Shown one piece after another: positions 1-42,362 of a stretch of 42,362 nt of DNA; positions within the stretch are counted from its first letter, which is position 1, and each line of letters starts with the position of its first letter. Source of the DNA: Dysgonamonadaceae bacterium. Its GTDB lineage: Bacteria; Bacteroidota; Bacteroidia; Bacteroidales; Dysgonomonadaceae. The stretch covers positions 1 through 42,362 of the forward strand of contig JAQVZQ010000002.1 of the NCBI GenBank assembly GCA_028708095.1, in the 5' to 3' direction. A program made the position numbers and the translations under genes. Below the pieces are notes generated by a model. It was given only the letters and a program-made list of their open reading frames with translations. It made no database searches and was not told the DNA's origin.

Positions 1-149
1 AAAATCAAAAATTTAGCCTATCACCATTTTTAAAAAAAAAGAACTTGAATTTTATCAAAATATTGTTAGATTACACTATAATTTTGGCTCTGAATTTTAA
101 AAAGAGTGGTTTTCTTGCGAACACTATCTAATTCTGGATTTTAATGGTT

Positions 150-445
150 ATGCTTTACAATTCTACTTACTCCGTTACTCTAATTGGAATATGACAAACT
201 GATTTACACAACTCAGTTGATCTAATTGCTACATGACAATTTGATTTCACCAACTCAATTATTCTAATTGCAAAGTGATAGTTTTATTTTCATTAACTTA
301 ATTACTCAGATTGTAACATGACAAATCAATATCCAGAAAACTTTTAGTGTGAATGTAACATGACAATCTAATATCCACAAACTCATTTAATCTGATTGTA
401 ACATGACAATCTGATTTTTTGATTGAAATTCAACGAAATGTAACA
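150..445. repeat. Tandem array B: diverged 42/43-bp repeat, about 7 copies
   Basis: Units begin at about 150, 191, 233, 275, 318, 360 and 403, so the spacing is 41, 42, 42, 43, 42 and 43 bp. Each of the last six starts with a form of ATGACAATCTGAT and most end in TCTGATTGTAAC. The unit junction is an inverted repeat; at 394-411 it is perfect, GATTGT and ACAATC around AACATG. Copies are diverged, with no identical unit pair. No open reading frame runs through the array. The function is unknown. Confidence 0.8.
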
Positions 446-611
446 AAAAAAATCTTTATAAGATGCAAAAGTAACAATGTGTAAGTCTGCAAAATTACAT
501 CTAAAAGCATCATTAAGATGAAAGCAATCTACAATGTGTGAAAATAGTGTGGATTAGTTAATAAACATTATTACCATGCCACCAAAACATTTCGAAATGA
601 GAAATCATAAC

Positions 612-790
612 TTGACAATCTAACAAACACACTTGCGGAAATGATATTGTAAGTTGACAATTCTAACAACCACACTAGTGGAAATCATATTGTAAGTTGA
701 TAATCTAATATCCGCACTTGCGGAAATCAAATTGTAGGTTAACAATCTAATATTCGCACTTTCTAAAATCAAATTGCAACATGACAATTC
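612..790. repeat. Tandem array C: related 42/43-bp repeat, about 4 copies
   Basis: Units start at 612, 654, 697, 739 and (partial) 781, with spacing 42, 43, 42 and 42. They share the TTGACAATCTAA and ATTGTAAG ends of the array at 150-445 but have a different middle with CACTTGCGGAAATC. Junction dyads ATTGT/ACAAT are perfect at 646-661 and 731-746. A second dyad lies mid-unit: CCGCA-CT-TGCGG at 712-723 and CCAC-ACTA-GTGG at 670-681. Confidence 0.78.
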
Positions 791-1366
791 AATTCACTTA
801 CTCTCATAACGCACATCTTCAATTAATTACGCTTTCGTAATAATAAATGCCCTTATATGCATGATATAACTTTCTCAATTCTTTAATTTAGAAAATAGAA
901 AAAAACTCAGCAGAATATAAAACAATAGATTTGCTAAAATGAAATACACAGCAATGTGTGCACAACATATTTTAAACAAAGCGTTAATATATATGCTTGA
1001 ATTTAATAATGAAATAAAAGCAGTTGTTTTATTTATATCTATAAAGGTTGAGTTATTTTGCAACAATAAAATCAAGAGATATGAATATTATAAATTTAAG
1101 GTTGAAAGTATTGTACACTTTGCTACAATTGTCTGCAACATAACTCTAAAAAAAACATCGCATTTCAAACGATAGATTTAACACAGCATGAATACATGTG
1201 AGATTATTCTAAATCCTTTAAGTTGTTGTGTAAATGATTTTTTGTCATGTACTTAAGTTTTCATACAAAATTATTACGTCAGATATTCAATCGAATATTA
1301 TATTCTCTTCAAATTCTGATATCTTTTTTTCAAACAATGATGGCTCTATTCTAATCGGCGTGTGAT
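791..1366. other. AT-rich gene-free stretch
   Basis: I see no convincing gene. Short open frames exist on both strands around 875-1175, but they overlap each other, have AT-driven composition and match no family I know. A small inverted repeat ATTACG-CTTT-CGTAAT lies at 826-841. The word CAATGTGTG occurs near 476 (variant), 530 and 952. Nothing else stands out. Confidence 0.5.
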
Positions 1367-1567
1367 TTATATGAGGGATAACCTTGCTAAGTCTTCCTGA
1401 TCAACAGCTGATTGGTATGTTTTCTTTACTGGACATCTGTATGTTCTTTTAGATAAGTTTTCAATAAACCACTCGTAAATAACTTCTCTGTTTACAAATA
1501 ACTGTGTCGCATTTTTATTTTTCAATAGCTTACTCCTTAATTCTTTTGAATTTATTTTCTTTCTCAT
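1367..1567 (-). CDS. Small hypothetical protein (66 aa), doubtful
   Basis: The frame encodes a basic 66-residue protein beginning MRKKINSKELRSKLL, with a lysine-rich N-terminal third and a more neutral middle containing NREVIYEWFIENL. I do not recognise the family. It has no signal peptide, no membrane segment and only one cysteine. It lies about 130 bp beyond the end of the ferrous-iron genes on the same strand, in otherwise non-coding AT-rich DNA. No promoter or ribosome-binding site is visible. It could be a real small gene, a fragment of a larger decayed gene, or chance. Confidence 0.25.
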   Translation of the reverse strand: MRKKINSKELRSKLLKNKNATQLFVNREVIYEWFIENLSKRTYRCPVKKTYQSAVDQEDLARLSLI

Positions 1568-1620
1568 TATTTGATACCAAGTGGCGTAATTCTGTAGGTA
1601 TTTCGTAGAGACACCTTTTA

Positions 1621-1641
1621 AAGTGTAGTTGATTTACACTT
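1621..1641 (-). terminator. Possible hairpin downstream of the feo genes
   Basis: A perfect 7-bp inverted repeat AAGTGTA/TACACTT with a 7-nt loop lies about 60 bp past the stop of the Cys-rich Feo gene. Read on the minus strand it is followed by only a short T run, so it is a weak intrinsic-terminator candidate. Confidence 0.3.
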
Positions 1642-1701
1642 AACACGCATTATTCATCACACTTTTCTTAATAATATCTGCAACCTTTTTTCAAATAGAT
1701 T

Positions 1702-1890
1702 TTAGAGTTTCAAATAAGATCTATATGGATCAGCTGGTTCTTCTTTGTTTTTTTGTGACATGCTACATCCTGTACATCCTCCACAATATCCACTTTTCTT
1801 TTCAACAAAGAAAAAACGATAAACACTTCGTAGTAAAATAGCTGCTACTACGATGCCTATAAAAATAACGATGATAAACTGTAGGTTCAT
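1702..1890 (-). CDS. FeoB-associated Cys-rich membrane protein
   Basis: This is a 62-residue protein with one N-terminal transmembrane helix (about residues 4-25) followed by a short cytoplasmic tail. The tail has a tight cysteine cluster, CGGCTGC (Cys36, Cys39, Cys42). That arrangement is the signature of the small FeoB-associated Cys-rich family found next to feoB in many Bacteroidetes and Firmicutes. The gene starts 33 bp after the FeoAB stop on the same strand and is probably co-transcribed with it. By family analogy it may assemble with FeoB or handle Fe2+ at the cytoplasmic face, but its biochemical role is not established. The length is normal for the family. Confidence 0.88.
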   Translation of the reverse strand: MNLQFIIVIFIGIVVAAILLRSVYRFFFVEKKSGYCGGCTGCSMSQKNKEEPADPYRSYLKL

Positions 1891-1923
1891 ACTATAAAAA
1901 CAAATTGTATTATAAAAAGTTTA

Positions 1924-4413
1924 TTATAAAAATAACAAGCCTATTTGATGCGTAATTAGCGCAACAAACCAGGCAAGAGAAGTTGTGTAAATAATGACGA
2001 ACAGACCCCATTTCCACGAACCTGATTCTTCTTTGATAGCTACAATGGTGGCAATGCAAGGGAAATAGATTAAAACAAAGAGCATTAATCCTATTGCTAC
2101 AAGTGGTGTAAAAACGGGCGAACCATCAGAATAGGTTTCACTTTTCAACCTTGTTTGAAGCGATTCTTGATTTTCGCTATCGCCTGGATAAAGTACGCCC
2201 AAAGTGCTAATTACAATTTCTTTTGCAGCCATTCCTGAAATGAGACTCACAGATATTTTCCAATCGAAACCTAATGGGCGCATTACAGGTTCAATGAAGT
2301 GGCCTATTTTGCCAATATATGAGTTTTCCTGATGTGAGGAAGCTTGCATTGTTTTGATGTTTGAAACAATACTATCTTTTTTTTGTGCTGTTATTTCACC
2401 TTGCGAAAAGAGGTTAGAAGTTTGCTCTATCTGATTGTCAAATTGTATATCGTTTGCTTGATTGCGAGGGAAATATCCTAAGAACCAAATGACGATGGAT
2501 GCAATAAGGATGATACCTCCCATCTTTTGTAGATACTGACGCGACTTATCCCACATATGTGTAACTGTAGACTTTACTGTTGGCATACGATAGGGTGGTA
2601 ATTCCATTACGAATGGTGTGTTTTCTTCTTTGAATAGTGTTTTGCGGAAAAGTTTTGAAAGTATTACTGCAAGTAAAATACCAAATATGTAAATACTGAA
2701 CAGTGCAATACTGGCATGTTTTGGAAAGAATGCACTTACAAACAAAATGTAAATTGGCAATCGGGCACTGCACGACATTAGCGGATTAATGAGCATTGTA
2801 ATCATTCGGCTACTGCGACTCTCAATGGTGCGTGTTGCTAAAATAGCGGGAACATTGCAACCAAAGCCCATAATAAGTGGGATAAATGATTTGCCATGTA
2901 GGCCTATTTTATGCATTACTTTATCCATGATGAAAGCTGCGCGTGCCATGTAGCCAGAGTCTTCCATGAATGAAATAAAAGCGTAGAGAATAACAATATT
3001 GGGCAAGAAAACAATAACACCGCCAACGCCACCCACTATGCCATCAACTAACAAATCTTTTAGTGGGCCGTCAGCCATATTGGCACGGATAAAGTTTCCA
3101 ACTACTTGCACAACCCACTCAATCCATTCCATGGGATAACTACCCAGACGGAATGTCGCTTCAAACATAACCCACATGAAGACAAAGAAGAGTGGAAATC
3201 CGAAATACTTATTCGTTACAATTGTATCAAGTATGCGAGTTGTTTCAGAAATATTAGTCTTTTCAGAAAGCGTTTCTCTCAATCCTCCATCAACAAATCC
3301 ATACCTGGCATTGGTGAAAGCAGATTCTGGATCTTCTCTCAGCAAGTTTTCTATATAGTTTCGTTCCCTTTCAACCCTTGAGAAAATTTTCTCATGATGG
3401 GGGAGAGTACGAACGATTTCTTGAATGTCTTTATCGTTTTCGAGTAGTTTGATGCACAAATAACGTAAAGGCATATTTAAATGTGAGATATCAGTATCCT
3501 CAAACTCTTGCTCCAGTCTTGAAATTGACTTCTCAAGGACTCTTCCGTAAGAAATGTGTACGTTGCCACTTCCATTTTGAGATTGGCTTTCATACATTTC
3601 AATGATTTTGTTCAACATGGCGGGTATGCCAAATCCTTTCTTGCCAATGGTAGGGATGATTGGGATATCAATCATTTTAGAGAGCAAAGAATAATCGAAC
3701 TCTCTTTTGCTACTTTGCAGCTCATCATACATATTTAGTGCTATAACCATGGGAGCATCGAGCTCCATCAACTCGGTGGTTAAGTACATGTTGCGTTCAA
3801 GTGATGAGGCAGACACAACATTGATAATGATATCAGGTTTTTCGTCTAAAATGTATTTTCTAACAAACAATTCTTCGGGTGTATATGCCGAAAGAGAATA
3901 GGTGCCAGGTAAATCTATCATTCTAAAGGTATACCCGTTGTGCTTTAATTTACCTTCTTTTGAATCGACAGTTACGCCACCATAGTTACCAACGTGTTCA
4001 TGCGAACCTGATGCAATATTAAAAATGGATGTTTTGCCTGAATTGGGATTACCCACCAATGCAACAGTAATTGTTTTGGAATCTTTATGCTGTTTAGGTG
4101 ATGGTTCAGCATGTTTATTTTGGTTTTCTGCAATAGGTTCTTCTCTGTCGATATCATATGAGGTTTTTTCATATAAAGGAATATCATGTTTGACCATCGA
4201 TATTTCAATCATAACAGCTTCGCTACGACGCAACGAAACCTCATATTCCATAATATGATATTTGATTGGGTCTTTTAGTGGTGCATTAAGAATTGAGGTA
4301 ACCTCCTGACCACGGACAAACCCCATTTCCAGTAAACGCTTACGGAAAGCACCGCTACCATTTACTTTTACTATATAGGCTTTTTCGCCTGTGTGAAGTT
4401 CGGATAAACGCAT
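1924..4413 (-). CDS. feoB: Ferrous iron transporter, FeoA-FeoB fusion
   Basis: This 829-residue inner-membrane GTP-gated Fe2+ transporter has a FeoA (SH3-like) domain fused to its N-terminus, about residues 1-75. A charged linker (about 76-113) leads to the G domain. There G1 is GNPNSGKT at 121-128, the switch I Thr lies in GGVTVD at 145-150, G3 is DLPG at 167-170 and G4 is NMYD at 227-230. Multiple transmembrane helices follow, including the conserved GFGCNVPAI segment of the FeoB core. Free-standing FeoA is therefore not needed here; the fusion is common in Bacteroidetes. The ATG at 4411-4413 has no Shine-Dalgarno sequence, as expected in this phylum. The Cys-rich partner follows 33 bp downstream. 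Ferritin at 17.0-17.6 kb suggests ferrous uptake and storage in an anaerobe or microaerophile. I could not identify a Fur box with confidence. Confidence 0.96.
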   Translation of the reverse strand: MRLSELHTGEKAYIVKVNGSGAFRKRLLEMGFVRGQEVTSILNAPLKDPIKYHIMEYEVSLRRSEAVMIEISMVKHDIPLYEKTSYDIDREEPIAENQNKHAEPSPKQHKDSKTITVALVGNPNSGKTSIFNIASGSHEHVGNYGGVTVDSKEGKLKHNGYTFRMIDLPGTYSLSAYTPEELFVRKYILDEKPDIIINVVSASSLERNMYLTTELMELDAPMVIALNMYDELQSSKREFDYSLLSKMIDIPIIPTIGKKGFGIPAMLNKIIEMYESQSQNGSGNVHISYGRVLEKSISRLEQEFEDTDISHLNMPLRYLCIKLLENDKDIQEIVRTLPHHEKIFSRVERERNYIENLLREDPESAFTNARYGFVDGGLRETLSEKTNISETTRILDTIVTNKYFGFPLFFVFMWVMFEATFRLGSYPMEWIEWVVQVVGNFIRANMADGPLKDLLVDGIVGGVGGVIVFLPNIVILYAFISFMEDSGYMARAAFIMDKVMHKIGLHGKSFIPLIMGFGCNVPAILATRTIESRSSRMITMLINPLMSCSARLPIYILFVSAFFPKHASIALFSIYIFGILLAVILSKLFRKTLFKEENTPFVMELPPYRMPTVKSTVTHMWDKSRQYLQKMGGIILIASIVIWFLGYFPRNQANDIQFDNQIEQTSNLFSQGEITAQKKDSIVSNIKTMQASSHQENSYIGKIGHFIEPVMRPLGFDWKISVSLISGMAAKEIVISTLGVLYPGDSENQESLQTRLKSETYSDGSPVFTPLVAIGLMLFVLIYFPCIATIVAIKEESGSWKWGLFVIIYTTSLAWFVALITHQIGLLFL

Positions 4414-4763
4414 GTATAAATGAAAACAGGTTTAATATATATACGCAATGAATATGTATATTTGAAAGTGCAAAGATGGTTATTTTTATTGAATTAGAGG
4501 AGGTTTTTGGGGCTTTATTTACAACTGTTTTAAATAGTGAGTGTCATATAATCATTTGTGCATGCGAGTTATTGGTTTAATACATAGTAATATGCCATGC
4601 TTGTGTGAGTTTATAAAGAGCCTCATTGTTAATAGTAAAAATAGAGATACTTTGAATTCTTTTTGTTACTCTTCAATGCATTTATGCAGGTTTGAGTTTC
4701 TATTCGACCGTTTTTCTTTGTACTTTTGCAAATCAAATAAAAAATATTACACAAAACTTAGTT
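4414..4763. other. Divergent feoB / fumarase intergenic region
   Basis: This 350-bp region drives feoB leftward and fumarase rightward. The fumarase promoter is recognisable at 4697-4728. For feoB, no exact minus-strand TAnnTTTG box is present; the nearest is CATCTTTG at about 4471-4478, one base off. Short open frames starting at 4541 and 4692 run through the region, but they cross the fumarase promoter and are probably not genes. Confidence 0.5.
4697..4728 (+). promoter_or_regulatory. Bacteroidetes-type promoter for fumarase
   Basis: The -7 box TACTTTTG at 4721-4728 matches TAnnTTTG exactly, and TTTC at 4697-4700 lies 20 bp upstream in the -33 position. The predicted transcript starts at about 4735, so the fumarase start must be at 4764 and not at the upstream in-frame ATG at 4692. 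Confidence 0.7.
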
Positions 4764-6404
4764 ATGGCTACAAAACCTTTCAAGTATCAAGAGACTTTTC
4801 CATTATCGGAAGACAAAACTGAATATTATCTACTATCCAATGAGCATGTTTCCACTGCTGAATTTGAGGGAAAACAAATTCTTAAAGTTGAAATGGAAGC
4901 ATTAACTCTTTTAGCTCAACATGCTTTTCGTGATGTTGAGTTTTTGTTGCGACCAGAACATCAAGAACAGGTTGCGAAAATTCTGTCTGACCCCGAAGCA
5001 AGCGAAAATGATAAATATGTTGCTTTGGCTTTTTTGCGCAATGCTGAGATTTCAGCAAAAGGTGTACTTCCTTTTTGTCAAGATACCGGAACGGCAATAA
5101 TTATGGGTAAAAAGGGGCAACGGGTATGGACTGATGGTTGTGACGAAGAGGCCCTTTCGAAAGGGGTTTATAATACTTTTGTGAACGAAAATCTGCGCTA
5201 TTCTCAAAATGCAGCACTTAATATGTATGATGAGGTAAACACTGGTTGTAACTTACCAGCTCAAATTGATTTGTACGCTACTGAAGGAGATGAATACAAT
5301 TTTTTGTGTGTTGCCAAAGGTGGAGGCTCTGCCAATAAAACCTATCTGTATCAGGAAACCAAGGCATTGCTTACTCCAGGTAAATTAGAAGAATTTCTTA
5401 TAGATAAAATGAAATCGTTGGGAACTGCAGCTTGCCCACCATACCATCTTGCATTTGCAATTGGCGGTACATCTGCGGAGTCAAACTTGAAAGTAGTAAA
5501 ACTGGCTTCTACAAAATATTATGACAACCTACCAACAGAAGGTAATGAAGGGGGACAGGCTTTCAGGGATTTGGAAATGGAAGCTAAATTGAAAAAAGCA
5601 TCAGAGGAATTGGGCTTAGGAGCTCAGTTTGGGGGCAAGTATTTTGCTCACGATGTACGTGTAGTACGTTTACCACGCCATGGTGCATCGTGTCCCGTTG
5701 GGATGGGTGTTTCTTGCTCGGCCGACCGAAACATTAAAGCAAAAATAAACAAAGAAGGTATTTGGATTGAGAAAATGGAGGATAATCCATCACGTCTTAT
5801 TCCTGAAGAGTACCGCGAAACTGGTGAAAGTGGAGGAGTGAAGATTGATTTGAATCAACCAATGGCTGATATTCTTGCAGAATTGAGTAAACATCCTGTA
5901 TCTACACGTCTTTCATTATCGGGTACAATTATTGTGGGTCGCGATATTGCCCATGCAAAATTAAAAGAACGTATCGATAGTGGCGAAGGATTACCTCAAT
6001 ACATTAAAGACCATCCCATCTATTATGCAGGTCCTGCAAAAACTCCCAAAGGATATGCATCGGGATCAATGGGCCCAACTACTGCCGGAAGAATGGATTC
6101 TTATGTTGATTTATTCCAATCGCATGGAGGAAGTCTCATTATGTTGGCAAAGGGCAATCGTAGTCAGCAGGTAACTGATGCTTGCAAGAAACACGGTGGT
6201 TTCTATTTAGGTAGCATTGGTGGTCCAGCTGCTATATTAGCTCAGAATAGTATCAAGTCCTTGGAGTGTCTTGAGTATCCTGAGTTAGGAATGGAGGCAA
6301 TTTGGAAGATTGAAGTAGAAGATTTCCCCGCATTTATATTGGTGGATGACAAAGGGAATGATTTTTATGAAACAGTGAATCAGCCAAATTGTGCATTTGA
6401 TTGA
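4764..6404 (+). CDS. fumA: Fumarate hydratase, class I ([4Fe-4S])
   Basis: This 546-residue iron-sulfur fumarase interconverts fumarate and (S)-malate. The three [4Fe-4S] ligands fall at the positions known for E. coli FumA: Cys105 (PFCQDTGTA), Cys224 (AACPPYH) and Cys318 (GVSCSADRN). The N-terminal domain is followed without a break by the C-terminal Fumerase_C domain (from about residue 330), so this is the fused single-chain form. I chose the ATG at 4764 because the longer frame from 4692 begins upstream of the promoter's -7 box. In Bacteroidales this enzyme serves the reductive branch from oxaloacetate to succinate. A hypothetical gene follows after 29 bp and is probably co-transcribed. 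Confidence 0.96.
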
Positions 6405-6433
6405 TAAGACGATAATTTTTAGCATAGAATAAA

Positions 6434-7063
6434 TTGAAGTTTCACGATGATTTTAAAGCAGCCCTTGCACAGCTACCTTCTGCAGAGAAGGATAGGCTCT
6501 TGTGGAGACTGATTAAACGAGACGAACTGTTGGCGCGCCGACTAGAGTTTGAATTACTGGCTCCTTATGATGCTATTGATATGCGTAACGAATTGGCGGA
6601 CCTAATTCAAAACAGAATAACTTCATTTCGCGAGAGAGGAGCGAGGTTGTCAGCCATATTGTCGCAATTTCGTTACCTGAGTGGCGATATAACGCGCCAT
6701 GTGTACGTGACTAAAGATAAAGTGGGCGAAATATCCCTCAATTTTATTCTACTGCAGGAGGCAATGCAGTTACTGATAAAACCATCATACTTATTTGGCG
6801 GAAAGAGTACACAAAAATATGTGGTGTATATGCTTAATAAGTTATACAGAACGTGTATGTTGGTGAATAAACTTCATGCCGATTACCATATCGAGTTGGA
6901 GGATGACGCGCATAAGCTGGGCGAAATACTACAAGCCAATTCTGATTTGATGAAATATGTAAAGCATCACAAGTTTAATGTTAATTGGCTGTTGGAGTTT
7001 GATATCCCTGACGATTTGGATAAGTATTACAAAGATGTTAAGCAGTTAGGATTGCTCAAATAA
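6434..7063 (+). CDS. Conserved Bacteroidales hypothetical protein (209 aa)
   Basis: This is a 209-residue, charged and probably mostly helical cytoplasmic protein with no signal peptide or membrane helix. It opens with a Leu/Arg/Lys-rich segment (DRLLWRLIKRDELLARRLEFEL at about residues 20-41). I recall a Bacteroidales-wide family of this length with a conserved SGDI.HV.TKDK.GE segment, also visible here. Some database entries label it a dUTPase, but I see no dUTPase motifs and would not use that name. The start is TTG at 6434; the first in-frame ATG is about 50 codons in and would remove the conserved N-terminus. It lies 29 bp after fumarase and ends 10 bp before an intrinsic terminator, so fumarase and this gene form one transcript. 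Confidence 0.8.
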   Translation: MKFHDDFKAALAQLPSAEKDRLLWRLIKRDELLARRLEFELLAPYDAIDMRNELADLIQNRITSFRERGARLSAILSQFRYLSGDITRHVYVTKDKVGEISLNFILLQEAMQLLIKPSYLFGGKSTQKYVVYMLNKLYRTCMLVNKLHADYHIELEDDAHKLGEILQANSDLMKYVKHHKFNVNWLLEFDIPDDLDKYYKDVKQLGLLK

Positions 7064-7073
7064 TAGAGAAATG

Positions 7074-7097
7074 CAGACAGTGATGTCTGTTTTTTTG
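7074..7097 (+). terminator. Intrinsic terminator of the fumarase operon
   Basis: A perfect 6-bp stem CAGACA/TGTCTG with GTGA loop is followed directly by eight nearly uninterrupted T residues, 10 bp after the stop codon. Confidence 0.85.
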
Positions 7098-7428
7098 TTT
7101 TTATATAAGGAGATTTTGTATATTTCGGATGTGTAAGTAATTTTCTACTATAGATATAGAAAACTCTATTCGATATGTACCACTACCCAGTTGAAACTTC
7201 TTGCACCTGTTGGGCAATACGTTTAACTGATGTGCTCGACTACAATGGTATTATTATTACCTTAGGCAAAGAATCTCCAAGTATAAAAGCGAACCGTTTT
7301 ATTGAATGGTTTACATACTGCGATGAAAGATAATACTACGAAGAAAATGATTAATTAAAAAAATAGTTTTACTGTATAGTTATCTTATGAATACCAACCT
7401 TGATTTCACCTTTTAAAATATATGTGAT
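7098..7428 (+). other. Intergenic region upstream of the exported hydrolase-like gene
   Basis: This 331-bp stretch contains a 52-codon open frame (7175-7333) that looks like a gene remnant. A weak promoter candidate precedes it: TTTG at 7094-7097 and TATATTTC at 7119-7126, spacer 21, one mismatch in the -7 box. No clear promoter is visible directly before 7429. Confidence 0.4.
7175..7333 (+). pseudogene. Short ORF (52 aa), possible truncated gene remnant
   Basis: An ATG-initiated frame encodes 52 residues beginning MYHYPVETSCTCWAI and ending NRFIEWFTYCDER. The composition is protein-like and not AT-biased, and the C-terminal RFIEWFTYCDE resembles a segment I recall from the N-terminal part of Bacteroidetes Fic-family proteins (FI.WFTYSD). 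If that is right, the frame stops just where the Fic core should begin, making it a truncated remnant. The resemblance is from memory and short. It may instead be an independent small protein. Confidence 0.35.
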
Positions 7429-9684
7429 ATGAATGCTTTCAGATATTGGTTAACAGCAGCAATTGTTATTATCATGTCGTGGACATTGAACACGACGAGT
7501 GCTCAAAAGAATATTGTAATTGAAAATGATCAACTACAATTAGTAATCGGAGATAATGCTATAACAAAAAGCTTAGTTTATAAGCCCACTAATGAGGAGT
7601 GCTTAATCGCACATGATAGCATTCCCATATTTTCAGTTACTCAAGAGAGGCCCTATCACAATGAAATTAAGTTGGCACACCCCAACAAGAGGATGACCTT
7701 TAAGGCAAATTCAATTAGAAGGGAGGGCAATAAACTGGTTGTTGGTTTTGAGCTTGTACCATATGATGCGGTTATCCGCATAAAAGAGACACCTGATTAC
7801 ATAGCCTTCACATTCGAAGATTTTATAATCCATCCGAATGCATATCCTACCTGGTTTGGGATAACTCCACCCCCAGCAACCGAAATTTGCTTCTTGCAAC
7901 TACCGATACGCAATCGTAAAAACTTTGGAGAATGGTTGAATGTAAGTTGGGATGACAAAATTGCTGTCAATGTGTTGGGTACTGACCAATATGCCCGTAT
8001 AGATGCCGACGAACGCAATGGTTATCGCATATTGAGGGCTGATGCTGTGAAAGATGTCAGGTTGAGAGATGTGGGGGCAGCTTTAATTGTTACAAATTCC
8101 GAGAATTTATTAGACAAAATTGCTCAAATTGAAGAAGATTACAATCTTCCGAAAGGTGTGAAGAGTCGAAGAGACTGTCAAACCAAATTATCTTACTATT
8201 GGTCGGGCAATGTGAATCTACAGAACCTTGACCAACATCTGAAATATGCTAAAATGGGTGGATTTCGCAACTTTATGATTTACTATCCTGCCTTTTTAGC
8301 AGGTAGTGGATACAGAAACTTGGGCGATTATGACTACAATAAATCGCTTTTCCCCAATGGAAAGGACGATTTGCAGTCGATGTTAAAGAAAATTGAAGGT
8401 GCTGGTCTCATTCCTGGACTACATGTATTGCATTCGCATATTGGTAGAGACAGCAGATATGTAACTCCTATACCTGACCATCGCCTCAATATGTTGAGAT
8501 ATTTTACTTTGGCAAAACCGTTGAGTATGGATGACACTGAAATATATGTTTCGAAAAATCCAGTTGAAACTAATTTGGCGGATGGCACCCGTGTGCTGAA
8601 AATTGGGTCAGAGTTAATATCTTTTGAGAGCTTTACCACCATTGCACCCTATAAATTTATTGGATGCAAGAGAGGTATTGACAAAACAACCATAAACGCT
8701 CAGCCTGTTGGCTATACTTTTGGATTGTTGGACGTAAGTGAGTTTGGAGCTACAAGTGTATACATCGATCAGGATACAGATTTGCAAGATGAGGTAGCCG
8801 AAAAAATAGCAGACATCTACCGTGCAGGATTTAAATACATTTATTTCGATGGTTCGGAGGGTGTGAATGATCCATTCTGGTTTCATGTCGCATCTGCACA
8901 ACATAAAGTTTTCAAACGATTGGAACCTCAACCATTATTTGCCGAAGGTGCAGCCAAAACACATTTCAGTTGGCACATGTTGAGTGGGGGAAATGCATTT
9001 GATGTATTTCCACCCGAGACTTTGAAAGAAGAAATACGCAAATGGCCCTCAGAAGAAGCACCGCGGATGCAGCAAGACTTCACCCGTATCAATTTTGGTT
9101 GGCTTGGTTATGTGGTACCCAATGAAAAAACAATTGGAACGCAGCCTGATATGTTGGAATTTGTAACCAGTAGGGCTGCTGCTTGGGATTGCCCCGTTTC
9201 TATTCAAACAAACATAAGCAAGTTTGAAGAACATCCTCGAACTGCTGATAACTTTGAGGTTTTTCGTCGCTGGGAAGAGGCTCGGGTTCAGAATTGGTTG
9301 ACCGATGCACAGAAAAAGGATTTGCAAGATTTGCAACAAGAGCATATTTTGTTGTTAGATGAGAAAGGTAAGATGGAACTACAACCTTATCATCAAATTG
9401 AACATGTTGCTCATGGAAGTAAAGAGGTGCGTGCTTTTATCTTTCAACGAGGAGCAGACATGTATGTAGTTTATTGGCATACCTCTGGTAGTGGTAAAAT
9501 GAAATTGCCATTGGATAAATCAAAGGTTCAACTGTTTGAAAAGCTTGGAAAGAAAGAATCGTTTAAGTCGGCACAGAAGGGTTCAATTGTGATTCCTGTT
9601 TCTAACAGACGTTATTTAAAAGCAACTAATATGAGCAAGGATCAGCTCATAAATGCATTCGGTGAAGCCGAGATTATAAATTAA
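7429..9684 (+). CDS. Exported glycoside-hydrolase-like barrel protein
   Basis: This 751-residue protein has a Sec signal peptide (about residues 1-25, ending TTSAQ). An N-terminal beta-rich region (about 27-240) precedes a probable (beta/alpha)8 barrel. The barrel has strand-like acidic motifs, notably YFDGSEG at 472-478, where Asp474 and Glu477 are candidates for active-site acids as in retaining alpha-glycosidase clans. A small beta domain ends the chain. An insert at about 365-430 (LKIGSELISFES..) resembles one I associate with a family of uncharacterised Bacteroidetes barrel proteins. I cannot assign a GH family or substrate. It is followed by a phosphatase and a DUF4855 lipoprotein on the same strand, which suggests an exported glycan-processing set without a SusCD pair. 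Confidence 0.7.
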   Translation: MNAFRYWLTAAIVIIMSWTLNTTSAQKNIVIENDQLQLVIGDNAITKSLVYKPTNEECLIAHDSIPIFSVTQERPYHNEIKLAHPNKRMTFKANSIRREGNKLVVGFELVPYDAVIRIKETPDYIAFTFEDFIIHPNAYPTWFGITPPPATEICFLQLPIRNRKNFGEWLNVSWDDKIAVNVLGTDQYARIDADERNGYRILRADAVKDVRLRDVGAALIVTNSENLLDKIAQIEEDYNLPKGVKSRRDCQTKLSYYWSGNVNLQNLDQHLKYAKMGGFRNFMIYYPAFLAGSGYRNLGDYDYNKSLFPNGKDDLQSMLKKIEGAGLIPGLHVLHSHIGRDSRYVTPIPDHRLNMLRYFTLAKPLSMDDTEIYVSKNPVETNLADGTRVLKIGSELISFESFTTIAPYKFIGCKRGIDKTTINAQPVGYTFGLLDVSEFGATSVYIDQDTDLQDEVAEKIADIYRAGFKYIYFDGSEGVNDPFWFHVASAQHKVFKRLEPQPLFAEGAAKTHFSWHMLSGGNAFDVFPPETLKEEIRKWPSEEAPRMQQDFTRINFGWLGYVVPNEKTIGTQPDMLEFVTSRAAAWDCPVSIQTNISKFEEHPRTADNFEVFRRWEEARVQNWLTDAQKKDLQDLQQEHILLLDEKGKMELQPYHQIEHVAHGSKEVRAFIFQRGADMYVVYWHTSGSGKMKLPLDKSKVQLFEKLGKKESFKSAQKGSIVIPVSNRRYLKATNMSKDQLINAFGEAEIIN

Positions 9685-9710
9685 TTATAAATTGTTGTAA
9701 ACAATGAAGA

Positions 9711-9748
9711 TAAAAGGGGGGCGTCTGTTCTAATTTTCGTCCCTTTTA
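9711..9748 (+). terminator. Possible hairpin between the two exported-enzyme genes
   Basis: TAAAAGGG (9711-9718) can pair with CCCTTTTA (9741-9748), giving an 8-bp stem with a long loop. It lies in the 82-bp gap after the barrel protein. There is no strong T run, so it may be a weak terminator or stabilising 3' hairpin. Confidence 0.3.
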
Positions 9749-9766
9749 ATCTGACAATCATAAAAA

Positions 9767-10939
9767 ATGATAGCTATGAATATAAAATTGTTTCTCACGA
9801 ACTTGTTTTTTTTCTTATCGTTACTACTTGTTGCCCAAAAGATACAAATTACCCATGGGCCATACCTTCAAGCCATGACAGAAGAGGGAGTAACCATTGT
9901 GTGGACCACCAACAAGGAGTCAGTTTCGTGGGTAGAAATTGCACCTGACGGTAACGATAGTTTCTACGCACAAGAGCGCACACCGTTTTATGATACAAAG
10001 CATGGCAATAGGGTGATAGATTCTTTGCACACAGTGAGGGTTGAGGGATTGCAACCTGGAACAACTTATCGTTACCGCATTTTCTCGAAAGAGGTGTTGG
10101 GAAATCAAGGTCATCGCATCATGTATGGAAACATTGCTTCTACAGATGTGTATCGTAAGAAGCCATTTAGCTTTACCACGCTCAATAAAAATAAATCGGA
10201 CATCACTTTTAAGATGGTTAACGACATCCACAACCGAGCAGATATGCTTAGCAATATGTTGCGAGATGTAAAGCGCGAAAATACCGATCTTGTGCTCTTC
10301 AATGGCGACATGGTTTCAACAATGACGAACGAAAAAGTTATTTTCGATGGTTTTATGGATAGCGTTGTAACGCTCTTCGCAACAGAAGTGCCCATATTTT
10401 ATGCTCGTGGCAATCATGAAACGCGCGGTGCGTTCAGTGTTAAGTTTCCAGACTACTTCCCCACCACTACCAATAACCTTTATTATACATTCAGGCAAGG
10501 ACCTGTACAATTTATTGTGCTGGATGGAGGAGAAGATAAACCCGATTCGGACATCGAATACTCAGAATTGTCGCAATTTGATGCTTACCGAACCAAACAA
10601 CAAGCGTGGCTGAAAGACATTGTTGAAACTGCCGAATATAAAGAGGCACTCTATCGTGTTGTGGTTATTCATATACCTCCTGTGGGATCGACATGGCACG
10701 GAACGCAAGATTTGCAACGTAAATTCCTGCCCATTCTAAATAGTGCAGACGTGGATATTATGCTTTGCGGTCATACCCATAATTACGAATACATCAAACC
10801 AAACAATATTACATCGTTTCCCATTCTTATAAATGACAATGAAACCTATCTTGATGTAAAAGTTAATCAGAAAGAGATGGAACTGCTGGTAAAAGATCCT
10901 AAAGGGACGGAGATGCACAAAGTGGTAATCCAGAAATAG
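9767..10939 (+). CDS. Exported purple-acid-phosphatase-like metallophosphoesterase
   Basis: This 390-residue enzyme is predicted to be exported (hydrophobic N-terminus ending LLVAQ near residue 24). An N-terminal fibronectin-like purple acid phosphatase domain (about 26-138) precedes a calcineurin-like phosphoesterase core. The metal ligands are visible in order: Asp153 and His155 in NDIH, Gly180-Asp181 in NGDM, GNHE at 215-218, His302 in VIHIPP, and GHTH at 335-338. It should be a dimetal phosphomonoesterase or phosphodiesterase of the periplasm or surface; the substrate is unknown. Two ATGs, at 9767 and 9776, are both possible starts. It lies 82 bp after the barrel protein and about 190 bp before the DUF4855 lipoprotein. 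Confidence 0.88.
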   Translation: MIAMNIKLFLTNLFFFLSLLLVAQKIQITHGPYLQAMTEEGVTIVWTTNKESVSWVEIAPDGNDSFYAQERTPFYDTKHGNRVIDSLHTVRVEGLQPGTTYRYRIFSKEVLGNQGHRIMYGNIASTDVYRKKPFSFTTLNKNKSDITFKMVNDIHNRADMLSNMLRDVKRENTDLVLFNGDMVSTMTNEKVIFDGFMDSVVTLFATEVPIFYARGNHETRGAFSVKFPDYFPTTTNNLYYTFRQGPVQFIVLDGGEDKPDSDIEYSELSQFDAYRTKQQAWLKDIVETAEYKEALYRVVVIHIPPVGSTWHGTQDLQRKFLPILNSADVDIMLCGHTHNYEYIKPNNITSFPILINDNETYLDVKVNQKEMELLVKDPKGTEMHKVVIQK

Positions 10940-10946
10940 GTTTCTG
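10931..10946 (+). terminator. Hairpin spanning the phosphatase stop codon
   Basis: CAGAAA and TTTCTG pair around TAGG, which contains the stop codon. Only a short T-rich tail follows, so termination is uncertain. The arms are the same words, in opposite order, as the dyad of the 42-bp array at 13802-14221. Confidence 0.3.
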
Positions 10947-11129
10947 TTATTCAATAAAACATCGGCTAAGATAAAAGGAATGTGATTTTTTAAAAAACCA
11001 ATTTGGGTCTTTTAGAAGAACGTTCCTTGCTTATATTGAGTATTAATTCTAAATTCACCGCCATATTAAGGGTGCCTCCAATTAGGGGTGTATTTTATTT
11101 ATCAAGAAAACATTTTTATTATTCAACCT

Positions 11130-12770
11130 ATGAAAAAAAATATTCTACTGCTATTATCGCTTGTTTTAATTATCATTTCGTGTAAAAACGATGAGGAAAT
11201 ACTACCTGAGGAAGAGAAAGTCGTGCCTTCTATCACTATTAATGACCCGAAAGTTGATTTATACTTTTCAGCTGGCACAAAGACTATCACGTTTACATCA
11301 AATGTTAATTGGGTGGCAACAACTTCTGAAACTTGGTGTAATGTTTATCCATCGAGTGGCGTTGCATCAAAAAAAGAATTCTTGCTTTCTTACGCTGAAA
11401 ACACCACCTATGATGATAGAAGTTGCACAATAACGATTACAAATGGCACCGTGTCAGAGTCGATTACTGTTACTCAGAGTTCAAAATCAGGGCTCCTAGT
11501 TACGCAGGAAGAATATAATCTCTCGAATGATGCCGCAACTATTGAGGTAGAGATAAAAGCCAATGTGGAATTTGATGTTACCATAAATGATGGGTGGATT
11601 ACTAAGGTTGACACAAGGGGTTTGTCTACAAGTAAACTCTCTTTCGAGATAGAGAAAAATGCAACTAACTATAATAGGGAAGGCACTATTACCATCGAGC
11701 AGAAAGATGGGTTTTTAAAAAGCACCATTACTGTTGTTCAATCTCAAGAGGGTGATACATCGCTAACAAATACAAAGCAACCTTTCGATTTGGCACTCAT
11801 TTATACTGGAGGTGGTCATCGCCATGCTGGTTATTTCCAACCTAAGCATTTTGCTCCTTATGTGTCTATAGAAAGAGAAGATGGCACGCATGATTGGGTT
11901 TTTGATGGTTTTCTGTTTTTAGAAATTGTGGATGCTCCTTATTCTTATTGGGGTGGACATGGTACTGAGCCAGCTCGTAAAACAGAATGGCAAAAACTAG
12001 CCAATACCTTTTTCACTGAGGGGAAGAATATTTATGCCCTTGATGAGGAAGTAGGTAGGGTTGCCCAATTGAGAAACGAAACAAATTTTGAAAAGCGGAA
12101 AGTAGTAATTGCAATTCCAGAAGCAAAGATAGATCAGGTAAATTGGGGGGAGATAAATGGTAAATCGATGGACTTCAGTAAAACTGATGATCGTATTGCG
12201 GCTTGCAAATGGTATGTTGATTATATATTGGAAAAATATGATAAGGCTTCTTTTCAAAATATAGAGTTAGTATCATTCTACTGGATTATTGAAAACAATC
12301 CGAGGAGTACAACTGCTCCTGCGGATAGAAGATTTGTAACAGAGGTTGAAAAATATGTGCGCAACAAAGGATATGAATTATACTGGATACCAAATTTCTT
12401 GGGACTTGAGCAAGAAACTAATTGGCAAGAGATAGGATATGAAAGGGTTTATCTGCAATCGGGTTATTTTTTTAGAACAGATTATAGCATAGATCGTTTG
12501 GAAGAAGCTTGCAAGATGGTGAATAGATATAACATACAACCCTATGTTGAATTTGATGATAGGGCAGCCAAAAACAAAGATAATTGGGGATACAAATTGC
12601 ATGATACCATTGATATGTTTGACAAATACGGTTTTTGGGATACGAAACCTATCGCTTATTATCAAGGCTCGAATATGGTTTACTATTTGGCTAACTCTCA
12701 GGAGGAAGATGATGTTAATCTATACTTGCGATTAGCAAACAAGATAGCAGCAAGACAAAAACAAAAATAA
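11130..12770 (+). CDS. BACON-BACON-DUF4855 surface lipoprotein
   Basis: This is a 546-residue lipoprotein; residues 1-18 form a lipoprotein signal ending IIISC with Cys18 as the acylated residue. Two BACON domains follow, at about 34-117 and 121-206, each ending in the typical VTQS or VVQS strand. The remainder (about 219-546) is a DUF4855 domain, starting FDLALIYTGGG. BACON domains are thought to bind or space carbohydrate-active proteins at the Bacteroidetes surface, and DUF4855 proteins are predicted glycosidase-like barrels. The start at 11130 is preferred over the in-frame ATG at 11088 because it gives a proper lipoprotein signal. A terminator-like hairpin follows at about 12918. Confidence 0.88.
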   Translation: MKKNILLLLSLVLIIISCKNDEEILPEEEKVVPSITINDPKVDLYFSAGTKTITFTSNVNWVATTSETWCNVYPSSGVASKKEFLLSYAENTTYDDRSCTITITNGTVSESITVTQSSKSGLLVTQEEYNLSNDAATIEVEIKANVEFDVTINDGWITKVDTRGLSTSKLSFEIEKNATNYNREGTITIEQKDGFLKSTITVVQSQEGDTSLTNTKQPFDLALIYTGGGHRHAGYFQPKHFAPYVSIEREDGTHDWVFDGFLFLEIVDAPYSYWGGHGTEPARKTEWQKLANTFFTEGKNIYALDEEVGRVAQLRNETNFEKRKVVIAIPEAKIDQVNWGEINGKSMDFSKTDDRIAACKWYVDYILEKYDKASFQNIELVSFYWIIENNPRSTTAPADRRFVTEVEKYVRNKGYELYWIPNFLGLEQETNWQEIGYERVYLQSGYFFRTDYSIDRLEEACKMVNRYNIQPYVEFDDRAAKNKDNWGYKLHDTIDMFDKYGFWDTKPIAYYQGSNMVYYLANSQEEDDVNLYLRLANKIAARQKQK

Positions 12771-12917
12771 GATTGAGAACATATCGGCTATGCATTCATT
12801 CTTTTAGTGTTGTTGTTTGCTACGTAAAAGACAGGAATTATTCACCGAATTACACATATCAGAATACTTGGAGGGCATATAAAAAAAATAGTAAGCAGGG
12901 ATTGCCGAAATAATGAG

Positions 12918-12950
12918 AAAGAGCAGATGTAGTGTCTGCTCTTTTCTATT
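12918..12950 (+). terminator. Intrinsic terminator after the DUF4855 gene
   Basis: GAGCAGA (12921-12927) and TCTGCTC (12935-12941) form a perfect stem that extends through flanking AAA/TTT pairs to about 10 bp. It is followed by TTTTCTATTT. It ends the exported-enzyme gene group. Confidence 0.8.
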
Positions 12951-12956
12951 TACTTC

Positions 12957-12988
12957 CTTGCTTATAAACACTATTAACCGTAAATTTG
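12957..12988 (+). promoter_or_regulatory. Bacteroidetes-type promoter for the barrel protein gene
   Basis: TAAATTTG at 12981-12988 matches TAnnTTTG, and CTTG at 12957-12960 lies 20 bp upstream as the -33 element. It implies transcription from about 12995 and fixes the next start codon at 13012. Confidence 0.7.
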
Positions 12989-13011
12989 AATTTCATCATA
13001 AATTATGTGTC

Positions 13012-13725
13012 ATGAAAACAAGATTAACGCTGCTTTTCCTTCTTATCGTGTCTATTGCACAGGCACAATACGACTATTATTACGATGATCTCATGTTTGG
13101 TGTGGGTGTTGGCTACAACTTCATCTCTATTGTGGACGATGACGTTCGTCCCATCGAGTTATCTTTTAAATGTCGCATCAACGACGACCATTTGTTGCAA
13201 CTCTATGTTCCTTTTTTGAGGCAGGATGATTTGTTCAAATCGAATGGACACCCCGAGATGGAACTTATTGCTACATCACTTGACACCAAGAAACGATTGT
13301 ATGGTTTCGGATTGGAATATGATTATGTGTTGCAATCATTTTTCTTGTTAGATTTCGTTGTTGGGTTGAGGAGCGATTGTCAACTCTACAAATATCGGAC
13401 CGATTTAACCAATACATATCCGTCGGGGAGTGCCGAGTCGAGCAATCTCTCTAATGCCTCCGACCACACGTTTCGAGATATGAAGAACCTCAACTTTGTG
13501 GTTAGTCCCAATGTTGGAATGAGGGTCAATGTAAATAAATTTTCAATCGACGCCAAGTTTTTATTGTCCATGCTGTCAATGCGAGGAGATATTGACAACC
13601 GCATCGAGGCAAAAGAGCCCGCATTATCAAGTGCGATTTCAATTTCAAGGGAGTGGACCGAAGATATTTCAAACAAATTTAAGTTGAAACCAGGCATCAT
13701 GTTGTCCATGTCTTATTTTTTCTAA
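13012..13725 (+). CDS. Outer-membrane beta-barrel protein
   Basis: This 237-residue protein starts with a clear Sec signal peptide (MKTRLTLLFLLIVSIAQAQ, cleaved near residue 19). It continues with alternating aromatic and polar strands and ends in SMSYFF, a terminal aromatic typical of outer-membrane barrels. An acidic, Tyr-rich stretch (YDYYYDD) follows the signal. I see no plug or peptidoglycan-binding domain and cannot name the cargo. The longer frame from 12913 is rejected because its start lies before the promoter and inside the preceding terminator. The gene appears monocistronic, between a terminator and a repeat array. Confidence 0.8.
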   Translation: MKTRLTLLFLLIVSIAQAQYDYYYDDLMFGVGVGYNFISIVDDDVRPIELSFKCRINDDHLLQLYVPFLRQDDLFKSNGHPEMELIATSLDTKKRLYGFGLEYDYVLQSFFLLDFVVGLRSDCQLYKYRTDLTNTYPSGSAESSNLSNASDHTFRDMKNLNFVVSPNVGMRVNVNKFSIDAKFLLSMLSMRGDIDNRIEAKEPALSSAISISREWTEDISNKFKLKPGIMLSMSYFF

Positions 13726-13801
13726 TCAATAAAGGAGTAGTTGCATCAACAAAGTATGCTTTAAACTGTAAGAAGGGATGCTATTTCTGACATAATGTAC
13801 T

Positions 13802-14221
13802 GTTCTGTGCACAGAAACCTTACAAAGTGTCAACCAAATAGGGTTTCTGCAAACAGAAAGCACTCTCGTTAACGTCAGTGATACCTTTCTGCGTGCAGAA
13901 ACCTATCTCGTTAACCTCGGTGATACCTTTCTGTGTACAGAAACCTATCTCGTTAGCTTCAGTGACACCTTTCTGTGTACAGAAACCCTCCACGTTAACT
14001 CACTTGACTACTTTCTGCACGCAGAAACCCTCTGTGTTGAATAAAATGACCACTTTCTGTGTACAGCTAATATCTCAAAATTGACAGAATCACCTAAATC
14101 ACCAGAAAAAGCACCCACTTTATAAAATGTACACCCTAAATCACCAGAATAACCCTCCACGCTTTTTAAGATGACCCCTAAATTGACATAAAGACCATAT
14201 TTGTCAACTTTATCGTATATT
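13802..14221. repeat. Tandem array A: ten units at exactly 42 bp, with dyads
   Basis: Units start at 13802, 13844, 13886, 13928, 13970, 14012, 14054, 14096, 14138 and 14180, each exactly 42 bp apart. Units 1-6 begin with a dyad TTTCTG-nnnn-CAGAAA (the first reads GTTCTGTGCACAGAA). Units 2-5 carry GTTAAC or GTTAGC about 19 bp further on. Units 7-10 keep the period but lose the dyad, most starting AAATCACC or AAATTGAC. The array fills the gap between the barrel gene and the methyltransferase promoter at 14216. Confidence 0.93.
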
Positions 14222-14223
14222 TG
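14216..14223 (+). promoter_or_regulatory. -7 promoter box of the RNA methyltransferase gene
   Basis: TATATTTG matches TAnnTTTG, 33 bp before the ATG at 14256. No clear -33 TTTG is seen at the right distance. The last unit of the 42-bp array overlaps this box, so the array reaches into the promoter. Confidence 0.6.
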
Positions 14224-14255
14224 CACCCTAAAAAACAGACAGACAACAAAAACAA

Positions 14256-15665
14256 ATGGCAAAGAATAGAAGAGAACTCCCCTTGCACGAAGGGGTCGAA
14301 ATAGTAAGTGTGGCAGCAGAAGGTAAATCGATTGCAAAAGTGGACGGTCTCACGGTATTTGTGCCGTTTGCGGTGCCTGGCGATGTGGTGGATATTCAAA
14401 CTTACCGCAAGAAAAACAAATTTGCTGAGGGACGCGTTGTCCGTTTTGTTGAATACTCGAAAGATAGGGTATCGCCCGTTTGCGAACACTTTGGAGTGTG
14501 TGGCGGATGCAAATGGCAAATGTTGCCCTACCCATTACAACTCAAAAACAAGCAACAACAAATTGAGGATAATCTCACGCGCATCGGCAAAGTGGAGTTG
14601 CCCGAAATATCGCCCATCATGGGTGCGCCCGAAACAACGTTTTATCGTAACAAACTGGAATTTACTTTCTCGAACAAGCGTTGGCTGACCGAAAAAGAGA
14701 TTAACAGCGACAAGGAGTTTTCCCAAATGAATGCATTGGGTTTCCACATTCCTGGCATGTTTGACAAAGTGTTGGATATAAATAAATGTTGGTTGCAAAC
14801 CGATGCCTCAAATAAGATACGCAACTCCATTCGTGAGTTTTGTTTGCTCAATAATTTCGAATTCTTTGACCTGCGTGCACAAACTGGCTTGATGCGCACT
14901 TTGATAATACGCACCACCAGCACGGGAGAGTTGATGGTGATAGTGGTTTTTTTTGAAGACGATGAGGAGAAACGCACTATGTTGATGAAACACCTCGGCG
15001 ATACTTTCCCCGAAATAACTTCTTTGCTTTACATTATAAATGAAAAGAAAAATGACACCATTACCGATCAAGAGGTGATTACTTGGAAGGGGAATGATTG
15101 TATTTATGAAGAGATGGAGGGACTGAAGTTCAAAATAGGACCGAAATCTTTTTACCAAACCAACAGTGCGCAAGCCTATAACCTCTACAAAGTGACACGC
15201 GATTTTGCCCAGCTTTCCGAAACCGACTTGGTGTACGATTTATACACTGGCACGGGAACCATTGCCAATTTCGTGGCGCGAGGGGTGAACAAAGTTGTTG
15301 GGATTGAATATGTGGAGGAGGCAATTGAGGATGCCAAAGCCAATTCATTGGCCAATGGCATTGAAAACACCCTATTTTTTGCGGGCGACATGAAAGATAT
15401 TTTGAACCAAGAGTTCATCCTTGAGCATGGTCGGCCTGATGTTTTGATAACTGACCCTCCGCGAGCTGGCATGCACACCGATGTTGTGGAAACCATATTG
15501 TTTGCCAATCCAAAACGTATCGTATATGTAAGTTGCAACCCTGCAACTCAAGCGCGCGACCTTAATCTATTAGACGAAAATTACAAAGTGACACGTGTGC
15601 AACCTGTGGATATGTTTCCGCACACGCATCATGTGGAAAATGTGGTATTGTTAGAGCGCAGATGA
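14256..15665 (+). CDS. rlmD: RNA uracil-C5 methyltransferase, RlmD/TrmA type
   Basis: This is a 469-residue SAM-dependent enzyme that makes 5-methyluridine in 23S rRNA or tRNA. A TRAM domain (about 10-66) precedes four cysteines placed as the RlmD-type [4Fe-4S] ligands: Cys76, Cys82, Cys85 and Cys178. The C-terminal Rossmann-like domain has FYQTN, the SAM loop DLYTGTGT, DPPRAG and the nucleophile Cys427 in VSCNPATQARDL. The cluster and the length favour the RlmD/RumA group (23S U747 or U1939), but position cannot be decided from sequence. The ATG at 14256 lies 33 bp after a -7 box. The gene converges with the TraB/GumN gene, the two stops being 2 bp apart. Confidence 0.9.
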   Translation: MAKNRRELPLHEGVEIVSVAAEGKSIAKVDGLTVFVPFAVPGDVVDIQTYRKKNKFAEGRVVRFVEYSKDRVSPVCEHFGVCGGCKWQMLPYPLQLKNKQQQIEDNLTRIGKVELPEISPIMGAPETTFYRNKLEFTFSNKRWLTEKEINSDKEFSQMNALGFHIPGMFDKVLDINKCWLQTDASNKIRNSIREFCLLNNFEFFDLRAQTGLMRTLIIRTTSTGELMVIVVFFEDDEEKRTMLMKHLGDTFPEITSLLYIINEKKNDTITDQEVITWKGNDCIYEEMEGLKFKIGPKSFYQTNSAQAYNLYKVTRDFAQLSETDLVYDLYTGTGTIANFVARGVNKVVGIEYVEEAIEDAKANSLANGIENTLFFAGDMKDILNQEFILEHGRPDVLITDPPRAGMHTDVVETILFANPKRIVYVSCNPATQARDLNLLDENYKVTRVQPVDMFPHTHHVENVVLLERR

Positions 15666-15667
15666 TG

Positions 15668-16576
15668 TTATTTTACTGATTCAACTTTGTATCCTTCCTT
15701 GCGCAATAGGTTAATTAAGCCATCATCGCCCACCAAATGAAGACAACCAACGGCAATAAATGACGACTTTTCGCTCATCATTTCAGGAAGTTTCTTCATC
15801 CATTTCAGATTTCTCTCTTTGTTGAGTTCATCTTTCTCTTCATCTGTGCTGGGGCATGGATTATCGGGGTCATCCTCTTCAAATAGTTTCGCCATAGCAG
15901 TTAAATCTTGTGCATAGTAGGCAGTCATTAGGCGGTCCATTTGCTTTTTGCCATAATCGATATGTTTTATTGAGCATATCAATGACTCGGCTTGGCGTTC
16001 GATGGGTTGAGACCCAAAAAGCACATCAATTTGATCTTGTACCGACTCCAATCCCAATGTTTGGAGATTCTTGTTGCGCGCTTCTTTCTGGAAATGCTCG
16101 TCCATGCTCAATCCGTTTTCATCCGAAGGATACATTTTTTTGTACATCATCACCGAGAGGAGGGTGTTTAGCATGGCTGGTTTCATTTGCGATAATTGTT
16201 CGAGACCTACACCAACATATTCTTTCAATGTTTCATCCAGCATCTCACGGTCTTCATCATTTAGCATCACATCGTAGCTATAATTATCGGGCATAAGGGA
16301 AGCAGTCATCAATTGCATCTGCATTTCTCCCATGTTGTTCATGTCAAGTTCTCCAACGGTTTGTTCGGTGGCGTCAAAAGCGGTTGTTAAACCAGAAATT
16401 GAGTCTAAAAACGAAAGCGGAACGAGGTGATGTGTACCATAAAGGTAGGAAGGTTGCTCGAGTTCGTTGCCCGATATTTTCCACAGAAGACCTGTTTCCT
16501 GTTTTTGGGTAGCGCACGCAGATAACGATAGACTAAGATAGGTCAGTAATAGAAAGGTAATGGTTTTTTGTAGCAT
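15668..16576 (-). CDS. TraB/GumN-family lipoprotein
   Basis: This 302-residue protein has a lipoprotein signal ending LSAC with Cys21 as the lipidation site. The family signatures are present: GTHH at 47-50 near the N-terminus, the QTVGELD segment soon after, and the C-terminal GCLHLVGDDGLINLL motif with its His. TraB/GumN proteins are related to the Tiki metalloproteases, so a metal-dependent hydrolase at the periplasmic face is likely, although the bacterial substrate is unknown. I use the ATG at 16576 because the longer frame lacks a signal. It starts 7 bp after the small membrane protein gene on the same strand and is probably co-transcribed with it. Confidence 0.88.
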   Translation of the reverse strand: MLQKTITFLLLTYLSLSLSACATQKQETGLLWKISGNELEQPSYLYGTHHLVPLSFLDSISGLTTAFDATEQTVGELDMNNMGEMQMQLMTASLMPDNYSYDVMLNDEDREMLDETLKEYVGVGLEQLSQMKPAMLNTLLSVMMYKKMYPSDENGLSMDEHFQKEARNKNLQTLGLESVQDQIDVLFGSQPIERQAESLICSIKHIDYGKKQMDRLMTAYYAQDLTAMAKLFEEDDPDNPCPSTDEEKDELNKERNLKWMKKLPEMMSEKSSFIAVGCLHLVGDDGLINLLRKEGYKVESVK

Positions 16577-16583
16577 TGTTTTA

Positions 16584-16880
16584 TTATTTTGTGTATAACA
16601 TATGTGTTCTTTTGTAGCTGCCAACTCCAATCCAATCGAAGAGGATACAGAAAAAGGTAAACGAAGGGATGATATCGGTAAATGGCAATAGTTCTTCAGT
16701 GAAAGTGGCAAGAGCAGTATACTTTCCGCACTTCACTCCAAACATTTTATAGCTGATAATGGCTGCAATGGGAGCCCAAATTATATCGGAGAACTCACCT
16801 ACCAACGGTATTGTAAAGCTGATACATCCCACCCAATCAAGTAGGATGGAAAGTGCTAATCGTTTTATTTTGTAGTTCAT
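16584..16880 (-). CDS. Small integral membrane protein (98 aa)
   Basis: This is a 98-residue hydrophobic protein with two to three predicted membrane segments (about residues 7-30, 34-46 and 70-88) and a basic N-terminus MNYKIKRLAL. I recall similar proteins in other Bacteroidales but know no function. I chose the ATG at 16880; an upstream in-frame GTG at 16901 coincides with the expected transcription start. It precedes the TraB/GumN lipoprotein gene by 7 bp, so the pair probably forms one transcript and may act together at the envelope. Confidence 0.75.
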   Translation of the reverse strand: MNYKIKRLALSILLDWVGCISFTIPLVGEFSDIIWAPIAAIISYKMFGVKCGKYTALATFTEELLPFTDIIPSFTFFCILFDWIGVGSYKRTHMLYTK

Positions 16881-16909
16881 GTTTTGGCGTTTTCTATTCA
16901 CTTGTTATA

Positions 16910-16917
16910 CAAATATA
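16910..16917 (-). promoter_or_regulatory. -7 promoter box for the membrane protein / TraB pair
   Basis: On the minus strand this reads TATATTTG, an exact TAnnTTTG. It lies about 30 bp before the ATG at 16880. A -33 element is not clear. Confidence 0.55.
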
Positions 16918-16981
16918 GCACTTTGGAGTTATATACCAATCAAAGGTTTACGCATTATGTTTGTTTTGAGCCCAAAAAACC

Positions 16982-17014
16982 AAAAAGGCTGCCCCGATGA
17001 GAGACAACCCTTTT
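16982..17014 (-). terminator. Probable terminator of the ferritin gene
   Basis: Read on the minus strand, AAAAGGGTTGTC pairs with GGGCAGCCTTTT through an imperfect stem (one bulged G, some G-U pairs) and is followed by T-rich DNA. It lies 24 bp past the ferritin stop. Confidence 0.6.
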
Positions 17015-17037
17015 GAGTTATTTGTATACGCACCTAT

Positions 17038-17553
17038 TTATGGAATAGATGTAGCGGTCGGTTCTGGATCACGTTGTCCCAACTCTTTGTCGAGCATATA
17101 AATGGCGTGGCCATCATTGCCAATAAGACGAAGAGAGTCAATAATTCCTTGAACAGAGTCCTCTTCTTCTACTTGTTCGCTAACGAACCACTGCAACATA
17201 TTGTCGGTGGCAAAATCTTTTTCATCGCGCGCTATGGCAACCAAGTCATTAATAAGTGCAGTTACAACCTTCTCGTGAGCCAATGAGTCTTCAAATGCTT
17301 TTAGTACAGTTTCCCAACTGGTGTCTACCTTGTCAATGGGTTGCAATTTTACTTTGCTTCCTTTTGCAACCATGTAGTTCATAAACTTCATGGCATGATC
17401 TTGTTCTTCCCTAAATTGCATTTCAAACCAATTGGCAACGCCAGGCAAACCCTCGTTTGCGAAATGAGTTGACATAGATAAATAGAGATAAGCAGACCAT
17501 AATTCTGCATTGATTTGCTTGTTAATTGCGTCTTCTAGTTTCTTACTTAGCAT
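17038..17553 (-). CDS. ftnA: Non-haem ferritin
   Basis: This is a 171-residue iron-storage ferritin of the four-helix type that forms a 24-subunit cage and oxidises Fe2+. The ferroxidase residues sit at the E. coli FtnA positions: Glu17, Glu50, His53, Glu94 and Gln127, with Glu130 also present. The ATG at 17553 is chosen because it begins MLSKKLEDAINKQ, the usual ferritin start; the 20-residue extension in the longer frame is not conserved. It faces the Rnf operon head to head across about 290 bp. Together with FeoAB it suggests managed ferrous-iron uptake and storage, supporting the many Fe-S proteins encoded nearby. Confidence 0.96.
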   Translation of the reverse strand: MLSKKLEDAINKQINAELWSAYLYLSMSTHFANEGLPGVANWFEMQFREEQDHAMKFMNYMVAKGSKVKLQPIDKVDTSWETVLKAFEDSLAHEKVVTALINDLVAIARDEKDFATDNMLQWFVSEQVEEEDSVQGIIDSLRLIGNDGHAIYMLDKELGQRDPEPTATSIP

Positions 17554-17781
17554 AATGATGTAATGTTTTATATGATTTTTGTGTCTGAATGTATCGTGAT
17601 TTATGTATACCATTTAAATGTGATATGACATATCAAGAAACCAACGTTTAACTCTTTCAATTGTTTTTATACTTTCACGATCTTAGTTATTTTTATGTGC
17701 AAAATCGACGATTTTATATTTTGATAATATCGAAATAGGCAAAAACTATGACCTATAATTCTTATAGATAGAAATAATCAC

Positions 17782-17789
17782 TAAATTTG
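17782..17789 (+). promoter_or_regulatory. -7 promoter box of the Rnf operon
   Basis: TAAATTTG is an exact TAnnTTTG. It overlaps the TTG of the longest reading frame (17787), which shows that the true start of the first gene is the ATG at 17847. No matching -33 box is clear. Confidence 0.65.
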
Positions 17790-17846
17790 CAACCTGTTAA
17801 AACGGATAGTTTATATACAGTCCATTCAGATATACTTCAAGAAAAA

Positions 17847-18257
17847 ATGATTGAACACGAGGGATTCATCCACAATATCAACGGAAACCAACTGACCATT
17901 TGCATCACACAAAACTCAGCTTGCAGTGAGTGTCATGCCAAAGGAGCATGTATGGCTGCCGATACCAAAGAGAAAATGGTGGATGTAATTGATGACTCTG
18001 GTATGTTTAAGCTGAACGAACGGGTTTTACTTTTCGGCAAAACATCTATTGGGTACAAAGCTATATTATGGGCATTTGTAATTCCATTAATTCTTTTGAT
18101 AGGTGTAATCTCCGTAGCAACTTCATTGTGGCAAGTTAGCGAACTTAATGCTGCGTTAATGGCTTTGATAGCATTGGTGCCTTATTATGGGCTCTTGTAC
18201 ATTTTGCGTCACAGAATGGCTGATAAATTAGCGTTCACTATTAAAAAACTAAATTAG
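17847..18257 (+). CDS. RseC/RsxC-type SoxR-reducing system protein
   Basis: This 136-residue protein has an N-terminal domain with a cysteine cluster, CSECHAKGAC (Cys26, Cys29, Cys35), followed by two membrane helices (about 68-90 and 98-118). It belongs to the RseC_MucC family, which in Bacteroidetes commonly heads the rnf operon. The start at 17847 follows the -7 box at 17782-17789 with a leader of about 50 nt. RnfB starts 8 bp after the stop. Its role is probably to support or regulate assembly or electron transfer of the Rnf complex, but this is inference from position and family. Confidence 0.88.
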   Translation: MIEHEGFIHNINGNQLTICITQNSACSECHAKGACMAADTKEKMVDVIDDSGMFKLNERVLLFGKTSIGYKAILWAFVIPLILLIGVISVATSLWQVSELNAALMALIALVPYYGLLYILRHRMADKLAFTIKKLN

Positions 18258-18265
18258 AAATTGAT

Positions 18266-19129
18266 ATGAATATGATGTTAATGGCGGTGGGTGTCTTGGG
18301 TGCTATAGGTGCCAGTGGTGCTACCATCTTATATTTCATTGGTCAAAAATTTAAAGTATACGAAGATCCCCGCATCGAACCTGTTCAGGATGCCCTGCCT
18401 GGTGTAAATTGTGGTGCTTGTGGTTTTCCTGGTTGCAATTCATTTGCAAAGGCTTGTGTTGAGGCTGATTCTTTGGAGGATCTAAATTGCCCTGTGGGTG
18501 GAGCCGATACTATGGCAAGCGTAGCCACGATATTAGATAAAGCAGCAAGTAAGGTAGCAAAGAAAATTGCTGTAGTTCGTTGTAATGGTACTTGTGAAAA
18601 CAGACCAGATAAGAACGAGTACGATGGCGCAGCCAATTGTGCGATAGCAGCACAGTTATATGGTGGTAGTACGGACTGTTCTTTTGGTTGTTATGGGTTG
18701 GGCGATTGTGAGGCGGTGTGTCCGTTCGATGCAATTCATGTAAATCCTGTAACGCTCATTCCCGAGGTTGATGTAGAAAAGTGTACTGCATGTAATAAAT
18801 GTGTTGTGGCCTGTCCGAAACAATTAATTGAGTTGCGCAAGCAAGGTCCCAAGTCACGTCGCATATTTGTGAGTTGCATGAATCAAGATAAAGGTGCAAT
18901 AGCACGTAGGGCATGCCAAGTGGCATGTATTGGATGCGGGAAATGTGTAAAAGCTTGTCCGTTTGATGCTATTACTATGGAGAATAACCTTGCCTATATC
19001 GACGATGATAAGTGCAGGCTCTGTCGTAAGTGTGTTCCAGTTTGTCCTACAAACTCTATTTGGGAATTAAACTTCCCACCACCTCGCAAAGTAGAGACTA
19101 AGAAAGAAACTGCAAGTGTAGATGCTTGA
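18266..19129 (+). CDS. rnfB: Rnf complex subunit B (polyferredoxin)
   Basis: This is the 287-residue electron-entry subunit of the ion-translocating ferredoxin:NAD+ oxidoreductase. An N-terminal membrane helix (about 5-26) anchors it. Next comes the Fe-S domain with Cys49, Cys52, Cys57 and Cys75 (CGACGFPGC). Several 4Fe-4S ferredoxin motifs follow, at about 142-152, 173-183, 221-231 and 250-260 (for example CTACNKCVVACP and CRLCRKCVPVCP). All cysteines of these motifs are present. It is the second gene of the operon. The 111-bp gap to rnfC is the longest within the operon and shows no hairpin. Confidence 0.97.
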   Translation: MNMMLMAVGVLGAIGASGATILYFIGQKFKVYEDPRIEPVQDALPGVNCGACGFPGCNSFAKACVEADSLEDLNCPVGGADTMASVATILDKAASKVAKKIAVVRCNGTCENRPDKNEYDGAANCAIAAQLYGGSTDCSFGCYGLGDCEAVCPFDAIHVNPVTLIPEVDVEKCTACNKCVVACPKQLIELRKQGPKSRRIFVSCMNQDKGAIARRACQVACIGCGKCVKACPFDAITMENNLAYIDDDKCRLCRKCVPVCPTNSIWELNFPPPRKVETKKETASVDA

Positions 19130-19240
19130 CATATTAATAGAAAAAACGAATAACGAATATAACTAAAAAAAGAGCAGTTGATTCAACTTGTTTTGAAAGA
19201 CTAAACATTTCGAATTTGGTTAATTAGTTGCTATGATTGT

Positions 19241-20572
19241 ATGTTAAAAACATTTCGAATTGGCGGAATTCATCCAGAGGAGAATAAGTTTTCTGCTGGA
19301 AAATCCATTGAGACCATTGCAATACCATCAGAGGTAATTGTTCCATTGGCTCAGCATATAGGTGCACCTTGTCAGGCTGTTGTGAAAAGAGGTGAACAGG
19401 TAAAAGTGGGTACATTGTTGGGAAAAAGCGTGGGCTTTGTTTCTGCAAATATCCATTCGCCTGTGTCAGGCACTGTAAAGAAAATAGATAAAGCCCTTGA
19501 TGCAAGTGGTTACAAACGTGACGCTGTGTTTATTGATGTTGTTGATGATATTTGGGAAGAGTCTATCGACAAAACAAACAGCCTAAATCGAGATTACGAT
19601 TTTACTTCAAAAGAAATAATTGACAAGATTTTTGCAGCTGGTATCGTTGGTATGGGCGGAGCAACATTCCCTACTCATGTAAAGCTAACCCCTCCTCCTG
19701 GAACGAAAGCTGAAGTGCTTATAATTAATGGTGTTGAGTGCGAACCTTATCTTACAGCCGACCATACATTGATGATGGAAAAAACTGAAGAGATTTTTGT
19801 GGGCATTCAATTACTCATGAAAGCTGTTAATGTTAATCGTGCAGTGATTGGTATAGAGAATAATAAAAGAGATGCTATTGATAAATTTAGAGAAACTGCA
19901 AAGTTCTATCCAAGCATAAAAATACAACCGTTGAAAGTACAATACCCACAAGGTGGGGAAAAGCAATTGATTGATGCAGTATTGAGCAGACAGGTTCCAA
20001 GTGGAGCACTCCCTATTTCTGTAGGGGCTGTTGTGCAAAATGTGGGAACTGCTTTTGCTGTCTATGAAGCAGTACAAAAAAATAAACCATTAGTAGAAAG
20101 AGTAGTGACTGTTACTGGTAAAGATGTAACAAATCATTGTAATGTATTGTCGCGTATTGGAGTTCCCCTTAGAAACTTAATTGAACATGCAGGCGGCTTG
20201 CCAGAAACAACTGGTAAAGTTGTGAGTGGTGGTCCCATGATGGGGAAAGCTCTTGCAAGCATAGATATACCAGTTACGAAAGGTACGTCAGGGATACTAA
20301 TTATTCCAACCCTTGAAGCTCGCCGTAAGCAAATGAAAGATTGCATCAAGTGTGGCAAGTGTGTCAATATTTGCCCAATGGGGTTAAATCCAACTCTTTT
20401 GATGACCCTTACAGAGTATGAAGTTTGGGACAAAGCAGAGAAGGAAAAGATAACAGATTGTATTGAATGTGGTTCTTGCAGTTATACTTGCCCATCCGAC
20501 AGGCCTTTGCTTGATTATATTCGCTTAGGAAAAAGCAAAGTTATGGGCATAATGCGCACAAGAAAGGATTAA
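19241..20572 (+). CDS. rnfC: Rnf complex subunit C (NADH-binding)
   Basis: This 443-residue peripheral subunit carries the flavin/NADH-binding fold related to complex I 51-kDa subunit. The glycine-rich loop GIVGMGGATFPTHVK lies at about 134-148 and a SLBB-like region follows. Two 4Fe-4S motifs lie near the C-terminus: Cys368, 371, 374, 378 and Cys407, 410, 413, 417. The second ATG-like start at 19233 is out of frame with family numbering; 19241 gives the conserved MLKTFRIGGIHP start. It is expected to pass electrons between NADH and RnfB. Length is normal. Confidence 0.97.
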   Translation: MLKTFRIGGIHPEENKFSAGKSIETIAIPSEVIVPLAQHIGAPCQAVVKRGEQVKVGTLLGKSVGFVSANIHSPVSGTVKKIDKALDASGYKRDAVFIDVVDDIWEESIDKTNSLNRDYDFTSKEIIDKIFAAGIVGMGGATFPTHVKLTPPPGTKAEVLIINGVECEPYLTADHTLMMEKTEEIFVGIQLLMKAVNVNRAVIGIENNKRDAIDKFRETAKFYPSIKIQPLKVQYPQGGEKQLIDAVLSRQVPSGALPISVGAVVQNVGTAFAVYEAVQKNKPLVERVVTVTGKDVTNHCNVLSRIGVPLRNLIEHAGGLPETTGKVVSGGPMMGKALASIDIPVTKGTSGILIIPTLEARRKQMKDCIKCGKCVNICPMGLNPTLLMTLTEYEVWDKAEKEKITDCIECGSCSYTCPSDRPLLDYIRLGKSKVMGIMRTRKD

Positions 20573-20626
20573 CTAATAACAAATAAACATCAAATAATAA
20601 AATCCTTTATTGAAAGGATTTGAGCT

Positions 20627-21592
20627 ATGAAGAATAAACTTATAGTATCACCTTCACCACACGTTCACAGTGGAGACACAATTGCAAAAAACATGTACGG
20701 AGTGCTCATTGCACTTGTACCAGCATTTCTAGTCTCACTGTATGTGTTTGGTGTCAACGCTTTAATTTTGACAGTCGCATCTGTTTTATTCTGTGTGATT
20801 ACCGAATATGTCATTCAGCGATTTATGTTCAAAAAAGAACCTACCATATTAGATGGCTCTGCCATTATAACAGGAGTTTTACTTGCTTTTAATGTTCCTT
20901 CTAATCTGCCACTATGGATTTTAGCTATTGGAGCAGTTGCTGCCATTGGTATTGGTAAAATGTCTTTTGGGGGATTAGGAAACAACATATTTAATCCTGC
21001 ACTATTGGGTCGTGTGTTTCTGTTAATTTCGTTCCCTGCTCAAATGACGTCATGGCCTTTGCCAAGTACAGTTTCACCGATTGATGGAGTAACGGCTGCA
21101 ACAGTATTAGAAAATATTAAATACAATCCGCAGGCTTTGCCTTCAATTTCTGATATGTTTTTCGGATTGGAAAGTGGATCAATTGGGGAGATGAGCGTGA
21201 TGGCACTTCTTTTGGGGTTGGTGTATATGTTGTGGAAAAAAATTATTACATGGCATATTCCAATTTCGATAATAGTTACGGTAGCGATATTTACTGCTCT
21301 AATGTATTGGGGAGATCCTTCACCAGCTAATAATCCTATAATTCATTTATTCTCGGGAGGACTTATGTTAGGAGCTATATTCATGGCAACTGATTATGCT
21401 ACATCACCACTATCGAATAAAGGAATGATTATTTATGGAGTTGGTATTGGTGTTATAACTGTTTCTATACGCTTGTGGGGTTCATATCCTGAAGGAGTTT
21501 CATTTGCAATATTGCTTATGAATGCTTTCACTCCGCTAATTAATAATTATGTTAAACCTAAAAGATTTGGGGAGGTGAGGAAGAATGGCTAA
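20627..21592 (+). CDS. rnfD: Rnf complex subunit D (flavin-bearing membrane subunit)
   Basis: This is a 321-residue integral membrane protein of the NqrB/RnfD family with about nine hydrophobic segments. The covalent FMN attachment region is DGVTAATV at 153-160, where Thr159 is the probable flavinylated residue (the family motif is S/T-G-A-T; here it reads TAAT). The start MKNKLIVSPSPHVHS is typical. Its end overlaps rnfG by 8 bp, implying translational coupling. It forms part of the ion path with RnfA and RnfE. Confidence 0.96.
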   Translation: MKNKLIVSPSPHVHSGDTIAKNMYGVLIALVPAFLVSLYVFGVNALILTVASVLFCVITEYVIQRFMFKKEPTILDGSAIITGVLLAFNVPSNLPLWILAIGAVAAIGIGKMSFGGLGNNIFNPALLGRVFLLISFPAQMTSWPLPSTVSPIDGVTAATVLENIKYNPQALPSISDMFFGLESGSIGEMSVMALLLGLVYMLWKKIITWHIPISIIVTVAIFTALMYWGDPSPANNPIIHLFSGGLMLGAIFMATDYATSPLSNKGMIIYGVGIGVITVSIRLWGSYPEGVSFAILLMNAFTPLINNYVKPKRFGEVRKNG

Positions 21593-22280
21593 ATTATCAT
21601 CAACGTTTAAAAATATGCTTTTGTCTCTTTTTTTTATATGTTTGCTTGCTGCAGGCTTGTTAGCAAAAGTAAACGATATGACCAAAGAACCTATTGCGGA
21701 TGCAAAAGCATTGAAGTTAGAGGAGGCAATTAAAGATGTAGTTCCTGATTTTGATAACAACCCTGTTACAGAGTCATATAAAGTTGCAACTGATAGTGGA
21801 GATTCATTACTTGTTTATCCTGCTAAGAAAGGTGAGGAGGTTGTTGGCTTTGCTGTAAATTCATATTCTGATAATGGCTTTTCGGGAAACATTCAAGTGA
21901 TGGTAGGCTTCGATATGGGAAGTAATGTTATTAATTATGCAGTACTGTCACACGCTGAAACTCCTGGCTTGGGCTCTCAAATGACGAGTTGGTTTAAACC
22001 TCAAGTTCATGAATCAAGTTTAATTGAAAGAATCTTTGGATTTGAGATGAAGAAAGCTGAAGTCAAAAGCTCTATTATAGGTAAAAACCCTGCAACGACT
22101 CAATTTGCTGTTTCAAAAGATGGGGGAGATATAGATGCAATTAGTGCTTCTACGGTTACGTCGCGTGCTTTTTTGGAGGCTATTAATAAGGCATACGTTG
22201 CTTATGCTCAAAGCAATGATTATGCAAGTACAGGTGCTACTATTAATGCTTCTGAGGATTCAATTGAAATAAATGAATAA
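21585..22280 (+). CDS. rnfG: Rnf complex subunit G (FMN-binding)
   Basis: This 231-residue protein is anchored by one N-terminal helix (about 10-30) with an extracytoplasmic FMN-binding domain. The attachment motif is DAISASTVTS at 184-193, with Thr190 the probable covalent FMN site; the family's usual SGAT reads SAST here, keeping the acceptor Thr. It overlaps rnfD by 8 bp and rnfE by 8 bp. A purine-rich GGGGAGGTGAGG lies just before the ATG, but it also encodes the conserved end of RnfD. Confidence 0.96.
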   Translation: MAKLSSTFKNMLLSLFFICLLAAGLLAKVNDMTKEPIADAKALKLEEAIKDVVPDFDNNPVTESYKVATDSGDSLLVYPAKKGEEVVGFAVNSYSDNGFSGNIQVMVGFDMGSNVINYAVLSHAETPGLGSQMTSWFKPQVHESSLIERIFGFEMKKAEVKSSIIGKNPATTQFAVSKDGGDIDAISASTVTSRAFLEAINKAYVAYAQSNDYASTGATINASEDSIEINE

Positions 22281-22875
22281 CAAAACTATGACAAAAAATA
22301 TAAGAGTACTGATAAATGGAGTTGTTAAAGATAACCCAGTTTTTGTACTTCTACTGGGTATGTGTCCAGCACTTGCAACGACGAGTTCAGGTATCAATGG
22401 TATGAGTATGGGTTTGGCAACAATGTTTGTGCTTATTTGCTCAAACATTGTTATTTCTACGCTTAAAAATTTAATTCCAGACTTGGTTCGTATTCCAGCT
22501 TTTATTGTCGTAATAGCTACTTTCGTAACTATTGTTGAGATGGTGATGAATGCTTATTTACCAGCTTTAGCTGACAGTTTAGGTATTTTCATTCCTCTTA
22601 TTGTGGTAAATTGTATTGTGTTAGGTAGAGCAGAAGCTTTTGCTGCAAAGAACAATGTGCTCTCTTCACTTTTTGATGGAATAGGAATTGGACTAGGCTT
22701 TACGCTTGCACTAACTGCGCTCGGATTAACTCGTGAGTTTATTGGAACAGGAAAGATGTTTTCCGTATCTTTCTTTCCTGAAGATTTTGGGATGACTCTT
22801 TTTGTTCTGGCTCCAGGAGCATTTATTGCATTAGGTTACCTTGTTGCGATATTTAATAAAATTCAAAGAGAATAA
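22273..22875 (+). CDS. rnfE: Rnf complex subunit E
   Basis: This is a 200-residue integral membrane protein of the NqrD/RnfE family with six hydrophobic segments. It includes the paired sequence features N-P-V-F-V-L-L-L-G-M-C-P-A-L (about 18-31) and VVNCIVLGRAEAFA, which carry the Cys residues thought to hold an intramembrane iron site with RnfA. It may start at the ATG at 22273 or at the one five codons later. It overlaps rnfG by 8 bp. RnfE and RnfA are inverted-topology paralogues. Confidence 0.96.
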   Translation: MNNKTMTKNIRVLINGVVKDNPVFVLLLGMCPALATTSSGINGMSMGLATMFVLICSNIVISTLKNLIPDLVRIPAFIVVIATFVTIVEMVMNAYLPALADSLGIFIPLIVVNCIVLGRAEAFAAKNNVLSSLFDGIGIGLGFTLALTALGLTREFIGTGKMFSVSFFPEDFGMTLFVLAPGAFIALGYLVAIFNKIQRE

Positions 22876-22959
22876 TACTATTAATAAGTGAGTATTCAAC
22901 TTTTATGCGATTGATTTACACAAAACAAAATAAGAATTAAAACAGTAATAGAATAAAAC

Positions 22960-23541
22960 ATGGAATATATTGGGATAATTATTGTAGCTATATTTGTTAA
23001 CAACGTAGTTTTAGCTCAGTTTTTAGGTATATGTCCTTTTTTAGGCGTTTCTAAAAAAGTTGATACAGCCATAGGCATGGGAGCAGCTGTTACTTTTGTT
23101 TTGACTATTGCTACTATTGTAACATTTTTATTGCAAAAAGGACTTTTGGAGCCCTTTGGCATTCAATATTTGCAAACGATTACATTCATTTTAGTAATTG
23201 CATCTTTAGTACAAATGGTCGAGATTGTTATTAAAAAAGTTTCTCCTCCTCTTTATCAAGCTTTGGGTGTCTTTTTGCCATTAATAACTACAAATTGCGT
23301 GATTCTAGGAGTGGCTATTCTAGTTATTCAAAAAGATTTTACATTACTTTCTTCAGTTGTATATGCTGTCGCAACAGCTGCTGGATATGCATTGGCACTA
23401 ATTATATTTTCTACAATTCGTGAACAACTAGCATTAACAAAAGTACCTAAAGCAATGCAAGGGGTACCAATAGCATTGATTACAGCAGGGATTTTAGCAA
23501 TGGCTTTTATGGGGTTCTCTGGAATAGATCAAGTCTTTTAA
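22960..23541 (+). CDS. rnfA: Rnf complex subunit A
   Basis: This is a 193-residue integral membrane protein of the NqrE/RnfA family with six membrane helices. It has [20 protein letters not shown] at about residues 14-33 and [11 protein letters not shown], holding the Cys residues expected to pair with those of RnfE. It is the last gene of the operon, 84 bp after rnfE. The operon order B-C-D-G-E-A is complete. A weak hairpin (GATAG/CTATT) with a T-rich tail follows at about 23546-23575 and may end the transcript. Confidence 0.96.
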
Positions 23542-23607
23542 TAAGATAGTCGATCTATTGATTTAGTTTTTTATTTGTTGCTTATATGTTTTTTTAAAAA
23601 AAAGTTC

Positions 23608-23615
23608 TATCTTTG
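23608..23615 (+). promoter_or_regulatory. -7 promoter box of rpsU
   Basis: TATCTTTG is an exact TAnnTTTG, placed about 190 bp before the rpsU ATG, so the transcript has a leader of roughly 180 nt. Confidence 0.65.
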
Positions 23616-23621
23616 CACTCT

Positions 23622-23802
23622 TAAATGTAGAGGGGAGGTTATAGAGGTATTCGAGAACTACTGCAAATAAAACATATAATGTATCGAGAAGCTGCGCTGT
23701 TATTGAGTTGCAGTTGAGAAACAATGGAATGCAGTATACATTGTTTTCGCTATAGTCTATAAAATAAATTTACATACAAACAATTAAGAAAAATATTTAA
23801 AT
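23622..23802 (+). promoter_or_regulatory. Long structured leader of rpsU, candidate regulatory RNA
   Basis: This leader has no reading frame of note but several pairings. A perfect 8-bp stem AAACAATG/CATTGTTT lies at 23719-23726 and 23739-23746 with a 12-nt loop. A stem AGCTGC/GCAGTT (one G-U) lies just upstream around 23690-23715. A purine-rich GGGGAGG sits at 23632-23638. No Shine-Dalgarno sequence precedes the ATG. bS21 leaders that autoregulate are known in several phyla, so this is a plausible one. Confidence 0.5.
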
Positions 23803-23994
23803 ATGATAATAGTACCACTAAAAGAGGGTGAAAATATTGAGAGAGCTCTCAAAAAATTCAAAAGAAAATTTGAAAGAACTGGCGTTGTAAAAGAATTAAG
23901 ACGTCGTCAAGCATTTATTAAGCCTTCAGTTGAGAGACGAAAGAAAAAACAGCATGCTGTTTACGTACAGCAACTTCAAGAAGACGAAGATTAA
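23803..23994 (+). CDS. rpsU: Small ribosomal subunit protein bS21
   Basis: This is a 63-residue basic ribosomal protein with the family pattern: VPLKEGENIERALKKFKRKF at the N-terminus and an Arg/Lys-rich centre (KELRRRQAF, KPSVERRKKK). In Bacteroidetes bS21 helps hide the anti-Shine-Dalgarno end of 16S rRNA, which explains the phylum's rare use of such sites. The gene has its own promoter and a long leader. It precedes xerC by 51 bp and hpf further down, an order conserved in the phylum. Confidence 0.97.
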   Translation: MIIVPLKEGENIERALKKFKRKFERTGVVKELRRRQAFIKPSVERRKKKQHAVYVQQLQEDED

Positions 23995-24045
23995 ATTGTT
24001 CTATTGATTTATTTTCTTATCTTCGTAGTCAATATTATTTGAATT

Positions 24046-24927
24046 ATGTTGAAAGAAGATTTTATAAAATATCTCCGTTATGAGAAGAATTATTCTCCCC
24101 ATACGGAGATTTCTTATTTAAATGACTTAGCACAGTTCCAAGAGTTTGTTGAGAGTGAGAATAACGAGTTAAAACTTGAAGAGGTAGATGCTGATATTAT
24201 ACGAATATGGATTGCACAACTTGTTGAACAAGGCTTAAAAGCAAGCTCCATTAATCGCAAATTGAGCACAATAAAATCATTCTTCTTATTTCTTCAAAAA
24301 AAAGAAGTTGTTGGTATTAATCCTGCTAGACATATTAAGAGTTTAAAAACAAAACATAACCTGCCCTCATTTGTTCAACATTCAGACATGGTCGAGATCT
24401 TATCTTCCAAATCTCTTAAAGAAACCTTTGAAGAAAAAAGAAATATTTTCCTTATTGAGATATTATATGTTACGGGTATACGAAGAGAGGAGTTGATTGG
24501 TTTAAAAGATCAAGATTTAGACTTATCAACTAACACCTTAATTATCCATGGTAAAGGTGATAAGGATCGCACTATACCTATTAGTGATAACACTAAACAT
24601 CATTTCTTGGATTATTTAGATTTGAGAGATAGAGAAATAATAGATAGGGCTCCTTATATTTTTGTTAGAAAGAATGGAAAGAGAATGTATCCAGGAATGG
24701 TCTATAATATTGTAAATAGGTACTTATCTGATATAAAAACTCTTTCAGTAAAAAGCCCTCATGTCTTACGACACTCTTTTGCAACTGTAATGTTGAATAA
24801 TGGAGCTGAAATAAGTGCTATAAAAGAATTATTGGGTCATGCTAGTTTATCATCAACCCAAATATACACCCATGTTACATTTAAAGAATTAAAAAAAGTT
24901 TATTATAACGCTCATCCAAGGGCATAA
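24046..24927 (+). CDS. xerC: Tyrosine recombinase XerC/XerD
   Basis: This 293-residue site-specific recombinase has a SAM-like N-terminal DNA-binding domain (about 1-86) and a catalytic domain. All catalytic residues are in place: Arg146 (TGIRREEL), Lys170 (GKGDKDR), His239 and Arg242 (PHVLRHSF), His265 (LGHASLS) and the nucleophile Tyr274 (TQIYTH). The length and the setting between housekeeping genes indicate the chromosomal Xer protein that resolves dimers at dif, not a mobile integrase. No attachment site or integrated element is seen next to it. It lies between rpsU and hpf and is probably co-transcribed with them. Confidence 0.93.
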   Translation: MLKEDFIKYLRYEKNYSPHTEISYLNDLAQFQEFVESENNELKLEEVDADIIRIWIAQLVEQGLKASSINRKLSTIKSFFLFLQKKEVVGINPARHIKSLKTKHNLPSFVQHSDMVEILSSKSLKETFEEKRNIFLIEILYVTGIRREELIGLKDQDLDLSTNTLIIHGKGDKDRTIPISDNTKHHFLDYLDLRDREIIDRAPYIFVRKNGKRMYPGMVYNIVNRYLSDIKTLSVKSPHVLRHSFATVMLNNGAEISAIKELLGHASLSSTQIYTHVTFKELKKVYYNAHPRA

Positions 24928-24930
24928 AAA

Positions 24931-24936
24931 AGGAGG
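24931..24936 (+). promoter_or_regulatory. Perfect Shine-Dalgarno sequence before hpf
   Basis: AGGAGG lies 6 nt before the hpf ATG, in the 15-bp gap after xerC, so it is not constrained by coding. Most other genes in the window have no such site, which makes this one notable. Confidence 0.85.
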
Positions 24937-24942
24937 AAGCAT

Positions 24943-25242
24943 ATGGAATTAAGAATTCAATCGGTTAATTTTGAGGCATCAGAACAATTGAAGTCATTTG
25001 CGGAGAAAAAAGTAAAAAAACTTGTGAGGTTTACAGATGATATAGTTCAATCTGAGTTAATAATGAAGATGATCAAACCTGATGCACCTAACAATAAAGA
25101 GGTTTCAGTTAAACTAAATATTAAGAATGGAGAAAGCTTCGCAAGTAAGTCTGCTGACACTTTTGAAGAGGCGATTGATCTCTGTATAGAGGCTCTTGAA
25201 AAGCAAATAATAAGAACAAAAGAAAAAAAGATAGGTAAATAA
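24943..25242 (+). CDS. hpf: Ribosome hibernation-promoting factor, short form
   Basis: This is a 99-residue HPF/YfiA-type protein with the beta-alpha-beta-beta-beta-alpha fold typical of the family. It starts MELRIQSVNFEASEQL and ends in a basic tail. It lacks the C-terminal dimerisation domain of long HPF, so it should inactivate ribosomes by binding the 30S decoding site. It follows xerC by 15 bp with a consensus AGGAGG before its ATG. A TTTG-N19-TACCTTTG promoter for the tRNA genes begins 20 bp after its stop. Confidence 0.95.
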   Translation: MELRIQSVNFEASEQLKSFAEKKVKKLVRFTDDIVQSELIMKMIKPDAPNNKEVSVKLNIKNGESFASKSADTFEEAIDLCIEALEKQIIRTKEKKIGK

Positions 25243-25262
25243 AGAAAAAAGACGTCGTTTCT

Positions 25263-25293
25263 TTTGGATATGATAAAAATATATCTACCTTTG
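25263..25293 (+). promoter_or_regulatory. Promoter of the tRNA-tuf operon
   Basis: TTTG at 25263-25266 and TACCTTTG at 25286-25293 are separated by 19 bp, a full match to the Bacteroidetes -33/-7 consensus. It lies about 55 bp before the first tRNA. Confidence 0.85.
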
Positions 25294-25348
25294 CGACCGT
25301 TTCTTTGATATTTTAGTTTTAGTGAATTATAAATCGTAAAGGAGATAT

Positions 25349-25422
25349 GCCTCTTTAGCTCAGTTGGCCAGAGCACGTGATTTGTAATCTCGGGGTCGTT
25401 GGTTCGAATCCGACAAGAGGCT
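25349..25422 (+). tRNA. trnT: tRNA-Thr (UGU)
   Basis: This 74-nt cloverleaf has acceptor GCCTCTT/AAGAGGC, D stem GCTC/GAGC, anticodon loop TTTGTAA giving UGU, and T arm GTTGG-TTCGAAT-CCGAC. The anticodon stem CGTGA/TCTCG holds one U-U mismatch. CCA is not encoded. Confidence 0.96.
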
Positions 25423-25478
25423 CTTTCATATTTAAGATGATTCACTAAATCAGATGATGTAAATCGCATATATTTTAA

Positions 25479-25560
25479 GGGCAGTTACCAGAGTGGACAA
25501 ATGGGGCTGACTGTAACTCAGCTGGCTACGCCTACGGTGGTTCGAATCCATCACTGCCCA
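25479..25560 (+). tRNA. trnY: tRNA-Tyr (GUA)
   Basis: This 82-nt class II tRNA has acceptor GGGCAGT/ACTGCCC, an anticodon loop with GTA and a long variable arm (about 12 nt). CCA is not encoded; the discriminator is A. Confidence 0.96.
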
Positions 25561-25620
25561 CTTAAAACGTCCGATTATATTAATTCAAGTGAATACTTGT
25601 AATTAAAATTGGATTTGATT

Positions 25621-25693
25621 GCGGAAGTAGCTCAGTTGATAGAGCATTAGCCTTCCAAGCTGAGGGTCGCGGGTTTGAGTCCCGTCTTCCGCT
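25621..25693 (+). tRNA. trnG: tRNA-Gly (UCC)
   Basis: This 73-nt cloverleaf has acceptor GCGGAAG/CTTCCGC, anticodon loop CTTCCAA giving UCC, and T arm GCGGG-TTTGAGT-CCCGT. The T loop has U at position 56 in place of C, and the D loop reads AGTTGATA with A at position 19, so the usual G19-C56 tertiary pair appears as A19-U56. Confidence 0.95.
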
Positions 25694-25741
25694 CTTTTTT
25701 AATTAGAGCAAATGATAAGAATTTATAGTATTTGTACTATA

Positions 25742-25763
25742 TCCTGATGTCAGGAGCCTTTTT
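25742..25763 (+). terminator. Hairpin with T run between tRNA-Gly and tRNA-Thr
   Basis: TCCTGA and TCAGGA form an inverted repeat with a short centre and are followed by GCC and TTTTT. It resembles an intrinsic terminator, but may be a processing hairpin in a longer tRNA-tuf transcript. Confidence 0.4.
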
Positions 25764-25774
25764 CTTTCTTCAAT

Positions 25775-25846
<72 letters not shown>

Positions 25847-25952
25847 CATTTATAATTAAATTAAATATTAGGAATGAGGCAGCACCTTTTTCTTGATTTT
25901 TATTGTAAAAATATAAACTACAACTTAATTAAACTAATAGAACTTTTTTATT

Positions 25953-27140
25953 ATGGCAAAAGAACATTTTAACAGGTCAAAGCCACACGTTAATGTAGGT
26001 ACTATTGGTCACGTAGACCATGGTAAAACTACTTTAACTGCAGCGATCACAACAGTATTGGCGAAAAAAGGTCTTTCGGAGATTAAATCATTTGACTCGA
26101 TTGATAATGCTCCAGAAGAGAAAGAAAGAGGTATAACAATCAATACTTCACATGTTGAGTATACTACAGAAAATCGTCACTATGCACACGTTGACTGTCC
26201 AGGTCACGCAGACTATGTGAAAAACATGGTTACAGGAGCGGCTCAAATGGATGGTGCTATTATCGTAGTTGCAGCAACGGATGGTCCAATGCCTCAAACA
26301 CGTGAACATATTTTGTTGGCACGACAGGTAAACGTACCCAAATTAGTTGTATTTATGAATAAATGCGACTTGGTCGACGACGAAGAGATGTTGGAGCTCG
26401 TTGAAATGGAAATGAGAGAATTACTTGAGTTCTATGATTTTGATGGTGATAATACACCCATTATTCAGGGTTCAGCATTGGGCGCACTCAATGGAGATGA
26501 GAAATATGAGAATAAGATCCTAGAATTGATGGAAGCTGTTGATACATGGATTCCATTACCTCCACGTGATGTTGACAAACCATTTCTGATGCCTGTTGAA
26601 GATGTTTTCTCCATTACTGGTCGCGGAACTGTTGCTACAGGTCGTATCGAAACTGGTATTATTAAATCTGGAGAAGAAGTTCAAATTATAGGACTAGGTG
26701 CTGAAGGCAAAAAATCAGTGGTTACTGGTGTTGAAATGTTCCGTAAAATTCTAGATGAAGGTCAAGCGGGAGATAACGTTGGTTTGTTATTACGCGGAAT
26801 TGATAAAGATCAAATCAAACGTGGTATGGTAATTACCCATCCAGGAAAAGTTACCCCTCACACAAATTTTAAAGCAGAGGTTTATATTTTGAAGAAAGAA
26901 GAAGGTGGTCGTCACACTCCTTTCCATCAAAAATATCGTCCGCAATTCTATATTCGCACACTTGACGTGACAGGGGAGATCACATTGCCTGAAGGAGTAG
27001 AAATGGTAATGCCAGGTGATAACGTCACAATTACAGTAGAGCTAATTTATCCAGTTGCTTGTAATGTAGGACTTCGTTTTGCTATTAGAGAAGGTGGAAG
27101 AACTGTAGGAGCTGGCCAGATTACAGAATTATTGAATTAA
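25953..27140 (+). CDS. tuf: Elongation factor Tu
   Basis: This 395-residue translation GTPase delivers aminoacyl-tRNA to the ribosome. The G motifs are GHVDHGKT at 19-26, Thr62 in RGITI, DCPG at 81-84, NKCD at 136-139 and SAL at 174-176. Domains 2 and 3 follow, and the C-terminus [14 protein letters not shown] is typical. The ATG has no Shine-Dalgarno sequence. It lies between tRNA-Thr (106 bp upstream) and tRNA-Trp, the common arrangement in Bacteroidetes. A strong hairpin in the 3' gap may shape transcript processing. Confidence 0.98.
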
Positions 27141-27160
27141 AAATTCAAAACTGAATACAA

Positions 27161-27203
27161 ACACAGATTAGTTGGTTATGGCAACGTACCCAACTAATTG
27201 TGT
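27161..27203 (+). other. Long GCAA-capped hairpin between tuf and tRNA-Trp
   Basis: ACACA pairs with TGTGT, then ATTAGTTGG with CCAACTAAT, then after a T-C mismatch TATG pairs with CGTA (one G-U), capped by GCAA. This gives about 18 pairs with one bulged G. It ends 5 nt before tRNA-Trp and is not followed by a T run, so it is more likely a processing or regulatory structure than a terminator. Confidence 0.75.
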
Positions 27204-27208
27204 TATTC

Positions 27209-27281
27209 ACGGGTCTAGCTCAGCTGGTAGAGCACTGGTCTCCAAAACCAGGTGTCGTGAGTTCGAATCTTACGACCCGTG
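27209..27281 (+). tRNA. trnW: tRNA-Trp (CCA)
   Basis: This 73-nt cloverleaf has acceptor ACGGGTC/GACCCGT, D stem GCTC/GAGC, anticodon loop CTCCAAA giving CCA, and a T loop TTCGAAT. The discriminator is G. secE starts 19 bp downstream. Confidence 0.96.
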
Positions 27282-27300
27282 CTAAATTTATTAATAATAA

Positions 27301-27492
27301 ATGAAAAAAATAGTTGCATATCTCAAGGATTCGTATACCGAATTGGTGTACAAAGTATCTTGGCCTTCACGAGAGGAACTTTCCAATAGTTCAGTTATTG
27401 TTATGATTGCTTCCCTTATTATAGCCTTAATTGTTTTTGGAATTGATTCTTTATTTGAGTGGACATTGAAACTTCTTTATGGTATTTTATAA
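27301..27492 (+). CDS. secE: Preprotein translocase subunit SecE
   Basis: This is a 63-residue protein of the short single-helix SecE type. An amphipathic segment with the signature YKVSWPSREEL (about 17-27) precedes one membrane helix (about 32-52). It clamps SecY in the SecYEG channel. It lies 19 bp after tRNA-Trp and 16 bp before nusG, the conserved secE-nusG order. Confidence 0.96.
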   Translation: MKKIVAYLKDSYTELVYKVSWPSREELSNSSVIVMIASLIIALIVFGIDSLFEWTLKLLYGIL

Positions 27493-27508
27493 TAATCTGA
27501 ATTAAGAA

Positions 27509-28051
27509 ATGACTGAAACTAAAAAAAGATGGTATGTTTTACGTGCCGTTAGTGGAAAAGAAAATAAAGTCAAAGAGTATCTTGAGTCAGAAATTAAAAA
27601 AACCGATTTAGGGAAGTATATCTCTCAGGTCCTTATTCCTACTGAAAAAACTTATATAGTACGGAGTGGAAAGAAAGTTCTGAAAGAAAGAGCTTATCTT
27701 CCAGGATATGTACTTATTGAGGCTGAATTAGTAGGAGAGGTTATTCACGAACTCAAAAACATTAATTACGTAGCTGGGTTTTTACCTAACACATCAAAAC
27801 CTCAACCTTTAAGAGAGTCTGAGGTCAGGCGTATCTTAGGTACAATGGATGAGTTGGAAGAGATCACTGACGAAATGGATGTTAATTATTATGTTGGCGA
27901 AAATGTTAAAGTCACAAGTGGACCTTTTAGCAGTTTTTCTGGTGTAGTTGAAGAGGTAAATGAAGAAAGGAAAAAACTCAAAGTGATGGTTAAAATTTTT
28001 GGTCGTAAAACACTTTTGGAATTGGGCTATATGCAAGTAGAAAAAGAATAA
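27509..28051 (+). CDS. nusG: Transcription termination/antitermination factor NusG
   Basis: This 180-residue protein has an NGN domain (about 7-115, starting [12 protein letters not shown]) that binds the RNA polymerase clamp. A KOW domain follows (about 125-180, [18 protein letters not shown]) and contacts Rho or ribosomal protein S10. It is the normal core NusG, not the specialised UpxY paralogue, judged by its place between secE and rplK. Confidence 0.97.
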
Positions 28052-28130
28052 TCACACTTGGTTACGCAATTGTTGAAATAATTCTTATGTATGTGTTTCG
28101 AAATAAAACGTATTTAAATTAAATCAAAAA

Positions 28131-28577
28131 ATGGCTAAAGAAGTTGCTGGACAACTAAAATTACAAATCAAAGGAGGAGCTGCAAATCCATCCCCCCCTG
28201 TTGGACCTGCATTAGGTTCAAAAGGGATTAATATAATGGATTTCTGCAAGCAATTCAATGCCAGGACACAAGATAAACCGGGAAAAATATTACCAGTGGT
28301 AATTACTTATTATGCGGATAAATCTTTTGATTTTATAGTAAAGACCCCGCCCATTGCGGTTCAATTACTTGAAGCTAGCAAAAAGAAAGGTGGTTCTGCT
28401 GAACCAAATAGAATTAAAGTTGCACAGGTAACTTGGGAACAAGTTAAAGTTATTGCTACTGATAAAATGACCGATCTAAATTGCTTTAAGTTAGAATCTG
28501 CAATGAGAATGGTGGCTGGAACGGCTCGAAGCATGGGTATCACAGTAAAAGGGAAATTCCCCGAAAATGTAGAATAA
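28131..28577 (+). CDS. rplK: Large ribosomal subunit protein uL11
   Basis: This 148-residue protein binds the GTPase-associated centre of 23S rRNA. The conserved N-terminal Pro-rich segment ([21 protein letters not shown]) and C-terminal rRNA-binding helix region ([13 protein letters not shown]) are both present. It follows nusG by 79 bp and precedes rplA by 19 bp. Confidence 0.98.
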
Positions 28578-28596
28578 ATAAAACTTCAATTAAGAC

Positions 28597-29313
28597 ATGA
28601 GTAAACTATCAAAAAATAAAAAGTTGGCTTTGAGCAAGATTGAAGAGGGAAAAATCTATTCTCTTAGAGAGGCATCTGCTTTGGTAAAAGAAATAACTAC
28701 TACCAAGTTTGATGCATCTATTGATATCGATGTGCGCTTAGGCGTAGATCCGCGAAAAGCTAATCAAATGGTTAGAGGTGTAGTGTCTCTTCCTCACGGT
28801 ACGGGTAAAGAAATAAAAGTTCTTGTATTGTGTTCTCCTGATGCTGAAGCTGCTGCTCAAGAGGCTGGCGCTGATTATGTTGGACTAGATGAATATATCG
28901 AAAAAATTAAAGGTGGCTGGACAGATATAGATGTTATTATAACACAACCAGCTATAATGGGAAAAATTGGTGCTTTAGGTCGTATATTAGGACCACGTGG
29001 CTTAATGCCAAACCCTAAAAGTGGAACCGTTACTCCTGATGTGGCTCAAGCTGTTAAGGATGTAAAACAAGGTAAAATTGACTTTAAAGTAGATAAAGCA
29101 GGCATAATTCATACTTCTGTTGGAAAAGTTTCTTTTTCTTCCGATCAAATAAGAGAAAATGCGAAAGAGTTTATTCTTACGCTTTTAAAACTTAAACCTA
29201 CATCGGCTAAAGGAACATATTTTAAAAGTATCTATCTTTCCAGTACAATGAGTCCAGGAATTAAGGTGGATCCAAAGTCCATATCAGAAATTCAAAAACA
29301 ACTTGAACAATAA
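28597..29313 (+). CDS. rplA: Large ribosomal subunit protein uL1
   Basis: This is a 238-residue two-domain L1 stalk protein. The family signature [20 protein letters not shown] lies at about residues 125-144. In other bacteria L1 represses its own operon by binding the leader mRNA; whether it does so here cannot be read directly. rplJ follows after 12 bp. Confidence 0.98.
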
Positions 29314-29325
29314 CTGTAAAGATCT

Positions 29326-29838
29326 ATGAAGAAGGAAGATAAAAATAAAATTGTAGACGAGATTGCAACCGCTATTAAAGAATATGAAAACTTCTACCTG
29401 ACTGATATTTCTTCTTTGAATGCTGAAAGAACCAGCACACTAAGAAGAGAATGTTTCAAAGAAGATATTCGTTTGATGGTCGTTAAAAACACTTTGCTAC
29501 GTAAGGCTTTTGACAGATTGGACGAAAACTATGACGAGATGAATTCTCTTTTAAAGGGAAATACAGCCATCATGTTTTCTGATGTAGCCAACGCTCCTGC
29601 AAAGCTAATCGATAAATATAAAGCAAAAAAGATACCTGCATTGAAAGGTGCGTATGTTCAAGAAAGCTTTTTTATTGGCGCTGAGTTTTTACCTCAATTG
29701 GTAACTATTAAGAGCAAAGCAGAAGTAGTAGGAGATATAATTGCTTTATTGCAGTCTCCAGCAAAAAATGTTATATCTGCACTACAATCTGGAGGAAACA
29801 CCATTCATGGCGTTTTACAAACTCTATCGGAGAGATAA
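29326..29838 (+). CDS. rplJ: Large ribosomal subunit protein uL10
   Basis: This 170-residue stalk base protein has an N-terminal rRNA-binding domain (LRRECFKEDIRLMVVKNTLL near 40-59) and a C-terminal helix that carries L7/L12 dimers. The length is normal. It lies 54 bp before rplL. Confidence 0.97.
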   Translation: MKKEDKNKIVDEIATAIKEYENFYLTDISSLNAERTSTLRRECFKEDIRLMVVKNTLLRKAFDRLDENYDEMNSLLKGNTAIMFSDVANAPAKLIDKYKAKKIPALKGAYVQESFFIGAEFLPQLVTIKSKAEVVGDIIALLQSPAKNVISALQSGGNTIHGVLQTLSER

Positions 29839-29892
29839 TTATATTTTTCAAAAACAACAAAGAATTAATAAACAATTAAAATCATACAAAAA

Positions 29893-30267
29893 ATGGCAGA
29901 CTTAAAAGATTTTGCTGAACAATTAGTTAACTTAACCGTAAAAGAAGTTAACGAGCTCGCTGAAATTTTAAAAACAGAATATGGTATTGAACCAGCTGCA
30001 GCAGCTGCAACTGTTGTTGCAGGACCTGCTGGAGGTGAGGCTGAAGCTGAGGAACAAACAGCTTTTGATGTTGTTCTTACAGCAGCTGGGCAATCAAAAT
30101 TGGCAGTTGTGAAACTGGTAAAAGAACTTACTGGTCTTAGCTTAAAAGAGTCGAAAGAAATTGTTGACTCTGCACCAAAAGCTATTAAAGAAGGAGTTTC
30201 AAAAGATGAAGCTGACGCACTTAAAAATCAACTTACAGAGGCAGGGGCAGAAGTTGAAATTAAATAG
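29893..30267 (+). CDS. rplL: Large ribosomal subunit protein bL12 (L7/L12)
   Basis: This is a 124-residue acidic stalk protein: N-terminal dimerisation domain (1-33), Ala/Gly/Glu hinge (about 34-55) and the C-terminal factor-binding domain with [20 protein letters not shown]. It is followed by a strong hairpin in the gap to rpoB, which could let the cell make more stalk protein than polymerase. Confidence 0.98.
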
Positions 30268-30295
30268 CAATAGACTGATATAAAATCAGGATTTT

Positions 30296-30332
30296 GGTTA
30301 AGAATCTTCTTATAGAAGGTTCTTAACCTTTT
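30296..30332 (+). terminator. Hairpin with T run between rplL and rpoB (attenuator)
   Basis: GGTTAAGAA pairs perfectly with TTCTTAACC (30296-30304 and 30320-30328), and CTTC/GAAG pair inside. TTTT follows. It lies 41 bp before the rpoB ATG and resembles a partial terminator of the kind known between rplL and rpoB in other bacteria. Confidence 0.75.
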
Positions 30333-30372
30333 GTGTCAATATGTATTATGCTCTACTAAACTCATTTATCCC

Positions 30373-33300
30373 ATGTCTTTAAACCATACCAACAATAGAA
30401 TTAATTTTGCCACGATAGCAAATCCTCTCGAGTTTCCGGATTTTTTAGAAGTGCAACTAAAATCCTTTCAGGATTTTTTACAACTTGATGCGCCTCCCGA
30501 GAGCAGAAAAAATGAAGGACTTTACAAAGTCTTTACAGAAAACTTCCCTATTGCCGATACACGCAATAATTTTGTGCTTGAGTTTTTAGATTATTACATC
30601 GATCCACCACGTTATACAATTGAGGAATGTATTGATAGAGGGCTCACATATAGTGTACCTTTAAAAGCTAAACTTTATTTGTATTGTACTGATCCAGATC
30701 ATGAGGATTTTGCTTCAGTTATACAAGATGTATATTTGGGTACAATACCATACATGACTGAACGTGGAACTTTTGTAATTAATGGTGCTGAGCGTGTTAT
30801 TGTATCACAATTGCATCGTTCTCCTGGTGTTTTCTTTGGTCAAAGTATACATGCAAATGGAACCAAATTATATTCCGCACGAGTTATTCCGTTCAGAGGA
30901 TCTTGGATTGAATTTGCAACAGATATTCATAATGTTCTTTATGCTTACATTGATCGAAAAAAGAAATTACCCGTAACTACACTCTTGCGAGCTATAGGTT
31001 TTGAGAGTGATAAAGATATTCTAGAAATATTTGATTTAGCCGAGGAGGTAAAAGCAAATAAAACAAGTTTGAAAAAAGTTATAGGACGAAAACTCGCTGC
31101 TCGAGTTTTAAAATCATGGATGGAGGATTTTGTTGATGAAGACACTGGTGAAGTAACATCCATAGAACGTAATGAGGTTATACTCGAGAGAGAAACCATA
31201 TTAGATGAGAATAATATTAGTGAGATCTTAGAGTCTGGTGTTTCTTTTGTTCTCTTACACAAAGAAGCGCAACATTCTACTGATTACGCTATCATCTATA
31301 ATACATTGCAGAAAGATCCTAGTAACACGGAAATTGATGCAATCAGACATATATATCGTCAATTACGCAGTGCAGAGCCTGCTGACGATTCAAGTGCACG
31401 TGAAGTAATTAATAATTTATTCTTTTCTGAAAAAAGATATGATTTAGGTGATGTAGGGCGTTACAGAATCAATAAAAAGTTGAATCTAAATATCGATGAT
31501 TCAGTACGTGTTCTTACAAAAGAAGATATAATTGAAATTATCAAATTTCTTATTGAACTTATTAATTCTAAAGCCATTGTTGATGATATAGACCACTTGA
31601 GTAATAGAAGAGTGCGTACTGTTGGTGAGCAACTTTACAATCAATTTGGGGTTGGGCTAAATAGAATGGCTCGCATTATTCGAGAACGAATGAACGTTAG
31701 AGATAATGAAGTATTCACTCCTATTGATCTTATTAATGCAAAAACTATTTCATCAGTTATTAATACTTTCTTTGGTACTAATGCATTATCTCAGTTTATG
31801 GATCAAACTAATCCGTTAGCTGAAATTACGCACAAGCGTCGTATGTCAGCCTTAGGTCCTGGAGGACTCTCTAGAGAGCGTGCAGGATTTGAGGTTCGTG
31901 ACGTACATTTTACTCATTATGGCAGATTGTGCCCAATTGAAACACCAGAGGGCCCTAACATTGGATTAATCTCCTCATTATGTGTGTATGCTAAAATAAA
32001 TAATTTAGGTTTTATAGAAACGCCTTATCGTAAAGTTGAGAATAAAAAAGTTGATGTTTCGTCAGAAGGTATAATTTATTTAGCGGCCGAAGAGGAAGAA
32101 GAACGAATTATTGCTCAAGGTAATGCCCCTTTAGATGATGAAAGTAAGTTTGTTTTAAATAGGGTCAAGGCGCGTAAAGATGCGGATTATCCTATAGTTG
32201 AACCAGAAGATGTTGAATTGATGGATGTATCTCCAATGCAAATTGCTTCTATTGCTGCTGCATTGATTCCTTTTCTTGAACATGACGATGCCAACCGAGC
32301 ATTGATGGGTTCTAATATGATGCGTCAAGCTGTTCCTTTAGTATGTCCAGAAGCTCCTATTGTTGGAACTGGTCTTGAAGAACAACTTATTAAAGACTCT
32401 AGAACACAAATTGTAGCGGAAAATGATGGGGAAGTTATTTATGTTGATGCTACAACTATAAAAATTAAATATCAGAGGACGGAAGAAGAGGAATTTACAA
32501 GCTTTGAAGACGCTATTAAGTCATATATTATTCCGAAGTATAGAAAAACAAATCAAAATACAACAGTAGATTTAAAACCTCTTTGTAGAAAAGGCGATAA
32601 AGTTACAAAAGGTCAAATATTAACAGAAGGATATTCTACAGAAAAAGGTGAATTAGCATTAGGTAGAAATTTGAAAGTTGCTTTTATGCCATGGAAAGGC
32701 TATAACTTTGAAGATGCTATTGTTCTTAGTGAACGATTGGTTAGAGATGATGTGTTTACTTCGATTCATGTTGAAGAGTTTACACTTGAAGTGCGTGAAA
32801 CGAAACGTGGCGTCGAAGAGTTAACATCAGATATACCTAATGTAAGTGAAGAGGCAACAAAAGATTTAGACGAACGTGGGATTGTAAGAGTTGGAGCTCG
32901 TATTAAACCAGGTGATATATTGATAGGCAAAATTACTCCGAAAGGAGAATCTGACCCTTCGCCAGAGGAGAAGTTATTACGTGCAATCTTTGGTGATAAA
33001 GCAGGAGATGTAAAAGACGCATCACTAAAAGCATCTCCATCACTAAAAGGAGTTGTAATTAACACCAATCTTTTTGCTAAACAAGCAAAAAAAGGTAAAA
33101 GCAAACTTTCTAATAAAGCATTGCTTCCTAAGTTGGATGAAGAATTTGAGAGTAAAATGGAAGAGCTAAGAAAAGCTCTAATTACCAAACTAACATCACT
33201 TACTGAAGGTAAAGCATCAGCTGGAGTAAAAGATTACACTAATATGGATGTTATTCCAAAAGGTGCAAAGTTTACTCAAAGTACTTTTGTTGAATTAGAT

Positions 33301-34185
33301 TTTGAAGCTGTTCAGCTAAACAAATGGACTACAGATCCTGTAAAAAACGAATTAATTCGAACAACAGTTATAAATTATTTACGTAAACATAAAGAACTTG
33401 ATTCTGAATTAAAACGCAAAAGATTCGATTTAACAATAGGAGATGAATTACCTACAGGTATTATGCAAATTGCCAAAGTTTACATTGCTAAGAGAAGAAA
33501 AATTCAGGTTGGAGATAAGATGGCTGGTAGACACGGAAACAAAGGAATTGTATCTAAAATAGTACGCCAAGAAGATATGCCGTTTTTAGCAGATGGAACC
33601 CCAGTTGATATTGTTTTAAATCCCTTAGGTGTACCTTCGCGTATGAACTTAGGTCAAATTTTTGAAACAGTTTTAGGGTGGGCAGGTAAAGAATTAGGAG
33701 TTCGTTTTGCAACTCCCATTTTTGATGGTGCTTCCTTAGATGATATTAATGAATGGACAGATAAAGCAAAAGTGCCCCGTTATGGGAAAAGTTATTTGTT
33801 TGATGGCGAAACTGGAGATAAATTTGATCAACCAGCAACTGTTGGTATAATTTATATGCTTAAACTGGGACATATGGTAGAAGATAAAATGCATGCTCGT
33901 TCAATAGGTCCATATTCTCTTATTACTCAACAACCTTTAGGTGGTAAAGCTCAGTTTGGTGGACAACGTTTTGGAGAGATGGAAGTTTGGGCATTAGAAG
34001 CTTTTGGAGCTGCACATATTTTGCAAGAAATATTAACCATAAAGTCAGATGATGTTATGGGAAGATCCAAGGCATATGAAGCAATAGTTAAGAGTGAACC
34101 AATGCCACAACCCGGAATACCAGAGTCACTTAATGTTTTACTACACGAATTAAAAGGACTTGGATTGAGTGTTTCACTCGATTGA
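30373..34185 (+). CDS. rpoB: RNA polymerase beta subunit
   Basis: This is a 1270-residue catalytic subunit of RNA polymerase. The rifampicin-pocket region is intact and matches the sensitive form: Gln474, Asp477, His487 and Ser492 correspond to E. coli Gln513, Asp516, His526 and Ser531. The motif [20 protein letters not shown] and the catalytic-site segment [17 protein letters not shown] are present. The start at 30373 ([13 protein letters not shown]) is preferred over a TTG at 30331, which lies inside the upstream attenuator's T run. rpoC follows after 64 bp. Confidence 0.98.
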
Positions 34186-34249
34186 AACAATTTTTCATAT
34201 AGATTATAAATTAACAAGAATCACTTAACTCTTTATATAAATTAAAAAT

Positions 34250-37200
34250 ATGGCATTTAGAAAAGAAAGTAAGATAAAGAGTAACTTTTCAAAAATTACT
34301 ATAAGTTTAGCCTCACCCGAAGAAATTCTTGAGAGTTCAAGCGGAGAAGTGCTAAAACCAGAGACTATAAATTATCGCACATACAAACCGGAACGCGATG
34401 GTCTCTTTTGTGAACGAATTTTTGGGCCGGTAAAAGATTACGAATGTCACTGCGGAAAATATAAGCGAATACGATACAAAGGTATTGTTTGTGATAGATG
34501 TGGTGTTGAAGTTACAGAAAAGAAAGTGCGTCGTGAACGTACTGGTCATATACATTTGGTAGTTCCAGTTGCTCATATTTGGTATTTCAGATCTTTACCT
34601 AATAAAATTGGGTATTTATTGGGAATACCTACAAAAAAATTGGATACAATTATTTATTATGAGAGATATGTTGTAATTCAACCTGGATTATTAGAAGGAG
34701 AGGTAAAAGTAAGAGACCTTTTATCTGAGGATGAGTACTTAGAATTATTGGAAAAACTTCCGAAGGATAACCAATCATTAGAAGATTCTGATCCCAACAA
34801 GTTTATTGCAAGAATGGGTGCAGAAGGAATTTACGGATTACTTCGTAACCTTAATTTGGACTCATTGGCTAATAAGTTGCGACATAATGCTGATACAGAG
34901 ACCTCTCAGCAACGCCGTAATGAAGCACTAAAACAACTACAGGTGGTAGAGGCTTTTCGTGGTTCTAAGATTAGGAATAAACCTGAATGGATGATACTTA
35001 AAGTAATTCCTATAATTCCACCAGAGTTGCGTCCTCTTGTCCCATTAGATGGTGGTCGTTTTGCAACTTCAGATCTTAATGATTTATATCGTCGTGTTAT
35101 TATTCGTAATAATCGACTAAAGAGACTTATTGATATAAAAGCACCAGATGTAATTCTTAGAAATGAGAAACGAATGCTTCAAGAGTCTGTTGACTCTTTA
35201 TTAGACAATTCTAGGAAATCAAGTGCGATCAAAACTGAATCAAATCGTCCCTTAAAATCACTTTCTGATAGCTTAAAAGGCAAACAAGGTCGTTTTCGTC
35301 AAAATCTTTTAGGGAAACGTGTCGATTACTCCGCACGTTCAGTTATTGTTGTTGGACCAGAATTGAAAATGCACGAATGTGGTATTCCTAAAGACATGGC
35401 AGCAGAGATTTACAAACCTTTCATAATTCGTAAATTAATAGAGAGGGGTATTGTAAAAACTGTAAAATCAGCTCGGAAAATAGTTGATAGAAAAGAGCCG
35501 GTTGTTTGGGATATTTTGGAACATATTATGAAAGGACACCCCGTTCTTCTTAACCGTGCTCCAACACTTCACCGTCTCGGAATTCAAGCTTTTCAACCAA
35601 AAATGATTGAGGGTGGGGCAATTCAGTTACATCCATTAGCTTGTACTGCTTTTAATGCTGACTTTGATGGTGACCAAATGGCTGTTCATCTTCCTTTAGG
35701 AAATGAAGCAATTTTAGAAGCTCAATTATTGATGTTAGCTTCTCACAACATACTTAATCCAGCAAATGGGGCTCCTATAACGGTTCCATCACAAGATATG
35801 GTCCTTGGGTTGTATTATATTACCAAGATTCGTCCTGGAGCATTTGGAGAAGGAATGACTTTTTACGGAGAAGAAGAAGCTGTTATAGCTTACAATGAGG
35901 GCAAAGTAAATATACATGCTCTTGTTAAGGTTATGGTAGACGATGTGGACGAAGATGGGAAAATGATTCGTAAAATTCACGAAACATCTGTAGGTAGAGT
36001 TATTACTAACGAGTACATTCCCAAAGAGGTAGGATATATAAACGAGTTGCTTTCTAAAAAGTCACTACGTGATATTATTGGTAAAGTTATTAAAACTTGT
36101 GGTGTTGCTCGTACTGCTCAATATTTAGATGACATAAAAGATTTAGGCTTTCGCATGTCTTTCAAAGGGGGACTATCTTTTAATCTTGATGATGTTATTA
36201 TTCCGAAGGAGAAACAAGAGTTTATTGACCAAGGATATGCTGAAGTAGAACAGATATTGGACAACTACAATATGGGGTTCATAACATATAATGAACGGTA
36301 TAATCAAATTATTGATACTTGGACACACATTAACTCAAAGTTGTCAAACACTTTGATGAAACAAATTGCAGAAGACGACCAAGGGTTCAACTCTGTTTTC
36401 ATGATGTTAGATTCTGGTGCTCGTGGGTCTCGAGAACAAATTCGCCAGTTATCTGGTATGCGTGGCTTGATGGCAAAACCACAGAAAAGTGGTGCTGAAG
36501 GTGGACAAATTATCGAAAATCCAATTCTTGCCAATTTTAAAGAGGGTTTATCTGTGCTTGAGTACTTTATCTCAACCCACGGTGCGCGTAAAGGTTTAGC
36601 CGATACAGCTCTTAAGACAGCTGACGCAGGTTATTTGACAAGACGTTTAGTTGACGTTTCTCAAGATGTTACTGTTACAGAAGAAGATTGTGGAACTTTG
36701 CGTGGTCTAATAGCATCTGCATTAAAGAATAATGAAGAGGTTGTTGCTTCTCTTTATGAAAGAATTTTGGGTCGTGTATCTGTTCATGATATTCAGCATC
36801 CTCAAACTGGTGAACTTATTTTAAGTGCAGGTGAAGAAATTACAGAAGATGTAGCAACCAAAATTGAAAGTTCACCAATCGAACGTGTTGAGATACGATC
36901 AGTTCTCACATGCGAGTCACGACAGGGGGTATGTGCTAAATGCTATGGTAGAAATTTGGCCAGTGGACATTTGGTGCAAAGAGGCGAGGCTATAGGTGTA
37001 ATTGCAGCACAATCAATTGGAGAACCAGGTACTCAGCTTACATTACGTACTTTCCACGTAGGTGGAATTGCATCTAATATCGCATCTGAAAATCGAATTA
37101 TTACTAAATATGATGGAATCCTTGAAATGGATGATCTGCGTGTTGTTGAGAGCACCGACTCCTTAGGTAAATCCTACAAAGTAGTAGTAAGTCGCTTAGT

Positions 37201-38521
37201 GGAAATGCGGATAGTTGATCCAAACACGAAAATTGTTTTATTAGCTCACAATGTTCCTTATGGTGCGAAGTTGTTTTTTAATAATAACACTAAAGTTAAA
37301 AAGGGAGATTTAATTTGTGAGTGGGATCCATTTAATGCTATTATTGTTTCTGAGGCTACAGGTAGAATAAAGTTTGAAAATTTTATTGAGAATGTTACTT
37401 ATAAAGTGGAATCTGACGAACAAACAGGGTTAAAAGAAAAAGTAATTATTGAATCGCGCGATAAAACAAAAGCACCGTCAGCTCATATTTTAAATGAAGA
37501 CGATGATATTTTACGCACGTATTCACTTCCATTAGGTGCTCACCTTGTTAAAAATGAAGATGATATAATTAACAGTGGTGACATTTTAGTGAAAATTCCA
37601 AGGGCTGTTGGTAAATCTGGTGATATCACTGGAGGTCTTCCACGTGTTACGGAACTTTTTGAAGCAAGAAACCCTTCTAATCCTGCAGTTGTTTCTGAAA
37701 TCGATGGAGAAGTTAGTTTTGGTAAAATAAAAAGAGCTAATCAGGAAATCATTGTTACCTCAAAGCTTGGAGAAACTAAGAAGTACTTAGTTCCGTTATC
37801 AAAGCAAATACTTGTTCAAGAAAATGACTACGTGCGCGCTGGATTAGCTCTATCAGATGGAGCAATCACTCCAGCTGATATATTAGCAATTAAAGGACCT
37901 ACTGCCGTCCAGGAATACATTGTTAATGAAGTTCAAGATGTTTACCGTTTGCAAGGTGTGAAGATAAATGACAAACACTTTGAAGTTATTGTACGACAGA
38001 TGATGCGTAAAGTTGAAGTTATTGAACCAGGTGACACTCGCTTCTTAGAACAAAAACTCGTTGACAAACATGAAATAATGGAGGAGAACGATCGTATCTG
38101 GTCTAAAAAAGTTGTTACTGAAAAAGGTGATTCTGAAATATTTGAACCTGGACAGATTGTTACAGTTAGAAAATTGCGAGATGAAAACAGTTCACTAAAA
38201 CGTCGTGATATGAAACTTGTTGAAAGTCGCGATGCAATACCAGCAACTGCAAATCAAGTCTTACAAGGTATCACTCGTGCTGCACTTCAAACAAGTAGCT
38301 TCATTTCTGCTGCTTCTTTCCAAGAAACTACAAAAGTATTGAATGATGCTGCTATTCATGGAAAAGTCGATTATCTTGAAGGCCTGAAAGAAAATGTTAT
38401 TTGTGGACATCTTATTCCAGCAGGAACTGGTCAACGCATTTTTGATAAAATGATCGTAGGAGCAAAAGAAGATTTTGAAAAGATGATAAGTAGCTCTGAG
38501 TCTGTACAAATTGAAGATTAA
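34250..38521 (+). CDS. rpoC: RNA polymerase beta-prime subunit
   Basis: This 1423-residue subunit carries the active-site Mg2+ loop NADFDGDQM with Asp471, Asp473 and Asp475. The N-terminal zinc site is Cys66, Cys68, Cys81 and Cys84. The second zinc site is Cys814, Cys888, Cys895 and Cys898, at the same positions as in E. coli. The trigger-loop region [23 protein letters not shown] is intact (positions near 910-935). It closes the ribosomal protein/polymerase operon and is followed 29 bp later by a strong terminator. Confidence 0.98.
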
Positions 38522-38550
38522 TTTATTGTAAAATAAAATTGCACACATTT

Positions 38551-38580
38551 AAAAAAAGCTGCCTTCAGGCAGCTTTTTTT
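38551..38580 (+). terminator. Strong intrinsic terminator after rpoC
   Basis: A 13-bp perfect stem AAAAAAAGCTGCC/GGCAGCTTTTTTT with a TTCA loop; the 3' arm supplies the T run. It is the end of the rplK-rpoC transcript, and its A run could also act on minus-strand transcripts. Confidence 0.95.
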
Positions 38581-39759
38581 ATTTTGAAAGGATTTCTAAG
38601 AGATTTAAATTGAATAATATAATACTCCAAATTATTAGTGTTCGATAAATGTTAGAAAGGACATAATGAACTTCCGAATCACTGATAGATAGGTGACTGA
38701 TAGTTTTTTTACATTCAAACTAAGAAATGATAATGATTAGCTGCGGTTGCAAATTGCACATCACAAGTGGTGTCTTTCATTGTGATTTATTAGGGGAAAG
38801 AAACTTTTTGCCTTCCTGTTATTTGTGTGTTTTAGGGGTTAATAAAGGCTTTCTCTTTTCAGCTTTACGAGATATCAATTTAGCGGTATTTTTGCTCAAA
38901 TATCTTTTTAGAATTTCAGAAAGGAATGTAATTATCTCAATTATGTTAAGCTTATTAAATAAACAGGTATCCATTTACTCCATTTAAACCTGATAAAATG
39001 AATACATGCAGATCCGTTACTCTATTTCTAGAAAAAAAAAGTTCACAAAATAGACTTGTTCAAACTTGTTCTTTTCATAATCATTGAAGATAGGTACTGT
39101 AATTGCCATTAAACAACTAATAAAACAATAGCAATGTTCATGTAAGTTAAGGGAAAAGGGAATAATAGCGTGGTTAAATTCGTATCATTGATTTCTTTTG
39201 TTGAAATTTGAATAACACGCTTCATGTTATTCAAAAAAATGTGTGTAAATTGTATATCATGTGATCTGCTATTGTAGCATATCGCCTATAAAATAGAGTC
39301 CCACGCTTCATGTCTTTGTGTTTGTGAAAACTTAAACTTATAAAAGACCATTTTTCAATATGCTGGATATTAATAATTTGAGTCAGGCATGAGATTTTTT
39401 ATAGTAATGAGATTATAATATTTGAAGACGGAATATGAAATTGGATATGTTCTAAAATTGAAATAAAGTAATTTATTGAGTAATGAAAGGGGCAATTGTA
39501 ATTTTAGCCATTATGATAATATTTGGTTGATCAGCTTACTTTAAAATCGCTTTCAATTTTCTTTATCCATGAAGAGAGTTTGATGACCTTAATAACAAAG
39601 CCCAATCCGACTTAAATTCATTTGTGATTGCTTTATCGGATATCGGGTTGCAATTTTAAAAATCATATTAGTAGGGATGACTTCTTAAATTTACACTTTA
39701 CATGAAAGCATAGCTAAAATAAGTCACATTGTTTTTATTGTCGACTCTTATTAATATGC
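38581..39759. other. Gene desert between rpoC and the OxyR-type regulator
   Basis: This is about 1.18 kb of AT-rich DNA without a supported gene. A frame at 38727-38987 encodes 86 residues of no recognisable family and lacks any start signal. A very short frame at 39483-39530 reads MKGAIVILAIMIIFG and stops, with signal-like hydrophobicity, then continues in frame as SAYFKIAFNFLYP; it may be a decayed membrane protein start. A perfect 11-bp inverted repeat lies at 39207-39235. The word CACGCTTCATGT occurs at about 39216 and 39302. I see no tRNA or known RNA. Confidence 0.5.
39207..39235. repeat. Perfect 11-bp inverted repeat in the gene desert
   Basis: TTTGAATAACA (39207-39217) and TGTTATTCAAA (39225-39235) are exact reverse complements around CGCTTCA. 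A run of A follows on the plus strand, so it could act as a minus-strand element or a protein-binding dyad. Which it does is not clear. Confidence 0.8.
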
Positions 39760-40701
39760 TCAAATAGCTACTAAGTTTTTCTGTAAAGCTTTATCTTGCA
39801 ATGCAGCTGGAACAGACATTTTTATTTCTTCTTCTATAATATCTATAAATCTTTCTCGCACAAAATCTTTCCTTGTAATCAAGCTTATTTCCCTAACATG
39901 CTTATCGTTTTTGAAAAAACGAACATTCATCCTTTGTTTTTCTGTCAGATGATCCAGAGCCATTTCAGGTATAACGGTAATGCCATTGTTATTATCAACA
40001 ATATTAATAAGTGTTTCAATGCTTCCAGCTTCATAGGTGAAAGCTGAACTCACAACGTTTCTCTTTTTTAAATTACATAAATTCAATATTTGAGTTCTAA
40101 AACAATGTACTTCATCCAAAAGCCATAGTTTAGCTCCGCTTAAATCACTTTCTTCTAAATATTGCTTAGCATGTAGGAATCTCTCATTGGGTGAAATATA
40201 TCCAAAAAACTTCTCATAATACACTGGTCTTTCTTTCATGCGATCGTCATGCAACGGAGTTGCAAGTATACCACCATCCACAGTGCCATTAGCAAGTCCA
40301 GATAGAATCTGATTTGTTGTCATTTCGTTAATGACTAATCTTATATCAGTGTTTTGCTCACGATGAGTTTGCATAAGCTTTGGTAGGAGATAAGGAGATA
40401 CTGTTGGTATGATAGCTAAATGAAAAACTCCCTTTGTTTCCCCTTTCTCTTCCTCAACAATCTCTTTTATATGATGAATTTGCGCAATTGAAACTCGTGC
40501 CTGATCAATGATTTTACGTCCCACTTCAGTCGGTTCAATAGGGGACTTAGTGCGATCAAAAATCTTCACACCTAATTCATCTTCCAGTTTTTGAATCATC
40601 ATACTTAAAGTCGGTTGTGTAACAAATGATGCTTCGGCTGCTTTTGAGAAATGGCGGTTATTATCAACAGCAACAATATATTCAAGTTGTTGTATATTCA
40701 T
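39760..40701 (-). CDS. oxyR: Hydrogen-peroxide regulator OxyR (LysR family)
   Basis: This 313-residue LysR-type regulator has an N-terminal winged helix-turn-helix (about 1-60, QQLEYIVAVDNNRHFSKAAE) and a substrate-binding-like sensor domain. Two cysteines, Cys200 in LLDEVHC and Cys209 in NLC, match E. coli OxyR Cys199 and Cys208, which form the peroxide-sensing disulfide. It probably controls peroxide-defence genes located elsewhere; no catalase, AhpC or Dps gene is in this window. It begins 37 bp after the flavoprotein gene on the same strand, so they may share a transcript. No own promoter is clear. Confidence 0.92.
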   Translation of the reverse strand: MNIQQLEYIVAVDNNRHFSKAAEASFVTQPTLSMMIQKLEDELGVKIFDRTKSPIEPTEVGRKIIDQARVSIAQIHHIKEIVEEEKGETKGVFHLAIIPTVSPYLLPKLMQTHREQNTDIRLVINEMTTNQILSGLANGTVDGGILATPLHDDRMKERPVYYEKFFGYISPNERFLHAKQYLEESDLSGAKLWLLDEVHCFRTQILNLCNLKKRNVVSSAFTYEAGSIETLINIVDNNNGITVIPEMALDHLTEKQRMNVRFFKNDKHVREISLITRKDFVRERFIDIIEEEIKMSVPAALQDKALQKNLVAI

Positions 40702-40738
40702 GAGAAAGTGGTTTTAAAGCTGGACTAAGAAAAAATTG

Positions 40739-41713
40739 TTACTTATGATTTGAGAAATACTTCATAAACTGTGCCCGTTCATATAAAGCGGGGCTTGGTA
40801 TATTTGCATAACTTAGTTTCCCTTTGAATTGGTCAATACTTTTATAGTTTTTTTGTGACATCCATTCCTCCATACAAGTAAGCATTTCGGGTATAACCTC
40901 TAATCCTCTCTCATATAAAACGCTGCATAATTGCATTGCTGTTGCGCCTGCTAGAATACCTTTAACGTTATCTTCCCATGAATGGACACCATAAGAACAT
41001 GCTATATCAAAGTCGGGAACATAACCCGATGTTATTGCTGTCCATCTAAGGGTCTCGCTAAAGTCAGAAGGGTTGCTGAATACTGACCCTGAGGTTATCT
41101 CCATTGTATTGATATCAATATCTAACTGGTAAAAACGATTAAATAATACAACAGCATTAGCTCCGAGTGCTTTTATCATTTCAACCAATCCGGGTAAATT
41201 ACTTACCGTGCGAGCCATCTTAATGATAAGAGGTATTTTGATTACTTTTTTAAGCTCACGTACAATTTTTACATACGAATCTTCAAGGTATCTGTCACCA
41301 TACTCTCCCGTATTAATTAAAAAGATATTTAACTCCAGTGCATCTGCACCTGCTTCCTCTATGCTTTTAGCAAAATCAATCCAACGAGCTACTTTATAGC
41401 AGTTAATACTGGCGATAATAGGAATATTGCAAGAAGATTTTGCTTCACGAATTATGTCAAGGTATTTTTCAACATGATTCATTTCCACATATGCATCGAT
41501 GTAATCACTTGCTTCAGGATAGTCAGAAGAAAGGCTGAGCTTCTCTGAATGACTATCTATTTGTTCTTCAAATAGTGATTTTAAGACAACTGCACCCACT
41601 CCTGCTTTTTCCAATTCCTTTATTTTATGTAATGAATTTGTTAATCCACTACTGGCTGCAATCAAAGGATTACGGAGTTTTAATCCTGCATATTCTGTTG
41701 ATAAATTAATCAT
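40739..41713 (-). CDS. Dihydroorotate dehydrogenase-like FMN protein
   Basis: This 324-residue TIM-barrel protein is related to class 1 dihydroorotate dehydrogenase; it begins MINLSTEYAGLKLRNPLIAAS. FMN-barrel features include AASSGLTNS (19-27), VVLKS (42-46), ASINCY (101-106), the IIKMA Lys165 region and VVLFNRF (188-194). The segment that holds the catalytic NxSCPN motif in true enzymes reads LELNIFLIN here, so the catalytic Cys is absent at that place and true PyrD activity is doubtful. It has its own -7 box and precedes oxyR by 37 bp. I give no gene symbol because this Bacteroidetes group has no proven function. Confidence 0.85.
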   Translation of the reverse strand: MINLSTEYAGLKLRNPLIAASSGLTNSLHKIKELEKAGVGAVVLKSLFEEQIDSHSEKLSLSSDYPEASDYIDAYVEMNHVEKYLDIIREAKSSCNIPIIASINCYKVARWIDFAKSIEEAGADALELNIFLINTGEYGDRYLEDSYVKIVRELKKVIKIPLIIKMARTVSNLPGLVEMIKALGANAVVLFNRFYQLDIDINTMEITSGSVFSNPSDFSETLRWTAITSGYVPDFDIACSYGVHSWEDNVKGILAGATAMQLCSVLYERGLEVIPEMLTCMEEWMSQKNYKSIDQFKGKLSYANIPSPALYERAQFMKYFSNHK

Positions 41714-41769
41714 TGTATGTTATGTGTTTCAGATTGTAAATATCTTTTATTTTCTTTTTTTGGTTTATG

Positions 41770-41777
41770 CAAAAATA
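41770..41777 (-). promoter_or_regulatory. -7 promoter box of the DHOD-like gene
   Basis: On the minus strand this reads TATTTTTG, an exact TAnnTTTG, about 57 bp before the ATG at 41713. It lies just after the stop of the YggS-like gene, so the flavoprotein gene need not be read from upstream. No clear -33 element. Confidence 0.55.
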
Positions 41778-41798
41778 CATAAATCTTTAGATTAAAGT

Positions 41799-42362
41799 CT
41801 ATTCTCTCTTCCCAAATATATTTGATCCAACCCTTATTAAAGTACTACCTTCATTCACTGCAATTTTATAATCGGAAGACATACCCATTGACATTTCTTT
41901 AAAATGTGGTTCGTCCTTGAAATAGTGTTTTTTTATCTTATTGAAAAAATCATGAAGCCTTTTAAATTCGTTTCGAATTTTATTTTCATCCTCAGTAAAG
42001 GTTGCCATACCCATTACACCAGAAATTTGAACATGTTTCCACTCTCTCCATTTACCTTTAGATAAGAAATCCCAGCATTCACTTTCAGAAAACCCTGTTT
42101 TAGTGTCTTCTTCTGCAATATGTATTTGCAATAAGCAAGGGATTACACGATTAGCTTCCGCAGCTTGTTTTTCAATTTGAAGCAGCAATCTTTTAGAATC
42201 AACACTATGAATACAATCAATAAAAGGGACAATGACCTTCACCTTATTCCTTTGCAATTGACCCACAAAATGCCATTCAATATCTTTTGGCAAAGATGGT
42301 TGCTTCTCAATTAATTCTTGAACACGGCTTTCACCAAAAATCTTATGCCCACTTTCATATGC
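41799..42362 (-). CDS. YggS/PLPBP pyridoxal-phosphate homeostasis protein (partial)
   Basis: The frame is open to the window edge, so only the C-terminal 187 codons are present; the N-terminal part with the PLP-binding Lys lies outside. The visible part begins AYESGHKIFGESRVQEL and continues with WHFVGQLQRNKVK, the phosphate-binding SGVMGMATF region and the C-terminal SMGMSSDYKIAVNEGSTLIR-VGSNIFGKRE. This is the family of cytosolic PLP-binding proteins (YggS, PROSC) that keep free pyridoxal phosphate and amino-acid pools balanced; it is not an enzyme of known activity. The frame from a TTG at 42293 is not the true start. Confidence 0.93.
   Translation of the reverse strand, partial: AYESGHKIFGESRVQELIEKQPSLPKDIEWHFVGQLQRNKVKVIVPFIDCIHSVDSKRLLLQIEKQAAEANRVIPCLLQIHIAEEDTKTGFSESECWDFLSKGKWREWKHVQISGVMGMATFTEDENKIRNEFKRLHDFFNKIKKHYFKDEPHFKEMSMGMSSDYKIAVNEGSTLIRVGSNIFGKRE

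What the first reader, a model, noticed from the sequence alone, without database searches (positions are those of the whole stretch)
13802..14221. Ten-unit array with exact 42-bp period and covarying dyads
Units start every 42 bp without a single-base drift (13802 to 14180), although their sequences differ. Units 1-6 carry a dyad TTTCTG-nnnn-CAGAAA. The pair just inside it changes together: T..A in units 4 and 5 (TGTA) and C..G in units 3 (CGTG) and 6 (CACG); unit 1 has T..A (TGCA). A second palindrome GTTAAC sits about 19-20 bp away in units 2, 3 and 5. Forty-two bp is four turns of B-DNA, so every dyad faces the same way. The last unit overlaps the -7 box of rlmD. Inference: an array of operators for a symmetric DNA-binding protein, or a nucleoid or segregation site, rather than junk. 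The inner covariation favours double-stranded symmetry over an RNA tetraloop. A minority view is repeat expansion without function.
Basis: partly seen in the sequence, partly recalled or inferred. Interest (0 to 1): 0.75.

Follow-up and report, generated by a model that had tools for sequence, protein, structure and literature searches.

The report
Species-private 42-bp palindrome repeat arrays
This bacterium carries about twenty short intergenic DNA arrays built of 41-43 bp units, mostly with one short palindrome per unit, whose sequences were not found in its relatives; the layout resembles the centromere of plasmid F, but the protein that would bind the arrays, if any, is unknown.

Summary
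The array is real, but it has seven dyad units (13802-14095) plus two in-phase units of other sequence (14096-14179), not ten; "unit 10" is the older rlmD promoter region. The same array (TTTCTG-YNNR-CAGAAA, exactly 42 bp) lies at five loci of the genome; 20 adjacent unit pairs show 279 substitutions and no indel. What is conserved is sequence: arms 96% identical between loci, spacer 55%, central two bases 30%. The genome holds further families with other dyads: ATTGYMANNTKRCAAT (42-43 bp, about eight contigs, including window 175-412 and 608-788), CTTTCGCA-N3-TGCGAAAG (exactly 41 bp, two loci) and others. Apparently all non-coding arrays found here have periods 41-43 (or 84). The sequences seem private to the species, while congener G003 has its own 41/42-bp arrays. 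Arrays lie between ordinary genes; the congener's rlmD locus lacks the array. Not CRISPR, REP/RAYT, parS of the sole ParB, or coding. Best reading: binding-site array for an unknown dimeric DNA-binding protein, with F-parS (sopC)-like geometry. Main rival: selfish or inert satellite DNA.

The parts
13802..13843 (.). unit 1: edge unit, dyad GTTCTG-TGCA-CAGAAA (13802-13817), diverged spacer
   Evidence: 21/42 match to family consensus, background 11.3 +/- 2.8
13844..14053 (.). units 2-6: five 42-bp units, each with dyad TTTCTG-YNNR-CAGAAA at its start
   Evidence: unit model R1 E 9e-10 to 1.3e-5 (these units helped build the model)
14054..14095 (.). unit 7: edge unit, left arm intact, right arm broken (TTTCTGTGTACAGCTA)
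   Evidence: 16/42 to consensus
14096..14179 (.). units 8-9: two in-phase 42-bp units of another sequence (AAATCACCAGAA...), no dyad; similar sequence lies inverted at the C195 array
   Evidence: 28/42 to each other; 72% over 93 bp to C195 on the opposite strand
14180..14224 (+). not an array unit: conserved rlmD promoter region with TATATTTGC
   Evidence: conserved upstream of rlmD in congener G003, which lacks the array
14256..15665 (+). rlmD, downstream neighbour (ordinary gene)
   Evidence: TIGR00479 353.6 bits, cut-off 183.55
12913..13725 (+). upstream neighbour, 270-aa ORF with no NCBIfam match; same synteny in G003
175..412 (.). second array in the window: ~42/43-bp units with dyad ATTGYMANNTKRCAAT
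608..788 (.). third array in the window: 42/43-bp units of the same family, with a second dyad (CCAC-ACTA-GTGG, CCGC-ACTT-GCGG)
   Evidence: 86% copy on contig C308

Best explanation
A tandem array of binding sites for a symmetric (dimeric) DNA-binding protein. Each ~42-bp unit carries one 16-bp dyad with two 6-7-bp half-sites around a free 2-bp centre; about four helical turns per unit put successive dimers on one face of the helix, so they can assemble or bridge. The site appears to act as an array, not as single operators, as the centromere of plasmid F (parS_F/sopC) does. Shown: the dyads, the spacing, sequence-specific conservation of the arms at several loci, intergenic placement, near absence of solitary sites, presence/absence at one locus, sequence not found in relatives. 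Inferred: that a protein binds, that it is a dimer, that helical phase matters, and any role (nucleoid organisation, insulation, segregation, or a selfish element kept by its own protein).
For: Between five loci the dyad arms are 96% identical, the spacer 55% and the central two bases 30% (arms v spacer p=2e-5). Other families in the same genome show the same pattern: ATTGYMANNTKRCAAT, 48 sites v 3 in the reversed control, with random centre; CTTTCGCA-N3-TGCGAAAG, arms 100%, centre 22%, spacer 73% between two loci (the arms were part of the search pattern). Y/R degeneracy next to the centre varies independently on the two sides, as half-sites would and as a base-paired stem would not. No indel against 279 substitutions in 20 adjacent unit pairs. 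Dyad strength exceeds the highest of 60 column-shuffled controls in several arrays. 19 of 20 exact sites lie in arrays. F parS has twelve 43-bp tandem repeats with ten 16-bp inverted repeats (PMC6238139).
Against: No binding protein was identified. The only ParB_N protein (C411) has a canonical parS at C345. The array is absent at the same locus in a congener and no 42-bp-spaced pair of its dyads was found in 392 other Bacteroidales genomes, so the site is dispensable over short evolutionary time. Sister arrays use 41, 42 and 43 bp and centres of 2, 3 or more bases. The neighbours share no evident function.
Confidence: 0.47

Rival explanations
1. Inert or selfish satellite DNA: short palindromes promote slippage and tandem duplication, template switching keeps the two arms complementary, and arrays are copied between intergenic regions by ectopic recombination; no cellular function.
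For: Presence/absence at rlmD between congeners; C195 and C448 arrays share flank that seems to include the 3' end of the upstream gene, so blocks are copied imprecisely; several private families; the 41-bp array at C204 ends with an in-phase unit with changed but complementary arms, CTTTATC-TTGTT-GATAAAG.
Against: Arms are conserved in sequence, not only in complementarity, at 96% between five loci while spacers diverge to 55%. The 42-bp period is held without indels.
Confidence: 0.28
2. REP/BIME-type non-autonomous elements moved by a Y1 (IS200/IS605 or RAYT) transposase.
For: Intergenic palindromes in clusters; eight Y1 matches in the genome.
Against: The Y1 gene flanks that were read show other palindromes, mostly GC-rich, and no array dyad; five of six Y1 proteins tested pass the IS200 cut-off and none the RAYT cut-off; no conserved GTAG/CGTC tag; fixed head-to-tail spacing; 19 of 20 exact sites in arrays.
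Confidence: 0.1
3. Arrays act as RNA: each transcribed unit folds a 6-8 bp stem with a 3-4 nt loop, for termination or 3'-end protection.
For: Stem and loop sizes fit RNA hairpins; where both neighbours are clear, the intergenic gaps are co-directional or convergent, none divergent (small numbers).
Against: No Rfam match; arms conserved as sequence, without compensatory change within the TTTCTG family; dyads of other families have no or long centres (GTTAAC, ATTGTAAGCTTACAAT).
Confidence: 0.1
4. Coding repeat: 42 bp = 14 codons, reading F-C-x-Q-K in one frame.
For: One frame is open across much of several arrays.
Against: Stops in that frame in window units 1 and 7 and in C28; third codon positions are more conserved than first and second; sister arrays have 41- and 43-bp periods; both strands give FCxQK because the dyad is symmetric.
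Confidence: 0.02

Closest known systems
Plasmid F centromere parS_F (sopC): twelve 43-bp tandem repeats with ten 16-bp inverted repeats bound by SopB (PMC6238139)
   Same: Tandem units of 42-43 bp, one 16-bp inverted repeat per unit, about four helical turns.
   Different: On chromosomal contigs, at many loci, several dyad families, no adjacent parA/parB, sequence private to the species, sole ParB has a canonical parS elsewhere.
REP / BIME elements (PMC2817692, PMC3733652)
   Same: Short intergenic palindromes in clusters at many loci, families differing between species.
   Different: No GTAG/CGTC tag, no flanking RAYT, fixed head-to-tail 41-43 bp spacing, practically no solitary copies.
Bacterial minisatellites (VNTR)
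   Same: Intergenic, tandem, presence/absence between relatives.
   Different: Mostly one dyad per unit with arms far more conserved than spacers; nearly the same period in families of different sequence.
CRISPR arrays
   Same: Regular spacing, partial dyads.
   Different: The conserved part is only about 16 bp and the spacers are homologous to one another; cas genes were not searched for.

Membership tests
parS_F/sopC-type partition site | tandem ~43-bp units with one 16-bp inverted repeat each | tested here: met
   42 bp with 16-bp dyad; sister family 42-43 bp with 16-bp dyad
parS_F/sopC-type partition site | cognate ParB-family protein for these sites | tested here: not met
   one ParB_N protein in the genome, and one perfect canonical parS GTTTCACGTGGAAC at C345; a binder without ParB_N, or one missing from the draft genome, is not excluded
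parS_F/sopC-type partition site | parAB operon adjacent to the array | tested here: not met
   ParB_N lies on C411, not on any array contig; array neighbours are other genes
parS_F/sopC-type partition site | protein binding and a segregation role | not testable with these tools
   needs binding and genetics
REP/BIME | GTAG or CGTC tag beside the palindrome | tested here: not met
   left flanks CTAC, ACC, GGG and right flanks CC, GC, GG vary between units
REP/BIME | RAYT gene flanked by the same palindromes | tested here: not met
   flanks of eight Y1 matches searched for the array dyads, none there (some flanks are cut by contig ends)
REP/BIME | more than 100 copies, often solitary or paired | tested here: not met
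   about 24 dyads of this family, nearly all in five arrays
Bacterial minisatellite | tandem array, presence/absence among relatives | tested here: met
   absent upstream of rlmD in G003
Bacterial minisatellite | no position-specific constraint within the unit (inert form) | tested here: not met
   arms 0.96 v spacer 0.55 between loci
Transcription-factor operator | solitary sites at promoters of a regulon | tested here: not met
   20 exact sites, 19 in arrays
Known RNA family | match to an Rfam model | tested here: not met
   only tRNAs in the window
CRISPR array | unique spacers between identical repeats | tested here: not met
   spacers are homologous to each other within and between loci

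The most novel reading that the evidence does not exclude
A chromosomal counterpart of the plasmid-F centromere: many dispersed, species-private dyad arrays on a ~42-bp helical lattice, each family bound by its own fast-evolving dimeric protein, forming nucleoprotein patches that organise, insulate or segregate the chromosome; the period is kept across the genus while the sequence turns over like eukaryotic centromeric satellites.
Probability: 0.15. Interest if true: 0.85.

Novelty: new variant of a known kind. Interest (0 to 1): 0.52.

Why it matters
If arrays with a common ~42-bp period but different dyads recur within one genome and its genus, the period itself is under selection or set by a mechanism, independent of sequence. 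That would point to an undescribed DNA-binding or DNA-amplifying system in Bacteroidales, and it allows a direct test: pull down the protein with a synthetic array, then change the spacing by half a turn.

Tried and rejected
Coding frame FCxQK: rejected. REP/RAYT: Y1 genes have other palindromes. Chromosomal parS: canonical site elsewhere. Viral or plasmid origin: no array of the TTTCTG, ATTGT or TTTCGCA family in IMG/VR; no match to the window array in plasmids or phages. Search of 392 other Bacteroidales genomes for two TTTCTG dyads 27-57 bp apart gave only two pairs, both 33 bp apart, in unrelated genomes; TTTCGCA-N3-TGCGAAA pairs gave only this genome. Unit model R1 in 60 relatives: only chance-level hits, of which two in G003 lie 42 bp apart in phase. 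Family-to-family similarity: some pairs exceed all shuffles (TTTCTG family v G003a z 4.2, 41-bp family v G003a z 6.6), so the families may share one ancestor; suggestive, not settled, since dyads and composition also raise such scores. Literature searches in the held library found no description of 41-43-bp dyad arrays in Bacteroidales.

Full report
WHAT IS THERE. The window (Bacteroidales; nearest named rlmD 77% identical, Bacteroidales bacterium UBA5382) has a tandem array between a 270-aa ORF and rlmD. Dyads TTTCTG-N4-CAGAAA start every 42 bp from 13802 to 14054. Units 1-7 belong to one family, units 8-9 are a second in-phase sequence, and 'unit 10' is the rlmD promoter region: it matches neither its neighbour nor the consensus clearly above background, and its TATATTTGCA is conserved upstream of rlmD in congener G003, where the array is missing. 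In the window only lag 42 (with 43 and multiples) gives strong self-match, at three places: 175-412, 608-788 and this array.

THE SAME ARRAY ELSEWHERE IN THE GENOME. The pattern TTTCTGN4CAGAAA has 20 exact sites in 3.76 Mb; 19 sit in five arrays (contigs C28, C72, C166, C195, C448), successive ones exactly 42 bp apart, and one is solitary on C200. A model of the unit finds the same five loci and no other convincing one. Adjacent units differ by 279 substitutions in 20 pairs without an indel. The pairs are not independent, so this suggests constraint on spacing but is not a formal test.

WHAT IS CONSERVED. Between loci, arms are 96% identical, spacer 55% and the central two bases 30% (p=2e-5 arms v spacer). 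The units were gathered by their dyads, which favours the arms somewhat, but one-mismatch and model searches brought in no array with other arms and the same spacer. Position 7 is always T/C and position 10 always A/G, but they vary independently: TA 10, TG 8, CA 3, CG 3, Fisher p=1.0. Spacer columns C18, G25, T31, G37, A38 and C42 are also well kept. In the FCxQK frame third codon positions are the most conserved, the opposite of coding.

MORE FAMILIES, SIMILAR PERIOD. The two other arrays of the window belong to a family with dyad ATTGYMANNTKRCAAT and periods 42 or 43, found on about eight contigs (C17, C130, C166, C204, C206, C215, C308, C403): 48 sites in this genome v 3 in the reversed control, and 0-2 in congeners, at control level. 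A third family, CTTTCGCA-N3-TGCGAAAG, has period exactly 41 at C87 and C204, with arms 100%, centre 22% and spacer 73% identical between the loci in the better orientation; here the arms were the search key, so the contrast of centre and spacer is the informative part. Others: C52/C103 (41), C403 (41), C206 (43), C308 (43), C44 (42/84). In the fetched DNA of this genome the intergenic arrays, about 20, have periods of 41-43 or 84; the few other periods found (18, 24, 38, 106, 123) look like coding repeats or tRNA genes, which was not checked for each. Dinucleotide-model shuffles give none. These regions were mostly chosen for such hits; 160 kb of unselected contigs held none, so arrays are clustered and their total is unknown. 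In congener G003, scans of 275 kb show arrays of 42, 84 (2 x 42) and 82 (2 x 41) with other dyads, such as TTTCGGA-GACG-TCCGAAA. Elsewhere in Bacteroidales single arrays of 41, 42 and 20-23 bp turned up.

PLACEMENT AND SPREAD. Arrays lie between ordinary genes; where both neighbours are clear the gaps are co-directional or convergent, none divergent (small numbers). C195 and C448 share the array and some flank that seems to include the 3' end of the upstream gene, so arrays can be copied as blocks. None of the three main families was found in IMG/VR, and the window array matches no plasmid or phage record.

INTERPRETATION. Arms constrained as sequence, a free centre, independent half-site degeneracy, practically no solitary sites and near-integral helical spacing fit an array bound by a symmetric protein and used as an array. 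Plasmid F's parS (twelve 43-bp repeats with ten 16-bp inverted repeats, PMC6238139) is the closest known layout. The array may work like that, but it is not shown to be a member: the genome's one ParB_N protein goes with a canonical parS elsewhere, and no parAB adjoins an array. Rivals are selfish or inert satellite DNA (private families, presence/absence), Y1-moved REP-like DNA (no array dyads around Y1 genes), and RNA hairpins. The weakest link is the absence of any candidate protein.

Noticed in passing
window 175-412 and 608-788: Two more ~42/43-bp arrays of another dyad family (ATTGYMANNTKRCAAT) at the left end of the window, next to a feoB gene on the minus strand.
   Followed up: yes
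L297, L298, L299, L300, L303 (contigs C204, C206, C17, C215, C130): ATTGYMANNTKRCAAT arrays flank a shared module across which successive dyads are often exactly 210 bp (5 x 42) apart; several copies end at contig ends, so this looks like a repeated element that breaks the assembly.
   Followed up: partly
L305 (C250:20001-29804) 7875-9800; L168 16958-17302: Four Y1 (IS200/IS605-like) transposase matches on one contig, three of them in close tandem copies flanked by GC-rich palindromes (GCCCTTTCAGGGC, AGGGCGATGCCCT) unlike the arrays.
   Followed up: partly
L179:9038-9253, L184:4183-4373, L247:15527-15788 (congener G003): 42/84- and 41/82-bp arrays with dyads of their own in a congener that lacks the rlmD array.
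   Followed up: partly
L020:7842-8021; L039:1103-1260; L041:4520-4670; L057:6456-6600: Other Bacteroidales carry dyad or direct-repeat arrays at 41 or 21-22 bp, about four or two helical turns; a period-only survey of the order could test whether this is general.
   Followed up: no
L297:1256-1337: The edge units of the 41-bp array at C204 include one in phase with changed yet complementary inner arms (CTTTATC-TTGTT-GATAAAG after CTTTCGCA-N3-TGCGAAAG).
   Followed up: partly
window 1924-4413 (-): FeoB with an FeoA-like N-terminal stretch (residues 20-75 match a FeoA model), probably a fused FeoAB.
   Followed up: no
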